Assembly: GCF_900403705.1 (NCBI RefSeq)
Contig: NZ_OUNR01000018.1
Location: 1-64,000 of the forward strand
Origin: Nitrospira lenta
Lineage (GTDB): Bacteria > Nitrospirota > Nitrospiria > Nitrospirales > Nitrospiraceae
DNA: 64,000 nt
Reading direction: 5' to 3'
Both the position numbers and the translations under genes were made by a program. Of this stretch, positions 1 to 64,000 are shown piece after piece. The notes beneath the pieces are model-generated. The model did not search any database. It was not told the DNA's origin and saw only the letters and a list, made by a program, of their open reading frames with translations. Positions within the stretch are counted from its first letter, which is position 1, and every line of letters starts with the position of its first letter.

Positions 1-165
1 CCGGGTACTGGAACAACAATCGCCCCGACGCCAATACTAGTCAATAATGCTACCCGCAAGACGTGAGGCGGATAAGATGAATCGAAAGCGCGTCATGCGG
101 TTGAACGGCGCCACCATGAGTACGCCGGCGCAATCTCCCCTGCCCGCCTGCTGCTGGTCAGCATA

Positions 166-1215
166 GTGGCGGCGGCTCACGTCATTCCCGCATCGAATCC
201 GGAATCCATTCGGCGGGCCGCCGAGGTGATTCGGAACGGCGGTCTCGTCGCCTTTCCAACTGAAACCGTGTACGGGCTCGGCTGCAATGCACTGAATCCG
301 GAGGCGGTGGCGGGCGTCTTCGAGGCTAAGCAGCGGCCTCATTTCGATCCCCTCATCGTGCATATTGCGACACGGACATCCCTCAATCGGCTGGTCGAGA
401 CGATCAGCGTCGGCGATCACCGGTTGATGGATGCATTTTGGCCGGGGCCTCTGACTTTAGTGCTGCAGAAGCGAGAAGAGGTTCCCGATATTGTGACGGC
501 AGGACTTCCCACTCTCGCGATTCGGATGCCGGCCCATCCGGTGGCGCGGGCGCTGATCCGGGAAGCGGGGGTCCCGATCGCCGCGCCGAGCGCCAATCCC
601 TTCGGCTATGTGAGTCCGACGTGCGCGCGCCACGTGCTCGACGGACTCGGCGAGCAGGTAGACCTGATTCTCGATGGAGGCCCGTGCCCGATTGGGGTGG
701 AGTCCACCATCGTGTCGATGTTCGGAACCAGGCCGGAAATTCTGCGGCCTGGCAGCATCACGCTGGCGGAGATCCAGAAGGTCATTGGCCCGCTCGGACA
801 TACGACTGCTGGTCAAACGACGGTTGTGCCTGGCCAACACCCTCGCCACTACGCGACCCGGACACCGGTAACAATTCTCGCAACTCAAGGGGCAGCCCAC
901 ACGATTCAAGAGCATGAGCGCGCCGGACTACTGGCCCTGTCGACACCGGGCCACGTGGATGAGCGGTTCCATGCGGTCGAAGTGCTCTCGGCGTCCGGCG
1001 ATCTGCGGGAAGCCGCGAGGAATTTATTCGCGGCGCTGCGGCGACTGGACGCCCTTGGCCTCGACCATCTGTACGTCGTGCCCTGCGAGGATCAAGGCCT
1101 CGGCCTGGCGATCATGGACCGGCTCAGACGCTGTGCCGCGCCGCTCGCTCCGTTACCCCGCCTCACCACTTCACCCGCATCAATCCACATAACGTCGAAC
1201 TCCAGTGAGCAATGA
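166..1215 (+). CDS. sua5: L-threonylcarbamoyladenylate synthase, Sua5 type
   Basis: Makes threonylcarbamoyl-AMP from threonine, bicarbonate and ATP, the first step of the t6A37 modification of ANN-decoding tRNAs in the cytoplasm. The YrdC/SUA5 domain spans about residues 15-200, with FPTETVYGLG at 30-39, the K-x-R-P-x4-PL motif at 55-63 and a SANPFG motif in the second half. The 349-residue length shows it is the long form with the extra C-terminal Sua5 domain (about 210-349), not the short TsaC form. The start is a GTG at 166 with no good ribosome binding site; an ATG at 117 runs into a stop. It is followed by a 229-base gap, so it is probably transcribed alone. Confidence 0.93.
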   Translation: MAAAHVIPASNPESIRRAAEVIRNGGLVAFPTETVYGLGCNALNPEAVAGVFEAKQRPHFDPLIVHIATRTSLNRLVETISVGDHRLMDAFWPGPLTLVLQKREEVPDIVTAGLPTLAIRMPAHPVARALIREAGVPIAAPSANPFGYVSPTCARHVLDGLGEQVDLILDGGPCPIGVESTIVSMFGTRPEILRPGSITLAEIQKVIGPLGHTTAGQTTVVPGQHPRHYATRTPVTILATQGAAHTIQEHERAGLLALSTPGHVDERFHAVEVLSASGDLREAARNLFAALRRLDALGLDHLYVVPCEDQGLGLAIMDRLRRCAAPLAPLPRLTTSPASIHITSNSSEQ

Positions 1216-1444
1216 CGCACTGCTATCCGTGCAACTCGTGTGTCGGTGCACGACAGACCTCTACCGTTATAGCAACCTGCGCGCACCGCGAAGGTCCGAT
1301 CCTTCGGAACCGTGCATTTAGTGAGTGATCTCGACTATTCGTTCACCTCAAAACTTCTCAGTCAGTTTGGAATCTGATTTGCAATCGTGACTCAGTAAGG
1401 GAACGGATGGTCCGATCGCCCTTGCTGCTTAAGGGAGGTTTTTA

Positions 1445-2461
1445 ATGGGTACACAGCATGTTGTGACGATGTTACCGGGAGAGGGCACCGGCCCTGAAAT
1501 TTGCGAAGCGGTCCGGCTGGTGATCGATGCGAGCGGCGTCGATATCAAATGGGAGTATGAGGAGATCGGACTGGACTGCTTGGAGAAACACGGCACGCTG
1601 CTGCCTGACAAGACGGTCCAAGCCATCGCCAAAAATAAGATCGCGTTGAAAGGCCCCACGACCACGCCCATCGGAACCGGTCACAAGAGCGCGAATGTGA
1701 CACTCCGAAAGGTGTTCGACCTCTATGCGAATGTGCGGCCGGCGAAATTAATCCCGGTGCTCAAACGGCCCTGGGATAAGATCGACATTCTGAATTTTCG
1801 CGAGAACACCGAAGACTGCTATGCCGCCATCGAGCATATGGTGTCGGACGAAGTCGCGCAATGTTTGAAAGTCATTACCTGGCCAGGCTCCTATCGCATT
1901 GCGGACTTTGCGTTTAAGTGGGCCAAAGCCAACGGGCGCAAGAAGGTCTACTGCGTCCACAAGGCCAACATCATGAAGATGACCGACGGACTCTTTCTCG
2001 ATGCCTTTCGGGAAGTCGCCAAGCAATATCCCGACATGGAGTCCGGCGACATCATCGTGGATAACTGCTGCATGCAGCTGGTGAGAAATCCGGCTCAGTT
2101 CGACTGCCTCGTGCTGCCGAATCTCTACGGCGACATCCTGACGGACCTCTGCGCGGGGCTGGTGGGAGGTTTGGGATTTGCGCCGGGCGCCAATGTCGGC
2201 GATGGCTGCGCGATCTTCGAAGCGGTACACGGCTCAGCGCCGAAATACGCCGGCCTGAAAAAGGTCAATCCTTCGGCCGTGCTGGTCTCAGGCATCATGA
2301 TGCTTCGCTGGTTAAAAGAGGATGCGGCCGCGGCCCGGATCGAGAAGGCCATGTTCGCCGTGCTCGACGAACGAAAGCACGTAACGTACGACGTCGGCGG
2401 CACGGCAACCACAGACGAGTATGCGCAAGCGATCGTGGACAAAATGCACGCGAAGGCCTGA
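1445..2461 (+). CDS. icd: isocitrate dehydrogenase, catalytic subunit (isocitrate/isopropylmalate family)
   Basis: Oxidative decarboxylation of isocitrate, or the reverse reaction in a reductive TCA cycle. Seen: the family N-terminus with PGEGTGPEI at 11-19, the substrate loop SANVTLR at 82-88, the RENTED motif after it, and the metal-binding NLYGDILTD segment near residue 225. Length 338 matches the short catalytic core. A strong Shine-Dalgarno (AAGGGAGG) lies just before the ATG. The next gene, 34 bases downstream, encodes what in Thermus-type enzymes is the C-terminal domain of the same polypeptide, so the two products probably work together. NAD versus NADP use cannot be settled by eye. 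Isopropylmalate dehydrogenase is the main alternative, disfavoured by the RENTED region and the neighbour. Confidence 0.88.
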   Translation: MGTQHVVTMLPGEGTGPEICEAVRLVIDASGVDIKWEYEEIGLDCLEKHGTLLPDKTVQAIAKNKIALKGPTTTPIGTGHKSANVTLRKVFDLYANVRPAKLIPVLKRPWDKIDILNFRENTEDCYAAIEHMVSDEVAQCLKVITWPGSYRIADFAFKWAKANGRKKVYCVHKANIMKMTDGLFLDAFREVAKQYPDMESGDIIVDNCCMQLVRNPAQFDCLVLPNLYGDILTDLCAGLVGGLGFAPGANVGDGCAIFEAVHGSAPKYAGLKKVNPSAVLVSGIMMLRWLKEDAAAARIEKAMFAVLDERKHVTYDVGGTATTDEYAQAIVDKMHAKA

Positions 2462-2495
2462 GCCTCCGCACACAGACTGAACAAGGAGATATCCA

Positions 2496-2846
2496 ATGCC
2501 AACGTTAACGGAAATCGCGAAAGCGACAAAGAAGAAGAGAGAGGTCACACTCGTCGGAATCGATATGTACATCATCACTGAGAAAGGCATCCCGAAATTC
2601 GATGAGATCGGAGCCTTTAAATGTGAATTCATTTCGAACCGCGGCACGAAGGTCTGGCCCGGGTTTGTGAGCCCCGATCTGCTGCAGGTCAATTGGTACC
2701 GCTGCCGGTTCATGGCCACCAAGAATGTGCAGGACGCGGACGTCAATGCGTTCCTGGACGCCCTGACGAAGAAGGGTTGGTGGTGGTCTGCGGCTCAGAA
2801 GCTGTGGAACTACGACGGCGAGCCAGGTTTCAGTAAGGCCTACTAG
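2496..2846 (+). CDS. stand-alone isocitrate dehydrogenase C-terminal domain protein
   Basis: A 116-residue protein whose body resembles the extra C-terminal domain of the long Thermus/Rickettsia-type isocitrate dehydrogenases: VGIDMYI near 20, ISNRGTKV near 46-53, WYRCRF near 67-72, and a final DGEPGFSKA. I recognise these from memory of the family; no alignment was run. It has its own ATG and a good Shine-Dalgarno (AAGGAGAT), and its frame differs from that of icd, so this looks like a true separate gene and not a single-base error. Its role is probably structural or regulatory for the enzyme encoded just upstream, with which it forms a two-gene operon closed by the hairpin at 2901-2938. Confidence 0.72.
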   Translation: MPTLTEIAKATKKKREVTLVGIDMYIITEKGIPKFDEIGAFKCEFISNRGTKVWPGFVSPDLLQVNWYRCRFMATKNVQDADVNAFLDALTKKGWWWSAAQKLWNYDGEPGFSKAY

Positions 2847-2900
2847 CGTCACACCTACGCCGTCGGCCAAAGCCGGCAGTCGAAAGATGAAGGGAGACCG

Positions 2901-2938
2901 CGATGCGCACCTCGCAAGATTTGAGGAGGTGCGCATCG
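2901..2938 (+). terminator. long perfect hairpin after the icd pair
   Basis: A perfect 13-bp inverted repeat (CGATGCGCACCTC and its complement) with a 12-base loop lies 54 bases after the second icd-operon gene. No T-run follows, so it may end transcription in a factor-dependent way or protect the mRNA 3' end. The rest of 2847-3161 shows no convincing gene. Confidence 0.5.
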
Positions 2939-3161
2939 ACTCCCGCCCCAGCAGCCAGGCAATTAGAAGATGGTGCCGATCACCCCTAAGACGGCTCCGC
3001 TATGACGGAGGCGCGCGGCAAGGAGCGTTTGTCCGCTCCGAGGAATTCACGACAATGTCCTTGAGCAGCACCCGCATTCTCAACACGATGACATATGCGA
3101 TCCCTCTCCTGGGTCAGCAAACCGCAGGAGTTATTGAACCGCCTCTGGATAGAGAATATCT

Positions 3162-3584
3162 ATGACGCACACGGCTGGAAACAGGGGGAGTCTTCCTCGG
3201 GAAAAAGTTTCAAATGGCTCGACGAGCGGGGCCGATGTCGAGTACTCGATTATGCTGGCCGTGCTGAACTTCCAAAAGGATTTCATGCAATCCAACTACT
3301 CCCATATCCAGGTTCGGTTCGTGAAGAATACCATCGAGGTCGATCTGACCAGAACCTCCCCCATTCCAGCGGAAGAGCGGCTGGCTCAAACCCAGGAAGG
3401 ATGCATTCAACTGAGAGAGATGCACCAGGCGCTGTTCGCGACGGGACAAGACCGTTTGCAGAAAGAGCTCACAGAAATCCTTGGCGAACACATTTATGAA
3501 CTGCGCACCGACCTGGATCCACCTACAGGAAAAAGCACGATGGTGATCAATCTGCTCGGAGCGAGCGAACACTCGATAAAATGA
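3162..3584 (+). CDS. DUF2294 family protein
   Basis: A small soluble protein of 140 residues. The part from about residue 30 on matches the DUF2294 pattern: an FQKDFM-like helix, an alternating hydrophobic strand (VRFVKNTIEVDLT), the PAEERLAQTQEG segment that resembles the family's TPAEKxLAxTxEG, and a final strand before GKSTMVINLL. The first 30 residues are low in complexity and may be untranslated, with a possible internal start at the Met near residue 31. Function of the family is unknown; in some organisms it is linked to sodium or envelope stress, which I cannot test here. Confidence 0.62.
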   Translation: MTHTAGNRGSLPREKVSNGSTSGADVEYSIMLAVLNFQKDFMQSNYSHIQVRFVKNTIEVDLTRTSPIPAEERLAQTQEGCIQLREMHQALFATGQDRLQKELTEILGEHIYELRTDLDPPTGKSTMVINLLGASEHSIK

Positions 3585-3801
3585 ACGGCCCCCGCCTGTT
3601 CGATCTCTTCTCGATAGATGGAGCCTCGATCGATCTCGTTCTAAACGGCATTACACGGACGCAATAGCCGGTCAGAAAACGACGCTGACAGGCGCTTCAC
3701 CTTCCCCCTTGCTCCCTTGTAAGAGGAAGCATACGAAAGACTGGTCTCCCAGCCCCCCATATGATTGCCCACGCTCACTCCTGACCGAATTCATGGTGTG
3801 C

Positions 3802-4608
3802 TTATCGCGCGACGGGAAGCCCGCTGAAATGATACGACGAAATCGCGGCCGCGACCGCGACATTGAGGGAATCAATGCCCCGTACAAGGGGAATTGAATA
3901 GGTGTGCGATGACGCTGCGATGGATGCAGGGAGTAAACCTTGGCTTTCATTCCCAACGGCAATGATAGATCGAGGAGCACGCGCTGTAATACTTCTGAGA
4001 TCACAGGCCTTGGGCGACGAGACGACGGCAGCATAGAGCACGCAGCCTGACGCGTTCAGAAAGGACAGCTCCGCCCCCTGAAACACCGGAAGCGCGAGAA
4101 CGGCTCCGGCTGTGCCCCGCACCACCTTCGGATGAAAACAGTCAACGGAATCGGAGCTGAGCCAGACCCCTGACAAACCAAGCCCTGCGGCAGTCCGAAC
4201 GATCGTACCCACATTCGTTGGATCTTGTAGACGTTCGCCATAGATACCCAGCACTCGCTGCTGAGCCAACACGTCGCGTTCATTCCATTTCGGCAAGTGG
4301 ACAACCGCGAGAATCCCCTGCGGCACATCCACATCGGAGAGCTTTTCAAAGGTCTCATCCGAACAGGAATATTGCGTCGCCCGCAACGCATTTCTGGCAG
4401 CGCGACTCTCGTCGTCTTCCTGCTCAAGATATCGGGAGGAAACAGTGAGACTGATGATCTGTTGCGAAAAAGAGAGAATGAGATCGCGACAGGCGTGGGC
4501 GCCTTCGATGACGAAGGCGCCTTCACTGAGACGTGACTTCTTGTCCTGGAGAAGATGCCGAACCAACGACCCATGCGCACGAGTAAGAGGGCGGAGCAGA
4601 GCAGACAC
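3802..4608 (-). CDS. TrmH/SpoU family RNA 2'-O-ribose methyltransferase
   Basis: A SAM-dependent methyltransferase of the SPOUT class, acting on rRNA or tRNA. The N-terminal 100 residues look like the L30e-like substrate-binding domain; the C-terminal part carries the three SpoU motifs: DPTNVGTIVRTA (motif 1, about residue 130), IIAVGNESQGL (motif 2, about 217) and IPLVRGIDSLNVAVA (motif 3, about 242). Length 268 is typical of the RlmB/TsnR-like group. Motif 3 has RGIDSLN where the family usually has an ESLN stretch, a conservative change. The target nucleotide cannot be told from sequence. The 3585-3801 gap downstream holds nothing I can support. Confidence 0.88.
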   Translation of the reverse strand: MSALLRPLTRAHGSLVRHLLQDKKSRLSEGAFVIEGAHACRDLILSFSQQIISLTVSSRYLEQEDDESRAARNALRATQYSCSDETFEKLSDVDVPQGILAVVHLPKWNERDVLAQQRVLGIYGERLQDPTNVGTIVRTAAGLGLSGVWLSSDSVDCFHPKVVRGTAGAVLALPVFQGAELSFLNASGCVLYAAVVSSPKACDLRSITARAPRSIIAVGNESQGLLPASIAASSHTYSIPLVRGIDSLNVAVAAAISSYHFSGLPVAR

Positions 4609-4662
4609 GTTCGACCCTCTTACCGTACAGGGCCAGGCTCGGAGAGAACGCCTGGCAGAGAA

Positions 4663-5004
4663 CTACCGCCGCTTCCGCTCGGACGCGGCTTCTGCAGCAC
4701 GAATCCGCTGGGCCCGCGCCTTAGCGCGCTTGAGCAGCGTGAGCTTCCCGCGCGTGCGATCCTGCTCGGTCTGCAGTTTTTCAAGCTGGGACTTCAGGTG
4801 AGCCTTCTCTTGCTTATGTAAATCCGCGCACTCGGCTTTCGAGAGAAGCTTCCAGTCGCCTGTATTGCCGGCCCGCTTAATCCGAGCATCCAGCGATTCG
4901 CGAAGCTGGCGCGCCCGCATCGTCATGAGTGACTTCAAGGCCTGCTGGCGCCGCTGCACCTCTTCTTCTTCAGCCATAATGCCACGAATGTCCGTTCCCA
5001 ACAT
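4663..5004 (-). CDS. charged coiled-coil protein of unknown function
   Basis: A 113-residue soluble protein, rich in Arg, Lys, Glu and Gln, predicted by eye to be nearly all helix and coiled coil (runs such as EEEEVQRRQQALKSL and HKQEKAHLKSQLEKLQTEQ). I chose the Met at 5004 because GGAGGG lies at proper distance before it; an in-frame ATG at 5061 would add 19 residues without such a site. It is 54 bases upstream of the SpoU methylase in the same direction and may be cotranscribed with it. No known family was recognised. Confidence 0.62.
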   Translation of the reverse strand: MLGTDIRGIMAEEEEVQRRQQALKSLMTMRARQLRESLDARIKRAGNTGDWKLLSKAECADLHKQEKAHLKSQLEKLQTEQDRTRGKLTLLKRAKARAQRIRAAEAASERKRR

Positions 5005-5174
5005 GTTCCCGCCCTCCTTCAAAGACCTACGTTCAAACGGGCATATTGTACCTGAATTCACCTCTCACCCGCCACCCGACAAATATCAACGTAAGTCATT
5101 GATGTGTATACGTTTATCAAATTCAACCCAGTGGGTCGCTTGCGGCAGAATCCAGACTTCTATATCATCCGCGC

Positions 5175-5636
5175 ATGCCGATCGGTGCACTCATACAGGC
5201 CTGGAGACTCTCTCGAAACCAGTCAATTGAAACCCTTTCAAAGACTGCCGGCATCTCGACTAGTCAGCTCGAAGACATCGAGACCGATCAGACCGATCCT
5301 TCCTCAGCAACCATTGAATCACTCGCAACTGCCCTGCGCATTCCACCCTCATGGCTGTTTGATACACCCAAATCGTTTGATTGCCTGTTCAACGAGTCCG
5401 GCGACGATGAGCCCCCACCTCCAGACCACACCGATCCCGTCACCGAACGCATTCTGACCGGCTCACGTTTGGATCGATCGCTGTATGTCATGTTGACGGC
5501 GCTGATGCAGGCAGGCGATCCGAAACTGCTACGCGCGGCAGAAATGAGTCTCCGCAGTCTCGTCAAGCAATCACGGCAAGCCACTGTCCCCTGGCAACAG
5601 CGCCCTTCGGGGCATTTCGAACCACCCAGCGACTAA
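5175..5636 (+). CDS. XRE-family helix-turn-helix protein
   Basis: A 153-residue DNA-binding protein with a Cro/C1-type HTH at about residues 4-60 (IQAWRLSRNQSIETLSKTAG, then an SQLEDIET recognition region and PS..TIESLATALRIPPSWLF). The remaining 90 residues are acidic then helical and show no known ligand domain. The gene is alone between two leftward genes and is likely a transcription factor of unknown target. The family assignment is firm for the HTH only. Confidence 0.8.
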   Translation: MPIGALIQAWRLSRNQSIETLSKTAGISTSQLEDIETDQTDPSSATIESLATALRIPPSWLFDTPKSFDCLFNESGDDEPPPPDHTDPVTERILTGSRLDRSLYVMLTALMQAGDPKLLRAAEMSLRSLVKQSRQATVPWQQRPSGHFEPPSD

Positions 5637-5679
5637 CTGCCGACATCGGCTGATATTTCTGACCCGGATCAACAGTCTA

Positions 5680-6873
5680 CTAGAAGATTTGCAGGATGAG
5701 GCACTTCAGATAGCGCGTCTCCGGCATGCTCGCCAGGATCGGATGATCGCCACTCTGTCCACGCTGCTCAATCAATCGGACTTCGCGCTTGGCGTCGCGT
5801 GCCGCCAGACGGATCGCATCCCAAAACTGCATGTCTGAGATGTGGTGCGAACAGGAACTCGTCACCAGAAAGCCTTCCGGTTTGGTGAGCCTGATTCCAA
5901 GCAGATTGATGTCCTTATACCCGGTGAGCGCCTTGGGCACCGCCTGTTGGCTCCTGGCAAACGCCGGAGGATCGAGCATGACCATATCGTAGCGTTTTCC
6001 GGTCTTGATCAATGCACGCAGTTCGTCGAATGCATCACCCGCGCGATAGTGACAACGAGACTCGACACGATTCCGACGCGCATGCTCCCGCGCAATCACC
6101 AGGGAGTCTTCGCTGACATCCAGCCCTTCGACCGATACGGCACCGGCCAGCGCCGCATGAATCCCGAACGCACCCGTATGACAGAATGCCTCCAGCACCT
6201 CAGCGCCGTTCGCATACCGCGCCGCCGCTAATCGATTTTCCCGTTGATCGCAAAACCACCCGGTCTTTTGTCCGGACTCCATATCGACACGGAAAATCGC
6301 CTGCCCCTCCGTAATTTCGACGGTCGTCGCTCCGCTCCCTTTCGCGAATCCCCGCTCCAGCGGCAATCCCTCAAGTGTCCGGCTTTTCGGATCATTTCTC
6401 AGATAAATCGTCTTCAAACCGGTGACCTCCGCGAGCAAATCGGCCAGCATCGCTTTCCGGCGATCCATCCCGAAGGCCAGCGTCTGCATCACCAGCGCCT
6501 GATCGTACCGATCCACGATTAATCCCGGCAGGCGGTCGCCTTCCCCATGGATGAGCCGGTACGCCGTCGAATTCGTCACGATCCGCTGCCGCAGACGCAC
6601 CGCCTGACGCATCCGCTCAAGCCAAAACGGCTCATCGATCGGAATGTCGTCAAAGGTCAGAAAACGAACCCGAATCTTGGACTCCGGGTTATAGAACCCC
6701 CGGCCATAGAATCGTCCGGCGGGCGTGACCACATCGACCACATCACCGGCAACCGGCTGGCCCTCGATCTTCGCCACATGACCGGCATAGAGCCAGAGAT
6801 GGCCGGGCCCTTCCCTCCCCATCTGATGAAGTAACGTCACGCGAGCGGTGGATGCATCAGTTTGTATTGTCAT
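5680..6873 (-). CDS. rlmI: class I SAM-dependent rRNA large-subunit methyltransferase, RlmI type
   Basis: Methylates a cytosine C5 in 23S rRNA (m5C1962 in E. coli). Seen: an N-terminal PUA-like domain with LWLYAGHVAKIEG, the RlmI-specific segment GEGDRLPGLIVDRY around residue 110, the Rossmann SAM motif VLEAFCHTGAFGIHAA around 230, the catalytic region LDPPAFARS around 300, and TSSCSHH around 342. Length 397 matches the family. It is divergent from the decarboxylase gene at 7021, with a 147-base shared upstream region. Confidence 0.93.
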   Translation of the reverse strand: MTIQTDASTARVTLLHQMGREGPGHLWLYAGHVAKIEGQPVAGDVVDVVTPAGRFYGRGFYNPESKIRVRFLTFDDIPIDEPFWLERMRQAVRLRQRIVTNSTAYRLIHGEGDRLPGLIVDRYDQALVMQTLAFGMDRRKAMLADLLAEVTGLKTIYLRNDPKSRTLEGLPLERGFAKGSGATTVEITEGQAIFRVDMESGQKTGWFCDQRENRLAAARYANGAEVLEAFCHTGAFGIHAALAGAVSVEGLDVSEDSLVIAREHARRNRVESRCHYRAGDAFDELRALIKTGKRYDMVMLDPPAFARSQQAVPKALTGYKDINLLGIRLTKPEGFLVTSSCSHHISDMQFWDAIRLAARDAKREVRLIEQRGQSGDHPILASMPETRYLKCLILQIF

Positions 6874-7020
6874 GCGTCACTTATCCAACCTGGCACTATG
6901 AAAGGTCAAGGGGATTCCCCGCGCTGTCGCGCGCGCACCCACGCATGACTTGACGCTGCCCGGGCAATATGATGTGCTCATGCGGAGCACCGCCCTGTTG
7001 TCGTCCTCTGGAGCACACAC

Positions 7021-8676
7021 ATGAATCATCCTGCAACCATCGGAACGGCCGTCCTCGACCGGCTCCATGGCCTGGGCGTCCGGCACATCTTCGGCATTCC
7101 CGGCGACTACGTGCTGTCACTCTATCAATTGATCGAAGCATCGCCCATCAAGCATATCGGGACGACCAGGGAAGACTGCGCGGGATTTGCCGCGGATGCC
7201 TACGCTCGCATCAACGGCATCGGCGCCGCCTGTGTCACCTATTGTGTCGGCGGACTCAACACCGTCAATGCCATCGCCTGCGCCTACGCGGAACGATCTC
7301 CCGTCGTCCTGCTCACGGGATCACCGGGACTCTCCGAACGCACGCGCACTCCCTACATGCACCATATGGTGAGAGACTTCTCCACCCAGCGGGACGTGTT
7401 TGAACAAATGACCGTCGCCGCCATTACGCTCGACGACCCCCTCACGGCCGAACGAGAAATGGACCGCGCCTTTGCCGCCCTGTTGCGATATCGCCGCCCC
7501 ATCTACATTGAAATCCCGCGAGACATGGTCCATAGCCCGCTCCACGGCAGCGGCAAACCGGCCTGCATCGACGAGGCGCTCAGCGACGCGGCGGCACTGG
7601 CCGAAGCCATCGGCGAAGTCCGCATGATGCTGTCGGCCGCGCACCGTCCGGCAATACTGGTCGGCGCGGAAGTCGGACGATTCGGTCTGCACGACGATCT
7701 CGCCAAACTAGTTGAGCGGCTGAACATTCCCATTGCCTCCACCTTGCTGGGGAAATCCGTAATTCGAGAAGACCATCCGCTCTATGTGGGCGTATACGGA
7801 GGCCTGATCGGACGCGACGAAGTGCAGCAGTTCATCAACGAATCAGACTGCCTCCTGATTCTCGGCTCGATTCTCTCCGATGTCGAAGACGTGGATGCCC
7901 GGTCGCCGCTCATGACCGAAGGCCGGACGATTCACGCCACGGCCGACCGTATCGCCGTGAAGCATCATCGATACGAAGCCATCCGGTTTCAGGATTTTGT
8001 GCGTGGGCTCGGCGAAGCCCCGCTTCCCAGCTTCCCATCACGGACCCTACCGGCTCCGCCGTCTCCAGCCGGCCCCGCATTAGACCCCGCTGGGCCGATC
8101 ACGCTGCGCGGCCTATTCGGCCATCTGGACACGATCCTGAACGAACAGACGCTGGTGATCGCGGACGTCGGAGAATCCTTGTTTGCCGCCGCCGATCTGC
8201 ATGTCCACCGCCGGTTTGAATTCCTCTCCCCCGCCTACTACACCTCCATGGGGTTTGCCATCCCTGCCGCGCTCGGCGCCTCCTGCGCCGATCCGACCCT
8301 CCGCCCGATCGTGCTCGTCGGAGACGGAGCCTTTCAGATGACCGGAACGGAACTGTCCAGCTGCGTGCGCTACGGACAAGCCCCGATCGTCATCATTCTC
8401 AACAACCGCGGCTACTCCACCGAACGCGAAATCCTCGAAGGCCCGTTCAACGATATTCACGAATGGCAGTATGAACGCATCTGCGATCTGGTAGGCGGAG
8501 GCGTAGGCTCCCGTGTCACAACCCAACAGGGCTTTGAACAACGCATCGCCGCCGCGCTGGCCGACTCCACACAGGTGCATGTGCTCAACGTGCTGTTGAA
8601 TCCAGCCGATCGCTCCCCCGGCATGGTTCGCCTGGCTCGCCGCCTAGGGAAAAAGCTCTCGACGGATAAACCGTAG
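7021..8676 (+). CDS. thiamine diphosphate-dependent 2-keto acid decarboxylase (pyruvate/indolepyruvate decarboxylase family)
   Basis: Non-oxidative decarboxylation of a 2-keto acid to an aldehyde in the cytoplasm. All three ThDP-enzyme domains are present in 551 residues: the cofactor-activating Glu at 51 (TTREDCAGFAADAYAR), the tandem His at 114-115 that marks pyruvate/indolepyruvate decarboxylases, and the ThDP/Mg motif GDG at 434 to NN at 461-462. The HH pair argues against acetolactate synthase. The substrate (pyruvate, phenylpyruvate, indolepyruvate or a branched-chain keto acid) cannot be decided. The 223-base gap to the histidine kinase suggests a separate unit. Confidence 0.88.
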   Translation: MNHPATIGTAVLDRLHGLGVRHIFGIPGDYVLSLYQLIEASPIKHIGTTREDCAGFAADAYARINGIGAACVTYCVGGLNTVNAIACAYAERSPVVLLTGSPGLSERTRTPYMHHMVRDFSTQRDVFEQMTVAAITLDDPLTAEREMDRAFAALLRYRRPIYIEIPRDMVHSPLHGSGKPACIDEALSDAAALAEAIGEVRMMLSAAHRPAILVGAEVGRFGLHDDLAKLVERLNIPIASTLLGKSVIREDHPLYVGVYGGLIGRDEVQQFINESDCLLILGSILSDVEDVDARSPLMTEGRTIHATADRIAVKHHRYEAIRFQDFVRGLGEAPLPSFPSRTLPAPPSPAGPALDPAGPITLRGLFGHLDTILNEQTLVIADVGESLFAAADLHVHRRFEFLSPAYYTSMGFAIPAALGASCADPTLRPIVLVGDGAFQMTGTELSSCVRYGQAPIVIILNNRGYSTEREILEGPFNDIHEWQYERICDLVGGGVGSRVTTQQGFEQRIAAALADSTQVHVLNVLLNPADRSPGMVRLARRLGKKLSTDKP

Positions 8677-8899
8677 CGTGGGGGCAACGACCGCGCCCTG
8701 ACGATAGAGGTCCGGCTCATAACCACTTCGTCCCCATCGGAAGGACGGCCGTCCTCGTCAAGACGCTCAAGACACGGGCTCCTCAGCCACACCCCCGCGC
8801 GCGGCAGCAGCGGCTCGGACATCTCCCAGGGCTCACGTGACGACCACACTCGCTTGAATAGCCCGGCAATGGAGAGGATAATTCACCCCACAGACTTCC

Positions 8900-10021
8900 A
8901 TGAAACAGACAACTCCACAATGGGTTATTTCATCGGGCGTCGCCGCGTTGACGGTCGCGCTCTTGGTAGTCGACCTTCACACGCCGCTAGGCGTGGCCAA
9001 TCACATCCTGTACCTCGGCCCCGTGCTCCTCTCGTTACTCTCCTCGCAGCGGTCCTATCCGTTCATCATCTCGGGCATCGTCACGGTCCTGATTATCGTC
9101 GCAGGGCTTATGAGCGAGAACCCGCATGATCTTCCGCTGTGGGTCCCTATTTCCAATCGCGCGTTTAGCATCTGGGCCATGTGGGTGCCCGTCTGGTATT
9201 TCCGTCAACGCCGCGACCACGAACTGCTCCTCCAACGGATGAATACGGAGCTTGAGGAACGCGTGCGGGATCGCACCCGGCAACTCGCCCTGGTGAATGA
9301 GGCGCTGGTCGTCGAGATTACGGAGCGCATGCGCACGGAACACTCCCTTGAATTCAGCCGCCGGGAACTCACACGGCTGGCGTCGCAATTGATCCGAGTC
9401 CAGGAAGATGAGCGGCGAAGAATTTCCCGCGACCTGCACGATGATATCAACCAGCGGCTCGCGCTTCTGTCCATCGAACTGGAAGGGATTCAGCGGCAAC
9501 TGCCCGCGCTCACACCGTCACTCACCCAAGCCATCCGGTCGATTTCGGATCGCGTGGCCGAGCTCTCCGAAGATGTGCGGCATCTGGCCTATCACTACCA
9601 TCCCTCGATCCTCGACGACCTCGGTCTCTCCATCGCCCTACAGCGGCTGGTGGAAGATGTCGGCTCGCGCAACCATCTGGAGACCCGCATCAGCTGCCAT
9701 GACATGCCGGCCACGCTCTCCCAGGATATCGCAACCGGCCTGTACCGCATCGCGCAGGAAAGTCTGAACAATGTCGTCCGCCATGCGAAGGCCTCGCGGG
9801 TCGACGTCGCCTTGGCTCAGTCCAGGATAGGACTGACCTTAACCATTACCGATAATGGCGTCGGGTTTCTCACCGATCTGCCCCGAACTGAATCCGGAGG
9901 CCTCGGGTTATTGAGCATGAAAGAACGCGTCGCTCTGGTCGGTGGAACCTTGTCCATCGAATCGGCGATCGGCACCGGCACCAGGCTCCAAGCCAGCATT
10001 CCCTTGATGGAGGAAGCGTGA
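8900..10021 (+). CDS. membrane sensor histidine kinase, NarX/DegS (HisKA_3) type
   Basis: An inner-membrane kinase of a two-component system. Residues 1-100 contain about three to four hydrophobic segments with almost no periplasmic loop, so it may sense a membrane or intracellular signal. A coiled linker follows, then the HisKA_3 box SRDLHDD with the phosphorylated His at 180, and a HATPase_c domain with N (NNVVRHAK), DNGVGF and GGLGLLSMKERV. It overlaps the response regulator start by 4 bases (GTGA), a sign of translational coupling and of a cognate pair. Confidence 0.92.
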   Translation: MKQTTPQWVISSGVAALTVALLVVDLHTPLGVANHILYLGPVLLSLLSSQRSYPFIISGIVTVLIIVAGLMSENPHDLPLWVPISNRAFSIWAMWVPVWYFRQRRDHELLLQRMNTELEERVRDRTRQLALVNEALVVEITERMRTEHSLEFSRRELTRLASQLIRVQEDERRRISRDLHDDINQRLALLSIELEGIQRQLPALTPSLTQAIRSISDRVAELSEDVRHLAYHYHPSILDDLGLSIALQRLVEDVGSRNHLETRISCHDMPATLSQDIATGLYRIAQESLNNVVRHAKASRVDVALAQSRIGLTLTITDNGVGFLTDLPRTESGGLGLLSMKERVALVGGTLSIESAIGTGTRLQASIPLMEEA

Positions 10022-10659
10022 CAAAACCCCGCGTGCTACTTGCTGACGACCATACCTTGGTTCTGGACGGCTACCGCAAATTGCTGGAGGGCTCCTGCGA
10101 CATCGTCGGCGCCGCCGAAGACGGCCGCACCCTGTTGAAGCTGGCACAGCAATTCCAGCCCGATATCGTGACGCTCGATATTTCCATGCCGCATCTGAAT
10201 GGGATCGATGCCGCCCGCAAACTGCACAAGGATGTGCCGAACGCCAACCTCATCTTCGTCACGATGCACGCCGACCAGGCCTACGTCACCGAAGCCTTCA
10301 AAGCAGGCGCAAAGGGCTATTTGCTGAAGCGGTCCGCCGGATCGGAACTTGTCCAGGCCATCCAGGCCGTCATGAGCGGGCATAACTACATTACGCCGCT
10401 GATCGCCAAAGGATTGGTGCAGTCCGCCGTGACCGGTCGGACGCCGACCATGAAACGCGGCGCGGCGCTGACACCCCGCCAGCGGGAAGTCCTCCAATTA
10501 GTCGCCGAAGGCAACACCGTGAAGGAAATCGCGGTCGCGTTGGAGATCTCACCCAAAACCGTTGAGTTTCACAAAACACAACTGATGGATCAGCTGAACT
10601 TGCACACTACCGCCGAACTCACGCGCTATGCGCTGACCCACGGGCTCATCTCCTCATAA
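10018..10659 (+). CDS. NarL/FixJ-type response regulator
   Basis: Partner of the kinase just upstream. Receiver domain 1-120 with acidic pair D10-D11, phosphoacceptor D54 (TLDISMP) and the conserved Lys in GYLLKR; LuxR-type HTH at about 150-205 (LTPRQREVLQLVAEG, then KEIAVALEISPKTVEFH). Starts with GTG overlapping the kinase stop. It is expected to bind DNA as a dimer; no binding site was identified. Confidence 0.93.
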   Translation: MTKPRVLLADDHTLVLDGYRKLLEGSCDIVGAAEDGRTLLKLAQQFQPDIVTLDISMPHLNGIDAARKLHKDVPNANLIFVTMHADQAYVTEAFKAGAKGYLLKRSAGSELVQAIQAVMSGHNYITPLIAKGLVQSAVTGRTPTMKRGAALTPRQREVLQLVAEGNTVKEIAVALEISPKTVEFHKTQLMDQLNLHTTAELTRYALTHGLISS

Positions 10660-10704
10660 TCGTCACGATAGTCGCGCGCATTCGACTGAAAAACCCAGGG
10701 ATTT

Positions 10705-10722
10705 CCCCAGCTCCACCTGGGG
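10705..10722 (+). terminator. short GC-rich hairpin after the two-component pair
   Basis: CCCCAG and CTGGGG flank a 6-base loop, 45 bases after the regulator stop. There is no T-run. It may partially end the kinase/regulator transcript before the next receiver gene. Confidence 0.35.
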
Positions 10723-10822
10723 ACCTGTCTAGTACCCCAATCGCGATTCCCGACATACACTTCTTCCATAGGGAGCGGGCACATATCCGCGGCACGATCA
10801 TCTCTATGGATGGAGGTGGGCC

Positions 10823-11257
10823 ATGAGACGGACTCGCATCTTGCTGGCAGACGATCATCCGCAAATCCGTGAACTCCTCCGCATCATTCTGGAACCGGAG
10901 TTTAAAGTCGTGGGTGCCGTGGAGGATGGCGAAACGCTCTTGCAATATGCCCAGAGCTTGCAACCCGATGTCATCATTTCCGATATTGATATGCCCAAAA
11001 TAGACGGTCTCCAAGCGGCCCGGACCCTGAAAGATGTCGCGCCGCACATACGCATCATCTTTCTGACCGCCCACGCCGCACCGTCTTACAAGGCCTCCGC
11101 CTTTGCGGCGGGAGCCGCCGGCTATCTCATTAAAGGAGCCACGACGGATTTAACCGGCTCATTGCGGTCTCTGATCGGCGACGTTCACACACAGAACCGT
11201 GCGCCACATGCGGTGCCGATACAACCATCGCCGGCGGTCCTGCGCCAAGACCGATAA
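10823..11257 (+). CDS. single-domain response regulator (CheY-like receiver)
   Basis: A 144-residue protein that is a receiver and little else: acidic pair D10-D11, phosphoacceptor D54 (ISDIDMP), Thr in FLTAHA and Lys in GYLIKG, all intact. The final 20 residues are a loose Pro-rich tail. A good GGAGGTGGG ribosome binding site precedes the ATG. It has no output domain, so it must act by protein contact or as a phosphate relay. Sequence is close to the receiver of the regulator at 10018 (same ILEP/VVGAVEDGETLL pattern), suggesting duplication of that domain. Confidence 0.88.
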   Translation: MRRTRILLADDHPQIRELLRIILEPEFKVVGAVEDGETLLQYAQSLQPDVIISDIDMPKIDGLQAARTLKDVAPHIRIIFLTAHAAPSYKASAFAAGAAGYLIKGATTDLTGSLRSLIGDVHTQNRAPHAVPIQPSPAVLRQDR

Positions 11258-11309
11258 AGAGGATCAGCCCCGCGACGCGAGCGGTCGAATCGCGTGAGAG
11301 GACGTCATC

Positions 11310-11669
11310 GTGGCTATGCACCTGACACTCTGCTGGTTTTGCCGGCGTCTCACCCCCGAGCAAGCCGAGGCCGATTCGGCAAGCGGAGGGCCGGAGATGG
11401 GAACTTCGAAGGACACTGTGCTCGGGCCGGACAACGCCATAATCGAGGATGCCTATTGTCATGACTGTGAACGGTTCTATCACCAACTCATCACGTTCGG
11501 ACGCGGGAGCCACTACGCTGCCGGCGGCACCGGACCGGATGCCCCGATTCAGCAGCACCCGCAACCACAGACTACCCCCGCTTCAGCCAGGCAGTCGCGG
11601 CACCAGCCGACCACGAACGTGGGTCTTCACGGCAGCGGCGATCGGAACAAAGCGTCGCAATCACCCTAA
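11310..11669 (+). CDS. small putative zinc-ribbon protein
   Basis: A 119-residue protein with two Cys pairs, CWFC near residue 8 and CHDC near 50, spaced as in a zinc ribbon, followed by a hydrophilic Gln/Pro/His-rich tail. The start is taken as GTG at 11310; ATG at 11316 is equally possible. It sits among receiver genes and may belong to the same signalling group. No family was recognised and the tail could be unstructured. Confidence 0.5.
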   Translation: MAMHLTLCWFCRRLTPEQAEADSASGGPEMGTSKDTVLGPDNAIIEDAYCHDCERFYHQLITFGRGSHYAAGGTGPDAPIQQHPQPQTTPASARQSRHQPTTNVGLHGSGDRNKASQSP

Positions 11670-11684
11670 CGGCGAATATCCGCA

Positions 11685-12146
11685 ATGAAATTGGCACCCG
11701 CATTCCTGGGCAATCTAAAGCCAGGACAAAGTACGCACATGACGACAGATCCATTAGTCCGTCGGCGCATTCTGGTGGTTGATCATGATGATGAGATCCG
11801 GCTGTCTGTATGCAGCCAATTAGCACAGTGGGGATTCGAGGCCGAGGGAAAAGACACCGGCCTATCGGGGCTCGCGCGGCTCGCTCAAGCGGGCTCAGCT
11901 CCAGAGTTCGCAGGCATGTTGCTCGAAATGGATATGCCGGTCCTCGGCGGCATGGCCGTCCTCCAGGAAATGAAGGACCGCCACCCAACGGTTCCGGTCA
12001 TTGTCATGGCCCAGGCGTCCCACATCGACAAGCTCCGGAATGCAGTCAGGATGTGGGCCCAAGAGTACCTTGTGAAACCCGTTGACCCGGAACTCCTGAA
12101 ACTAAAGTGCGCGTCAGTCTTCTCCGGACGTCCGCACCGAACCTAA
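11685..12146 (+). CDS. degenerate receiver-domain protein
   Basis: A receiver domain by overall pattern (RRRILVVDHDDEIRLSVCSQ, then MPVLGGMAVLQEM, then EYLVKPVDPELL), but key sites have changed. Where the phosphoacceptor Asp should stand four residues before the MP proline there is Glu (LLEMDMP, residue 81). The second acid of the Mg-binding pair is His (VDHDD), and the conserved Thr/Ser before the A of the beta-4 strand is not present (VIVMAQAS). The Lys is kept. It is probably not phosphorylated, and Glu may mimic the active state. The true start may be the ATG at 11739, giving MTTDPLVRRRILVVD. Confidence 0.75.
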   Translation: MKLAPAFLGNLKPGQSTHMTTDPLVRRRILVVDHDDEIRLSVCSQLAQWGFEAEGKDTGLSGLARLAQAGSAPEFAGMLLEMDMPVLGGMAVLQEMKDRHPTVPVIVMAQASHIDKLRNAVRMWAQEYLVKPVDPELLKLKCASVFSGRPHRT

Positions 12147-12175
12147 TATGAATTGCCAACCGTCTCCAGCACAGT

Positions 12176-12281
12176 CGAACCAATGGGTGACCGAAGACCA
12201 ACGGCCAATCACGTGGCATCGCCTCATCGCAATGCCCCCTGAACGGGATTCGTCGAAAGGAATCGGGCACCCATTGGTTCG
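12176..12281. repeat. 14-bp perfect inverted repeat with 78-base spacer
   Basis: CGAACCAATGGGTG at 12176-12189 is exactly complementary to 12268-12281. Both arms continue with near-matches (CCGA after one mismatch). It lies in the 324-base gap 12147-12471 between two receiver genes, where I see no convincing gene. It could form a long cruciform or RNA stem, bind a regulator, or be the ends of a tiny mobile element. Confidence 0.6.
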
Positions 12282-12504
12282 GCTCTGGAAACGCGGTGAT
12301 GCTGCGCACGAACCACCCGACAGGACCGGTCGCCGTGCTTCTCGCCCCAGATGACCCCGAGTAGACCGCCGCCCAGGGCACACACCCTGGCGGGACCGGC
12401 AGACACCATCGTCCAAGCCAGTCCAGAAGCGTTCACGACACACCCGCCTCCCCTGAGGGAGAGGAGGCCCGATGCTATGTGCGGAAGTAGTCGCAAGGAA
12501 TGAG

Positions 12505-12897
12505 ATGACCGACAGAATTGATATGCCGAACACTCACACGATTCTTATCATCGACGACGATCCCGACATTCGCAAGCTCCTTCGTCTCGCACTTGAAGAA
12601 GCCGGTTATGGCGTTCGAGACGCTCAAGAGGGCGGCGCCGGCATCGCTATTGCCAAGGAAGGGCGATGCGCACTGGCGATTGTGGACCTCTTCATGCCCG
12701 GTAAAGAAGGGCTCGAAACCATTCTGACTTTGCGGCGAGAAATCCCGTGGATCAAACTGATCGCCATGAGCGGCGGAAGCAGCCGGGCCGACCTCTTGGC
12801 TGTGGCCACTTCGTTCGGCGCCGATCAGATCATCCACAAACCCTATGAGATCGACGCATTGCTGGCATCGATCGGCACCCTGCTCCCAAAACCATGA
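12505..12897 (+). CDS. single-domain response regulator (CheY-like receiver)
   Basis: A complete receiver: ILIIDDDPDIRKLL with the acidic cluster, phosphoacceptor in AIVDLFMPGKEG, Ser in LIAMSGGS and Lys in IIHKPYE. No output domain. I chose the ATG at 12505, which has AAGGA six bases upstream; another ATG at 12472 also has a GGAGG but with short spacing. It resembles the stand-alone receivers of phosphorelays. It precedes the cupredoxin-like lipoprotein and the metal efflux genes in the same direction. Confidence 0.85.
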   Translation: MTDRIDMPNTHTILIIDDDPDIRKLLRLALEEAGYGVRDAQEGGAGIAIAKEGRCALAIVDLFMPGKEGLETILTLRREIPWIKLIAMSGGSSRADLLAVATSFGADQIIHKPYEIDALLASIGTLLPKP

Positions 12898-12952
12898 CCT
12901 CTGTGGAATCAAGGGAACAACCGGCAGCTCCCTTCACACCGAAAGGCACGAT

Positions 12953-13402
12953 ATGGACAAAAGGACTATGAGATTCCCCGCCGCGCATCGCGCAATCCGA
13001 TCGGCCGGGCTCTGCATTGGGGCCGGACTCCTAGCCGCCTGCGCGGCGGTATCGCCCGGCACGGACTCGGTCCCTACCCATCACATTCAGATTCAGAATG
13101 GCGTCACTCCGCAGCGCTTGGATGTCCATGTCGGTGACGAAATCCGCTGGCACAATCTACGGAGCGAGCCGGTCAAAATCAGCCTGCTCAGCCATCTCTC
13201 CGGATCGGGCGTCTCCTGCCAAACAGGCTTCTCGAGTTTTGGATCGCTCGACGATACGGCCACCATTCCACCTAATGGCTATGTGAGCCTGTGTTTCTCC
13301 CAGGCCGGGTCCATCCAATACAATGTCTGGCTCAATCTCGACGATCCGTTGAGGAGCATGACGCCCACCGCAAGGATTGTCGTCTCGACACGACCGACCT
13401 GA
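12953..13402 (+). CDS. cupredoxin-like lipoprotein
   Basis: A 149-residue exported lipoprotein with lipobox LLAAC, lipidated Cys at 30. The mature part has the opening of a cupredoxin fold (VTPQRLDVHVGDEIRWHN, like the VxxGDxVxWxN strand of plastocyanin-type proteins), but the usual C-x(n)-H-x(4)-M copper loop is not evident. Two Cys (SCQTGF and LCFSQ) could form a disulfide. It lies 44 bases before the RND outer membrane gene and may be an envelope metal or redox accessory. Start ATG follows GAAAGG. Confidence 0.7.
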   Translation: MDKRTMRFPAAHRAIRSAGLCIGAGLLAACAAVSPGTDSVPTHHIQIQNGVTPQRLDVHVGDEIRWHNLRSEPVKISLLSHLSGSGVSCQTGFSSFGSLDDTATIPPNGYVSLCFSQAGSIQYNVWLNLDDPLRSMTPTARIVVSTRPT

Positions 13403-13445
13403 CGGTGAAACTGATATACTCCTCGTTCTCATCGGAGTCCTGTAT

Positions 13446-14732
13446 ATGACCATTCGCGCTGTGCTTTCGCTCATCGGCCTCGGGGCCGCACTCTATGCCG
13501 CCGCCATACCGGCGTCGCTCGGCTTTGCGCTGGAGCCGGCCCCGGCAGCCTATAGCCTCGACTCCATCCTCGATCTGGCGCTGGCCAGAAACCCGGCCGT
13601 ATCGTCCGCGGAAGGCACCATCGATCAGCAGCGCGGCCACCAGACGGCTGCCGGCGCCTATCCCAACCCCACGGTCACCGGGTACATGGGCTACGGGGAA
13701 GTGCGGGACACCGGCCGGGCTAATATCCGCGAATCCCTCGACCGTGAAAAACTCACGGAATACAACGTGACCATCGGGCAACCATTGGAATGGCCCGCGA
13801 TGCGCAAGGCCCGCCAAGGGGTGGCCGATGCGGGTCTGGCAACCGCCAACGCCGGCATGTCGGAAACACGGTTGCATCTGACCACGCAAGTCAAAGTCGC
13901 GTTCTACGACCTGTTGCTGGCCCAACGGGATGCCGCGCTGGCTCAACAGAATCTCGACACCGTCGAGAGTGTCACGCGGATCGTCAAGGCGCGCGTGAAG
14001 TCCGGAGAAGCCCCGCAATTCGAATCCATCAAAGCAGAAGTCGAAGTGCTGAAAGCCAAGCAACAGCTCGCTCGCGCGGATAACGCCGTGCGCATCAATC
14101 GGGCCGTGGTGGATACTATGACCGGAGGCGCGCTCGGACCGACGTATGTCATTCAAGGAGACTTCATGGGCCTGTCGAAAGAAGTCCACCTGGACGGATT
14201 GATCGTCCGCATGGGCACTCAGCATCCATCCATTCAACGGCTGTTGAAATCGGTCGAACAATCGGACTGGAAAATCGAATTTGAGCGGCAATCGAGAGTG
14301 CCCAGCGTGACGGTCAACGGCAGCTACTGGCGCGAGATCGGCCGAGAAGCGGTGCAAGGAGGCCTGTCCATCCCCATGCCGCTCTGGTACCGCCGGGAAG
14401 GAGAAATCGCCGCGTCGCTAGGCGCCAAGCGGCATCATGAAGCCGAGTTGCTGCGGACACGCAACGAACTGGCGCGAGCTATTTTCCAGCATTATCAAGA
14501 CGCCAGGACAACGGCGGAATTGATCGATGTCTTCGATAAGGGCTTATTAAAGCAAGCGCAAGAGGCCTTGCGGCTCGCGCAATTCAGTTTTCAGCAAGGC
14601 GCATCGAGCCTGCTCGACGTCTTTGATGCCCAGCGCGTCCAACGCCAGATCCAGATGGACTACGCCCACGCGCGGTACGAACTGTCCGTTTCCCTAGCGC
14701 ACCTTGAACGAGCCGTCGGGGGAACACTATGA
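13446..14732 (+). CDS. outer membrane efflux protein, TolC/CusC/CzcC family
   Basis: The outer membrane channel of the RND metal efflux complex encoded by this operon. A Sec signal peptide is at 1-28, then two OEP repeats of long helices and beta segments; conserved pieces include LDSILDLALARNPAV near the start, YPNPTVTGYMG, and FSFQQGASSLLDVFDAQR near 390. The Met at 13446 is preferred (GGAG eight bases before, and it begins the signal peptide); an upstream in-frame ATG at 13377 overlaps the previous gene. It overlaps the adaptor gene by 4 bases. Confidence 0.9.
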   Translation: MTIRAVLSLIGLGAALYAAAIPASLGFALEPAPAAYSLDSILDLALARNPAVSSAEGTIDQQRGHQTAAGAYPNPTVTGYMGYGEVRDTGRANIRESLDREKLTEYNVTIGQPLEWPAMRKARQGVADAGLATANAGMSETRLHLTTQVKVAFYDLLLAQRDAALAQQNLDTVESVTRIVKARVKSGEAPQFESIKAEVEVLKAKQQLARADNAVRINRAVVDTMTGGALGPTYVIQGDFMGLSKEVHLDGLIVRMGTQHPSIQRLLKSVEQSDWKIEFERQSRVPSVTVNGSYWREIGREAVQGGLSIPMPLWYRREGEIAASLGAKRHHEAELLRTRNELARAIFQHYQDARTTAELIDVFDKGLLKQAQEALRLAQFSFQQGASSLLDVFDAQRVQRQIQMDYAHARYELSVSLAHLERAVGGTL

Positions 14733-15979
14733 CGCAACTCCAAGTCAGACACCTACGCATGAGACAACAGACGCAGCCGATGACGCAGGATGCCAAGTCC
14801 CGGGGCTCCCGCCACCTGGCCGCCGCTATGCTGCTCGGCCTGGTCGCGATCATCGCAGGATGCGACCGCGCTCCTGGCGAAGCCGTTGCGGTCAAGACAC
14901 CCGCGCCCACCTCGACTCCGGGACTGATTACCCTGTCCGCTGAAGAGTCCGCCAGAATCGGACTCGTCGTTCAACCGACGTCTCGAACCGATTTCCGCAC
15001 CCATCGGGACTTTCCAGCCATTTTACAACCGAACGAGCATGCAGTGGCCGATATTACCACCCTGGTTCGAGGCCGCGTCGTGGATGTCTACGCAGATTTA
15101 GGACAACAGGTCGAAGCCAATGCCCTCCTGGCCATCCTCTACAGCAGCGACCTCGGCCTGGCGCAATCCGCCTATCTGAAGTCCCAGGCGAAACTTCATG
15201 TCGCCGAACAAGCCTACGCGCGGGCCAAGTTTTTGCTGCAAGAACAAGTGATCGGCGAAGCAGAAGCCCAACGCCGGCATGCGGAACTGCTCAGCATGCA
15301 GGCGGAATCCCATGAGGCGCGCGACCACCTCAAGCTGCTCGGCATGAGCGACGGCGAATTCCGCCGCCTCAACAAAAGCCGGGACATTCGCTCCCATATC
15401 CCGATTGTGGCGCCCTTTGCCGGGCGCATCATCGGCCGCAACCTGACCAGAGGCGAAGTTGTCGAAACCACCGAAAAACTGTTCGTGGTCGCCGACCTGT
15501 CTGAAGTCTGGGTGCGGGCCAACATTCCTGAGAAAGATATTCCCTTCGTCCATGCGATCCATGCCTCCGGAGGCAGACAGGCAGAGGTGCGCGTCAATGC
15601 CTATCCGAAGGAAACGTTCAAGGCCACGATTACCTATGTGGGCGATGTCCTAGATCCAGCTACCCGCACGATGCAGCTGCGGCTCGAACTCCCCAATCCC
15701 GAGGGGCGGCTGAAACCGGAGATGTTCGCCACCATCCGTCTCTTCTCCGAATCGCAGCCGGACCGGCTGGCTGTCCCAGAAGCCGCGCTGCAACGGGATC
15801 AGAACCGAACCTTCGTTTTCGTGCAACGCGCCGCGACGGAGTATGAAATCCGCGAGGTCCAAGTCGGGGAATCCAACGGCGCCCAGATCACCATCCTCGG
15901 AGGCCTCACCGAAGGCGAGCCTGTCGTCACGCAAGGCGCCTTCATCCTGAAGTCCGAGTTCCTGAAGAAACAAGTCTGA
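14729..15979 (+). CDS. RND efflux periplasmic adaptor (membrane fusion protein, CusB/CzcB type)
   Basis: Links the inner membrane pump to the outer membrane channel. Lipobox LVAIIAGC with Cys at 45, so it is probably a lipoprotein anchored in the inner membrane; start could also be the Met at residue 18. Order: beta-barrel strand, lipoyl-like half (VRGRVVDVYADLGQQVEANALLA), alpha-helical hairpin about 150-210, lipoyl second half (PIVAPFAGRIIGRNLTRGE), then beta-barrel and membrane-proximal domains (LDPATRTMQLRLELPN). ATGA overlap with the channel gene and 1-base overlap with the pump gene mark a tight operon. Confidence 0.93.
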   Translation: MTQLQVRHLRMRQQTQPMTQDAKSRGSRHLAAAMLLGLVAIIAGCDRAPGEAVAVKTPAPTSTPGLITLSAEESARIGLVVQPTSRTDFRTHRDFPAILQPNEHAVADITTLVRGRVVDVYADLGQQVEANALLAILYSSDLGLAQSAYLKSQAKLHVAEQAYARAKFLLQEQVIGEAEAQRRHAELLSMQAESHEARDHLKLLGMSDGEFRRLNKSRDIRSHIPIVAPFAGRIIGRNLTRGEVVETTEKLFVVADLSEVWVRANIPEKDIPFVHAIHASGGRQAEVRVNAYPKETFKATITYVGDVLDPATRTMQLRLELPNPEGRLKPEMFATIRLFSESQPDRLAVPEAALQRDQNRTFVFVQRAATEYEIREVQVGESNGAQITILGGLTEGEPVVTQGAFILKSEFLKKQV

Positions 15980-18900
15980 TGGTTACTCGCCTGCTCGACA
16001 TCTCATTGCGCCAGCGCATGCTCGTCGTGATCTTCGCCCTCATGCTTGGCATCGGCGGACTCTATTCGTTTCGCACCATCCCGATCGATGCCTTTCCCGA
16101 TGTCACCAGCGTGCTCGTCCAGGTCGTCACCAAGGCGCCCGGCTTATCTCCCGCGGAAGTCGAACGCCTGGTCACCTACCCGATCGAACTGCAACTGACC
16201 GGCGTTCCCGCGCTCGTGGAAATGCGCTCCCTGACCAAAGTCGGCTTGTCGCTGGTGACCATCGTGTTCGACGATTCGATGGACACCAACCTAGCGCGCC
16301 AACTCGTGCTCGAACGCCTGATCGAAGTCAAAGAACAGCTTCCCCCCGGCACGGAACCGATGCTCGTGCCGAACAGCACCGGACTGGGCGAAGTCTTCCA
16401 ATACTATCTGGACGACGCCCGCGGCCCAATCCAAGACCAGGCCCTGGCTCACCAAAGCTTGATCGATCAGCGCACGATTCAGGACTGGATTATCCGGCCA
16501 CAACTGAAGAGTACGCCGGAAGTGATCGACGTGAACTCCATGGGCGGCTTCGTCAAGCAATATCAAGTACTGGTCGAGCCGGCCATGTTGCGGAAATACG
16601 ACCTGACCCTTCGGGAGGTCTTCGATGCCGTGGCCAGCAACAACGCCAACGCCGGCGGCAATATTCTAGAAAAGCACGATGAGAAATATATTGTGCGCGG
16701 GATCGGCCTGATTCGGTCGCTCGAAGACGTCCAGCGCATCGTCATCAAGGAAGCCGGCGGCACCCCGGTCTTTGTCGGCGATGTGGCGCAGGTGCTGATC
16801 GACCATGCGGTCCGGCACGGCGCGACCGTGTTGAACGGAGAGCGCGAGGTGGTCACCGGGATCGTCCTCATGCTGCGGGGGGGCAATGCGCGTGACGTCG
16901 TCGAAAACATCAAAGCGCGCATCGACGACATCCACCGTCTGCATCTGCTGCCGGACGGACTGCGGATCGTGCCGTTCTATGACCGAATCGAATTGATCAC
17001 GTCCGCCTTGAACACGGTCTACAAATCGCTCGCCGAGGGCGTGGTGCTGGTCGTCGTGGTGCTGGTGCTCTTCCTCGGCAACCTCCGCAGCGCGCTGATC
17101 GTCGTCGCGACGCTGGTGCTGTCCCCGCTGGCCACGTTCATCGTCATGGGCCAGGTCGGACTCACGGCCAATCTCATGTCATTAGGCGGGCTGGCCATCG
17201 CCATCGGCATGATCGTAGACGGCTCCGTGGTCGTCGTGGAGAACGTCTACCGTCATCTCTCGGAGCCCTCGTCCGCGGCAACCCCGCGCCTTGAGCTGAT
17301 CACCCGATCCGTCAAGGAAGTCGGGCAGCCGGTCGTCTTCGGCATCTTGATCATTATTCTGGTGTTCCTGCCGCTGCTGTCCTTGCAAGGGATGGAGGGC
17401 AAGATGTTCAAGCCGCTCGCCTACACCATCATGATCGCCCTGCTGACGTCCCTGGTGCTCTCGCTCACGCTGTCGCCGGTCCTCTGTTCGCTCATGTTGA
17501 AACGAGGGAGCGAAGAAGACCCCTGGATTGTCCGCTTGACCAAGCGCCTCTATGCCCCATCGCTCCGTTGGGCACTGGGACATACCCGCATTGTGCTGAC
17601 GATCGCGGTCGGCTCGCTGATCGGCAGCCTTGCCTTGTTTCCGTTACTCGGCAGCGAATTTATCCCGATCCTCAACGAAGGCTCTGTCGCTCCGCAAACG
17701 ATCCGCCTGCCGAGCGTCTCCCTCCCCGCGTCGATCGAAATCGAGAAGCGCATGCAGCAGGCCATGATGGAGTTCCCGGAAGTGGAAATGGTGGTCTCCA
17801 AGATCGGACGCACGGAACTGGGAAACGATCCGCAGGAACCGAACGAAAGCGATCCCGTCGTCCGGCTCCGTCCGCTGGATCAATGGACCACCGCTCGCAC
17901 GATGCCGGAGCTGATGCAAAAATTCCGCGAGCGATTGACCCGAATCCCGGGCGCGACGTTCCTGATCAGCCAGCCCATCCAACAGCGGGTCGACGAGCTG
18001 ATCTCCGGCGTCCGGACAGAAGCGACCGTCAAGCTGTTCGGGGAAGACCTGGAGGTCCTGCACAGCAAAGCCGAGGAGATCGCCGCCCAGCTGAACACCG
18101 TGCGCGGTGTGCGGGATATCAAGATCGAACAACTCTTCGGGCAGCCCTATCTCACCATCGACATCGATCGCGGCAAGATCGCGCGCCACGCAATCAATGT
18201 GTCCGATGTGCGAGACATCATCAGCACCGCGATCGGCGGTGAAGTCGCGACACGTGTCTACGAAGGTCAGCAACGATTTGAACTGCTCGTCCGCTTCCCG
18301 GAGCAATACCGGAACAGCGCCGAAACCATCAGCAACATCCTGGTCACCGGCAGGGACGGAGCTCTGGTCCCGCTCGCCGACCTCGGAAGCGTCCGCCTTG
18401 AGGAAGGCCCCGGCCGGATCAGCCGTGAAAAACTCCAACGGTATGTCTCCATCGGGTTCAATACCATGGGACGCGATATCGGCAGCTTAGTCGCCGAAGC
18501 GCAGCAGAAAATCGCCACCCAAGTGGTGCTGCCCGCCGGCTACACCGTCGCGTGGGGCGGCTCGTTTGAAAATATGGAGCGGGCGATGGGCAAACTGCGG
18601 CTCATCGTGCCCATCACCATCGGATTGATCTTCCTGTTGTTGTACTCTACCTTCGACTCGCTACGGCAGGCGGCCCTGATTATTCTGAATCTTCCTTTCG
18701 CCATGATCGGCGGAGTGGTCGCGCTCTGGCTGACGGGGGAATATCTCAGCGTGCCGGCCTCCATCGGATTCATCAACCTCTTCGGCGTGGCCGTACTGAA
18801 CGGCATCGTGCTGGTCTCCTGCATGAACGCCCTGCGCGAGGAAGGCGCCACGCTGGACGAAGCCGTGATGTCCGGGGCGTTGCTGCGCCTGCGGCCGGTC

Positions 18901-19137
18901 CTCATGACCGCATTGGTTGCGTTACTGGGATTGGTCCCGCTCGCCTTCGCCCACGGCATCGGCTCGGAGGTGCAGCGTCCGCTGGCTATTGTCGTCATCG
19001 GCGGACTGGTCAGCTCCACCTTGCTGACGTTGATCGTTCTGCCGATTCTCTATCGATGGCTAGAGGATCGACCCCAACAGGATACGCCGCCGACCGGCGT
19101 CCTTCCCGTCATCAAATCCGCCCATGGAGGACACTAG
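15979..19137 (+). CDS. heavy-metal-type RND efflux pump (CusA/CzcA family)
   Basis: A 1052-residue inner-membrane proton antiporter with the RND layout of 12 membrane helices and two large periplasmic domains. TM4 carries the proton relay as GMIVDGSVVVVENVYR (near residue 407), of the heavy-metal efflux type, with an extra A-I-A-I-G lead-in where CzcA-like zinc pumps have DFG. The periplasmic region reads VDELISGVRTEATVKLFG, so the position of a copper-relay Met of CusA (Met573) appears to be Glu; I infer that it is not a typical Cu/Ag pump. The actual substrate, monovalent or divalent, cannot be told. It closes the three-gene efflux operon. Confidence 0.93.
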   Translation: MVTRLLDISLRQRMLVVIFALMLGIGGLYSFRTIPIDAFPDVTSVLVQVVTKAPGLSPAEVERLVTYPIELQLTGVPALVEMRSLTKVGLSLVTIVFDDSMDTNLARQLVLERLIEVKEQLPPGTEPMLVPNSTGLGEVFQYYLDDARGPIQDQALAHQSLIDQRTIQDWIIRPQLKSTPEVIDVNSMGGFVKQYQVLVEPAMLRKYDLTLREVFDAVASNNANAGGNILEKHDEKYIVRGIGLIRSLEDVQRIVIKEAGGTPVFVGDVAQVLIDHAVRHGATVLNGEREVVTGIVLMLRGGNARDVVENIKARIDDIHRLHLLPDGLRIVPFYDRIELITSALNTVYKSLAEGVVLVVVVLVLFLGNLRSALIVVATLVLSPLATFIVMGQVGLTANLMSLGGLAIAIGMIVDGSVVVVENVYRHLSEPSSAATPRLELITRSVKEVGQPVVFGILIIILVFLPLLSLQGMEGKMFKPLAYTIMIALLTSLVLSLTLSPVLCSLMLKRGSEEDPWIVRLTKRLYAPSLRWALGHTRIVLTIAVGSLIGSLALFPLLGSEFIPILNEGSVAPQTIRLPSVSLPASIEIEKRMQQAMMEFPEVEMVVSKIGRTELGNDPQEPNESDPVVRLRPLDQWTTARTMPELMQKFRERLTRIPGATFLISQPIQQRVDELISGVRTEATVKLFGEDLEVLHSKAEEIAAQLNTVRGVRDIKIEQLFGQPYLTIDIDRGKIARHAINVSDVRDIISTAIGGEVATRVYEGQQRFELLVRFPEQYRNSAETISNILVTGRDGALVPLADLGSVRLEEGPGRISREKLQRYVSIGFNTMGRDIGSLVAEAQQKIATQVVLPAGYTVAWGGSFENMERAMGKLRLIVPITIGLIFLLLYSTFDSLRQAALIILNLPFAMIGGVVALWLTGEYLSVPASIGFINLFGVAVLNGIVLVSCMNALREEGATLDEAVMSGALLRLRPVLMTALVALLGLVPLAFAHGIGSEVQRPLAIVVIGGLVSSTLLTLIVLPILYRWLEDRPQQDTPPTGVLPVIKSAHGGH

Positions 19138-19215
19138 CCTCGGCGGCATCGCCTGCGCTCATCGGAACATCCACAGGCCTTCACATACCTTGCGCAGGCT
19201 GCTAGCATCCCTACC

Positions 19216-20337
19216 ATGAACATACTACCCACCCTACGGCAGGAATGGTTTCTCTTAGTGAGCGGCGGCACCTCGGCGGCCTTTCTTGTCTTCGGGCATC
19301 GGTGGCTGGCCGATCTCTCGCATCCGGCCTGGTTTACGCTCATGTTTGCGTGGCTCTTCACCGTCATCCTGCTGTCGGCCTTTGCCGTCGTCCGGCATGC
19401 CGAGAGCCTGGCCACGAAACTGGGAGAGCCGGGTGGGACGCTCATTCTGACGCTAGCCGTCACCGGGATTGAAGTCATGATGATCAGTGCCGTCATGCTG
19501 ACGGGCAAAGGCAATCCGTCCCTCGCGCGGGATGCGATGTTTGCCGTCGTGATGATCGCGCTCAACGGCATGGTGGGCTTTTCACTCTTGCTGGGAGGGT
19601 TGCGGTATCACGAACAAACCTACAATCTGCAAGGAGCGAACGCCTTCCTCGCGGTGATTATCCCCCTGGCCGTACTGAGCCTGGTCCTGCCAAATTTTAC
19701 TTTATCGTCGCCCGGGCCAACGTTGTCGGCGCGTCAATCGGTGTTTCTGATCATCATGTCGCTCGGCCTCTACGCCGTCTTCCTCGCCATGCAGATCTTC
19801 CGCCATCGCAACTACTTCATGGCGCCGATCTCGCCGGAGCCGGCTGAGGCCCCCTACTGGAAATGCTCGTCTGACGACCACGACCGCTCGGTTTCACAAC
19901 TGCTGTTGTTGTTGATCATGTATCTGCTGCCGGTCATCATCCTCGCTGGTCAAATCGCGGTCCCCATCACCCACGCCATCCACGAATTACACGCTCCGTC
20001 GGCCTTGGGCGGAGTACTCGTGTCCGTGCTGGTCTTGTCCCCGGAGTCGATGAGCGCGGTGCGCGCCGCGATGGGCAATCAGCTGCAACGCTCGGTGAAT
20101 CTTTTGCTGGGGTCGGTGCTGGCCAGCATCAGCCTGACGATTCCCGCCGTGTTGACCATCGGATTTGTCATGGACCAGACCATCATCCTCGGGCTCGATG
20201 CCGTCGGCATGACCCTGCTGCTCTTGACGCTGGGAATCAGCCTCCTGACCTTTGCCAGCGCCCGCACCAACGTCTTGCTCGGCGCGGTGCATCTGCTGCT
20301 CTTTCTTGCCTATGTCATGTTGATTTTCGAACGGTAA
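19216..20337 (+). CDS. cation/proton antiporter, ChaA-like (CaCA family)
   Basis: A 373-residue inner membrane protein with about 11 hydrophobic segments. Two inverted-repeat signature regions of the calcium/cation antiporter superfamily are visible: GTLILTLAVTGIEVMMIS near 75-95 and LVSVLVLSPESMSAVRAAMG near 260-280, each with a conserved Glu. Between them lies a hydrophilic loop (SPEPAEAPYWKCSSDDHD). Likely exchanges Ca2+, Na+ or K+ for H+. It follows the efflux operon by 78 bases and may share its regulation. Confidence 0.85.
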   Translation: MNILPTLRQEWFLLVSGGTSAAFLVFGHRWLADLSHPAWFTLMFAWLFTVILLSAFAVVRHAESLATKLGEPGGTLILTLAVTGIEVMMISAVMLTGKGNPSLARDAMFAVVMIALNGMVGFSLLLGGLRYHEQTYNLQGANAFLAVIIPLAVLSLVLPNFTLSSPGPTLSARQSVFLIIMSLGLYAVFLAMQIFRHRNYFMAPISPEPAEAPYWKCSSDDHDRSVSQLLLLLIMYLLPVIILAGQIAVPITHAIHELHAPSALGGVLVSVLVLSPESMSAVRAAMGNQLQRSVNLLLGSVLASISLTIPAVLTIGFVMDQTIILGLDAVGMTLLLLTLGISLLTFASARTNVLLGAVHLLLFLAYVMLIFER

Positions 20338-20395
20338 CAAACGGGCTTGCGATCTGACCAGGGTGCCGCAACCCTGACGGAGGAGGACGAAGAAG

Positions 20396-20719
20396 ATGGT
20401 GTCAATGGAGTGGATCTACCTCATCCTCGCGGGTCTGCTTGAAATGGGATGGGCGATCGGCCTGAAATACACGGAAGGCTTCTCGCGGCTATGGCCCAGC
20501 ATCGGGACGATCACGGCCATGATCGCCAGCTTTTACTTCCTATCGCAGGCACTGCGGACGATTCCGATCGGCACAGGCTACGCCGTATGGACCGGGATCG
20601 GCGCGGTAGGAACCGCGCTGCTCGGTATGGTCATCTTGGGGGAATCAGTCGCGCCCTTCAGGCTCGTGTCGCTTACACTGATCGTGCTGGGCATGATGGG
20701 ACTCAAGTTAAGCACATAA
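20396..20719 (+). CDS. sugE: small multidrug resistance family exporter, SugE/Gdx type
   Basis: A four-helix 107-residue inner membrane protein. The essential Glu is at 16 ([19 protein letters not shown]), and the WAxGLKYTxGF context is that of SugE/Gdx guanidinium exporters and not of EmrE-type drug pumps. It functions as a dual-topology dimer in known members. GGAGGAGG lies before the ATG; a second ATG three codons on is possible. The 58-base leader has a 6-bp hairpin (CAGGGT/ACCCTG); see the rejected list for the riboswitch question. Confidence 0.88.
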
Positions 20720-21245
20720 TCGGCCCGTCAGATCAAACCGCCTTCACCACCGGCTCACTCACACTGGCACTACACGCCTGACAGCCCGCTTCCCATCCGA
20801 GCTAGGGCATTCTTCTATCCATCTGCGGGATTCGCCTAGTTCATCAACCCAGACCCACTTGTTACTCTACAGTGAGTATCGTCTGCCAGAATGCAGGCTG
20901 GCTCGCAACAGGGGAGCCATATACGGGTGTGGTCCGTCTCACAGCGGACAGCTTTGCCCGTCTCCGTGCGGTGGGCGCTCCCGTACAGGTTGACCGGAGT
21001 GAAGGGCTTCACCGCCAATGCTTCACTGGCCAGACAACAATCACCCGCATATCGGTCCGGCGAGGAGGGCTGTCCGGAAGAATATCTCCAGGCGATCAAG
21101 GCATTAATCACACCGTCGTGGCGTCACTCGTTCGGGGCCTAGAGCGGCACAGGCGTTGCTTCTTTAATACGACGATCCTGGGCTTCCACGATTGATTCCA
21201 TCCCGAGTGCCCGCGTGGCCGCCCAAACGGACAGGGAGGAAGAAC
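20720..21245. other. 526-base gap with no supported gene
   Basis: Overlapping reading frames exist on the + strand (20872-21195 and 20891-21142) but none has a ribosome binding site or a recognisable domain, and they overlap in different frames. The segment lies between sugE and the glycosyltransferase. It may hold the promoter of the latter; I could not pick one with confidence. Confidence 0.4.
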
Positions 21246-22484
21246 ATGTCGGACTTTCATCAAAACGGCGTGGTGACCGTACTCCATCGGCTCGGCAAAC
21301 CGAATCTCGATCAACTTGAGGCGGAACTCCAGCGGCACGCATCGACGAATCCGATTGCCCTGATCCTCCCGTCCCTCTATTCGGAGCTTCAGCGACCGGC
21401 GCTCAGAAAGATCGTCGAGACGCTGACCGAGGTGCGCTATGTGAATGAGATCGTCATCTCTCTGGATCGAGCTTCGGCGCGGGAGTTCCGCCTGGCCAAG
21501 GAATACTTTTCGATCCTCCCGCAGCGCGTCCGGGTGATCTGGAACGACGGGAATCGTATTCAGCACATCTTGAAGCGCCTGACCGACAATGCCATTGATG
21601 TCGGCTTGGCCGGCAAAGGGCGCGGCTGCTGGACCGCATTCGGATATATACTCGCCCGCCACCAAAGCAAAGTGCTCGCTCTGCACGATTGCGATATTGT
21701 GAGCTACGACCGGCAGTACCTCGCCCGGCTGTGCTATCCCATCGCCAATCCCAATCTCGGATATGAATTCGCCAAAGGCTACTACAGCCGGATTACCGAC
21801 CGCCTTCATGGCCGCGTGACCAGGCTCTTCATGACTCCCCTTCTACGCAGCCTTCAACAGCTGGTCGGCACGCATCCCCTCCTGACCTTCCTAGATAGTT
21901 TCCGCTATCCGCTGGCCGGTGAATTCGCCATGGTCAGCGATCTCGCCTGGATCAATCGTATTCCGGGAGATTGGGGTCTCGAAGTGGGGGTCCTTGCCGA
22001 GGTATATCGCAACTGTGCGCTCCGCCGCGTCTGCCAGGTCGACATCGCCGACGCCTACGAACATAAACACCAGGAACTCTCAGCGGACAATCCCGGTGCC
22101 GGCCTGTTAAAGATGTCGACCGACATTACCAAAGCCCTCTTCAGAAACCTGGCCAGCGACGGGGTCATCCTCTCCGACAGCCTGCTGAAGACACTGCGAG
22201 CCACATACCTCCAAGCCGCGCACGATGCGATCAGCCGCTACGAAAACGACGCGATGATTAACTCGCTCCAGTTCGATCGCCACCAGGAACGCACTGCCGT
22301 AGAAGTGTTTCTCAAAGGCATGAAGCTCGCCACACAGAGTTTCATTGAAGATCCTCTGGGCGTCCCCATGATTTCCAATTGGAGCCGCGTCGTGGCCGCC
22401 GTCCCTGATGTCTTCGGGCTCTTGATCGATGCGGTCGAGAGTGACCATGAGTGGGAACCGGCCAGCGAGTTGGCCCCTACATAG
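21246..22484 (+). CDS. GT81-like glucosyl-3-phosphoglycerate (or mannosyl-3-phosphoglycerate) synthase
   Basis: Transfers a sugar from an NDP-sugar to 3-phosphoglycerate in the cytoplasm, the first step to the compatible solutes glucosylglycerate or mannosylglycerate. Seen: the GT-A fold opening (IALILPSLYSELQ), a GKGRGCWTAFGYILA nucleotide-binding segment, the HDCDI metal motif (DxD-like), and YPIANPNLGYEFAKGYYSR, which is the signature region of the GpgS group as I remember it. Start ATG at 21246 follows GGGAGGAAG. The HAD phosphatase 392 bases downstream would supply the second step, which supports the assignment. Sugar specificity is open. Confidence 0.75.
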   Translation: MSDFHQNGVVTVLHRLGKPNLDQLEAELQRHASTNPIALILPSLYSELQRPALRKIVETLTEVRYVNEIVISLDRASAREFRLAKEYFSILPQRVRVIWNDGNRIQHILKRLTDNAIDVGLAGKGRGCWTAFGYILARHQSKVLALHDCDIVSYDRQYLARLCYPIANPNLGYEFAKGYYSRITDRLHGRVTRLFMTPLLRSLQQLVGTHPLLTFLDSFRYPLAGEFAMVSDLAWINRIPGDWGLEVGVLAEVYRNCALRRVCQVDIADAYEHKHQELSADNPGAGLLKMSTDITKALFRNLASDGVILSDSLLKTLRATYLQAAHDAISRYENDAMINSLQFDRHQERTAVEVFLKGMKLATQSFIEDPLGVPMISNWSRVVAAVPDVFGLLIDAVESDHEWEPASELAPT

Positions 22485-22692
22485 CATGACTACCCACTCG
22501 CAAGAATCTCGCACCCTATTCACCTGATGCCCATGCCGAATTCGACCATCACCCCCTTGGCAGCCTGGACTGAACGCTCCAGTCTGCGCAGAGAGGGACT
22601 CAATCTCCAATCTCTGGGCCGGACGTTTGAGCCTTGGAAAGCGGATCGCGTGACACGATAGCCCTAACGCATCAGAAATAAAGGAGAGCATC

Positions 22693-22788
22693 ATGGCATC
22701 ACCATGGATTAAGGCATTACTCGAACCCGTATCCATCCTCGTCCGGCAAACACTGGCCATCGTTCCCACCGGACAATCCAGTTGCTGA
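22693..22788 (+). CDS. possible 31-residue peptide
   Basis: A short frame with ATG, stop and a strong Shine-Dalgarno (AAAGGAGA, six to seven bases upstream), in the 392-base gap between the synthase and phosphatase genes. The peptide begins MASPWIKALLEPVSILV and has no known family. It may be a translated leader, or the start of a decayed gene. The remainder of the gap shows nothing else. Confidence 0.28.
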   Translation: MASPWIKALLEPVSILVRQTLAIVPTGQSSC

Positions 22789-22876
22789 GCGCCGCCATGA
22801 CAGCGCTGGCGTTCAGATTGAGAAGCACAGACCTCGCACAGTCATGGCTTGACGGCTCCGTTACACGGACCGAGTC

Positions 22877-23743
22877 ATGATAATGTTCACCACCATTGAG
22901 GCCCCCATGCATCCTCCCTACCTTGTCTTTACCGACCTGGATGGCTGCCTTCTCGACAGCCAAACCTATTCGTTCGAGGCGGCTCGACCGGCTCTCGAAC
23001 GGCTCCAGGAAAACCAGATTCCCGTCGTCCTGGTCTCCAGCAAAACGCGGGCGGAAATCGAACCGCTTCGGCAGCAACTCAATCACCAGGGCCCCTTCAT
23101 CGTTGAAAACGGCGGGGCCGTATTCGTGCCGCTCGGCACGTTCGGATTCTCGATCACGCAGGCGCGACGCCGGGAAACCTACCACGTCATCGAGTTCGGA
23201 ACGCCCTACGCCATGCTGCGCGACGTCCTCAAGCAAATCGAGGACGCCGTCGGAACGCCGCTCCTAGGATTCGGGGATCTTTCCAGCGAGGAGATTATGG
23301 AGCTGACCGGGTTATCCCGGGAGGCCGCGATCCTGGCCAAGCTTCGCGAATATGACGAGCCCTACCTGGTGCAAGGTCCCGCCACGATTGCCGCAGAGGT
23401 GTGCCGTCAGATCGTCATGCGCGGATTACAATGGACGAAGGGCGGGCGTTTTTTTCATCTGACCGGAATGAACAACAAAGGTCAGGCCGCCTTGAAACTC
23501 CTCCAATATTACAAACGCCAATGGAATTTGGATGGGCCGTTCGGCAAGGTTGAAACGGTAGGGATCGGGGACAGCCTGAACGACCTCCCGCTCCTGCTTG
23601 CGGTGGATCATCCGGTGCTGGTGCAGAAATCGGACGGGACATACGATCGGGACATCGATGTTCCGCAGCTGATTCATGCCCCGGGCATCGGACCGATCGG
23701 ATGGAATCACGCCATTCTGCATCTGCTGCAGCTGGTCGCCTAG
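22877..23743 (+). CDS. HAD-IIB phosphatase, mannosyl-3-phosphoglycerate phosphatase type
   Basis: Probably removes phosphate from glucosyl- or mannosyl-3-phosphoglycerate. HAD motif I is LVFTDLDGCLLDS with nucleophile Asp in DLD (about residue 16-18), motif II is VLVSSKTR, the C2-type cap spans about 85-190, and motif IV is GIGDSLNDLPLL near 237. The ENGG and WTKGGRFFHLTG segments are typical of MpgP/YedP proteins. Start at 22877 or at the internal ATG at 22907, which has GAGG before it. Pairs with the GT81-like gene upstream. Confidence 0.82.
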   Translation: MIMFTTIEAPMHPPYLVFTDLDGCLLDSQTYSFEAARPALERLQENQIPVVLVSSKTRAEIEPLRQQLNHQGPFIVENGGAVFVPLGTFGFSITQARRRETYHVIEFGTPYAMLRDVLKQIEDAVGTPLLGFGDLSSEEIMELTGLSREAAILAKLREYDEPYLVQGPATIAAEVCRQIVMRGLQWTKGGRFFHLTGMNNKGQAALKLLQYYKRQWNLDGPFGKVETVGIGDSLNDLPLLLAVDHPVLVQKSDGTYDRDIDVPQLIHAPGIGPIGWNHAILHLLQLVA

Positions 23744-23780
23744 CGGAGGCGAAGGCCCCCTCTGAATCAGCGGGCCTACG

Positions 23781-23975
23781 TCAAGCGGGTTTCTTCGACG
23801 CAAACACCGCGGCATCACAGGAAAGGTATTTGATCTGCTTGATCGGAACCAAGATCATTTCCCGCGGCGACTCCAAATAAATAAACTCCTGGTCTTCCGA
23901 CAATCGATGACTGACTGCATCTTTGATCAGCAATTCCTGATTGTCCACAAACATGACTTTCACCCAATACTGCAC
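23781..23975 (-). CDS. small conserved-looking protein of unknown function
   Basis: A 64-residue soluble protein, mostly beta by appearance (QYWVKVMFVDNQELLIKD, EFIYLESPREMILVPIKQIKYLS). The GTG at 23975 is chosen because AAGGAG sits six bases before it; a TTG two codons upstream would leave no spacing. The pattern of a short strand-rich protein ending in a PIKQIKYL strand recalls small PilZ- or LSm-like modules, but I do not assign it. Confidence 0.55.
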   Translation of the reverse strand: MQYWVKVMFVDNQELLIKDAVSHRLSEDQEFIYLESPREMILVPIKQIKYLSCDAAVFASKKPA

Positions 23976-24143
23976 GATCAACTCCTTCCTAGAAAAAGCC
24001 GGACGACCCGGCCGCCACCCGCTCCATTGAAAGCCAGCGGATTATACTGATCCGTTCAAGACGGTGGCAACTTGCCAGCCATAGCCGCTCATGGGTAGAG
24101 TACCGGTCTATACATAAGCTCCCCTGTCTTCGAGAAAGGTCTG

Positions 24144-24653
24144 ATGGCCAACTCATTTCGAATCGGCGGATTGACGGCGCTCTTGCTCGCCGGCCTCACG
24201 ATGTCTCCTACTCTGAGCGACGCGCAGGTGATGGGAGATGAGGCTGAATTGGGCCGGCTTCAGTCAAAAGCCGAAGAGGCGATCGGGAATGACGATGCGG
24301 ACGGGGCCGCGATGATGATGGGTCGAGCCGCATTGCTCGCCGCGCAGCTCGGAAAGAGGGAGGCCGGATCGAAGACGGCCTTCCGCAAGAGCCAGGAAGC
24401 ACTCTTCCGATCGCAGGAACACACCTACCGGGCCATGGCACTCTTTCGACGAGCCGGCGGTCAATTGCCGGCGTCCTCGGGTGTCTGCGGCAGCCTGGCC
24501 CTCGCCCGCACGAGCCTCGGCCATGTCACCGAGCTAGATTCGTCCGCTCCGCAAGACACTCGCCTCCTTGAGGAGGACACGCGTCTTCGCGCATCTGCGG
24601 ACACCTGGAGGCAGGTGGTCGACTCCATAATCGCCGAATACCACTGTCTCTAA
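24144..24653 (+). CDS. exported helical protein of unknown function
   Basis: A 169-residue protein with a Sec signal peptide (cleavage expected after SDAQ or nearby, residue 28). The mature part is helical and Ala/Glu-rich, with an internal stretch ALLAAQLGKREAGSKTAFRKSQEALFRSQEHTY split by charged residues, and two Cys (GVCGS and the C-terminal YHCL). Expected location is the periplasm. No family recognised; stands alone between opposite-strand genes. Confidence 0.55.
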   Translation: MANSFRIGGLTALLLAGLTMSPTLSDAQVMGDEAELGRLQSKAEEAIGNDDADGAAMMMGRAALLAAQLGKREAGSKTAFRKSQEALFRSQEHTYRAMALFRRAGGQLPASSGVCGSLALARTSLGHVTELDSSAPQDTRLLEEDTRLRASADTWRQVVDSIIAEYHCL

Positions 24654-24668
24654 CCGCACACTCCGCCG

Positions 24669-25112
24669 CTAGTCGTCTTCCGGATTGATGATATGCAAGC
24701 CCGCGGTCTTTGACGCCGCCAACAGCTGAGAGTCGGCGCTCACGATCGTCAGTCGCAACGGCTTCAACTCCAGCGCCAACGCCAGATGCATGACCTGGGT
24801 CGCCCGAAGAAAGGGATATTCCAGGACCAGCTCCTTGGTAGCCAGATACGTCCCCATTGTCGGCGCGATAAATTCAAAGAGCCCGGCTTTCGATTCCAGC
24901 TCAAATTTATACAACACCGAATAACAATCGTCCCGGGTGATTTCTCCCTGCTGAGCTCGATTGGACAGCGTGGCGTAAAAGTCCGTGACCGTCCAGGTCG
25001 GCAGAATGGCGACTTTCCCGCGCTTGACCATCAACTTGTTGACGACGCGAGTGCCTCGTTCCATGCTGTAGCGTTTCACGAGCGCGGTGGAATCAAAATA
25101 GTAGTATGGCAT
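24669..25112 (-). CDS. PIN-domain protein, VapC-like, with one altered catalytic acid
   Basis: A 147-residue PIN-fold protein, the family of VapC RNases. D7 (YYFDSTALVKRY), D44 (in the place of the usual Glu) and D127 (IVSADSQLL) are kept, but the family's third acid, normally in a RAxDAxHLA motif, is Gln106 here (RATQVMHLA). Activity may be reduced or lost. It starts 4 bases after the small basic gene at 25117, an arrangement like an antitoxin-toxin pair, and sits at the end of an operon of envelope lipoproteins. Confidence 0.8.
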   Translation of the reverse strand: MPYYYFDSTALVKRYSMERGTRVVNKLMVKRGKVAILPTWTVTDFYATLSNRAQQGEITRDDCYSVLYKFELESKAGLFEFIAPTMGTYLATKELVLEYPFLRATQVMHLALALELKPLRLTIVSADSQLLAASKTAGLHIINPEDD

Positions 25113-25116
25113 CCTG

Positions 25117-25386
25117 TCACACCCTCCCCTTCATGATCAGGGCGGCCAGGGGCCCTTGGAGTTTTGAAAGTCGGTCTTGCAGCTCGTCCAGCGGCACTTC
25201 CTCATATCCCTGCTTGCGCAGCGTATCGGCAAGATTGCCTTGATTGAACGATGCGGTGTCGTCCTTCAGCCGGTCGCCCAGCTTGCGCTTGGCCAATCGG
25301 CTCGACAGTTTCCGTCCGGGCTTCGTCAGCCCGCGTCCGCGGCTCCGTGGGGCGCGGCCCATCGATTTCTCTGTAGACTGTGTCAC
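25117..25386 (-). CDS. small basic protein, possible antitoxin partner of the PIN protein
   Basis: An 89-residue protein: a Lys/Arg-rich N-terminal half (GRAPRSRGRGLTKPGRKL) and a helical acidic C-terminal half (LADTLRKQGYEEVPLDELQDRLSKL). The GTG at 25386 is preferred: it lies 19 bases after the preceding lipoprotein stop and has GGAGG upstream. A longer frame reading back into that gene is not believable. It is directly before the PIN gene and may be its antitoxin, though no HTH, AbrB or RHH motif is clear. Confidence 0.55.
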   Translation of the reverse strand: MTQSTEKSMGRAPRSRGRGLTKPGRKLSSRLAKRKLGDRLKDDTASFNQGNLADTLRKQGYEEVPLDELQDRLSKLQGPLAALIMKGRV

Positions 25387-25405
25387 AGTACTGGTGTCCT
25401 CCTCG

Positions 25406-26551
25406 TTAAAATGGGCGCGGGCTCGACAACGCCGGATTCGCCGGTGTGGATTCTCTCGGGCACCCGGCCGGCGACGACGCCTGAACCGGCAATGACGCCT
25501 CTCCAAATACATGAGATGCGATTGCTTTGGCAAGGTCTGACGAAAATTCCTGTTGAATAACCCGTAGGGCTTTCGCAGTGGCTTCGCGATCGGACAGGTG
25601 CCCTTCCTTCCCGCCGCGCGAGACCACGCCGACCACGCGCTGCGTCGCGGACTCTACGACATCAAAGTCGCTGCACCACCGCACATATTTAAATTGCGGA
25701 TCGCGCACATCGATCGGCCAGATATGGACCGTCCCGCGCACCAGCAGTTCACTGCCGGCCCGTTGGGTGGTCACGTGCAATCCCTCACGAATGAGCCCTT
25801 CCGTGAGCGCACCTTGGATCGGCTCAGCATGATCCCCTGTCACCTCAACCGCCAGCACCAGGTTCGTCGAAAGAAATTGATCCAGTTCATTCGACAATTC
25901 ATTCACCCGATACGCCGCCGAAGTCCCCTGGCCGGAAGAACGAATGACGCGCAGATCCGCATTGTACGCGTCACGCATCACAAGATTCCGTGTGGCACGC
26001 CGAAGGTCCCGCACTTTCGTCAATTTGTCGGTGGTCTGCCTCGCTTCGAGCAGGTCGGTTTCAATCATCCGATCCAGCTCGCGCATCTTGTCCATCATCG
26101 CCGCTTCGCCTTGGCCGCGATGCATCCCCGCCAAGGCATAGTGCATCCCCTGATGCCGGTCGTACCAGGTATCCAGGATCTTCACGTTTTCGAGCACTTT
26201 ATCGGTTGAGACGTTGGTCACCTGATCCAGCGTCAATCGCCGTTCCGTATTGGTGCTTCCGCGATGTTCGACCAGTAAGTAGGACTCCCAGTCCTTGGCC
26301 TGCGCCGCGACCTCAGCCTTAAAAATTCTGGCGACTGCCGCATAGGCCTGATCGGTTGCCGCACTCTTGTTGGCCGCCTGGCCCTGCCCCAGCAGATATT
26401 GGCTCGACGAAAATTCACCCGTCGCTCCGTCTACCCAGGCCGGCTTCGACGTTCCTCCAAACCACGTGCACCCCGAGAGGGCTAGGCCGCCGATGAACAG
26501 CATGACCAGCGGCAACACGACCACACCCCTCAGGCCGGCCGGGGTCTTCAT
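25406..26551 (-). CDS. LPP20-family outer membrane lipoprotein, long form
   Basis: Exported lipoprotein with lipobox LALSGC, Cys at 28. The LPP20 domain follows at about 35-130 (KPAWVDGATGEFSSSQYLLGQGQAANKSAATDQAYAA is split here only in part: the P-x-W-V and YLLGxGxA elements are the marks). The next 220 residues look like a second globular domain with GTVHIWPIDVRDP. It overlaps the COG3014 gene upstream by 4 bases. Such genes are found with LpoB and COG3014 in many Gram-negatives; the joint role in the envelope is not established. Confidence 0.8.
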   Translation of the reverse strand: MKTPAGLRGVVVLPLVMLFIGGLALSGCTWFGGTSKPAWVDGATGEFSSSQYLLGQGQAANKSAATDQAYAAVARIFKAEVAAQAKDWESYLLVEHRGSTNTERRLTLDQVTNVSTDKVLENVKILDTWYDRHQGMHYALAGMHRGQGEAAMMDKMRELDRMIETDLLEARQTTDKLTKVRDLRRATRNLVMRDAYNADLRVIRSSGQGTSAAYRVNELSNELDQFLSTNLVLAVEVTGDHAEPIQGALTEGLIREGLHVTTQRAGSELLVRGTVHIWPIDVRDPQFKYVRWCSDFDVVESATQRVVGVVSRGGKEGHLSDREATAKALRVIQQEFSSDLAKAIASHVFGEASLPVQASSPAGCPRESTPANPALSSPRPF

Positions 26552-28038
26552 TGAATCACCCGTTGAATCATGACCATCGTTTGTCCGGGAGCCAGAATGA
26601 GCGTGCGTCGACTCTCCTTGGTGGAGCCGGCTCCTCGCCCGAGGAGCTGCACCGACGCGGCATACTGCCCGGGCTCGACCCAGGCGCGCGCGATGTGAAT
26701 TTCATCCGGGAGCGTCTGCCAACTTCGCTTGTCGGCCTCTTCCGAAAACACCGCGAGTCCTTTGGTGAGAAGACTCACTACTAATCCCACCCACGGCGCA
26801 GCGTCTTTCCCCGCCGCTTGCTGGGCCCCGCGTGTGGCCCCTTCCGACATCGCGAACTTGAAGGCGGCACGAGCCAGGGCCTTCACCGTGATGCCGGGCA
26901 ACCGCTCGGAAAGACTTTTATCGGCCAGCGCGGAGATGTTTTGCCCCAGCTCCGATGAGACGCTCACCTGCCGGCCAGTTTCGCCGACCAGCGTCAGCTG
27001 CTCCCCGGGCACCTGCGTTTTCTGCGTCACCAATCGAGGCAACGCCACGCGCACGACACGCCCATTGAGGCCATACAAGACGCTATCGACACCCCGGTTC
27101 TGATGCCGCGACGACTGTGAGAACCCGCGATTCAGCAGCACGAGCTGCAAGGCATCCAGGCTGATCGGCAAGTCAAGAAAGCGGTCCTCCTTGTAGGGGG
27201 CGCGGCCATTATAGCTGATCAATACCACTTGGGCGAGGCCTCGCTGCGCCGCGCTTCCCTGCCATGCCGTGTCAGGGAAGAGCCGCCGATACTCCTCAAA
27301 CTCATTCGCCAAATGAAGCGCATCGGCGGTCCGCAGGAGATCGGCGCGGAGGTGTGTCGGCACCGGCGTACGCGCCCAGGTTCGATTGGTTTCATACGCC
27401 TCATAGGCCATCCGATAGGCGATGAACGCATTGTTCATGTCACCGGTCGCCTCATAGAGAATGCCCGTCAGATACCGGGCAAACCCGTCTTCATGATAGC
27501 GCGTCTTGTCCTTGACCGTATCCGTGAGTACGTTGAGGCGGTGATCGATGCGACGGGCTTCCACCAGCGCGTCTTGAAACTGCCCCTGCGCGGCATAGTT
27601 CAAAGCCTTGACGACATTGATCATGACATGTTCGTAGGCATCCCCTTCATAGGGGAGCACGTTGTCGTTGATCAAAAAGGCAGCGGCTTCGGAACGGACC
27701 GTCCTGGTATAGAGCCGCTCCACTTCCTCCTCGGCCTGTTCCAAGACCGCGCTGCTCTGCGGATACTCACCGGCCAATTGCAGCGTCATCCCCCGATCCA
27801 TGTCGTAGAGCAGGCGATTCTTTTCTCCGTAAGATTTTTCAGCTTGTTGAACAATCGCGTCGGCCTGCTTGGCATCACCCGCCGCCAGGCTCTGCTCAAT
27901 TAACAGATAGCGATTCACGGAAGGGCCACAGGCGGTCAACAGAAGCAGTCCGACCGGTAGAGCGAATCGAAGGGATGAACAGACGACGCGCCACAGCGCC
28001 TGAGGACTGTGGGCAAGACATGAGAAGAGTGGGCTCAA
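26548..28038 (-). CDS. COG3014-family lipoprotein with TPR-like helices
   Basis: A 496-residue lipoprotein with lipobox LLLTAC, Cys at 37. Residues 40-260 are helical repeats of TPR type (AIVQQAEKSYGEKNRLLYDMDRG, ALNYAAQGQFQDALVEARR in two runs), and the C-terminal half is a beta-rich domain ending in QYAASVQLLG. This matches the COG3014 group that sits between LpoB-like and LPP20 genes. It overlaps the next gene by ATGA and follows the LpoB-like gene by 14 bases, so translation is coupled. Confidence 0.8.
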   Translation of the reverse strand: MSPLFSCLAHSPQALWRVVCSSLRFALPVGLLLLTACGPSVNRYLLIEQSLAAGDAKQADAIVQQAEKSYGEKNRLLYDMDRGMTLQLAGEYPQSSAVLEQAEEEVERLYTRTVRSEAAAFLINDNVLPYEGDAYEHVMINVVKALNYAAQGQFQDALVEARRIDHRLNVLTDTVKDKTRYHEDGFARYLTGILYEATGDMNNAFIAYRMAYEAYETNRTWARTPVPTHLRADLLRTADALHLANEFEEYRRLFPDTAWQGSAAQRGLAQVVLISYNGRAPYKEDRFLDLPISLDALQLVLLNRGFSQSSRHQNRGVDSVLYGLNGRVVRVALPRLVTQKTQVPGEQLTLVGETGRQVSVSSELGQNISALADKSLSERLPGITVKALARAAFKFAMSEGATRGAQQAAGKDAAPWVGLVVSLLTKGLAVFSEEADKRSWQTLPDEIHIARAWVEPGQYAASVQLLGRGAGSTKESRRTLILAPGQTMVMIQRVIQ

Positions 28039-28052
28039 CAGAGTCCTGGAGC

Positions 28053-28661
28053 CTAGAAAATGGTTCGCTTCTTTTCGATGACCTTTTTAATCTTCTTCTG
28101 CCCGTACCACACTTTGGCATTGCTCTCCAGGTCGATCATCTGGAGATCCACCTGATAAAATACCGCCTTCGTCCCGTCCAGCTCGTCGAGGATGGTCGAA
28201 ATCGTACCTTTCATCATATAGTCGGCGCCGATTTCTTTTCCGGGAGCCTTTTGCGTATCCTCGCGGGAATACATCGCCTGCTCTTTGCGCTCGGTTCGAA
28301 GCTCCTCGCGCTCGCCTTTGCCCGCGACGAAGGTAACTTTTTGTGAGTTCGTCAGCTCGCGTTCGAGGTCGGTCACGAACGTCTGGACGCTGATATGTTC
28401 ATGGCTGCTGTTCAGGATCGTGCCGACGACCACGACAGGCTCGCGATGCTTGGCTTGGGTAAAGTTGCCGAGCCAGGGATAGTCGAGCGATTCCTTCACC
28501 ATAGTCTCGGCCACCATCCGCGAGTCAGTGTCGTTCCATCGGCCGCTCAGGTCAGTCACCACACCGGCATCGACCCGCGTGACTTTCGTTTCATGCCCGC
28601 ATCCCGCCAGAGTCAACACCGACACCGCTCCCAGCGCCAGCCAGCCAGCCTTCATCGCCAT
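28053..28661 (-). CDS. LpoB-like lipoprotein (penicillin-binding protein activator family)
   Basis: A 202-residue outer membrane lipoprotein, lipobox LTLAGC with Cys at 21. The mature part has the LpoB/COG3417 pattern: VDLSGRWNDTDSRMVAETM in form (TDLSGRWNDTDS), then VVVGTILNSSHEHI, then GADYMMKGTISTI and a final YQVDLQMIDLESNAKVWYG. In E. coli LpoB stimulates PBP1b from the outer membrane; whether this member does is inference. Start ATG at 28661 has GGAGGG upstream. It is second in the lipoprotein operon. Confidence 0.82.
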   Translation of the reverse strand: MAMKAGWLALGAVSVLTLAGCGHETKVTRVDAGVVTDLSGRWNDTDSRMVAETMVKESLDYPWLGNFTQAKHREPVVVVGTILNSSHEHISVQTFVTDLERELTNSQKVTFVAGKGEREELRTERKEQAMYSREDTQKAPGKEIGADYMMKGTISTILDELDGTKAVFYQVDLQMIDLESNAKVWYGQKKIKKVIEKKRTIF

Positions 28662-28712
28662 CACACCAGTCCCTCCACTGAACATCCTCATAAGAAAGAG
28701 ACACACGAAACG

Positions 28713-29279
28713 TTATCGCGCTAACCGTTTGTCTTCTTCTTTCTCCAGCCGATCGAACATCTTGTCGGCATTCTTCCTGACAAAGTCGCGCACCTGCGCA
28801 TTGAGCTCTTTCGCCTGCTCCAAGTTGTTCTTCATTTCCTCGAGGTTCAGCTTGGTCAGAACATAATAGGTATTGGTCTTGTCGTCCTTATACCGATCAA
28901 TCGGCCGCACGCCGCTCAGCGTCGCCGTCGTGACCGTCTTGATCGCCCGTTCGACGTTCTGCTCTTCCGTGTTTCTGGTGAAATCGCCGGCGGTTGTCGA
29001 TGCCGCATAATCTCTCATCAAGTACCCGGTATAGGTCTCAAAGGTCTTGGCAATTTCAGCGCGCGCACGATTTTCCGCCGTATCCCAGGCCAATGGCTCG
29101 TTCCGCACACCGACCACCGCCCCCACCCCATAGAAGGCCTTGCTATCCTTCTCGTTGAACGCGCCCGACCCATTTTGCACCCACTTTGGAGGGCCACCGC
29201 AGGCGGCAAGTCCGACCAGGAGAACAATGGCAAGCCCGGTGCCGGCCAGTCTCGTAAAATGCCCTTGCGATGTAGCCAT
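28713..29279 (-). CDS. LPP20-family lipoprotein, short form
   Basis: First gene of the leftward lipoprotein operon. 188 residues, lipobox VGLAAC with Cys at 27, then the LPP20 domain: PPKWVQNGSGAF, FYGVGAVVG, and a helix AENRARAEIAKTFETY. The C-terminus is a charged helix (LEEMKNNLEQAKELNAQVRDF). A good AGGAGG lies before the ATG. The gene shares its domain with the long LPP20 gene at 25406, so the operon holds two copies of the module. Confidence 0.82.
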   Translation of the reverse strand: MATSQGHFTRLAGTGLAIVLLVGLAACGGPPKWVQNGSGAFNEKDSKAFYGVGAVVGVRNEPLAWDTAENRARAEIAKTFETYTGYLMRDYAASTTAGDFTRNTEEQNVERAIKTVTTATLSGVRPIDRYKDDKTNTYYVLTKLNLEEMKNNLEQAKELNAQVRDFVRKNADKMFDRLEKEEDKRLAR

Positions 29280-29457
29280 GCGATCCTCCTTCAGGCATAA
29301 CGGGAATTGATGACGTGGAGACTCAAACGGTTCGAAAATTCGCGTGGATTCATGCTAGCATGCGACCTTATTTCAGTCAACGCAACGCGGCAGAAACGGT
29401 TGACGAGACAGCACAGATTCAAACCATTCCGTGATGATTGTTAGGGAGGCGCACACT

Positions 29458-29628
29458 GTGGCCGATGTTCAAATAGAAGACGGCATTATTAAGATCGCCA
29501 GCTTGGATATTCAGGACCCCAAAGCGGCCGCGGTATTGGCAGAATATCCGCAAGTGCGCTGGGCTGAAATTACCAGACGCGCGCTGAAGATCGGATTGGG
29601 CTATCTCAAGGGCGGTGGGAAAGACTAG
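29458..29628 (+). CDS. small protein of unknown function
   Basis: A 56-residue soluble protein. The GTG at 29458 is chosen since GGGAGG lies eight bases upstream; an ATG at 29431 lacks such a site. Sequence runs DVQIEDGIIKIASLDIQDP, then a helix VRWAEITRRALKIGLGYLK. It stands between two leftward genes. No family recognised. Confidence 0.5.
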   Translation: MADVQIEDGIIKIASLDIQDPKAAAVLAEYPQVRWAEITRRALKIGLGYLKGGGKD

Positions 29629-29638
29629 GGGGTTCGGG

Positions 29639-31033
29639 CTAGGGCTTTGATGGAGTATCGGCCTGGCTCACCGCCGCGCGCGCGCGGGAATCGGTCCCGC
29701 CCAACTCGAGATACCGGCGAAACGCCTCAACGGACTTCGCCTGATCCTTCAGACGGTCGGCATAGAGCAGGCCGAGCGAAAAATAGACATCCTGGTAACC
29801 GGCACTCACCTTCAGCGCCTGCAAGAACGCCTGTTCAGCCTCAGGGAAACGGCTTCGTTTTTCATAGATCAACCCCAGTGTGTAGTACGAATCGGGGTTC
29901 GTGGGTGCGTGCTGAACAGCCAGCTGGCCGGCGGTCAAGGCCTCGTCAAGATTGGGCAAGACCTCCAACCGGAGATAACTTTTCAGCACATAGGCATCGC
30001 CGAATTCCGGGTTCAATTCAATCGAGCGGTTCAGCCGCTCCAAAGCCTCATCGACGTGCTTCCCTTCCTGGAGCAACGCAAAGGCCTGGTCATAGTGCGC
30101 CCGTGCCGCCTGTTGCCGTTCAGCCGGCGTCTGAGGCCCTGCGCCGAGGACGAACGCCGCCTTGCGCCCTTCGATGAGAACGATATCGCCGTCCCCGTCC
30201 AGTCTGGCGGATATCGGATGTTGTTGGCCCTGCGTGACGCCGGGAATTTCCTTCTCAAGATAGGCTCCCAACTCAGACGCCATCAGCCAGCCATTCTTGT
30301 TCAGATCCGCCGCACCCTGGAGTCCAGCCAGCAGCGCTTTGACAAAGACACTCGCATCTCCGACACGCTTAGACACTTCTCCCTTATCCCCCGCAGTAAT
30401 CACCTGCATCGCCCGCCGTTCCGTGTCGTTCTCCGGGGATAAGCGGCCTTCGAGCGACAACTGCTGAGGCGCCGTGGCTTCCCAGCCCCGGACCGCCGTA
30501 TCAAGAATGAGCAGCGTGTGTTTCGCCGCCAGACGCCGGGTAAAGTCCTTGAGCTGGTCGAAAGTAATGGACTTGGCGACATTATTGACCTGCGCATCCG
30601 ATGGAACCAGATAGCCGAGGTCCTTCCCATCGGCATCTTGCGTCACGCCGGAATGACCTACGTAGAAGAGCACCAGACGATCCATCCGCCCGACCTTGCG
30701 CGGCAGCATGTCCGAGAAGAGCTGCTGCAGATGGCGAAAGCTGGCATCCTTATCATAGACCTCGACCACCTCGTCGAAGCCCATCTGACGAAATGCCTGA
30801 GCCATCGTCTTGGCATCCGCCAAGGCTCCGGGAATTGATGGTGCCAGCAAATAGTGCTCGATCCCGACGACGACGGCCCATGATCTATAGTAAAGCCCCT
30901 CAGGTTTTCCTAACTGGGCAGAGGCAGGAGACGATCCGCTCAAACAGGCAAGCAACAACAGCCCGAGACCAAGACTTCTCGCACACAAATTTCTCGTGAA
31001 CATAGTGGTGATCGATCGACAAAATATTCGCAT
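29639..31033 (-). CDS. exported caspase-fold protein with TPR repeats, catalytic Cys missing
   Basis: A 464-residue protein with a signal peptide (residues 1-40) and a peptidase C14 domain at about 50-280: SWAVVVGIEHY, LADAKTMAQAF, and the catalytic His127 in FYVGHSG. The Cys motif, normally LDACxSG, is LDTAVRG at 177-183, so the nucleophile position holds Ala180. It is followed by AALAGLQGAADLNKNGWL-like caspase strands and three to four TPRs at about 305-445 (ERLNRSIELNPEFGDAYVL). It probably binds peptides or partners in the periplasm without cleaving them. Divergent from acs. A shorter start at 31003 is possible. Confidence 0.82.
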   Translation of the reverse strand: MRIFCRSITTMFTRNLCARSLGLGLLLLACLSGSSPASAQLGKPEGLYYRSWAVVVGIEHYLLAPSIPGALADAKTMAQAFRQMGFDEVVEVYDKDASFRHLQQLFSDMLPRKVGRMDRLVLFYVGHSGVTQDADGKDLGYLVPSDAQVNNVAKSITFDQLKDFTRRLAAKHTLLILDTAVRGWEATAPQQLSLEGRLSPENDTERRAMQVITAGDKGEVSKRVGDASVFVKALLAGLQGAADLNKNGWLMASELGAYLEKEIPGVTQGQQHPISARLDGDGDIVLIEGRKAAFVLGAGPQTPAERQQAARAHYDQAFALLQEGKHVDEALERLNRSIELNPEFGDAYVLKSYLRLEVLPNLDEALTAGQLAVQHAPTNPDSYYTLGLIYEKRSRFPEAEQAFLQALKVSAGYQDVYFSLGLLYADRLKDQAKSVEAFRRYLELGGTDSRARAAVSQADTPSKP

Positions 31034-31229
31034 AAGCAGCTCTGAGTGAGCCTACCCTTGGGCCGTGACGGCTGTCAAGGAATCGGCCAGGCCAACCTGT
31101 TCATTTCAAAGACTCAGTTGCCACAGCGGCAATCCCCGTACAAATGTATGGGTTGCAGGGGAAGGCCCCTTTCTCCATAATCATCCTATCCGTGCCGGGA
31201 CGGCTATCGACCGAGGAGGTGTGTGCGTC

Positions 31230-33119
31230 ATGAGTGAGAAGATCGAGACTCTATTGAAGGAAAGCCGAACCTACCAGCCCAGCGCCAAGACCAAAGCCGC
31301 CGCCCATATTCAGGATTACGACACCGAATATAAGAAATCGATAGCCGATCCCGAGGCCTTTTGGAGCGGAGTCGCCAAGGAACTCGAATGGTTTACGCCG
31401 TGGAACAAAGTACTGGAGTGGAATTACCCCTTCGCGAAATGGTTTGTGGGGGCCACCTGCAACATCTCCTATAACTGTCTTGATCGGCATGTCAAAAACG
31501 GCCGGAAGAACAAAGTCGCGGTTATCTGGGTCGGCGAGAACGATACCGAGCGCGTCTTCACCTACGGGCAACTCTATCGCCAGGTCAACCGCTGCGCCAA
31601 TGCCCTCAAGAAGCTGGGACTGAAGAAGGGCGACCGCGTCACCATTTATCTCCCCAAAGTTCCTGAACAGATCGTGGCCATGCTGGCCTGCGCCCGCATC
31701 GGCGTGATCCATAGCGTGGTCTATTCCGGTTTCAGCGCTCCGGCTCTGGCCAGTCGCATCCAGGATGCGGAATCCCATTTGGTCATCACCGCCGATGTCG
31801 GCTACGACCGCGGAAAAGTCATTCCCCTCAAGTCGGTCGTGGACGAAGCCCTAAAAACCTGCCCGACGGTCGAGCATGTCATCGTCGTGCGCCGGCAGAA
31901 GCCGGAAGTTTCGCTTGCCGCTCCCAAGGAGATTGATTGGTACGAATGGCTGAAGGGGGAATCCGCTGAATGTGAAGCGGTCAAGCTGGACGCCGAAGAC
32001 CCGCTGTATATCTTGTACACCTCCGGCACCACCGGCAAACCCAAAGGCGTCGTGCATGTCCACGGCGGCTACATGGTCGGCACCTACATCACATCGAAAT
32101 ATGTGTTCGACCTGAAGGACGACGATGTGTATTTCTGCGTGGCCGATCCCGGCTGGGTCACCGGTCACAGCTACATCGTCTACGGCCCGCTCCTGAACGG
32201 TGCGACGATCCTCACCGCCGAAGGCAAGCCGGACTATCCGAACCCAGGCCGCTGGTGGGATTTGATCGAGCGCTATGGCGTCTCGATTTTCTATACGACG
32301 CCGACGGCGATCCGCCTGCTCATGCGCTATGGAGAAGACTGGCCCAAGAAGTACGATCTCTCAACCTTGCGCATCCTCGGCAGCGTCGGCGAACCGATCA
32401 ATCCGGAAGCCTGGGAATGGTTCCACCGCGTCACCGGCGGCGACAAACCAATCATGGATACCTGGTGGCAGACAGAAACCGGCTCAATCCTGATTACGCC
32501 CCTACCGACGGTCCCCTTGAAGCCCGGCTCTGCCACGCGCCCGTTCCTTGGGATTGAAGCCGATGTCGTGGATCGTGAAGGCAACAGTCTTCCCGCCAAT
32601 GCCGGCGGATTTGCCGTCATCAAGAAACCCTGGCCCTCCATGATGCGCACCATCTACAAAGATCCGGAGCGCTACAAGACCTACTGGAACACCATCCCGA
32701 ACTGCTACACCGCCGGCGACGTCTGCCACAAAGACGCCGACGGCTACATGTGGTTCATGGGCCGCGCGGACGACGTGATCAAAGTGGCAGGCAACCGGCT
32801 CGGCACCGCCGAAGTCGAAAGCGCGCTGGTGAGTCATCATGCCGTCGCCGAGGCGGCCGTCATCGGCAAACCCCACAAAACCGTGGGCGAATCCATCAAG
32901 GCCTTCATTATTTTGAAACAAGGCGAGATCGAAAGCCCGGCCTTGATTCAATCGATCAAAGATCAAGTGATGAAAGAGCTGGGAAAGATCGGCGTGCCGT
33001 CAGAAATCGATATTGTGCAGTCACTCCCCAAGACCCGTTCAGGGAAAATTATGCGGCGCGTCCTGAAGGCCAAGGAACTCGGACAGGACCCAGGGGATAT
33101 TTCGACGATCGAGGAGTAG
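31230..33119 (+). CDS. acs: acetyl-CoA synthetase, AMP-forming
   Basis: Activates acetate to acetyl-CoA through acetyl-AMP in the cytoplasm. 629 residues with the ANL signature YTSGTTGKPKGVVHVHGGY (about 240-258), the motif WWQTETG, YxxGDxxxKDxDGY (TAGDVCHKDADGYMWF), GRADDVIKVAGNRLGTAE, and the C-terminal PKTRSGKIMRR with the Lys that is acetylated in regulated members. Start at 31230 follows GAGGAGG; an upstream in-frame ATG at 31065 has no support. The 196-base region between it and the caspase-like gene must hold both promoters. Confidence 0.96.
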   Translation: MSEKIETLLKESRTYQPSAKTKAAAHIQDYDTEYKKSIADPEAFWSGVAKELEWFTPWNKVLEWNYPFAKWFVGATCNISYNCLDRHVKNGRKNKVAVIWVGENDTERVFTYGQLYRQVNRCANALKKLGLKKGDRVTIYLPKVPEQIVAMLACARIGVIHSVVYSGFSAPALASRIQDAESHLVITADVGYDRGKVIPLKSVVDEALKTCPTVEHVIVVRRQKPEVSLAAPKEIDWYEWLKGESAECEAVKLDAEDPLYILYTSGTTGKPKGVVHVHGGYMVGTYITSKYVFDLKDDDVYFCVADPGWVTGHSYIVYGPLLNGATILTAEGKPDYPNPGRWWDLIERYGVSIFYTTPTAIRLLMRYGEDWPKKYDLSTLRILGSVGEPINPEAWEWFHRVTGGDKPIMDTWWQTETGSILITPLPTVPLKPGSATRPFLGIEADVVDREGNSLPANAGGFAVIKKPWPSMMRTIYKDPERYKTYWNTIPNCYTAGDVCHKDADGYMWFMGRADDVIKVAGNRLGTAEVESALVSHHAVAEAAVIGKPHKTVGESIKAFIILKQGEIESPALIQSIKDQVMKELGKIGVPSEIDIVQSLPKTRSGKIMRRVLKAKELGQDPGDISTIEE

Positions 33120-33295
33120 CATCAGCAAAGACAGGCCTTGGAGGCCTCAAATCACCAGAATGGAAGAAGACTGAACGTCCATCCACGCCACTAAACGACA
33201 AGCCGTTCCGATCCGCCGCCACAAGTGCGGCTGCAGTCCACCCCGCACACCGATGGCTCACCCCCTGGTGAGCTCTCATACACGAGGAGACCATC

Positions 33296-33766
33296 ATGCG
33301 AAATCGAAGTCTAATGGGAGGAGTGTTTCTATTTGCTGTACTGAGTCTGGGGATCGCCCTCAGCGGGCCAAGCTATTCTGCAGAACCTGAAAAACCGACA
33401 GCAAAATCCAAACCCTCAGCCGCCACAAAGTCAACCGCGAAAAAGGCGCCGGCCACCGGCGCGAAATATCAGAGCGCCGAGACTGCCGGAAAAGCTCCGA
33501 CCTGCTTCGGCATGGCACCCAGCATCGACAAAGTCAGCCCGGATGAGGGTAAGGCCGGCGACAAGGTGACCATTACGGGAACGAACTTTGGAAACAGCGA
33601 TTGCCTGCGCAGTGTTTCTTTCGGGCCAGGCCACGCCGCCACATTCAAAATCGAGAGCGACAGCAAGATTTCCGCAACCGTCCCCAGTGGCGGACGCAAA
33701 GGCCTGGCGATGCTCACCGTCACAACCGCATCGGGCGAAGTCTCAAAAACGTTTTTGATGAAATAA
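33296..33766 (+). CDS. exported IPT/TIG-domain protein
   Basis: 156 residues: signal peptide to about residue 29 (SYSAEP), a Lys/Ala/Pro/Thr-rich linker to residue 65 (KSTAKKAPATGAK), and one IPT/TIG immunoglobulin-like domain at about 75-156 (PSIDKVSPDEGKAGDKVTI, TGTNFG, and a last strand TVTTASGEVSKTF). A single pair of Cys may form a disulfide. It is likely periplasmic or surface-exposed; function unknown. It ends at a strong terminator and marks the left border of the cassette region. Confidence 0.78.
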   Translation: MRNRSLMGGVFLFAVLSLGIALSGPSYSAEPEKPTAKSKPSAATKSTAKKAPATGAKYQSAETAGKAPTCFGMAPSIDKVSPDEGKAGDKVTITGTNFGNSDCLRSVSFGPGHAATFKIESDSKISATVPSGGRKGLAMLTVTTASGEVSKTFLMK

Positions 33767-33782
33767 GCGATTAAGATTGGAT

Positions 33783-33818
33783 CCCCGTTCTTAACCAGGC
33801 ACAAGGTTGAGAACGGGG
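33783..33818 (+). terminator. 14-bp hairpin after the IPT/TIG gene
   Basis: CCCCGTTCTTAACC at 33783-33796 pairs with 33805-33818 (one G-T wobble) around an 8-base loop, 17 bases after the stop. No T-run follows. It would stop rightward transcription before the cassette region. Confidence 0.7.
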
Positions 33819-34036
33819 CACTAGTCCCGCGCTAGCCCGCACTTTCCAGGAAGCTTTTTGGTTCGGACTCGCAAAGTGGCTTGGCAGGCATATCTATCTA
33901 AACACACACCCAGATTTTTCAGGCAGTCCCCGTTTGTCCTTCCCTGCAAGTAGTTAGAGCAAAGAGAAACCTTCTTTGTTTCGCCAATTGTGCCCAACAG
34001 TTACAGGAGCAGAGCAGAGCAGCCCCACCGACAGTC
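33819..34036. other. non-coding AT-richer stretch at the cassette border
   Basis: No reading frame with a domain or ribosome binding site. The composition already resembles the cassette region more than the flanking chromosome. A second G-C-C-C-A-A-C core sits at about 33987 without a partner, so a decayed cassette end is possible. Confidence 0.35.
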
Positions 34037-34114
34037 GTCCAACGTTGCAATCAAGCGGGCAAGCGAGCGGGTAAAGCCTGCTTGCAAAGGTTCGCGTCGC
34101 CTTGATTATTAGGT
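34037..34114 (-). repeat. attC-like site after the AbiGi-like gene
   Basis: Read on the minus strand: a degenerate first core ACCTAAT that contains the abiGi TAA stop, an inner box AATCAAG, 45 bases that hold a GCAAGC/GCTTGC stem, the exactly complementary inner box CTTGATT, a 5-base spacer and the core GTTGGAC, which fits GTTRRRY. Spacing and order fit an attC of 78 bp. The outer cores pair only partly. Confidence 0.5.
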
Positions 34115-34840
34115 GCCGACGTGCAACTCATAGCACTTAACTTTGTAGCCATACCGCTTTGCTAGTTGTCTGGATTTCAGATAGTAGCGCCAAGGCACAA
34201 TCAGAAATTCGATGTCATCGGGCGAGAATTTGAAAACCCGATACGACTTACCGTCACGAATGTAAAAGCAACTCATGCCCGGCCGATGTTCCGAAGTTCC
34301 GCCGGCGAATGGAAGAGAATTGAAGGTAAGCCGCCACTCTCGTTGATAGTACGTTACGTAGCTCGAGTGATCTTCATTCTTATACGCATACTCCTGAAGG
34401 AATTCACCCACTTCCAGCAAAGCCACGGTTTCATTTTCAGTGAAGGAGTACGGTTCACCATCTTCTTTCCATTCACGATCCTTCTCACTATCCTTCATAC
34501 GTTCGAGCATACGGGCAACGTGTACGATCTTTTCGAAGTGAGCTCTCGTGGTGTAGTGGACTGGATTCGCCCCGTATTCGATCATTCTGGACTTACTGAA
34601 TCCAATTCCGAATCTGCCGAATTTCGAGCAATGCTCGCGGCTGTGTCTTAGCGGGATATCCGTAAAGCACACCATCGCAGATTCTTTGCGATAACCTGCG
34701 TTGACATGGTTTGGGCAGTAGCTAAGACGCAAAATTTCCTCACTACAAATCGCTCGCAGAATCGCGAAGGCTTCAGCATCACTTTTCTCACGTCCGGTCC
34801 AATGGACCAACTCATTGCTAACGTACCCTCTTGATCTCAT
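34109..34840 (-). CDS. AbiGi-like abortive infection protein
   Basis: A 243-residue soluble protein. The segment AMVCFTDIPLRHSREHC, followed by FGRFGIGFSKSRMIEYGANPVHY, matches my memory of the AbiGi family (PF10899, antitoxin half of the lactococcal AbiG phage-exclusion system). The N-terminus LVHWTGREKSDAEAFAILR is also of that type. No AbiGii-like toxin gene is adjacent. The ATG comes 4 bases after the attC-like core, with no strong ribosome binding site, as often in cassettes. Codon use is AT-richer than the neighbourhood. It may act alone or with the Pycsar pair upstream; this is not known. Confidence 0.6.
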   Translation of the reverse strand: MRSRGYVSNELVHWTGREKSDAEAFAILRAICSEEILRLSYCPNHVNAGYRKESAMVCFTDIPLRHSREHCSKFGRFGIGFSKSRMIEYGANPVHYTTRAHFEKIVHVARMLERMKDSEKDREWKEDGEPYSFTENETVALLEVGEFLQEYAYKNEDHSSYVTYYQREWRLTFNSLPFAGGTSEHRPGMSCFYIRDGKSYRVFKFSPDDIEFLIVPWRYYLKSRQLAKRYGYKVKCYELHVGT

Positions 34841-34844
34841 AGGT

Positions 34845-34968
34845 GCCTAACAATGTTTTGGCGGATCCGCATAAGAACCGGATCTGCCCATTTCTACCGG
34901 GAGGGTATTAAGGGGTCTGATCCCTTTGTATTGTCATGCGCTAGCTAGGCAGCAATCCTGGGTTAGGC
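34845..34968 (-). repeat. attC-like site between pycC and the AbiGi-like gene
   Basis: A perfect pair of cores, GCCTAAC and GTTAGGC, 124 bp from end to end, within the attC size range. The TAA stop of pycC is inside the first core and the ATG of the AbiGi-like gene is 4 bases beyond the second. Inside, a 10-bp hairpin (GGCGGATCCG/CGGATCTGCC, one wobble) is present. I could not find a second inner box pair, so it is not a textbook site. Confidence 0.5.
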
Positions 34969-35664
34969 AATAGACCATGTCCAGTTTGACCGATAAATAG
35001 CGAGTCCTGTTTCCGTCCAGAGAGTCTTCTCCCACATCGGTTGCTTGTTACTACCGCCTAGCTTCGTTTCCTCTGACAGGCGAGCGAACACGGTATCAGT
35101 TATCACGGTGGGGTAGGTGGTATCACTCAGGGCCGCCAGCTTGGCGGCATAATTGGCCGCACGGCCCACCCAAACAAGGTCATTGGAGCCTCGGATCCCC
35201 GTCCTCGCGACCATAAGCTTGCTCGAATCAATTCCAACCCTCTGTTTGAGCTGAAAGCTGGAATTGGAATAAGCGACCTTTAGTGCAGGGTTAATCACCT
35301 GGGACACGGCCCAATTGATTTGCAAGCCTGTACGAGCTGCGTTCGTGTTCTTAGTGTTGCCGAGAAATACGGCCATTACTCTATCCCCGTCGAAGGCCGT
35401 GATCTCACCACCGTTGTTCCGAATGATTCGAGAGGCCACGACGAGATAGGCCTTGTATACCTCCGCAGCGAACCAATCCTTATAATTGTTTACGAGGCCA
35501 GTGGAATCGGCCAAGTCGGCATAGAGGACTGTACCGTCCAAATCCGCTGCATCATTTCCAAGCTTGATGTTGGAGGTATCCGGAACAACGGTCCCATCTC
35601 TTCGCTGCCATTTGGTGGCGAGAATGGCAGCCACCTCTGCCTGAAGCTCTTTAGCTGTTGCCAT
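34963..35664 (-). CDS. pycC: Pycsar pyrimidine cyclase, PycC-type class III nucleotidyl cyclase
   Basis: A 233-residue single-domain cyclase. It makes a cyclic pyrimidine nucleotide (cCMP or cUMP) as an alarm signal on phage infection in characterised systems. Seen: VLYADLADSTGLV with the metal-binding Asp (near residue 48), NNGGEITAFDGDRVMAVFLG with the second Asp (near 90), VGIDSSKLMVARTGIRG, and NDLVWVGRAANYAAKL; the last two are typical of PycC and differ from adenylate cyclases. Which base it uses cannot be told by eye. It begins 12 bases after the effector stop, forming a two-gene unit. Confidence 0.82.
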   Translation of the reverse strand: MATAKELQAEVAAILATKWQRRDGTVVPDTSNIKLGNDAADLDGTVLYADLADSTGLVNNYKDWFAAEVYKAYLVVASRIIRNNGGEITAFDGDRVMAVFLGNTKNTNAARTGLQINWAVSQVINPALKVAYSNSSFQLKQRVGIDSSKLMVARTGIRGSNDLVWVGRAANYAAKLAALSDTTYPTVITDTVFARLSEETKLGGSNKQPMWEKTLWTETGLAIYRSNWTWSIA

Positions 35665-35676
35665 AGTATTGCAATC

Positions 35677-36618
35677 CTATCGTGGTCCGGCAGCCTGCAC
35701 AGCCTGCCATATGGTGTTGCATGGCTTCTTCAAACGTTTGGAAAGGGGAGTCGGGCCACCTTTCGAATATTCGATCATCGTGAGGCCAAGCAAGTCCGAG
35801 GGGACACGGATATCGAGCTTCTTTGGCTTAAGAATGTACACTCGCTCACGCCCAAGCGCACCCATTAATAAGCCAATCTCGAACACGATGTTGTCGCGAG
35901 GGGATGGTTTCCTCTTTCCTCTCGAAATGGTTACATCGTCCGCCGTCAGGGGAAGGACCGCAAAGTCTGCCTCGTTTGCCAAAGCAACGAGGCTCTCAAT
36001 GGCAGTCTTTGAAGCTTCGAAGACTCCTTGCGTCCAGAGGCGCGGAATCAGCGGGTGCCTTGAGAGCTGCCTAAGGACCTCTTCTGCACAGGTCAGGGCT
36101 TCGGAAGATGACCCAATGAAGACTACAGGCTGGGCGTGGGGTTCTCGTAGGAACTTGCTTCGCTCTCTCAAGCGCCTAGCCACTTCGGCCGCCACCCGGC
36201 GCCAGAGAGCGGGATGCCTCTCTGCGATGCTCGAGAATTTCTGCTCGCTCAGCTTCAGCGTAACTGTATCCTCAGTGGCGCGGACGGTTGCACTCCGCTT
36301 CATGAGAGGGTCGACAAGCGCCATTTCGCCCACGTGAGTTCCCGCAGCCCTAACCGCCAGTGTTCGACCGTTAACCGTGATAGAAACCTGCCCTGATAGT
36401 ATCAGGAGGATGTCATTGTCTTGGTCGCCCTGCTTCAGAAGCACGTCGCCAGTTGAATGCCTCTGAATCTCGCCAGCCGCGGCAGCCTTTATGGCTAGCT
36501 TACTGTCACCTGAAATTAGTGGCTGGGCGCGAAGGCTCTCTAGTAGCCGCCGTTTGCCAGCGCTGCCACTGAACTTTGGCCATTTCTCGGAGGGGGACCG
36601 CTTAGCTGGTCTAGCCAC
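35677..36618 (-). CDS. pycTIR: Pycsar effector: cyclic-nucleotide-binding domain fused to TIR-like domain (PycTIR)
   Basis: A 313-residue effector. Residues about 35-150 form a Crp-like cyclic nucleotide-binding domain (HSTGDVLLKQGDQDNDILLILSG in two parts, GTHVGEMALVDP). Residues about 162-300 match the TIR-like domain of CAP12/Pycsar effectors (PF10137): VVFIGSSSEAL, WTQGVFEASKTAIESL, ADFAVLPLTADDV, and RDNIVFEIGLLMGALGRERV with the Glu expected for NAD cleavage. Ligand binding is thought to switch on NAD depletion and abort infection. GTG start with GAGG upstream. Together with PycC this is a complete Pycsar system. Confidence 0.85.
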   Translation of the reverse strand: MARPAKRSPSEKWPKFSGSAGKRRLLESLRAQPLISGDSKLAIKAAAAGEIQRHSTGDVLLKQGDQDNDILLILSGQVSITVNGRTLAVRAAGTHVGEMALVDPLMKRSATVRATEDTVTLKLSEQKFSSIAERHPALWRRVAAEVARRLRERSKFLREPHAQPVVFIGSSSEALTCAEEVLRQLSRHPLIPRLWTQGVFEASKTAIESLVALANEADFAVLPLTADDVTISRGKRKPSPRDNIVFEIGLLMGALGRERVYILKPKKLDIRVPSDLLGLTMIEYSKGGPTPLSKRLKKPCNTIWQAVQAAGPR

Positions 36619-36660
36619 AGCACCTCAATATTGGGAACCACAGTGAGAACCACGACTGCG

Positions 36661-36711
36661 GTCTAACAATGTTTAGGCCGATCCGCATAAGAGCCGGGTC
36701 TGCCTATTTCT
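36661..36711. repeat. 51-bp direct repeat copy (partner at 34845-34895)
   Basis: Aligns without gaps to 34845-34895 with 45 of 51 identities, including the TAACAATGTTT and GATCCGCATAAGA blocks. It lies 43 bases before the pycTIR start and carries the core GTTAGAC on the minus strand. It equals the 3' part of the attC-like site at 34845-34968; its other half is missing, next to ribE. Confidence 0.85.
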
Positions 36712-36746
36712 GTCCGTATACCGCGCCACTATGGCCCCTTCAAACT

Positions 36747-37403
36747 TCAGATCAATCCCCGCTTCTGGAGATAGTCTTTGTCGATGACAGGAGTCGGCTT
36801 TGGTGCGACTTGTCCACGCTCTTGGAGCAGACGTTCGACGTATTTGCCGATGAGGTCGGATTCGAGATTGACGGGATCGTTGACCTGCTTGAGACCTAAC
36901 GTCGTCACTTTGGCGGTGTGCGGAATGATGGCGATGGAGAATCCGTGATTGGTGACATCGTTGATCGTGAGGCTGATGCCATCGACAGTGATCGAGCCCT
37001 TCACGACGCAGTAGCGCAGAATGTCTTGTGGCGCTTCGATGGTGAAGATCACGGCATTCCCGTCTTGCTGCCGGCTGCGAATCGTGCCGACGCCATCGAC
37101 GTGCCCGGCGACCAGATGCCCGCCGATACGCTCACTCAGTTTCATGGCCCGTTCAAGATTCACCGGCGTGCCTGCCGTAAGCAGGCCCAGCGTCGTGACT
37201 GAGAGCGTCTCAGGAGACACTTCCACCGAAAAACTGCTGTCGCTTTTAGAAATCGCCGTGAGGCAGATTCCGTTCACACTCACACTATCGCCGATCTTGA
37301 GATCGCTCATCACGGTCGACGCCAGCAGCGTCATCCTCGTCCCGGCCAGCGTTTTCTCCAACGAAATCACTGCGCCCATTTCTTCGACAATGCCGGTGAA
37401 CAT
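36747..37403 (-). CDS. ribE: riboflavin synthase, alpha chain
   Basis: Dismutates two 6,7-dimethyl-8-ribityllumazine to riboflavin. 218 residues with the two lumazine-binding repeats: MFTGIVEEMGAV opens the first, GDSVSVNGICLTA is its signature, and KGSITVDGISLTIND with HTAKVTTLG belongs to the second. The start at MFTGIV (37403, GAGGAAAG upstream) is certain from the family; a longer frame to 37451 is not used. It lies 60 bases after the MFS gene in the same direction and is the right flank of the cassette cluster. Confidence 0.96.
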   Translation of the reverse strand: MFTGIVEEMGAVISLEKTLAGTRMTLLASTVMSDLKIGDSVSVNGICLTAISKSDSSFSVEVSPETLSVTTLGLLTAGTPVNLERAMKLSERIGGHLVAGHVDGVGTIRSRQQDGNAVIFTIEAPQDILRYCVVKGSITVDGISLTINDVTNHGFSIAIIPHTAKVTTLGLKQVNDPVNLESDLIGKYVERLLQERGQVAPKPTPVIDKDYLQKRGLI

Positions 37404-37463
37404 CAGTCTTTCCTCATGATGATGTGCAACAATCGCTGCTCGCGGCGTCATTATAGCATCGGC

Positions 37464-38633
37464 TTATCGATTCCTCATCGTTACCCAAAACATCACGGCG
37501 GCGGCGACTTGCAGGCTCGCGATGATCGTGAAGGCGCCAGCATAGCTCATATTGGCAATCAGAATGCCGGCCAGCAACGGCCCACTCGCGTGGCCGATGT
37601 CGCCGATGGTGCCCTGCATGCCCATCCCGGCACCCAGCGTCTTGAACTCCGAACTATCCGCTACGAAGGCGGATGAGGAGGACGACACGACGGCTTCGCC
37701 GAATCCGAATCCGGCAGACAGTAACAGTAGGACGGCAAAGATGGAGACATGCGGCATACAGACGAACGTGGCAGCGCAGATCAAGAGGCCAATGATAATC
37801 AGGGGCTGCCGCCCCACCCGATCGGACACGCGCCCCATGATCGGCTTGGAGAAGAAGGATGTGCCGGCCTGGACACTGAACAACAGCCCGACCTCGCCGG
37901 GATTCAATCCCACGGTCAGTCCATAGAGCGGAAGGAACGCCATGAGCGCGCCGTTAGCGATCATCTTGGCGCCGTCGGTCGCGCTGGTGATCAGCACCTT
38001 GCGGTTCCGCGCCACGATAGCGAATCCCTTCCACATCTCCGCCAGCAGCGGTCGCAGGCCTTTCTGCACTACGCGCGGCGTCGCTACCTCCAGATGCAAA
38101 CTGTAAAACAACACGATTGCGATACAACCACAGACGCCGGCTGTGATGAATGCCGCATCGAACCCGGCAACATGGGCGAGATATCCGCCGATAAACGGCC
38201 CGAGCAACGCCCCCGACTGTGTGCAAGCCGTGTAGGTTCCCAGCGCCGCCCCCCGGCGCTCACGATAGAGTTCCGCGACGGTCGCCAGCGCGGTCGGGGC
38301 AAAGATGGCCGTCGCCAACCCGTGCACGAATCGCAACGCCGTTAAGCTATTCAGATCCGTGATGAAGAGATAGAGAAACGGCGGCAGGCCGAAGGCCACA
38401 ACTCCGATGCGCAGCAGAAATCTCCGGCCATAGATGTCGGACAAGGCGCCGGAAGGCAGTTTGAGCAACACGCCGGTCAAGGTCGACACCGACACGATGA
38501 GCCCGATCCGCTCGGGGCCTGCGCCGAGATGCTCGGCGAACAAGGCCAGCACCGGCATACGCACCATGTTGTAGCTGATGAAGCAAAAGATTCCGACGGT
38601 ACAGAGCAGAAGAAAGCTGCGCGATGACGTCAT
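37464..38633 (-). CDS. major facilitator superfamily transporter
   Basis: A 389-residue inner membrane protein with 12 hydrophobic segments. The MFS loop 2-3 motif appears as GALSDIYGRRFLL (near 61-73) and its second-half copy as GRVSDRVGRQPLI (near 262). Closest by feel to the drug/sugar-efflux type MFS proteins; substrate unknown. It overlaps the upstream gene by ATGA and precedes ribE, so it is in an operon of four. Confidence 0.88.
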   Translation of the reverse strand: MTSSRSFLLLCTVGIFCFISYNMVRMPVLALFAEHLGAGPERIGLIVSVSTLTGVLLKLPSGALSDIYGRRFLLRIGVVAFGLPPFLYLFITDLNSLTALRFVHGLATAIFAPTALATVAELYRERRGAALGTYTACTQSGALLGPFIGGYLAHVAGFDAAFITAGVCGCIAIVLFYSLHLEVATPRVVQKGLRPLLAEMWKGFAIVARNRKVLITSATDGAKMIANGALMAFLPLYGLTVGLNPGEVGLLFSVQAGTSFFSKPIMGRVSDRVGRQPLIIIGLLICAATFVCMPHVSIFAVLLLLSAGFGFGEAVVSSSSSAFVADSSEFKTLGAGMGMQGTIGDIGHASGPLLAGILIANMSYAGAFTIIASLQVAAAVMFWVTMRNR

Positions 38634-39421
38634 CGTGATGCCGGCTCCTTTTCATGGATGCTGCCGGTCCGAGGCATACCCGCCAGCGCCTGTTTTAAGA
38701 AGGCCACGTCCTCAGACGGCAATGGCGGCGGATCCATGGCCTCAAAGAGGACGCGATCGGGATGCCGCCGCATTTCCGTTCCCAGCCGATTCACTGCATC
38801 TACCCCCTTCATCAGCTTGCGAGAGACTGTGCGCCCGACCAGCGGACGCAGCAACGACACAAGTCCGGCCAGCACACGATTGTCCAGTCTGGTGTAGGAC
38901 ACCAGCGTCGTTTCGACGGCCTCCTGCCCGGCCGCATCGTTTACTGTCTCCATGCTGAGCATCACGACGGCCTTGCCGGTTACGTGCGGCAACAGCGTAC
39001 TGTGATGTGCCCCTTCCAGATAATACAGACGATGCCGTGAATCTTGATAGACCAGCTCGACCAATCCCACCGTCCCTTCGCCGTCATCTCCCCAATAGCG
39101 GCCGGGCCCCCGCGTCTCGGCCTTATACAGCCCTAAATCAAGCCGGTTCACGAGCGCGGCCGCGAGCGGCGGACGATCCAACAAGTACAGGTAGACCGAT
39201 TCCTGCAATGGCGTCTGAATCGGCCCGACTTTATTGGCAGTGGTAAACCCATCGATGATCGGCTGAAGACGGCAGACCCACGCCGCATCGATACGCTCGA
39301 CAGGAAACGTGACGCCGGCATGTTGCGGAGCGATGTGACAGGATTCCGCTTGCGCGCGCGTCGGCAGCAAGCTCGCGAGCACAAGCGCGACGCAAATTCC
39401 AATGACAGCGACCCTGCTCAT
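38630..39421 (-). CDS. exported protein of unknown function
   Basis: 263 residues with a Sec signal peptide (cleavage after RAQA, residue 25). The mature part has two Cys (SCHIAP and WVCRLQP) likely in a disulfide, and segments YLYLLDRPPLAAALVNRL and LYYLEGAHHSTLLPHVTG. The C-terminus is hydrophilic. Periplasmic or outer membrane-associated. It overlaps both neighbours by 4 bases, so it is translationally coupled to the hydrolase and the transporter. Confidence 0.7.
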   Translation of the reverse strand: MSRVAVIGICVALVLASLLPTRAQAESCHIAPQHAGVTFPVERIDAAWVCRLQPIIDGFTTANKVGPIQTPLQESVYLYLLDRPPLAAALVNRLDLGLYKAETRGPGRYWGDDGEGTVGLVELVYQDSRHRLYYLEGAHHSTLLPHVTGKAVVMLSMETVNDAAGQEAVETTLVSYTRLDNRVLAGLVSLLRPLVGRTVSRKLMKGVDAVNRLGTEMRRHPDRVLFEAMDPPPLPSEDVAFLKQALAGMPRTGSIHEKEPASR

Positions 39422-40734
39422 GGCGCAGGGTTCGACACCTGAATGGCCAGCTGCACCGTAAAGAGCTGCCGGGAATCTTTACGCGCCCGCGCCTGCCGTA
39501 GGAGCGTCTCGACCGTCGACGTCACCATGCCTTCGAACGAGACCTGCTTGTTCGTCACGACCGTGACCGGCTTGGAGACATCCACCAGTTGATCGTTCAG
39601 AAACAGCGTATAGCGTTGGACGAGCCCTGTCTCAACTTCGATGCGATTGGGCGCGGCCACGGAAACATCAAGCCGGGCGTAGCGTTTTTTCCTGGTCAAC
39701 TCATCGCGCTTGGACACCAAATCGTCCGCAAAGGCAGCGATCGGATCAGTGGCATCAATCCGCACCCAACCGAACGGTTGAAAGTGGCTGGCCTCGCGGA
39801 TCACCGTCAGCGCTGTCGGCACGGGGGTTCGATGCTGGGCATTGAACCAGCTCACCAGATCGGGTAACTCCTCACGAGGAAAGAAATGACCGCCGGCCAT
39901 GGGATGTTCGCGCTCATGCTCACGATAGATATGCGGATAGCCGATCGCCGCCAGCTCACGCGAGATCGTCCGGCTCAATTCCACCGGCATGACCTGATCT
40001 TTCGCGCCATGAATGATGTAGACCGGCGTGGTCCGCAGATTGGCAAGGAACGGCAGGAGAACACTGTCGAGACCGCTCGCCATTGGAGCCAGACCGGCGA
40101 AGCGCTGGGCATGGTGCATGCCGATCAACCAGGTTCCGATCCCGCCGTTCGACATGCCCGTCAGAAACACCCGGTCCGGATCGACGTGATACTGCGCCTG
40201 CACTCGCTCGATAACGGCAAGCACGAGATCTTCCGCCTGTCTGGTAAACCAGGCGCCTGAGGGATAGGTCGGACAGACCAGGAGATAGTCATCGCCTAAG
40301 CGATGCTGCCATCGCTCAAGATACGCGTCGCCGGAAAAGCCCGCCCCGTGCAGACAGACCACCAGCCCATACCCCTTGCCGGGCTGATACGTCAGTGGAA
40401 CCGAGAGCGCATAGTGGTAGGTCCGTTCGCGCACCACGATCTGTTCATCCGCCATGGTTCCAACCGGCATGGCCGGATAGGTTCGCCCGGTCTGGATAGC
40501 GCGGCTGACCTGGTCGATCGTCGTGTCAGGATTGGCGAGTAGTCGTTGCAGCATCACTTCCGCCTTCGTGCTATCCGCTTCGTCGAGATATGCAAAGATG
40601 TCGGCTGCGAGAGGCTGACTCGCGGGCTGAGGCTCAGCAAACCCTACCGACGCTCCCCCTGCCGCAAGACAACACCAGACCAGCAGAAGACACACAGACC
40701 GTATCGCACGTCTGATCGTAGAGGAATTCGTCAT
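39418..40734 (-). CDS. exported alpha/beta hydrolase (PHB depolymerase/prolyl oligopeptidase type)
   Basis: A 438-residue periplasmic hydrolase with signal peptide to about residue 33. The alpha/beta core is at about 110-310: GLVVCLHGAGFSGDAY (oxyanion region), nucleophile Ser in LTGMSNGGIGTW, acid in IIHGAKDQVMP and His in PMAGGHFF. The final 130 residues form a separate beta-rich domain (VAAPNRIEVETGLVQRYTLF in part). Substrate unknown; ester or peptide. It starts the four-gene operon hydrolase, exported protein, MFS, ribE. Confidence 0.85.
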   Translation of the reverse strand: MTNSSTIRRAIRSVCLLLVWCCLAAGGASVGFAEPQPASQPLAADIFAYLDEADSTKAEVMLQRLLANPDTTIDQVSRAIQTGRTYPAMPVGTMADEQIVVRERTYHYALSVPLTYQPGKGYGLVVCLHGAGFSGDAYLERWQHRLGDDYLLVCPTYPSGAWFTRQAEDLVLAVIERVQAQYHVDPDRVFLTGMSNGGIGTWLIGMHHAQRFAGLAPMASGLDSVLLPFLANLRTTPVYIIHGAKDQVMPVELSRTISRELAAIGYPHIYREHEREHPMAGGHFFPREELPDLVSWFNAQHRTPVPTALTVIREASHFQPFGWVRIDATDPIAAFADDLVSKRDELTRKKRYARLDVSVAAPNRIEVETGLVQRYTLFLNDQLVDVSKPVTVVTNKQVSFEGMVTSTVETLLRQARARKDSRQLFTVQLAIQVSNPAP

Positions 40735-40873
40735 GGCTGCATCATAGGTCGCCTTCGGATATCAAATGGGTCACGCATCCTCTGTGGCCTCAGCTTGTGG
40801 ACAGGCCATCCCTCGGCCTCTTCTCACGAAGGAGTGAACGCTGATCGCTGCAAAATCACCATCTCTTCCGGTT

Positions 40874-40894
40874 CCTCCCCTTTGTAAGGGGAGG
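40874..40894. repeat. short hairpin repeat, CCTCCCCTT type
   Basis: CCTCCCCTT and its complement around a 3-base loop, in the 307-base gap 40735-41041 between two leftward units. A related hairpin lies 84 bases further on. The gap has no gene. Confidence 0.6.
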
Positions 40895-40978
40895 CAAGGA
40901 GGGGTAGAGTTTCTTGGGTTGCGACGCCGTACGACCTCACCTGCCCGCACGGCAGCCGGAAGACTCGACCTCCCCTCG

Positions 40979-40999
40979 CCCCTCCTTACGAAGGAGGGG
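40979..40999. repeat. short hairpin repeat, CCCCTCCTT type
   Basis: CCCCTCCTT-ACG-AAGGAGGGG, a 9-bp stem. Together with the hairpin at 40874 and a nearby GGAGGCAAGGAGGGG tract it looks like a dispersed repeat unit, and could also act as terminator for the leftward ribD transcript. Confidence 0.6.
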
Positions 41000-41041
41000 G
41001 AGAAGCTGGAATGGCCCTCACACGAAACTCGGAAGCACCCC

Positions 41042-42160
41042 TTAGACATCGCCTTCGACGACGACATCCGTTCCGAGCACCCTGGTACGCACCTGTTTCA
41101 ATTTCCAGGCATCAGCCAGCCGACGCGGACTCGCGCCTCCGATGACGCCCTTTGATTGCGTCCCACCCAAGAGAGTCGGCGCTACATACAGCTGAACATG
41201 ATTCACCAGCTTGGATCTGAGGAACGCGGCATTCAACTCTCCGCCCCCCTCGACCATCACCGATACCATCCCGCGCTGTCCCAAGACAGTCAGGAGATGC
41301 TTGAGTGATACGCGTCCACCCGGACTCGGCAGCACCAGTACTTCGATGCCCTGTCGCTCTAGTGCCCGGCGTCGGGCTTGCGGTGCAGCCTTCGTCGTCG
41401 CGATGATCGTCTTCGAACTCGACTGTTGTGTGAGAATTTTCGCTGAGCGCGCGATACGCAAAGAGCTATCGACCACCATCCTCGTCGGCTGGGTCGCAGC
41501 CAGGGCCGTGAGACCAGGCGGTCTGCGCGCCGTCAAGGACGGGTTATCGTTCAGCACTGTGCCGATCCCCACAATCACGGCATCCACCGAACTGCGCAGC
41601 CGGTGAACCTCCTGCCGCGATTGCAATCCCGTAATCCACTTGGACTCCCCGCGCGCCGTCGCGATCTGCCCATCCAAGGTCATTCCCGCCTTGAGCGTCA
41701 CGTAGGGTCGCTTGCTGACAATCCAGTGGCAATAGGCCCGATTCAGCGCCTCCGCATCCGGTCTTGCCACGCCGACCGTGACGGACAGCCCGGCACGACG
41801 TAGTTGCGCAATGCCTTTCCCGCTGACCGCCGGATTGGGGTCGCGCATGGCGACCACAACGCGATGCACGCCGGATTGAATCACCGCCGGCACGCAAGGA
41901 GGGGTGCGTTTCTTCAGATGGCTGCAGGGTTCAAGCGTCACGTAGAGCGTGGCGCCGCGCGCCAGAGATCCGGCCTGTCGAAGCGCGAGCACTTCGGCAT
42001 GGGGCTGGCCCGCCGCGTGATGATAGGCTTGGCCGACAATACGGCCGTTGGAGACGACGATGGCCCCAACCATCGGGTTGGGGCTGGTCTTACCGAGGCC
42101 CTTCGCCGCAAGGCGAAGGGCCAGCGTCATATAGTGGAGATCGTGCGTGCGGACGGTCAC
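41042..42160 (-). CDS. ribD: bifunctional riboflavin biosynthesis deaminase/reductase
   Basis: 372 residues. The N-terminal deaminase (1-145) has the zinc site HAEVLAL, then PCSHLKKRTPPC; the C-terminal reductase (150-372) has KAGMTLDGQIAT, WITG and VEGGGELNAAFL. It converts diaminohydroxyribosylamino-pyrimidinone phosphate to the ribityl-amino-uracil phosphate. The start is a GTG at 42160 that overlaps the ppdK stop (GTGA), giving VTVRTHDLHYMTLAL; the longer frame reading into ppdK is a shadow. ribE is 3.6 kb downstream in another unit. Confidence 0.95.
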   Translation of the reverse strand: MTVRTHDLHYMTLALRLAAKGLGKTSPNPMVGAIVVSNGRIVGQAYHHAAGQPHAEVLALRQAGSLARGATLYVTLEPCSHLKKRTPPCVPAVIQSGVHRVVVAMRDPNPAVSGKGIAQLRRAGLSVTVGVARPDAEALNRAYCHWIVSKRPYVTLKAGMTLDGQIATARGESKWITGLQSRQEVHRLRSSVDAVIVGIGTVLNDNPSLTARRPPGLTALAATQPTRMVVDSSLRIARSAKILTQQSSSKTIIATTKAAPQARRRALERQGIEVLVLPSPGGRVSLKHLLTVLGQRGMVSVMVEGGGELNAAFLRSKLVNHVQLYVAPTLLGGTQSKGVIGGASPRRLADAWKLKQVRTRVLGTDVVVEGDV

Positions 42161-45024
42161 CGTTTCTTGCGGGTGGTTGAAGACGAACGGCGCGATGCCT
42201 TTGTGGCCTTCACAGCCTTCTTCACGGCCTTCGCCGGTTTGGTCGACTTGGTACGACGCGCGGCCTTCACGACGGTGACGGCTTTTGCCCGCGCCGGAAT
42301 GGCTTTCTTCACCGTGGCTTTCGCATCGCCTTCGGCAATCGCCGCCTGAGCCGCCGCCAGCCGAGCAATGGCCACGCGAAACGGCGAACAACTCACATAG
42401 TCCAACCCGAGCTGATGGCAGAACTCGACGGAACTCGGATCGCCGCCGTGTTCGCCGCAGATCCCGAGCTTGATCCCCGGCCGTGACTTGCGCCCGCCGC
42501 TGATCGCCGTCTTCATCAACGACCCCACCCCCTCACGATCAAGCGTGGCAAACGGATCCGCATCCATGATCTTCACGGTTCGATAGTAGTCGATGAACTT
42601 CGCGGCATCGTCGCGGGAGAATCCGAAGGTCGTCTGGGTAAGATCGTTCGTCCCGAACGAGAAGAACTCAGCCTCTTCCGCAATCCGTTCGGCGGTCACG
42701 GCGGCGCGAGGTAATTCGATCATGGTCCCGACGAGATACGACAGCTTTACATTGAATCGCTTCATGGTCTCTTGCGCGACTTCGCGGATAAGATCCTTCT
42801 GCGACTTCATTTCCGCCACCATGCCCACCAACGGAATCATGATCTCCGGAACGATTTTCTTGCCTTCCTTGGCCAGCTCACAGGCCGCCTCGATAATGGC
42901 GCGCGCCTGCATGCGCGTGATCTCCGGCATCGTAATGCCGAGCCGGCAGCCGCGCAGCCCCAGCATCGGATTGAATTCATGCAACTCTTCGACGCGAGCG
43001 AGCAAGCGCCGCTGTTCCTCCAGCTTCGCCCCGTCCTTGCCGGTCAATTCCAGCTGGGCGATTTCCACCATCAGCTCTTCACGCTTCGGCAAGAACTCAT
43101 GCAGCGGCGGATCAAGCAAGCGAATGGTGACCGGGAATCCCTCCATCTCACGATAGAGGCCGATGAAGTCTTGCTTCTGCAGCGGCAACAACTGCTCCAG
43201 ATACTTTTCCCGATCTTCTTTCGTCCGGGCCAAAATCATCTTCTGCATGATCGAAATACGGTCTTCGGCGAAGAACATATGTTCCGTGCGGCAGAGTCCG
43301 ATCCCCTCGGCTCCGAATCCCCGGGCAATCTTGGCTTGATCCGGCACGTCGGCATTCGCCCGCACCTTCATCGTCCGCACACTGTCCGCCCAGGAAAGAA
43401 TCGTCGAGAACAGCTGATACTTCTGCGACTTCTTCGCATCCAGCTTTCCCTGCACCACCTGAATGATCTCGGATTCCATGACGGGAATATCGCCGTCATA
43501 GACATTGCCGGTGGAACCGTTCACCGACAGATAGTCGCCTTCACGAAACACTTTCGAACCGATGCGCACCGATTGATTGTCGATGACTTCGACGGCTTCG
43601 CATCCGGCCACGCACACTTTGCCCATCTGTCGCGCCACGACCGCCGCATGCGAGGTCATCCCGCCGCGCGCCGTCACAAACCCAGTCGCGGCGTTCATGC
43701 CATGAATATCGTCGGGACTGGTTTCGTCACGGACCAACACGACCCGCTGCCCGGCCGCCTTCATCTCAACAGCGCGATCCGGCGTCAACGCAATCTTTCC
43801 CGCCGCCGCACCGGGACCGGCCGGCAGGCCCTTGCCCAACGGAGTCGAACCCGCTTCAGCCTGGGTATCGAAGATCGGATAGAGATACTGCGCAAGCTGA
43901 TCCGGACCGACTCGCTGCACCGCCTCGCGCTTGGTGATCAAACCCTCTTTAACCATCTCGACGGCGATCCGCACGGCGGAAATGCCGGTCCGTTTCCCAA
44001 CGCGCGTCTGCAACATATAGAGCTTGCCCTCCTGGATCGTAAATTCCAGGTCGAGCATGTCGCGGTAATGCTTCTCTAACCGCTTATAGGTATGTTCCAA
44101 TTCTTTGTAGGCAGGAGGCACCGTCCGGCCGAGTTCCGTGACCGGCAACGGCGTCCGGATTCCAGCCACCACATCTTCGCCTTGCGCATTCATCAGGCAC
44201 TCACCGAAGAACTTCCGCTCACCCGTGTTGGGGTCGCGCGTAAACGCTACGCCGGTGCCGCTGGTGTCGCCCATGTTCCCGAAGACCATGGCCACGACGT
44301 TGATCGCCGTGCCCCAATGATCCGGAATACCGTTCAACCGACGGTACGTGATGGCACGCGCGCCGTTCCAGGAGGAAAACACCGCGTCGATCGCCAGCTT
44401 CAGCTGTTCATTCGGATCGTCCGGAAACCCTTTGCCTGTCTCTTCCTTGACCAGCGACTTAAAGCGCTCCACGAGATCGCGCAACGCGCGCGCATCGAGC
44501 TGTGTCTCGTGCTTCACACCCATTTCTTCTTTTTTGTGATTCAGAATCGCTTCGAAATGTTCGCGCGGCACACCCATGACGATACTGCCGAACATCGTGA
44601 TGAACCGGCGATAGCTGTCCTGCGCGAACCGTTCGTTCTTCGTCTTGGCCGCCAGACCTTCGACCGTTTTGAGCGTCAGGCCGACGTTGAGCACGGTATC
44701 CATCATCCCCGGCATCGACGCGCGCGCACCGGAACGCACGGAGACCAGCAGGGGCCGCTCCGGGTCGCCGAATCCCATGCCCATCGACCGCTCCACGCGC
44801 TTGAGCGACGCCAACGCCGTCTCCCACATCCCGGGCGGATACTTCTTCCCCAGCTTGTAGTACTCGACACAGGCCTCTGTGGTAATGGTGAATCCCGGAG
44901 GCACGGAAATGCCCAGGTTGGTCATCTCGGCCAGACCCGCGCCTTTGCCGCCCAGCAATTCTTTCATGTTGGACGTGCCTTCTGCCTTGCCATCTCCGAA
45001 GTAGTACACGTATTTCTTTGCCAC
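42157..45024 (-). CDS. ppdK: pyruvate, phosphate dikinase with basic C-terminal tail
   Basis: Interconverts pyruvate, ATP and Pi with PEP, AMP and PPi, gluconeogenic entry in autotrophs. 955 residues: ATP-grasp domain (KYVYYFGDGKAEG, LLGGKGAGLAEM), swivelling domain with the phospho-His in GGMTSHAAVVARQMGK (near 455), and TIM barrel with LGLRGCRLGI and SCSPFRVAIARLAAAQAAI. The last 59 residues beyond the usual end are Lys/Arg/Ala-rich (21 of 59 basic), a histone H1-like tail not normal for the enzyme. Start is GTG at 45024 with AAAGGAGA before it. Confidence 0.95.
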   Translation of the reverse strand: MAKKYVYYFGDGKAEGTSNMKELLGGKGAGLAEMTNLGISVPPGFTITTEACVEYYKLGKKYPPGMWETALASLKRVERSMGMGFGDPERPLLVSVRSGARASMPGMMDTVLNVGLTLKTVEGLAAKTKNERFAQDSYRRFITMFGSIVMGVPREHFEAILNHKKEEMGVKHETQLDARALRDLVERFKSLVKEETGKGFPDDPNEQLKLAIDAVFSSWNGARAITYRRLNGIPDHWGTAINVVAMVFGNMGDTSGTGVAFTRDPNTGERKFFGECLMNAQGEDVVAGIRTPLPVTELGRTVPPAYKELEHTYKRLEKHYRDMLDLEFTIQEGKLYMLQTRVGKRTGISAVRIAVEMVKEGLITKREAVQRVGPDQLAQYLYPIFDTQAEAGSTPLGKGLPAGPGAAAGKIALTPDRAVEMKAAGQRVVLVRDETSPDDIHGMNAATGFVTARGGMTSHAAVVARQMGKVCVAGCEAVEVIDNQSVRIGSKVFREGDYLSVNGSTGNVYDGDIPVMESEIIQVVQGKLDAKKSQKYQLFSTILSWADSVRTMKVRANADVPDQAKIARGFGAEGIGLCRTEHMFFAEDRISIMQKMILARTKEDREKYLEQLLPLQKQDFIGLYREMEGFPVTIRLLDPPLHEFLPKREELMVEIAQLELTGKDGAKLEEQRRLLARVEELHEFNPMLGLRGCRLGITMPEITRMQARAIIEAACELAKEGKKIVPEIMIPLVGMVAEMKSQKDLIREVAQETMKRFNVKLSYLVGTMIELPRAAVTAERIAEEAEFFSFGTNDLTQTTFGFSRDDAAKFIDYYRTVKIMDADPFATLDREGVGSLMKTAISGGRKSRPGIKLGICGEHGGDPSSVEFCHQLGLDYVSCSPFRVAIARLAAAQAAIAEGDAKATVKKAIPARAKAVTVVKAARRTKSTKPAKAVKKAVKATKASRRSSSTTRKKR

Positions 45025-45055
45025 GCCTGCTCTCCTTTGCGATCGACCACTGAAC

Positions 45056-45565
45056 CTAGACGACTGGTCTGTCTGCAGCCAACTCAAGTTGCAACCGATA
45101 CCGATTGACCAGATACCGCCGCATCAACATCCCGAAAGCGATGACCGCCGCGACAAATCCGACAAATCCCATGAGACGATAATCGGCTTTGATGCCCTGG
45201 TCCACATAATAGCGCCCATCGGAACCCTGCCGTACTTTGGTGTTTTTGTCCAGCACATGAGGCCTGCCTGTCGGATCCGAGAGATTGATCCATTCGGAGC
45301 AGAGACGGATGGGCTCAGTCGATCCGGCGAGACGCTGCCAACTGAGACGCAGGCACACGTCATTTTGAGGATTAAACTGATCCTGTGTGTTGACCAACTC
45401 ATCCAGGTTGACGCCGCTCGCCCACATGCCGAACAGGAAAATCCCGTTGCATAGTACGATCAGGACAATCGTGATGACCCGCGCATACCGCTGCACACGG
45501 GTGGAACGCAGCGCAGCATTCCCCGGTGCGGACAGGTCAACCTGCGATGGGAAATCCTGCACCAT
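45056..45565 (-). CDS. membrane protein of unknown function
   Basis: About 169 residues with two membrane helices: YARVITIVLIVLCNGIFLF near the N-terminus and LMGFVGFVAAVIAFGMLM near the C-terminus, enclosing a roughly 80-residue domain with two Cys (VCLRLSW and IRLCSEW) that is probably periplasmic. It follows glyS by 15 bases and precedes ppdK. An in-frame TTG at 45580 is another possible start. Function unknown. Confidence 0.65.
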   Translation of the reverse strand: MVQDFPSQVDLSAPGNAALRSTRVQRYARVITIVLIVLCNGIFLFGMWASGVNLDELVNTQDQFNPQNDVCLRLSWQRLAGSTEPIRLCSEWINLSDPTGRPHVLDKNTKVRQGSDGRYYVDQGIKADYRLMGFVGFVAAVIAFGMLMRRYLVNRYRLQLELAADRPVV

Positions 45566-45580
45566 AAGGCCATGCCTCAA

Positions 45581-47764
45581 CTAACTCCCTTGTACCACAA
45601 TCTGGGAAAAGTCCGCGAACGACATGAAGAGCTCATCCACCCCCTTCAAGAGCGAGAGCCGATTGCTGCGCACGGCTTTGTCGTCGGCGTTCACCATCAC
45701 CGCGGCAAAGAAGGCGTCGATAGCCGGCTTCAGACACACCAGCGATTCCAGCGCCCTGCCGTAGTCGCTCGCCTGCATCGAACTCTCCATTCGGCCTCGC
45801 TCTTCGGAAACCGCCTTATGAAGGGCGGACTCAGCGGCGTCTTGAAAGACTGTTGAGACGACCGGCTGACGATCCCACTGCTCTTTTTCAACCAGCCGAT
45901 GGGCGCGCTTGAATCCCACGATCAACGGATCGAACTCCGGTCGGCTGGTCACCGCCTGCAACGCCTGCATTTTGGCCAGGAGATCTCGCAGATCGAATGA
46001 CTGACGATCGGTCACACTCACGACGGCATTCACGACATCATCCCTCAACCCATGGACGGTACGGGCGTAGTGACGGACGCGTTCGAACGCGAAGTCGACC
46101 AGCCGCTGCTGGCCATCGCCCGGCGCTGAACCAGCCTTGATTCCCGCCGCCGCCACAATGGCCCGCGCTTCGCTGATCGCACGGCCCAGGTTCAATCGAA
46201 CGCCGCCTTCCAAGAGAATGCGCACCACTGCCGTGGCATGACGACGCAACGCAAAGGGATCTTCGGAGCCGGTCGGCACCATGCCGACATGAAAAAACGA
46301 CGCGAGGCTGTCCAAACGATCGGCCAGCGATAAGACCTGCCCTTCGATGGATTCTGGAATGGCGCCCTCCATCGACTGGGGTCGATAGTGCTGAAGAATC
46401 GCCTGGCACACCGCCGGCGCTTCCCCGTCGTGCCGCGCATAATACCCGCCCATCACGCCCTGCAATTCGGGAAACTCTCCGACGATACCGGTCAACAGAT
46501 CAGCCTTGCACAACGCGCCCGCCCGCTCGCAGCCCTTCACCACAGAGTCGTCCAGACCGGCCAGTCGAGCAAGCGAAGCCGCCAGCGCGGCGATACGCGC
46601 CTGCTTCTGCCCCATGGTCCCGATTTTCTGATGAAAGGTCACTCCGTCGAGTTTGCCAACCCGATCTTCCAGCTTAATCGTCCGGTCATTGTCATAGAAG
46701 AACTTGGCATCGGCCAATCGCGCCGCCAACACCCGTTCATTGCCTTCACGGATGAGGCTCATGTCCTTGACTCGATTGTTGGCCACCGCAATGAAATGCG
46801 CCACCAGCTTCCCGGCCGTCTTGTGACGAAGCGAGAAAAACCCCTGGTGCTCTTTCATCGAGGTGATCAGAATCTCTTCCGGGACGTCTAGATACAGGTC
46901 CTTAAACGACCCGATGATGGCGCACGGCCATTCCGTCGTATACACGGCCTGATCGAGCAACGCGTCATCTTGATTGAGCACAAATCCCGTTTTCTCGCAC
47001 AATGTCGCAACTTGCTCAGAGATAATCGCTCGGCGGCACCCAGGATCAGGAATGACGCCTTCTTTCGCCAGCGCCTTCACATACGTCGCGCTATCCCGAA
47101 CGACCACCCCGTGCTTCGCGCCCAGCACCCGATGGCCCCGAGTCCGGTTCCCCGCCTTGATTCCTGCGGCCTCAATCGGAAGGACCGTACCGCCGAAGAG
47201 GGCAACCAGCCATCGTACCGGCCGGGCAAAGCGCACGCCCGCGTCGTTCCACTTCATGGCCTTCGGGAAAGTCAGCTTGCCCACCAGTTGCGGCAAGAGT
47301 TCCATCAGGACGACTTTGGATGGACGCCCATCCTCGCGCTTCACCGCAAAGAGATACTCGCCTTTCGGCGTCTGCCGAACTTCCAAATCCTGAATCGCCA
47401 CACCCTGCCCGGCGGCGAAGCCGACTGCGGCTCTGGTCGGTTGCCCCGCCTGATCGAACGCGACGGCCTTTGACGGCCCCATGGCCTCCTTCATGACGGA
47501 AGCTTGTTGCGTGAGCAGTCCTTCGACCACCAGCGTCAACCGTCGAGGAGTTCCAAGTGTGCGGACAGCCTGAAACGTCAGTCGCTGTTCTGAGAGTAAC
47601 TGCTCGGCGGACTCTTTTAAGCGGGCCAGTGCGGGGCTGATAAATTGATAGGGCAGTTCTTCAACACCGATCTCCAGCAGCAACTCTGCGGTTGCCGGAG
47701 CAGACCGCCCGCTACTCTTCTTCGTGGATCCCGTGACGCGAGATGGTTTCTGAGCTTTCGGCAT
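45581..47764 (-). CDS. glyS: glycyl-tRNA synthetase, beta subunit
   Basis: Large chain of the bacterial heterotetrameric glycyl-tRNA synthetase. 727 residues, with LLLEIGVEELPYQFISPAL at the start, FPKAMKWNDAGVRFARPVRW near 160, the HD-like middle domain (SLADRLDSLASFF) and a DALR-type C-terminal anticodon-binding part ending near VMVNADDKAVRSNRLSLL. An N-terminal extension of about 30 basic residues precedes the usual start. ATG at 47764; a TTG two codons upstream is less likely. 18 bases after glyQ. Confidence 0.95.
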   Translation of the reverse strand: MPKAQKPSRVTGSTKKSSGRSAPATAELLLEIGVEELPYQFISPALARLKESAEQLLSEQRLTFQAVRTLGTPRRLTLVVEGLLTQQASVMKEAMGPSKAVAFDQAGQPTRAAVGFAAGQGVAIQDLEVRQTPKGEYLFAVKREDGRPSKVVLMELLPQLVGKLTFPKAMKWNDAGVRFARPVRWLVALFGGTVLPIEAAGIKAGNRTRGHRVLGAKHGVVVRDSATYVKALAKEGVIPDPGCRRAIISEQVATLCEKTGFVLNQDDALLDQAVYTTEWPCAIIGSFKDLYLDVPEEILITSMKEHQGFFSLRHKTAGKLVAHFIAVANNRVKDMSLIREGNERVLAARLADAKFFYDNDRTIKLEDRVGKLDGVTFHQKIGTMGQKQARIAALAASLARLAGLDDSVVKGCERAGALCKADLLTGIVGEFPELQGVMGGYYARHDGEAPAVCQAILQHYRPQSMEGAIPESIEGQVLSLADRLDSLASFFHVGMVPTGSEDPFALRRHATAVVRILLEGGVRLNLGRAISEARAIVAAAGIKAGSAPGDGQQRLVDFAFERVRHYARTVHGLRDDVVNAVVSVTDRQSFDLRDLLAKMQALQAVTSRPEFDPLIVGFKRAHRLVEKEQWDRQPVVSTVFQDAAESALHKAVSEERGRMESSMQASDYGRALESLVCLKPAIDAFFAAVMVNADDKAVRSNRLSLLKGVDELFMSFADFSQIVVQGS

Positions 47765-47782
47765 AGACAATTTCTCAAACAG

Positions 47783-48703
47783 TTAAGATCGCGTGCGACT
47801 GGTGCGTTGAATCCCCGGCGCTGTCGCACGAGCCATGAGGGGGTGCCCCATGGCAGCCCGTTCTTCGATGTACCGTTCCGCGCATTGCCGGGCCAGCGCG
47901 CGCACCCGTGCGATGTAACCGGTCCGCTCCGCCACGCTGATCGCGCCGCGCGCGTCGAGCATGTTGAATACATGCGATGACTTGATGCAGTAATCGTAGG
48001 CTGGCAACGTCAAGCGCTTCTCGGTCTGCGCAAGCAACCGCTTACACTCGGCCTCGTGCGCTTGAAACGCTTGCATCAACATCGTCACATCGCCTTCTTC
48101 AAAGTTGTAGCGAGAGCCCTGCACTTCGGTCTCGTGATGGATATCGCCGTACTTGATCTGATCGGTCCAGGCCAGGTCATAGACGTTGTTCACCTGCTGC
48201 AGATACATAGCGATGCGTTCCGTGCCGTAGGTGATCTCGCCCGTAATGGGCGCCAGCTCGATCCCGCCGATTTCTTGGAAATAGGTGAACTGGGTAATCT
48301 CCATCCCATCCAAGCGGACTTCCCACCCCAACCCCCAGGCCCCGAGCGTGGGGGACTCCCAGTCATCTTGGATAAATCGGATGTCGTGCTGTTTGGGATT
48401 GATGCCTAATTGAGCGAGACTCTCAAGATACAATTCTTGGATATCGTCGGGAGCCGGCTTCAGCACCACCTGGTACTGATAGTAATGCTGCATGCGGTTG
48501 GGATTTTCCCCGTAGCGGCCATCCGTAGGGCGACGGCAGGGTTGCGGATAGGCAGCCCGCCAAGGTTCCGGACCGAGGGAACGCAGAAAGGTGGCCGGAT
48601 GAAAGGTTCCGGCCCCCATTTCCATATCGTACGGCTGCTGAATGACGCAGCCTCGATCCGCCCAAAACCTGCTTAACGTCAGAATGAGGTCCTGATAATT
48701 CAC
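47783..48703 (-). CDS. glyQ: glycyl-tRNA synthetase, alpha subunit
   Basis: Class II catalytic chain. 306 residues with the near-invariant start [18 protein letters not shown], then [36 protein letters not shown] and [17 protein letters not shown]. The GTG at 48703 is chosen since homologues begin at MN(F/Y)Q; a longer frame from TTG at 48769 has no family support. It heads the glyQ-glyS unit and is divergent from the Rrf2 gene. Confidence 0.94.
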
Positions 48704-48946
48704 GCGAGGTCCAATGATTGATTCTAGAGAAGACTCATCAGTTGCTGCCTGAGAAAAATAGCGTGCCAAGCTAACAAGAATGCTTTCATGCTGTCAAGCA
48801 ACATTCCCTCATGGATCAAAGAGTTGCATCGTATTTCTGAGAGAGAAACGAACCGAGGTATCGAGTCAACATTTGAATAGCTTCTCAAGCGTACGAGGCA
48901 CGAGGAGCTTGACGAATCTGATCGGCCTCCATTACTGTGGCTAAAC

Positions 48947-48959
48947 TTGACTAAGTCAA
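48947..48959. promoter_or_regulatory. candidate Rrf2 operator
   Basis: TTGACTAAGTCAA is a perfect palindrome around a central A, ending 21 bases before the rrf2-type gene start. The half-site GACT is shared with Rrf2/IscR-type operators as I recall them. Likely site for autorepression. Confidence 0.45.
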
Positions 48960-48980
48960 TTCATTTTAGAAAGACACTGC

Positions 48981-49415
48981 GTGAAGCTGTCCAAGAAAAG
49001 CGAATACGGACTCCGAGCGCTGATTGAGCTCACGCTTGCTTACGAACAAGCGACACTACAGCGCCATCAAATTGCCAAGCGCCAGCACATTCCGATCGAG
49101 TTTTTAGAACAAATCCTTCTGGCATTGAAGCGGGCGGGATTACTGGCCAGCCGACGCGGTCTCAAGGGAGGCTATACCCTTATCAAGCCCCCTGGAGAGA
49201 TCACCGTCGGTCAAGTGATCCGCATCCTGGATGGTCCTCTTGCCCCGATCGGCTGTGTGAGCAAAACAGCCTATCAAAAGTGCCGGGATTGCCCCTACAC
49301 GGACAAAGCCGAATGCCCGGTCCAGCATGTGATGGGACCGGTTCGCGATGCAATTGCCGGCATCCTCGATCATTGTACGCTCAACGATTTTGCAGCAAGC
49401 CATCGCAGAGGATAA
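48981..49415 (+). CDS. Rrf2-family transcriptional regulator
   Basis: 144 residues. Winged HTH at 1-80 with the family start MKLSKKSEYGLRALIELTL and GLKGGYTLIKPPGEITVGQVIRILDGP. Four Cys at 92, 101, 104 and 112 (GCVSKTAYQKCRDC and ECP) can hold an iron-sulfur cluster, so it may sense Fe-S status, nitric oxide, oxygen or sulfur species. GTG start. It is 2 bases from the TauE/SafE exporter, which is its likely target; a palindrome lies in front of it. Confidence 0.9.
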   Translation: MKLSKKSEYGLRALIELTLAYEQATLQRHQIAKRQHIPIEFLEQILLALKRAGLLASRRGLKGGYTLIKPPGEITVGQVIRILDGPLAPIGCVSKTAYQKCRDCPYTDKAECPVQHVMGPVRDAIAGILDHCTLNDFAASHRRG

Positions 49416-49417
49416 CC

Positions 49418-50251
49418 ATGGATCTGATCGTCCTCATTCTCATTACCTTCGTCGCCGCCACCGTCAACGGCGCGATAGGCTACGGCTTCTCCTCGATTAC
49501 CATGCCGGTTGCCCTACTCTTCTATACCAATCGTATTTTGAATCCCGCCATGGTACTCGTCGAGCTAGTTCTGAATAGCTATGTCCTCTTTCTCAATCGG
49601 CAAAACATCCCCAATATTTTCCGGCGTGTCGTGCCCATCCTGATTGGCCTCGCCATGGGCGTCGCCATCGGCAGCTACATCCTCTCGCTGGTGCAACCGG
49701 CGTGGGTAAAATTCGTCACCTACTTCATGCTGCTCCCATTGATTTTGCTGCAAGCCGCCGGCATCCGCAAACCGATCAAAGCTGAAAAAGCCATCGGTGT
49801 CCCCTTCGGGGTCGGCATCGGCACGCTCTATTCCGTCACGACCATTTCCGGCCCTCCGCTGGCGCTCCTCTTCAATAATCAGGGATATGAAAAACAGGAT
49901 TTTCGCGCGGCGTTGGGCGTGATCCGAGTGGCTGAAGCGACGTTGACCGCCATCGCCTACGGCATCATCGGGTTTTACAGCGTTGAGAGCATGAAGGTCA
50001 TGCCTTACATCGTGCCCAGCGTCTTACTGGGCATTCCGCTCGGCGCATTCTTGATCCGCTGGATGGATCCTGAAACATTCCGGCGGCTCTGCATGAGCTT
50101 TGATGCCGTCGTCGTCGGATTCGGACTGTCACGAGTGCTGGTCGAACTGAATCTCGCAAGCTCCTTCACCACCTACAGCATTCTTTCGATCGTCGTTCTG
50201 CTCAATGCATTTCTCCTGTACCGCTATTTTCGAAGCCGCGCAGCTCCGTGA
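49418..50251 (+). CDS. TauE/SafE family anion exporter
   Basis: A 277-residue inner membrane protein with eight hydrophobic segments and the family's repeated pattern (VAATVNGAIGYGFSSITMPVA near the start and FGVGIGTLYSVTTISGPPLAL in the second half). Members export sulfite, sulfoacetate or similar anions. The start ATG at 49418 follows AGAGGA and is in-frame with a false upstream extension that overlaps the regulator. Cotranscribed with the Rrf2 gene, suggesting a response to sulfur or nitrosative stress. Confidence 0.88.
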   Translation: MDLIVLILITFVAATVNGAIGYGFSSITMPVALLFYTNRILNPAMVLVELVLNSYVLFLNRQNIPNIFRRVVPILIGLAMGVAIGSYILSLVQPAWVKFVTYFMLLPLILLQAAGIRKPIKAEKAIGVPFGVGIGTLYSVTTISGPPLALLFNNQGYEKQDFRAALGVIRVAEATLTAIAYGIIGFYSVESMKVMPYIVPSVLLGIPLGAFLIRWMDPETFRRLCMSFDAVVVGFGLSRVLVELNLASSFTTYSILSIVVLLNAFLLYRYFRSRAAP

Positions 50252-50703
50252 ATCTTCCATTGCCTCGAATCAAGATCCTACCGACTTCTTAAGACCTCAA
50301 CCGTTCGCATTCAGTCAGGTCGTCACACCTCAATCCAGAAAAATACATGCAGAAAGTGAAGGGATACGCCTACACTCTCTGCAGGATACATGTCATTAAA
50401 ATCCGTTACGCCACTCACATACCTGAAGGGTAAACCATACTGATCTTGCTATGCACACAAGAGATTGCATTCAAAATATCAATGAGACGCTTGAGATAGA
50501 GATCAATTTATTCTTGGCCTATGTTTTGCTTAAAGCACTTCCATCAACACGGAAGTAGGCAATAATGATCCTCTTCATATTACTCATCATGGCGGCTGTG
50601 GCGTTGAGTGCTAGCTCAACGCCTCTGACGAACAGCCCGCGCCGTTCGACATTCTGAGGTTGTAGTTCTCGCCTTCAATTTCAAGCAGAAAGAAACCTAT
50701 TAC
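50252..50703. other. 452-base gap with a 9-bp hairpin
   Basis: AT-richer than its surroundings. It has a perfect hairpin at 50600-50623 (GGCGTTGAG/CTCAACGCC, loop TGCTAG) and a 30-codon hydrophobic frame at 50565-50657 overlapping it, MILFILLIMAAVALSAS, without a clear ribosome binding site. No established gene. Confidence 0.4.
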
Positions 50704-51096
50704 ATGAGAGATGAATCGAGAAACCCATCCATGCGTATTTTGCCCACCAGCATTTTATTGACCATCTGCGCACTACTCACCGGCTGTGGCGGCGGCGGGG
50801 AAGGATCCCCCACGGTCTCATCGTCCTCAAGCGCAGCACTTCCGACTGCCTCGCTTGCGTGGAACCCAATACAGGATTCGTCGATAATCGGGTACTACGT
50901 CCACTACGGACGACAATCTCCCGGGCAGGCGGGCTCCTGCTCGTATGAATCGGCCCAATTTGTCGAATCGCCGAGTGCTACGATTTCCAACCTACAGCCC
51001 AACACTCGCTACTTCTTTACGGTCAGTTCCTACAATGGCCTCGAGAGCAACTGTTCTAGCGAAGTCTCGACCGTGACACCCTCTTCTCAGGCCTAG
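50704..51096 (+). CDS. fibronectin type III-like lipoprotein
   Basis: 130 residues. Lipoprotein signal with lipobox LLTGC (MRILPTSILLTICALLTGC could begin at 50731), a Gly/Ser/Pro linker, then one Fn3-like domain: SLAWNPIQDSSIIGYYVHYG, SATISNLQPNTRYFFTVSSY, and TVTP at the end. Two Cys lie in the domain. Likely surface-anchored with binding function. It stands alone between a long gap and a strong terminator. Confidence 0.75.
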   Translation: MRDESRNPSMRILPTSILLTICALLTGCGGGGEGSPTVSSSSSAALPTASLAWNPIQDSSIIGYYVHYGRQSPGQAGSCSYESAQFVESPSATISNLQPNTRYFFTVSSYNGLESNCSSEVSTVTPSSQA

Positions 51097-51123
51097 CCAA
51101 AACCATCCGTCCATAGGTTGATT

Positions 51124-51171
51124 CACGCCGTTCTTGCTGGAGCCCTCCGAGCCTCAAGCAAGAACGGCGTG
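51124..51171 (+). terminator. 15-bp hairpin after the Fn3 lipoprotein
   Basis: CACGCCGTTCTTGCT at 51124-51138 is exactly complementary to 51157-51171, with an 18-base loop, followed by a weak T-containing stretch (GGGCTCTTCATT). 28 bases past the stop codon. Confidence 0.75.
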
Positions 51172-51298
51172 GGGCTCTTCATTGACTCCCTTCCATCGTT
51201 TTGTTAGCCTCAAGTCCCGCCGCGTTCCTGCCGATCTCTGACGTAGAGAAGCATGTGCCGGCAACCGACTACGCGTTCAATTTCAGAAAGGAGTTCCG

Positions 51299-53164
51299 AT
51301 GGCCAGTGCAGCCCTGTCCCAAGAGTCCCTCTATGCCCTCCAGAACAAGGCCACGCAACTCCGGATCGAAAGTGTTCGAGCCACATCTGAAGCGGCCAGC
51401 GGCCATCCATCCAGCTGCTGCTCCGCCGCCGACATCGTGGCGACACTCTTCTTCTCGGTCATGCGCTACGATCCGAAGAACCCCAAAGCCCTGAACAGTG
51501 ATCGATTCATCCTGTCAAAAGGCCATGCCGCGCCCTTGCTCTACGCAGCCTGGGCCGAAGCGGGATTGTTTCCCAAGAGCGACCTCTTGAAGTTACGAAC
51601 ATTGGCATCGGACCTCGAAGGTCACCCAACGCCTCGCCTGCCATTCGTCGACATGGCCACCGGATCGCTCGGGCAAGGACTCCCCGTTGGAATCGGCATT
51701 GCCCTCAACGCGAAATCTATCGATAAACTGGACCACCGGACCTACGTCCTGATGGGCGATGGCGAATCCGTCGAAGGATCAAACTGGGAAGCGGCTGAAG
51801 TGGCCCGGCAATACAACTTGGACAATCTCTGCGCCATCATTGATGTGAACCGGCTTGGACAAAGCGATCCCACCATGTTGCAACACAATATGGAAGGCTA
51901 TCGCGCACGCTGGTCAGGATTCGGCTGGCATGCCATCGTCGTCGACGGTCATGACATTGCCGCGCTCGTTGCCGCCTTCGATGAGGCTGCCCGCACAAAA
52001 GGGAAGCCAACCGTCTTGCTGGCGAAGACGTTCAAGGGGCACGGCCTTTCCTTCATGGAAGACAGTCCCAATTGGCATGGGAAGCCGGTCCCCAAAGGAG
52101 AAGAGACTCAAAAGGCGATCGATGAATTGACCAAGCAGTTGAAACCCGGCAACGGGACCGTGCACATCAACCCGCCCGCCGCGGCCACACTCCCACCGGC
52201 GACAAAAACTGCGCTTCCGCCTTCACCCTATAAAGTTGGCGACGCCGCCGCCACACGCGAAGCCTTTGGCGTGGCCTTCGAAGCATTGGGCAGCGCAAAC
52301 TCTTCTGTCGTCGGCCTGGATGCAGACGTTAAAAACTCTACCTATACGGACAAGTTCGGCAAGAAGTTTCCGAATCGATTCCTTGAAAACTTCATCGCCG
52401 AGCAGAACATGGTGGGTGCGGCTGCTGGGTTCGCCGCCTGCGGAAAAGTTCCCTTCGTCGCCACCTTTGCCGCCTTCTTTACGCGCGCCTACGACTTCAT
52501 TCGGATGGCCGCCATCAGTCAATCCAACATCAAGCTGGTCGGCACCCACGTCGGTGTCAGCATCGGCGAAGACGGCCCGTCGCAAATGGGGCTTGAAGAT
52601 ATTGCCATGATGGCGGCACAGCCCGGCGTCATTGTGCTCTATCCATCGGATGCGACCTGCACCTATCGACTCGTCGAAGCCGCCGCCAACCACAAAGGGA
52701 TGGTCTACATCCGTGCCGGACGCCCGAAATCCACGGTACTCTATGGACCGGAAGAAACCTTTCCTATCGGAGGCAGTAAAGTCATCCGCCAAAGCGCTGA
52801 CGATGCCCTCACGATCGTGGCCGCCGGCGTGACATTGTTTGAAGCCCTCAAAGCCTACGATCAATTGAAAGCTGCAGGCATCGCCGTGCGCGTCATCGAC
52901 CTCTACAGCATCGCGCCCATCGACCAGGCCACCCTCATCGCCAGTGCGCGCGCCACTCACGGACGTCTCCTCACCGTAGAAGACCACTACGCCCACGGCG
53001 GGCTCGGCGATGCCGTCCTGAGCGCAGTCAGCGCGGAAGGCGTGAAGGTCCATAAGCTCGCCGTCCGAGTGATTCCCCATAGCGGCAAGCCCGATGAACT
53101 CGTCGATCATTTTGGCATCGGAGCGCGATCCATTGTCGAAGCGACCAGACAAATCATCAAGTAA
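51299..53164 (+). CDS. tkt: transketolase
   Basis: ThDP-dependent two-carbon transfer between sugar phosphates in the pentose phosphate or Calvin-like pathway. 621 residues, full-length single chain: SEAASGHPSSCCSAADI, FILSKGHAAPLLYAAWAEAG, the cofactor motif MGDGESVEGSNWEAAE (near 148), and the second-half GLDADVKNSTYTDKF with AEQNMVGAAAGFA. The shape is that of the shorter type found in animals, archaea and many bacteria. AAAGGAG before the ATG. The Crp/Fnr gene follows almost at once. Confidence 0.94.
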   Translation: MASAALSQESLYALQNKATQLRIESVRATSEAASGHPSSCCSAADIVATLFFSVMRYDPKNPKALNSDRFILSKGHAAPLLYAAWAEAGLFPKSDLLKLRTLASDLEGHPTPRLPFVDMATGSLGQGLPVGIGIALNAKSIDKLDHRTYVLMGDGESVEGSNWEAAEVARQYNLDNLCAIIDVNRLGQSDPTMLQHNMEGYRARWSGFGWHAIVVDGHDIAALVAAFDEAARTKGKPTVLLAKTFKGHGLSFMEDSPNWHGKPVPKGEETQKAIDELTKQLKPGNGTVHINPPAAATLPPATKTALPPSPYKVGDAAATREAFGVAFEALGSANSSVVGLDADVKNSTYTDKFGKKFPNRFLENFIAEQNMVGAAAGFAACGKVPFVATFAAFFTRAYDFIRMAAISQSNIKLVGTHVGVSIGEDGPSQMGLEDIAMMAAQPGVIVLYPSDATCTYRLVEAAANHKGMVYIRAGRPKSTVLYGPEETFPIGGSKVIRQSADDALTIVAAGVTLFEALKAYDQLKAAGIAVRVIDLYSIAPIDQATLIASARATHGRLLTVEDHYAHGGLGDAVLSAVSAEGVKVHKLAVRVIPHSGKPDELVDHFGIGARSIVEATRQIIK

Positions 53165-53168
53165 TCGG

Positions 53169-53861
53169 TTGAGCTCATCGCCCTCGGATGAGCTCAACCA
53201 TATCCCTCTGCTCAAGATTCTCTCCAGCACAGACCGCCAGCGCGTGCTTCAGGACTTGACCGAGCAGCACTACACCAAACGCGACGTCATTTTTCGTGAA
53301 GGTGATCCCACCGAATTCTTTCACATCGTGAAAGAAGGCACGGTCAAGTGCGTCAAATCGAGCCCGGAAGGGAAAGAGTGCACGCTCAAAATGCTGATGC
53401 CCGGCGATCTCTTTTGCTGCGACGCCGCCGCCTTCGAGGGAGCCCTGCATCCGGGCACGGCTCAGCCGATGGGCGACGTCAGCATCCTGCGCATGAACAA
53501 AAAGTCCTACTTCGACATGCTGCGCCGCAATCCCGAAGCCGCCATTGAAGTCATTAAGCACCTCGGCAACCGCCTCAACGAAGCCCAGGAGAAAGCCAAG
53601 GTCCTGGCTCTCGACCGGGCCGACCAACGCCTCGCCTCGCTCCTGGTGGACCTGGCAACCAAGAACGGCGTGAAAGATCCGAACGGCATCATACTGCCGA
53701 TGCGACTGACCCGTCAGGACATGGCCAATATGGTCGGCACGACGACCGAAACCGCCATTCGCATCATGGGTCGATTCAAACGCGATCGTCTCGTGTCCGG
53801 AACGGCAACCCGCCTCATCATCCGCGACCTCGCCGGCCTCAAGGCCCTCGCTTCCGCCTGA
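53169..53861 (+). CDS. Crp/Fnr-family transcription factor
   Basis: About 230 residues: cyclic nucleotide-binding-like domain (LLKILSSTDRQRVLQ, DVIFREGDPTEFFHIVKEG, MLMPGDLFCCDAA) and a Crp HTH (LTRQDMANMVGTTTETAIRIMGRF). The Fnr-type four-Cys N-terminus is lacking, so it is not a classic Fe-S oxygen sensor. The start is uncertain: a TTG at 53169 just after tkt is preferred, while the in-frame ATG at 53094 would overlap tkt by 71 bases. It lies directly before nirK, a probable target. Confidence 0.88.
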   Translation: MSSSPSDELNHIPLLKILSSTDRQRVLQDLTEQHYTKRDVIFREGDPTEFFHIVKEGTVKCVKSSPEGKECTLKMLMPGDLFCCDAAAFEGALHPGTAQPMGDVSILRMNKKSYFDMLRRNPEAAIEVIKHLGNRLNEAQEKAKVLALDRADQRLASLLVDLATKNGVKDPNGIILPMRLTRQDMANMVGTTTETAIRIMGRFKRDRLVSGTATRLIIRDLAGLKALASA

Positions 53862-53899
53862 TTACCCCAAGATTCGCCCGCTCAGTATATTTTCAAAAC

Positions 53900-53913
53900 A
53901 TGATGTACGTCAT
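53900..53913. promoter_or_regulatory. near-palindrome upstream of nirK, candidate Crp/Fnr site
   Basis: ATGATGTACGTCAT is palindromic in 12 of 14 positions and lies 127 bases before nirK, right after the Crp/Fnr gene. The distance to a promoter is not known. Confidence 0.35.
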
Positions 53914-54039
53914 ATTCTTTTGACTGCACACTCCGTATCCTCACGCACATAGTCGACGTGGACCTGAACCCTTCACAACAAGGACCATCAGCACAATCGC
54001 CGGCAGGAGTTCGACCAACCATTCAGAGAGGAGTTTCCA

Positions 54040-55002
54040 ATGATGACAAGAGAATCCCAACGGGTCATGATGCTCGCAGGAGCCGCGGCGATTGCGCTCG
54101 CCGGATTGCTGGGACACACGTCCCCCGCATCCGCGAAGACCCATGACATCCACATGACTGCCGTGGAGTCCGACATCGTCATCGATGGCGGAGGCGAGAA
54201 GTACGCGGCCTGGACCTTCAACGGCACAATGCCGGGACCGGTCGTCCGCGTGACCGAAGGCGATACGATCAATTTTACCCTGACCAATCCCGCCACGAAT
54301 AAGAACCCGCACGCCATGGACTTCCATGCGGCGGAGATCGACTTCTTGAAGAACTACAAGGCCATCAATGCCGGCGAAACGATCAGCTACACCTTCGTCG
54401 CCAAGAAGCCCGGTATTTTCTTCTATCACTGCGGCGCACCGCCGATGATCCAACACATCGCCCGCGGCATGTTCGGCGCCATCATCGTCGATCCGAAAGA
54501 CGCATCGGTCTGGCCTAAGGCGGATCGTGAATACGTGCTGATCCAATCCGAGTTCTTCAAGAACCCCGGTGATGTGCAAGCGATGTTCGACCGGAAGTTC
54601 GACGGCATGATGTTCAACGGCGGCATCTTCAAATATCACCCCTTCGTCACCGGCGGCGGCAAGCTCGACGCCAAGCCGGGCGAACGCGTGCGTGTCTATT
54701 TCGTGAATGCCGGTCCGAACGAGTTCTCATCATTCCACCCGATCGGCGAAATCTGGGACAACGTCTATGAGAGCGGCAATCCGGCCAACAAGCTGACCGG
54801 CGTGCAGACCTATGTGGTGGGACCGGGCAGCGCCGCGACGTTCGACGTCGTCGTGGAATCAGCCGGTGCCTATCCGCTGGTCACCCACTCCCTGACCGGC
54901 GCGCTCCGCGGCGCCATCGCCGTCCTCTTGGCATCCCCCGACGCCAAGCCCTCGACGAACTTGATGCCTATGGTTCCCTGGGAACTCCCGGCAAAGAAGT
55001 AA
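54040..55002 (+). CDS. nirK: copper-containing nitrite reductase
   Basis: Periplasmic reduction of nitrite to NO. 320 residues after a Sec signal peptide (cleavage near ASAK, residue 33), with two cupredoxin domains. All ligands of the two-copper enzyme are visible: type 1 Cu by His91, Cys131, His139 and Met144 (FFYHCGAPPMIQHIARGM), type 2 Cu by His96, His130 and His283, and the catalytic Asp94 and His233 (FSSFHPIGEIW). GAGGAG precedes the ATG. It ends at a strong terminator, so it is transcribed alone. In Nitrospira, nirK is common; role in nitrite oxidisers is debated. Confidence 0.94.
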   Translation: MMTRESQRVMMLAGAAAIALAGLLGHTSPASAKTHDIHMTAVESDIVIDGGGEKYAAWTFNGTMPGPVVRVTEGDTINFTLTNPATNKNPHAMDFHAAEIDFLKNYKAINAGETISYTFVAKKPGIFFYHCGAPPMIQHIARGMFGAIIVDPKDASVWPKADREYVLIQSEFFKNPGDVQAMFDRKFDGMMFNGGIFKYHPFVTGGGKLDAKPGERVRVYFVNAGPNEFSSFHPIGEIWDNVYESGNPANKLTGVQTYVVGPGSAATFDVVVESAGAYPLVTHSLTGALRGAIAVLLASPDAKPSTNLMPMVPWELPAKK

Positions 55003-55011
55003 TTCTGCTCT

Positions 55012-55043
55012 CGCTCCGGCTGGTCTTTTGACCAGCCGGAGCG
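55012..55043 (+). terminator. 14-bp hairpin after nirK
   Basis: CGCTCCGGCTGGTC, loop TTTT, then the exact complement, 9 bases after the nirK stop. Followed by TATCATCC, without a long T-run. Confidence 0.78.
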
Positions 55044-55076
55044 TATCATCCCTCCTCCATCACTCACGAGAAACGC

Positions 55077-55460
55077 ATGCCGAACAGACTCACTATCCTG
55101 CTCATTGGTCTCAGCCTCCTCCTTTCCGCACACGAGACAGCTCAAGCTGAATCGGCACACGATCGCGTCGCGCTGATGCTAAGCGGCCTTGACTGCCCTT
55201 CAGTACAGAAGGCAATGACCTCCACTCTTCGGCAGCAGACCGGCATACTCCATGTGGACACAGAACTGATGCCGGACCATGTGCTAGTCGACATTGTTCG
55301 CCAAGAACTGACCGAAGAAGCGGTTGCCATCATCGCAAATACAGCCATGCGCGGGAGTCAGTGCCGGGTGGAGATCATGAAATCCTGCATCACAGCAGGG
55401 TTGCCCGCCCAGGACATCGATTCACCACAATTGGCCGATGGGTCGGCTCATACTCACTGA
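55077..55460 (+). CDS. exported protein with heavy-metal-associated-like fold
   Basis: 127 residues, Sec signal peptide to about residue 24 (TAQAES). The mature part recalls the betaalphabeta order of HMA domains: RVALMLSGLDCPSVQKAMTST, GILHVDTELMPDHVLVDI, EEAVAIIANTAM; but only one Cys stands at the metal loop (GLDCPS), with CRVEI and SCITAG later. Ends in His-rich SAHTH. A periplasmic metal- or thiol-handling role is possible. Confidence 0.62.
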   Translation: MPNRLTILLIGLSLLLSAHETAQAESAHDRVALMLSGLDCPSVQKAMTSTLRQQTGILHVDTELMPDHVLVDIVRQELTEEAVAIIANTAMRGSQCRVEIMKSCITAGLPAQDIDSPQLADGSAHTH

Positions 55461-55470
55461 CGGTTATGCT

Positions 55471-56103
55471 ATGCCGGCACATATTCGACGGGCCCCATCA
55501 GCCGGCTTACGACTCCACCTCTTTCTCTGGGTAATCGCACTGACACTCTTCGATCCCCTTTCGGCATCGGCGCAAGAGGCGTTACTCGAAATCCTACCCA
55601 TACGGCCGTTCAACTTTGATGTCGCCCTGCGCCAGCAAACCTTCGCCCCGAACGATCGGGAAGTGACGCTGCAGGCCGGGATCACGGCACTACGATACGG
55701 CGACGGAGAAATACGGGCCGGGTATCAGTATTTCAGCGTCCATACCGACGACTTCAAGACCGATCAACATGCGCTATTTCTCAATCCGCGTTGGAATAAC
55801 GTCCTAGACCTTTTCAACTTTCCGGCCTCGATGCCGATCGGCCGAATGCTCAAACATCTTTTTTTCGGTCCCCTTGAAGATCGCGCCGTTCCTTACGTAG
55901 GCGCACTGCTCGGCACCGTCATCTCAGGACAAGGACGCACCTCACCGGGCTTGCTCTACGGCGGGCAAACCGGCGTGCGCTTTCCCGTGGCGCGGGGAAT
56001 CTCGCTCGACCTGAGCCTGCAATTTACGCAATACGATGTCAATTTCCGCGGAGAGTCGGGACAATCGCAACAATGGCTGTTTCTAACCGGGTTCCGATAT
56101 TGA
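55471..56103 (+). CDS. outer membrane beta-barrel-like protein
   Basis: About 210 residues, signal peptide ending near ASAQE. The mature chain alternates hydrophobic and polar residues, with GEIRAGYQYFSVHTDD, VPYVGALLGTVIS and a C-terminal strand QQWLFLTGFRY ending in an aromatic residue as in outer membrane proteins. Probably an 8-stranded barrel. Starts with ATG at 55471, 10 bases after the previous stop, and overlaps the next gene by 31 bases. Confidence 0.68.
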   Translation: MPAHIRRAPSAGLRLHLFLWVIALTLFDPLSASAQEALLEILPIRPFNFDVALRQQTFAPNDREVTLQAGITALRYGDGEIRAGYQYFSVHTDDFKTDQHALFLNPRWNNVLDLFNFPASMPIGRMLKHLFFGPLEDRAVPYVGALLGTVISGQGRTSPGLLYGGQTGVRFPVARGISLDLSLQFTQYDVNFRGESGQSQQWLFLTGFRY

Positions 56104-57158
56104 GCCGCTTCCTGCGGACGATCCGCCGTACGGCCGGCTTCCGCCCTAAGTGGAAGCCGGTGCTATCGGCCATCGCTCTGCACGGCCTGTTTTTCTTGCT
56201 ACCCGGTTGCGGACTGCTGTTTGATGCCGTTCAACAGATCTACCCCGTCACAACCGACGAAATAGATACGATCTGCCGGCGGCAGCAGGTCCAGGTCGGC
56301 ATGGCAGTCGAGCCTTTCCGGCCGTTCGTGTTCCCCGCCATCTGGACCGATGAAGGCGCCCGAGTCACAGGACTCGATACTGAACTGGTGCGTGCCGTGA
56401 GCGATGCGCTGACCGCTCATTGCAATACCCCTGTCATTCCTGTCTTGCATCTGGTCCGATTCCGGGATTTATTTCTGCTCTTGAACGAAGGCCAACTGGA
56501 TTTCTTCGTCTCCGCCGTCGCTGCTGAAACGCCCTCGCCAAGCCGGTCAGGATTTGCGTATTCCACGCCCTACTTCTTACAAGGAGGCATCGGCGCGATC
56601 GCCACACGCCCCGAGGTCGCCGATCGGATCCGGACACGCCTTCGTACCTCAGGCGAAGTCTCGGATCGCCACCGCCTCCTGGATGGCATGACGGTCGCCG
56701 TGCAGGACAGCACAGCCGCGCACCTCTATGCAGAAGCCAAACTCTCCGCCACCACGGTGCTCATATGCAGTTCTCTGCCCGCCGCATTCGAGCACGCCGC
56801 AACCGGCCAGTCTCCGCCCATTGATGTCATCATCGGAGCGCATCCGGTTTTAGAATTCATGGTGAAAACCACCCGCCGAGACTGGCAGCTTCTGACAAAA
56901 GATGGGCACGCGCCGCTGCGGTTCACACAAGCCGACTATGCCGTCGTCATGGCGGAAGAACGCTATGCCTTGCGGCGGTTCATCAACGACGTCATTTTTC
57001 AGCTCGACGAGTCAGGACGGTTGGAACGGATGCGGCATCGCTGGATCGACGAAGCCTATGCCTACCCACGCCGGGCATCGTCGGAAGGGCTGCCCTTTGA
57101 TGTGAGCAAGATGCCGGATCACTATGCCCAGGGAACTTGCCGGACATCATCGCGATAG
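56073..57158 (+). CDS. periplasmic solute-binding protein, family 3
   Basis: 361 residues, lipoprotein signal with lipobox LLPGC near residue 46. The SBP_bac_3 body shows VQVGMAVEPFRPFVFP, VTGLDTELVRAVSDAL, LNEGQLDFFVSAV, AYSTPYFLQGG, MTVAVQDSTAAHLYA and MAEERYALRRFINDVI. Such proteins bind amino acids or small acids, and some act as sensors. No ABC permease or ATPase gene is adjacent, so it could be an orphan receptor. Overlaps the barrel gene; 20 bases before the Tll0287-like gene. Confidence 0.82.
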   Translation: MAVSNRVPILSRFLRTIRRTAGFRPKWKPVLSAIALHGLFFLLPGCGLLFDAVQQIYPVTTDEIDTICRRQQVQVGMAVEPFRPFVFPAIWTDEGARVTGLDTELVRAVSDALTAHCNTPVIPVLHLVRFRDLFLLLNEGQLDFFVSAVAAETPSPSRSGFAYSTPYFLQGGIGAIATRPEVADRIRTRLRTSGEVSDRHRLLDGMTVAVQDSTAAHLYAEAKLSATTVLICSSLPAAFEHAATGQSPPIDVIIGAHPVLEFMVKTTRRDWQLLTKDGHAPLRFTQADYAVVMAEERYALRRFINDVIFQLDESGRLERMRHRWIDEAYAYPRRASSEGLPFDVSKMPDHYAQGTCRTSSR

Positions 57159-57178
57159 TCGGCAGTTGAGGAGGTCTC

Positions 57179-57940
57179 ATGGTACGCCTTATCGGAACTT
57201 CACTTATTTTGCTCACAATGATGATCGGCCTGAATACCGCTCACGCGGCGCCTCCTGAACAGCTCCGTGCCGAGGCGGAAGAAACGGCACGACTGCTGGC
57301 AAAACTGCTGCAAGCCGGACGCCTGGTGATCGAGCAGAATCAGACCCTGATTGATGATGCGCACAAAGGAGACAAAGGCTTCGCTCCGGACGTATTCGAA
57401 CGGCAGATGTACGAGGTCTTTCGACAGCGAACCGGAATCGATCTGAGCGCGCCGGCAACAAAAACGGCATTGGCCGTGCCGCCACTCGCACGCACGCTCC
57501 TGCCGGCCCTGATTGAAGCCGGCAAAGAGGTCGTCTCTGATGCGCAGATCGTCATCAATCAGCGAGGAATCGGCTATAAGAACTTCATTCCCGCCACCTT
57601 CGGCAGTCAAGCGGCCGCGCGGTTTTCAAAACGGTCTCATGTCCAACTGAAACAAACTGCGCTTCAACCGCGCAATCCCAAGAACGAGCCGGACGAGTAC
57701 GAGTCCTCCGTTCTCCATTGGCTGTCTGGGAGACCAAACAGTGACGCCTATGTCAGTGAGTTGACCGAATCTGGAAAAACATTGCGTGTGATCATGCCGA
57801 TCTACTACCAGCAGGCCTGCCTCGTCTGCCACGGCGAGCCAAAAGGCGAATGGGACATATCAGGCTACCCCAAAGAGGGTGCCAGAGAAGGAGGCTTAGC
57901 CGGAGCCATTAGTGTGAAGATTCCCTTACACACCGAATAA
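57179..57940 (+). CDS. DUF3365 (Tll0287-like) c-type heme protein
   Basis: 253 residues with a Sec signal peptide ending near AHAAP (residue 24). The DUF3365/Tll0287-like sensor fold is indicated by VVSDAQIVINQRGIGYKNFIP in two parts and the heme-binding CLVCHG near residue 215, with MPIYYQQACLVCH as in the family. It probably binds one covalent heme c in the periplasm and may act as a redox or NO sensor. AGGAGG before the ATG. It closes a run of four exported proteins behind nirK. Confidence 0.8.
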   Translation: MVRLIGTSLILLTMMIGLNTAHAAPPEQLRAEAEETARLLAKLLQAGRLVIEQNQTLIDDAHKGDKGFAPDVFERQMYEVFRQRTGIDLSAPATKTALAVPPLARTLLPALIEAGKEVVSDAQIVINQRGIGYKNFIPATFGSQAAARFSKRSHVQLKQTALQPRNPKNEPDEYESSVLHWLSGRPNSDAYVSELTESGKTLRVIMPIYYQQACLVCHGEPKGEWDISGYPKEGAREGGLAGAISVKIPLHTE

Positions 57941-58016
57941 GGACATCCCTATCCATTCACGGTTTCTCGACGCTGCTCACCCCCGGCCTGACCAGCCCTC
58001 ACGAAGCGCGGCACTC

Positions 58017-58334
58017 CTAGTGGTTCGGCGCAACGAAGACCAGCACTTTCAATCGCTGATCCGTGTGGTTCTTTACTCCGTGTTCTTCCCCTGCCGGCGC
58101 CATCGTCCCTTGCCCCGTCCCAAGCACCTGCTTCTCTGAACCGACCTGAAAAGTCCCCTGCCCCTCAAGAACGAGATAGACCTTATCTTGCTCCCCATGG
58201 ATATGGCCCTTCTGTTCCTGCCCCGGTTCAAAACAGTAGATATCGCAAAAGAATCGGGAAGACTCAAACATGTTGTTCTTCTTCATCTTCTCTTGGCTAA
58301 ACTGCTGATACTCTGAAATATTAACGACTTTCAT
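58017..58334 (-). CDS. cupin-domain protein
   Basis: 105 residues, one cupin barrel: FEPGQEQKGHIHGEQDKVYLVLEG is split by the two His and Glu of metal motif 1 (HIHGEQDKVYLVLEG), and GTMAPAGEEHGVKNH gives motif 2. A small-molecule or metal sensor/enzyme of unknown substrate. The start ATG at 58334 follows AGGAGG at 11 bases. A much longer upstream frame is a shadow of the HdrB-like gene. Confidence 0.82.
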   Translation of the reverse strand: MKVVNISEYQQFSQEKMKKNNMFESSRFFCDIYCFEPGQEQKGHIHGEQDKVYLVLEGQGTFQVGSEKQVLGTGQGTMAPAGEEHGVKNHTDQRLKVLVFVAPNH

Positions 58335-58354
58335 AACAGTGCAATCCTCCTGAT

Positions 58355-59251
58355 CTATAAATGACGGGCCGACTGATTGATGTGCCTGACGATCGAATCG
58401 ACCGGGATCAAATGACGCGCAAGACCTAATTCTTTGGCAGGAATCCCCATCGCCAAACCGAGGAGTTGGGGCAAGTGGAGAATGGGAAGATTTAGCTGCG
58501 TGCTCACCGCCTGCCCCGCTCGATCCTGATAAATATCCAAGCTCATATGGCACAGGGGGCAAGGAGTGACCATACAATCGGCTCCTTGATCCTTGGCTTC
58601 TTTCATGTTGGCTCCGGACATCGCCATCGCCACCGCTTCCTTTTCGAGAATGATCGGAAACCCGCAGCACTTGGTCCGCCCGGCGTACGCAACCGCCTCC
58701 CCGCCCAACGCACGAATCACCTGCTCAAGCGACGCCGGGTTTTCCGGATCGTCAAAACCGAGATCCCAGGATGGCCGAAGAATATAACAGCCATAGAACG
58801 GTGCAATGCGTAGCCCCTGCAAAGATTTCACGACCTGCGTACCAAGCTGACGCAGTCCGATCTCACGCACAATAATCCAGAGCAGATGCTTGACGTGAAT
58901 CGTTCCGCGATAGGCAATACCATCCGGCTCCAACACACGATTGATACGATCGAGCAATCCCGGCTCGCTCTTCAATCGCTTGTTCGCCGCCGCCATGACG
59001 CCCTGGCAGGTCCCGCAAATCGTCATCACATCAAGCCCCAGCTGCTCTGCCTGGGCAAAATTCCGCGCATTCAAGGCCAAGGCGACATCCGGCTCCGCCT
59101 CCGTCACCACCCCGGCACCGCAACAGGACGACGCCGCCAGCTCGACGACCTCAATACCCAATCGACCGACGATCGCCATCGTCGATTGATACAGTTCCGG
59201 CGTCGCGCCTTTCGCCGCACAGCCTGGATATAACGCAAATCTCAATGCCAT
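58355..59251 (-). CDS. CCG-domain protein, HdrB/SdhE-like
   Basis: 298 residues with two complete CCG motifs: C11, C43-C44, C79 and C82 in the first, C155, C195-C196 and TPCPLC (near 227-230) in the second. These bind a special Fe-S cluster in heterodisulfide reductase subunit B and in subunit E of some succinate dehydrogenases/fumarate reductases. No HdrA, HdrC or Sdh gene is near, so it works with a partner elsewhere. It precedes the cupin gene by 20 bases on the same strand. Confidence 0.87.
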   Translation of the reverse strand: MALRFALYPGCAAKGATPELYQSTMAIVGRLGIEVVELAASSCCGAGVVTEAEPDVALALNARNFAQAEQLGLDVMTICGTCQGVMAAANKRLKSEPGLLDRINRVLEPDGIAYRGTIHVKHLLWIIVREIGLRQLGTQVVKSLQGLRIAPFYGCYILRPSWDLGFDDPENPASLEQVIRALGGEAVAYAGRTKCCGFPIILEKEAVAMAMSGANMKEAKDQGADCMVTPCPLCHMSLDIYQDRAGQAVSTQLNLPILHLPQLLGLAMGIPAKELGLARHLIPVDSIVRHINQSARHL

Positions 59252-59271
59252 CGTCCATCCCCGTTAAGTGA

Positions 59272-59703
59272 CTACTGGAGCTTGGAGCGCAGTCGTTGAT
59301 AGGACTGATTCATCTCTTCGATCGCGGCATGCACTCCGGATCTCATCTCATCCCACTTGGCATCGGTGGCCGACTTGAGTCCATCGAGTTGCTTCCTGGC
59401 TGCCCCTTTCTTTTCCTCCAGCTCATGAATCGACTTCTGTAATTCTGTCCTGGCTGCCGCCGAAGCCTTATCGGCCTTCCCCTGCAACGCCGCCATTTGC
59501 TTCTGAATCGTCTCCAGTTCTTCCTGAGCCTTCCGTTGAAAGGCCTCTTTTTGTTGAGCCGTATACTGCATCGTTGCCTCAATCGTCTCACGAGCGTCTT
59601 GGGCGATTGTTCCGGGCGTCACCGGCTTCTCTCCGGCCTCCGCGCCCGCTGAAATCAGTCCGCACCAACCGACCAACACGCCGATAATCCAGCGATAGTT
59701 CAT
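59272..59703 (-). CDS. exported coiled-coil protein
   Basis: 143 residues with a Sec signal peptide (MNYRWIIGVLVGWCGLISAG, cleavage near AEAG) and an all-helical mature part of heptad-like Lys/Glu/Gln repeats (QRKAQEELETIQKQMAALQG, ELQKSIHELEEKKGAARKQL). Start at 59703 has AAGGAGG in front. It lies 20 bases upstream of the HdrB-like gene, in the same direction. No family recognised; similar small periplasmic coiled coils are often filler or chaperone-like. Confidence 0.65.
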   Translation of the reverse strand: MNYRWIIGVLVGWCGLISAGAEAGEKPVTPGTIAQDARETIEATMQYTAQQKEAFQRKAQEELETIQKQMAALQGKADKASAAARTELQKSIHELEEKKGAARKQLDGLKSATDAKWDEMRSGVHAAIEEMNQSYQRLRSKLQ

Positions 59704-59893
59704 AGCCCTGCCTCCTTCACATCCCGCCCGCTCGCTCGCTTGATTCACTGCTCACTCTAGCCGACAGTATAATCAGGCCTCCGCAAACTTGTCACGCCGG
59801 GCGCCTGCCGGCTCAACTTTTCAGCGAAACCAACCGACAAAGACATGTCACAAGCTCACACCGACGACAAACAACAGGAGCGCCAGCATACCA

Positions 59894-60757
59894 ATGGCCC
59901 CCGATACTCAAATCTCCGCCGCCGCCATCGAGAAGCTCGAACAGGCTCTGGTCAAAAAACTGGATGCCGGAGAAGTCGAACTCCCGCTGCTCCCTCAAGT
60001 TGCCAGCCAAGTCATGACCCTGGCCGCCGATGCCACGGCTGATGCGGCCAAGCTGTCAGCGCTGATCCATCAAGATCAAGCCTTGGCTGCCCACGTCCTG
60101 CGCATCGCCAATTCACCGGCCTATATGCCGCGCAGCCCGGTCGTCTCACTTCAGCACGCCGTGGCCATGCTCGGCATCAATCTGCTTTCTGAAATTGCCT
60201 TCACCGCCTCCTTGAAAAACGGTGCGTTCCAAGTGCCAGGTCACGAAGAGCATGTGAAGCTGCTCTGGCGCCACTCACTGGCCAGCGGCGCGTTTGGCAA
60301 GGAAGTCGCCCGAATGCGCCGAGTGAACGTCGAAACCGCGTACCTTTGCGGACTCCTGCACGGAATCGGCAAACCCGTTGTCCTCCGGACCGTGGTGAAT
60401 CTCGCCAAAACCCTCAACGTCCCGGACGACACCGCCACGATGCGGCAACTCCTGGATGGCTACCACACTCGCGTCGGCACCTTGATTGCCGACAAATGGG
60501 GACTCCCCAAACAAGTAGCCGAAGCCATTGCGTGCTACCAGGAATATGATCACGCCACAGCCTTTAGACAAGACTGCTTGCTCACGTGCGCCGCAGACCG
60601 CCTGGCAACACACCTCCTGGAGCCGGAGATCCTCCCGGAAGAAGAATTGCGCGAGCATCCGGTCTTCGCCGACCTCAACCTCTACCCCACCGATATCGAC
60701 CAGCTGCTGGCCGGTAAAGAAAAGGCGTTGGCCCTGGTCAATGCGATGAACCTATGA
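59894..60757 (+). CDS. HDOD-domain protein
   Basis: 287 residues, one HDOD domain at about 20-215: LPLLPQVASQVMTLAADATADAAKLSALI is broken only by variable residues, followed by DQALAAHVLRIANSPAYM, AVAMLGINLLSEIAFTASL, and HGIGKPVVL instead of the HD pair. HDOD proteins lack phosphodiesterase activity and serve in signal transduction. Its stop overlaps the sthA start by 4 bases, so the two are translated together, an unexpected link between a signalling protein and a transhydrogenase. The start at 59894 is not backed by a strong ribosome binding site. Confidence 0.85.
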   Translation: MAPDTQISAAAIEKLEQALVKKLDAGEVELPLLPQVASQVMTLAADATADAAKLSALIHQDQALAAHVLRIANSPAYMPRSPVVSLQHAVAMLGINLLSEIAFTASLKNGAFQVPGHEEHVKLLWRHSLASGAFGKEVARMRRVNVETAYLCGLLHGIGKPVVLRTVVNLAKTLNVPDDTATMRQLLDGYHTRVGTLIADKWGLPKQVAEAIACYQEYDHATAFRQDCLLTCAADRLATHLLEPEILPEEELREHPVFADLNLYPTDIDQLLAGKEKALALVNAMNL

Positions 60758-62169
60758 GCACACCAACGGCCTTCGACATCGTCATCATCGGCGCCGGCCC
60801 CGCCGGACAAAAAGCCGCCATCCAGGGCGCGAAATCCGGCAAGCGCGTGGCGCTGCTGGAGCGTGAACGAGGTATCGGCGGCAGCTGCGTCTACCGCGGC
60901 ACCATCCCCAGCAAAACGTTGCGGGAAAGCGCCCTGCACCTCGACCGCCTCCGCCGAGCCAGCGCGGCATTTGAATTCAGCTTGAAGCCGGGTGCCGAAA
61001 TCTCCTCCCTGCTCAGCCGACTGGAAGAAGTCGTCCAAACGCACGATACCTACATGAGCAAACAGCTGCGGCGGAACGGCATCTCCCTGTTTCACGGCCG
61101 CGCGCGCTTCATCAATGATCGCACCATCGAAATGCAGACCGTAGACGGCGCCCGTCAACACTTTACCGCCGACCATTTCGTCGTCGCTACCGGCTCGCGC
61201 CCGCGCAATCCTCACGAAATCCCCGTCGATCATGAACATATCCTCGACAGCGATTCGCTCTTATCGATGATCTACCTCCCACGATCTCTGGCGATCATTG
61301 GCGGCGGCGTCATCGGGTGCGAGTACGCTTCGATCTTCGCCCTCCTCGGCGTTGAAGTCACGCTGATCGATCGCGCAAAAGCACCGCTGCAATTCATGGA
61401 TCAAGAGCTCGTGGCGCAGTTCGTCGCCAGCTTTGAACAGCACGGCGGACACTACCTTGGCGGACAATCGATTCAAAGCGTCCAATGGAACGGCGCCACC
61501 CATGTGGTGACGCTGCTCGGCGACGGCCAGATCATCAAGAGCGAAAAAATGCTCGTTGCATTGGGACGGCAAGCCAATATCGAAGACCTCAATCTACCTG
61601 CGGCCGGACTGGAGGTCGACGACAAGGGCAGCCTGTCCGTCAACCAGTTCTGCCAAACCGCCGTGCCGCACATCTATGCCGTCGGCGATATGGTCGGTGC
61701 GCCGGCCCTCGCGTCAAAGGCCATGGAGCAGGGTCGCCGCGCCGTACGCCATGCCCTCAACCTGCCGATCGGAGATGCCGCGTCGACCATTCCCATCGGG
61801 GTCTACACCATTCCTGAAATGGCCAGTATCGGCCTGGATGAAAAGATGGCCAACGAACGATTTCGGAATCCACTCGTCGGCCGCGCCAAGTTCGAGGAAG
61901 TCGCCCGCGCGCAAATATCAGGCGCCGGCCATGGACTCCTAAAAATGATCGCCGATCCGGACGGCGAACGATTGCTGGGCATCCAGATCGTCGGAGATTC
62001 CGCCACAGAACTGGTGCACATCGGTCAGATGGCCTTGCAGCAAGGCGCGCTGGTCGAATCGTTTATCGACAACGTCTTCAACTTCCCCACCTACGCCGAA
62101 GCCTATCGCGTCGCCGCGCTGGACATCCTCGGCCAGGTCGCCAAACGCCAAACCGCGGCGGCGGCCTAG
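60754..62169 (+). CDS. sthA: soluble pyridine nucleotide transhydrogenase, SthA type
   Basis: 471 residues, FAD-dependent, expected to equilibrate NADPH with NAD+. FAD-binding IIGAGPAGQKAAI at 11-23, and GGSCVYRGTIPSK at 42-54: the first Cys at 45 is present, but the second Cys of the disulfide oxidoreductases is Thr50, as in SthA. NAD(P) site IIGGGVIGCEYASIFALLG follows near 180, and the C-terminal dimerisation domain has NFPTYAEAYRVAA. Lipoamide dehydrogenase is excluded by the missing Cys and the His-Pro motif change. Confidence 0.9.
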   Translation: MSTPTAFDIVIIGAGPAGQKAAIQGAKSGKRVALLERERGIGGSCVYRGTIPSKTLRESALHLDRLRRASAAFEFSLKPGAEISSLLSRLEEVVQTHDTYMSKQLRRNGISLFHGRARFINDRTIEMQTVDGARQHFTADHFVVATGSRPRNPHEIPVDHEHILDSDSLLSMIYLPRSLAIIGGGVIGCEYASIFALLGVEVTLIDRAKAPLQFMDQELVAQFVASFEQHGGHYLGGQSIQSVQWNGATHVVTLLGDGQIIKSEKMLVALGRQANIEDLNLPAAGLEVDDKGSLSVNQFCQTAVPHIYAVGDMVGAPALASKAMEQGRRAVRHALNLPIGDAASTIPIGVYTIPEMASIGLDEKMANERFRNPLVGRAKFEEVARAQISGAGHGLLKMIADPDGERLLGIQIVGDSATELVHIGQMALQQGALVESFIDNVFNFPTYAEAYRVAALDILGQVAKRQTAAAA

Positions 62170-62256
62170 CATGCCCGCCCTTTGACCCCGCGCATCTTTT
62201 TCGTATAGGCTGAGCCTGACGCTCGACACTGCCGTCGATACCGCCAGGAACCGCCC

Positions 62257-63954
62257 ATGAACCGATCAAACCGCCGCCGTCAGGAATCCCGTCAGGCCAA
62301 GACCGGCTCCACGTCCAATAGTTTTGCCGTTCATTCACTGCTCGACCAGGGGAAACGCCATCATCAGGCAGGGCAATTGGCTGAGGCGGAACGCAATTAC
62401 CAATTGGCTCTGAATATGGTGCCGGGCCATCCCGAAGCACTGCACCTCTTAGGATTATTGGCCTATCGCGTCGGCAGCTACGATCAGGCGATCGAACTCA
62501 TCACCCAAGCCATCGAGGGCACTCCGTCCTCCCCGCTCTATCGGTTCAACCTCGGGGTGGTCACGCAACGAGCGGGAAAAGCCGAAGACGCGATCCGGGC
62601 GTATGAGAAAGCCCTGGTGCTCAATCCCAAATACGTGGATGCCCTCATCAACCTCGGCAACGTGCTCAAAGACCTGCATCGCCTCGCCGCCGCCGTCGAG
62701 ACCTATCGAAAAGCCCTCTTCCTGAATCCAGCACACGCCGACACCCACAACAACCTCGGCGTCGCGCTCAAAGAACAGCATGCCCTCCGGGAGGCCATCG
62801 CCGCCTATCGAGAAGCCATCAGGCTGAAACCCACGCACTTTGAGGCCTGGAACAACCTAGGCCTGGCCCTGTTGGAAATCGGCTCGAGCGATGAGGCCAT
62901 CGCCTCGTTTCAGCAGGCGCTGAACATCGCGCCGCAGTCATCGAAAGCTCTGTATAACTTGGGCATCGCCGCCATGTGGACGGGCGATCACGCCGGCGCC
63001 ATTGCTCGCTTCTCCCACGTAGCCACAGCAAAACACCATCATAGCGGTCCAATTCAAGAGACCGCCCTGTTTCGATCACGGCTGAAGCACGACGCCGAGC
63101 AAACTCGATTGCTCATTGAGCGAGGCCGTCTTGATGCTTCACACCGAAGTTATATTGATGCGCTGGAGCGATTGGAAATCACTCTGGCCGCAGCCTACCC
63201 TACACGCAACCGATGTCCCGTCGATCCGGCGGCGCTTACAGCCATTGCGCCGTCTTTCAATCAATTCCTCTATCGCGCCCCCTGTGAACGGCTGGCCGAT
63301 GGCGCACTGAATCCGCAACTCGATATCCGAGCCATCGAAACACGCTACCTGGGACAGCAGCCGGAAGTGACCTACATCGATCACCTGCTCAAGCCGGAAG
63401 CCCTAGCCGCACTGCGAACCTTTTGCCTCGAATCCACGATTTGGAAGAAGGACTACGAAAACGGCTACCTCGGGGCGTTTCTCGGCGATGGATTCGCCAC
63501 CCCCCTCCTCTTGCAAATTGCCGAAGAACTACGCCGCACACTTCCCGGCATTTTTAAAGACCATCGGCTCACCCAAGCCTGGGCCTTTAAACAGGATAGC
63601 GCCAGGCGCGGCCTCTCCATCCATGCCGACGCCGCTGCCGTGAATGTGAATTTCTGGATTACACCGGACGAGGCGAACCTGAATCCCGAGAAGGGTGGAC
63701 TCGTGGTCTACGATAAAGAAGCGCCGGCAGATTGGAATTTCGCGGCCTACAACAGCGAGCAGAATAAACCGAAGATTCTTGAATGGCTGACACAAGCCGG
63801 GGCCCAGACGATTCGGGTACCCTATCGCGCCAACCGCGCGGTGGTCTTCAACTCAGACTTGTTTCACGAAACCGACGACGTGACCTTCCGCGACGACTAC
63901 CTCAGCCGACGCATCAATATCACACTGCTCTACGGCTATCGCCATCGCGCCTAG
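62257..63954 (+). CDS. TPR protein fused to a 2-oxoglutarate/Fe(II) oxygenase-like domain
   Basis: 565 residues. Residues about 30-260 hold six to seven TPR units (LNPKYVDALINLGNVLKDL and similar). The C-terminal 190 residues have the double-stranded beta-helix iron ligands His456 and Asp458 (SIHADAAAVNVNFW), His537 (LFHETDD) and a 2-oxoglutarate-type Arg near 552 (RRINITLLYG). The N-terminus is very basic (MNRSNRRRQESRQ). It may hydroxylate proteins or a glycan bound by the TPRs. No neighbour explains it; 87 bases after sthA. Confidence 0.82.
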   Translation: MNRSNRRRQESRQAKTGSTSNSFAVHSLLDQGKRHHQAGQLAEAERNYQLALNMVPGHPEALHLLGLLAYRVGSYDQAIELITQAIEGTPSSPLYRFNLGVVTQRAGKAEDAIRAYEKALVLNPKYVDALINLGNVLKDLHRLAAAVETYRKALFLNPAHADTHNNLGVALKEQHALREAIAAYREAIRLKPTHFEAWNNLGLALLEIGSSDEAIASFQQALNIAPQSSKALYNLGIAAMWTGDHAGAIARFSHVATAKHHHSGPIQETALFRSRLKHDAEQTRLLIERGRLDASHRSYIDALERLEITLAAAYPTRNRCPVDPAALTAIAPSFNQFLYRAPCERLADGALNPQLDIRAIETRYLGQQPEVTYIDHLLKPEALAALRTFCLESTIWKKDYENGYLGAFLGDGFATPLLLQIAEELRRTLPGIFKDHRLTQAWAFKQDSARRGLSIHADAAAVNVNFWITPDEANLNPEKGGLVVYDKEAPADWNFAAYNSEQNKPKILEWLTQAGAQTIRVPYRANRAVVFNSDLFHETDDVTFRDDYLSRRINITLLYGYRHRA

Positions 63955-64000
63955 TCGCGACCGAAACAACATGGGCAGACGCCGTCATCCGCCCGTCCGC

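Follow-up and report, generated by a model that had tools for sequence, protein, structure and literature searches.

The window analysed here, a 64,000-nucleotide stretch of the Nitrospira lenta genome, carries two adjacent genes on the forward strand that we assign to isocitrate dehydrogenase (IDH), one for a catalytic core and one for a small protein (Table 1). Each is preceded by a good ribosome binding site. The core gene ends with a TGA at 2459-2461, and the small gene lies in a frame offset by +1 with AAGGAG ahead of its ATG, in agreement with the preliminary description of this locus, which gave the small gene its own ribosome binding site and a different frame. We saw no separate promoter for the small gene in what was a weak test, and the hairpin that follows it is probably either the 3' end of a two-gene transcript or a processing site.

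Table 1. Features of the two-gene IDH locus, in window coordinates.
Feature	Position	Strand	Description and basis
Ribosome binding site region 5' of the core gene	1430-1444	+	AAGGGAGG; read from the sequence
IDH catalytic core gene	1445-2461	+	338 aa; subfamily III/IV type; PF00180 and residue table
Short clasp segment in the core	1820-1879	+	Y126-AAIEHMVSDEVAQCLKVI; alignment; location according to PMC3521221
Intergenic gap	2462-2495	+	34 nt; contains the AAGGAG ribosome binding site of the small gene
Stand-alone small subunit gene (IDH C-terminal clasp domain)	2496-2846	+	116 aa; PF18324, Foldseek and Q101/Y116 signature
13-bp hairpin directly 3' of the small gene	2900-2940	+	z -4.5; no T run

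The core belongs to the isocitrate/isopropylmalate dehydrogenase superfamily (PF00180), matching profile positions 2-348 of 348 with 337.8 bits (E 1e-100; cut-off 27). Its nearest solved chain is the Thermus IDH (2d1c), and it also matches the Xanthomonas, Methylococcus and human IDH3 enzymes. The substrate and metal residues S82, N84, R88, R98, R119, Y126, K173, D206, D230 and D234 are all identical to the E. coli set, which we take to be S113, N115, R119, R129, R153, Y160, K230, D283, D307 and D311, and in our residue table the substrate and catalytic residues are the same in every group compared, fused or split. The NADP determinants presumably lie at K344, Y345, V351, Y391 and R395 in E. 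coli numbering; four of these five are present in the core (K267, Y268, V274 and Y315), while E. coli R395 is not conserved. Thermus IDH, though NADP-dependent, retains just the K and the Y. The window core thus appears to be of the NADP type, and the use of NADP is suggested by these few residues. The same K/Y/V/Y pattern recurs in the split cores of Nitrospirota and Bacillota and in nearly all of those from Armatimonadota, and NAD-type determinants are found in the Bdellovibrionota split pairs and the fused Ignavibacteria enzymes.

The small protein is the bacterial IDH C-terminal domain (PF18324, Isocitrate_DH_C_bact), with the fold of the Thermus domain. It scores 56.2 bits against the profile (cut-off 25), carries the motifs SNRGTKVWPG, YRCRF and, at its very end, QKLW..DGEPGFSKAY, and has a single significant match among solved structures, namely residues 388-492 of 2d1c. 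When the protein was modelled alone with AlphaFold (pLDDT 87, pTM 0.76), 2d1c was also the only significant fold recovered by Foldseek (E 3.5e-6, prob 1.00, TMq 0.62). The profile and structure matches confirm the earlier proposal that the small gene encodes the IDH C-terminal domain as a separate cistron. In a sequence set gathered mostly by profile, used in place of an alignment whose members had been recruited by the SNRGTKVW motif, N48, R49, R69, C70 and R71 of this domain are nearly invariant in fused and split forms alike. Against the NCBIfam equivalogs for one-chain long IDH, PRK09222 and TIGR02924 (cut-offs 509 and 561), both products stay below the cut-off, the core with 394.8 and 321 and the small protein with 49 and 32 bits.

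PMC3521221 describes the C-terminal domain of Thermus IDH as a second, larger clasp above the short central dimer clasp. The short segment is retained in the window core (IEHMVSDEVAQCLKVI) and in fused and split cores generally, which have IEHM..VAQCLK in common in the alignment. In the core-only IDHs of Thermodesulfovibrionia-type Nitrospirota (L151-L154, L157, L158), a 20-residue insertion falls exactly in the clasp loop, as if these enzymes might supply a clasp of their own. We also modelled a Leptospirillia pair whose two genes happen to share a frame, reading the intervening stop as Gly. The AlphaFold model of this read-through chain (pTM 0.73) overlays 2d1c across 486 columns with a TMq of 0.87, as against at most ~0.69 for core-only structures, where the overlay is with one 2d1c chain (chain A), the read-through forces the two parts into proximity and AlphaFold may owe the pose to prior knowledge of 2d1c.

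A survey of Nitrospirota, as proposed in the preliminary description, found a core at least 81% identical in 39 of 296 genomes, and the same 39 hold an intact small gene, making the split general in the lineages of this phylum that have this core; none of the 296 has an intact core without an intact small gene, or the reverse. With small-gene starts picked by a simple rule, the gaps between core and small gene range from 10 to 74 nt, the frame offsets 0, 1 and 2 are all present, and AAGGAG or a similar sequence precedes the small-gene start in nearly all loci examined. Selection on the two genes is strongly purifying, with dN/dS values relative to the window of 0.02-0.08 (small gene) and 0.03-0.04 (core). 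That a fused gene was broken by a frameshift in sequencing or assembly, an outcome that would have undone the idea of a split, is excluded for practical purposes, because about 60 named loci share the layout of a stop followed by a separate small open reading frame with its own start and ribosome binding site, in all three frame offsets.

Small-gene remnants persist in four genomes that have no core, one with an internal stop (L147 in G175) and three as fragments (L148 in G189, L149 in G251, L150 in G261); these decaying genes in core-less Nitrospira relatives are a natural record of the loss of the pair. Regulation or exchange of partners, raised in the preliminary description, is conceivable. 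Most genomes have one cognate pair. Nitrospira moscoviensis has two different ones (L050 and L060), with cores 92% and 88% and small proteins 85% and 77% identical to those of the window, and partner exchange would be testable in this species. One Nitrospirota assembly (G268) carries, unlike its relatives, a fused long-form IDH (L003, a frame of 521 aa with 142 bits to PF18324), by horizontal transfer or through contamination.

A monomeric NADP-IDH (PF03971) is present in each of the 36 good genomes from the genus of the window, including the window genome itself (G000:C1:595389-597590), and the pair is therefore a second IDH in Nitrospira; at least 20 genomes of the genus lack both of its genes. 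The window genome has just two PF00180 genes, the core described here and one scoring as leuB-like. In Leptospirillia, none of the 17 genomes checked has the monomeric enzyme. PF00180 was searched in four of them, and three carry a further, longer gene besides the pair, which may be an E. coli-type IDH (cf. PMC2607301). In the fourth, G010 (99% complete), PF00180 and PF03971 detected no IDH besides the pair.

Beyond Nitrospirota, we sampled with PF18324 the phyla of G326 (Bdellovibrionota), G328 (Armatimonadota) and G329 (Bacillota), and found that the same phylum can hold fused and separate forms. The named genome collection returned 80 loci, 20 with a fused domain and 60 with the domain as a separate open reading frame beside the core, the latter comprising 58 from Nitrospirota, Bacillota and Armatimonadota and two from Bacteriovoracaceae. 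In every case where we recovered both genes, they sit next to each other on one strand. Two orders occur across four phyla: core then small in Nitrospirota, Dethiobacter-like Bacillota and Bacteriovoracaceae, and small then core in Armatimonadota and the remaining Bdellovibrionota. Simple fission of a fused gene yields only the former order, so the latter calls either for a rearrangement or for a two-gene state that is older. Two small Armatimonadota genomes (G713 and G709) have no PF00180 gene outside the pair and gave no PF03971 match, so that the pair would be their only IDH provided that the assemblies are complete. Inspection of flanking open reading frames by eye gave no gene neighbourhood shared across phyla, and no viral copies were found. 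A Bdellovibrionota genome (G370) has an IDH of the fused type that is broken up over two overlapping frames (L179/L234) in addition to a small-core pair (L187/L236).

On the core tree, the window core groups with IDH subfamily IV (Thermus and relatives), in a clade (98/95) that also holds the fused enzymes of Thermus type and the pairs of Armatimonadota. Fused and split forms are interspersed on this tree and stable within clades, of which two are fused, two core-small, two small-core and one core-only Nitrospirota. A single clade of all core-small pairs was rejected (p 0.004), a single origin of all split forms was disfavoured (AU p 0.016), and a single clade of all fused forms was not rejected by either the core tree or the concatenated tree (p 0.13 and 0.35). 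The pairs of Nitrospirota, Bacillota and Armatimonadota group with the small-core pairs of Bdellovibrionota on the domain tree (100/99) and on the concatenated tree (94/94), where the Bacteriovorax pairs are instead sister to fused Ignavibacteria enzymes (97/84). Residue 101 follows the same division: it is Q in 23 of 23 main stand-alone small proteins, and E in all 50 fused domains and in both Bacteriovorax proteins. A terminal Y is found in 22 of the 23, and the combination of Q101 and terminal Y is missing from fused domains. The trees thus show two or more lineages with split genes, of which one is old, and the Bacteriovorax split is apparently separate.

Among known enzymes, the NADP-IDH of Thermus thermophilus (2d1c) is like the window pair in core fold, active-site residues, clasp segment, PF18324 domain and predicted whole-chain overlay, but it is a single chain of 496 residues and its C-terminal domain is only about 30% identical to the small protein; in common with other fused forms it has E101 and a differing tail, in place of the Q101 and terminal Y of the stand-alone family. 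Subfamily IV, as defined in PMC3521221, comprises homodimers of one chain of 480-500 residues, with the clasp domain fused and lying across the dimer, whereas the window has two open reading frames, of 338 and 116 aa. The fused Kapabacteria/Ignavibacteria enzymes (L091-L100, L102, L104-L106) are 53-57% identical to the window pair in the core and 37-45% in the domain, and differ from it in being one chain with the NAD-type determinants D/I/A; on the concatenated tree they lie closest to the split pair of Bacteriovorax. Core-only IDHs (Thermodesulfovibrionia-type Nitrospirota; Xanthomonas 6m3s and 6ltf) have a homologous core, 51-56% identical in the Nitrospirota, and our profile and sequence searches found no clasp domain in the Thermodesulfovibrionia-type core-only genomes. 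Human and yeast NAD-IDH (IDH3) is heteromeric and has a related core, but both of its subunits match the core, the extra subunits of IDH3 being full-length core paralogues and not a separate clasp domain. The monomeric NADP-IDH of the same genome has the same presumed reaction and belongs to a separate Pfam family of one-chain proteins of about 740 residues. In the open literature searched, we found no mention of the Pfam or NCBIfam names of the clasp domain and no report of a two-gene IDH split. The accessible part of PMC3521221, the paper that defines subfamily IV, deals with one-chain members only, and the papers found do not establish a function for the clasp domain in Thermus-type IDH.

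The reading that we favour, and consider quite probable, is that the pair is a two-subunit IDH of the NADP type in which the clasp acts in trans, probably as an α2β2 complex. The two genes would form one bicistronic unit. The 338-aa chain would be the complete catalytic core, which dimerises and carries both active sites, and the 116-aa chain would be the C2 clasp domain of a Thermus-type (subfamily IV) IDH that can fold alone and dock onto the dimeric core above its short central clasp loop. The resulting enzyme would be a two-piece counterpart of the one-chain Thermus homodimer, in which the small chain may be needed for full activity or stability. Complex formation, stoichiometry and NADP use are here predicted from sequence and models, and the co-occurrence of adjacent genes, which points towards an obligate two-subunit enzyme, may also reflect linkage.

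How much the split itself matters is a separate issue. It is quite conceivable, at a little short of an even chance, that two genes simply make the same enzyme with no functional consequence, either by neutral fission or as an unfused ancestral state. This would be compatible with a two-subunit IDH and concerns only whether the split matters. The intermingling of fused and split forms on the core tree and their stability within clades are in keeping with it, as are the occurrence of the split with both NAD-type and NADP-type cores and the apparently separate split of Bacteriovorax; the two gene orders and the Q101/terminal-Y signature suggest, on the other hand, that the small chain has become adapted, although shared ancestry alone could explain them. 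We find it far harder to uphold a link, suggested in the preliminary description, between the split and the reductive, carboxylating direction of IDH in autotrophs. Leptospirillum and members of Nitrospira do use the reductive TCA cycle (PMC2607301, PMC8407350; the latter for Nitrospira), and one Leptospirillia genome relies on the pair as its only detected IDH. The longer gene of the other three Leptospirillia could however be an IDH as well, and the link does not hold up as a general explanation: Nitrospira, in which all good genomes have the monomeric enzyme, can do without the pair, and the pair is also present in Armatimonadota and Bdellovibrionota, phyla that are not marked by the reductive cycle and that include NAD-type cores. 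We therefore regard it as very improbable.

Somewhat less remote, but still unlikely in our judgement, is a regulatory role for the small protein as a subunit that can dissociate. The core would then be active alone, and binding would switch activity, cofactor preference or direction, perhaps together with a metabolite bound at the conserved residues of SNRGT and RCRF. The near-invariance of the five polar residues goes beyond what a structural clasp might need, a gene of its own would permit separate dosage, and the two pairs of N. moscoviensis can be seen in the same light. Yet the domain cannot leave in the fused forms, which makes it unlikely that dissociation is needed for its basic role, the weak promoter test gave no sign of a separate promoter, and the strict pairing, together with the decay of the small gene after core loss, fits an obligate subunit at least as well. 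A broader proposal in the same vein sees the stand-alone clasps as a dedicated subunit family of ancient origin, marked by Q101 and a terminal tyrosine, which spans at least four phyla in two gene orders and binds the core reversibly to control assembly, cofactor handling or direction. It strikes us as equally doubtful; if true, IDH activity could depend on how much there is of one protein relative to the other and not on phosphorylation.

For the favoured two-subunit enzyme, the separate clasp protein means that core and clasp can be expressed apart, mixed and swapped to probe the role of this domain in a textbook enzyme. Annotation benefits as well, as the small gene can be labelled an IDH subunit in Nitrospira, in Leptospirillum relatives, and in some Armatimonadota, Bdellovibrionota and Bacillota.
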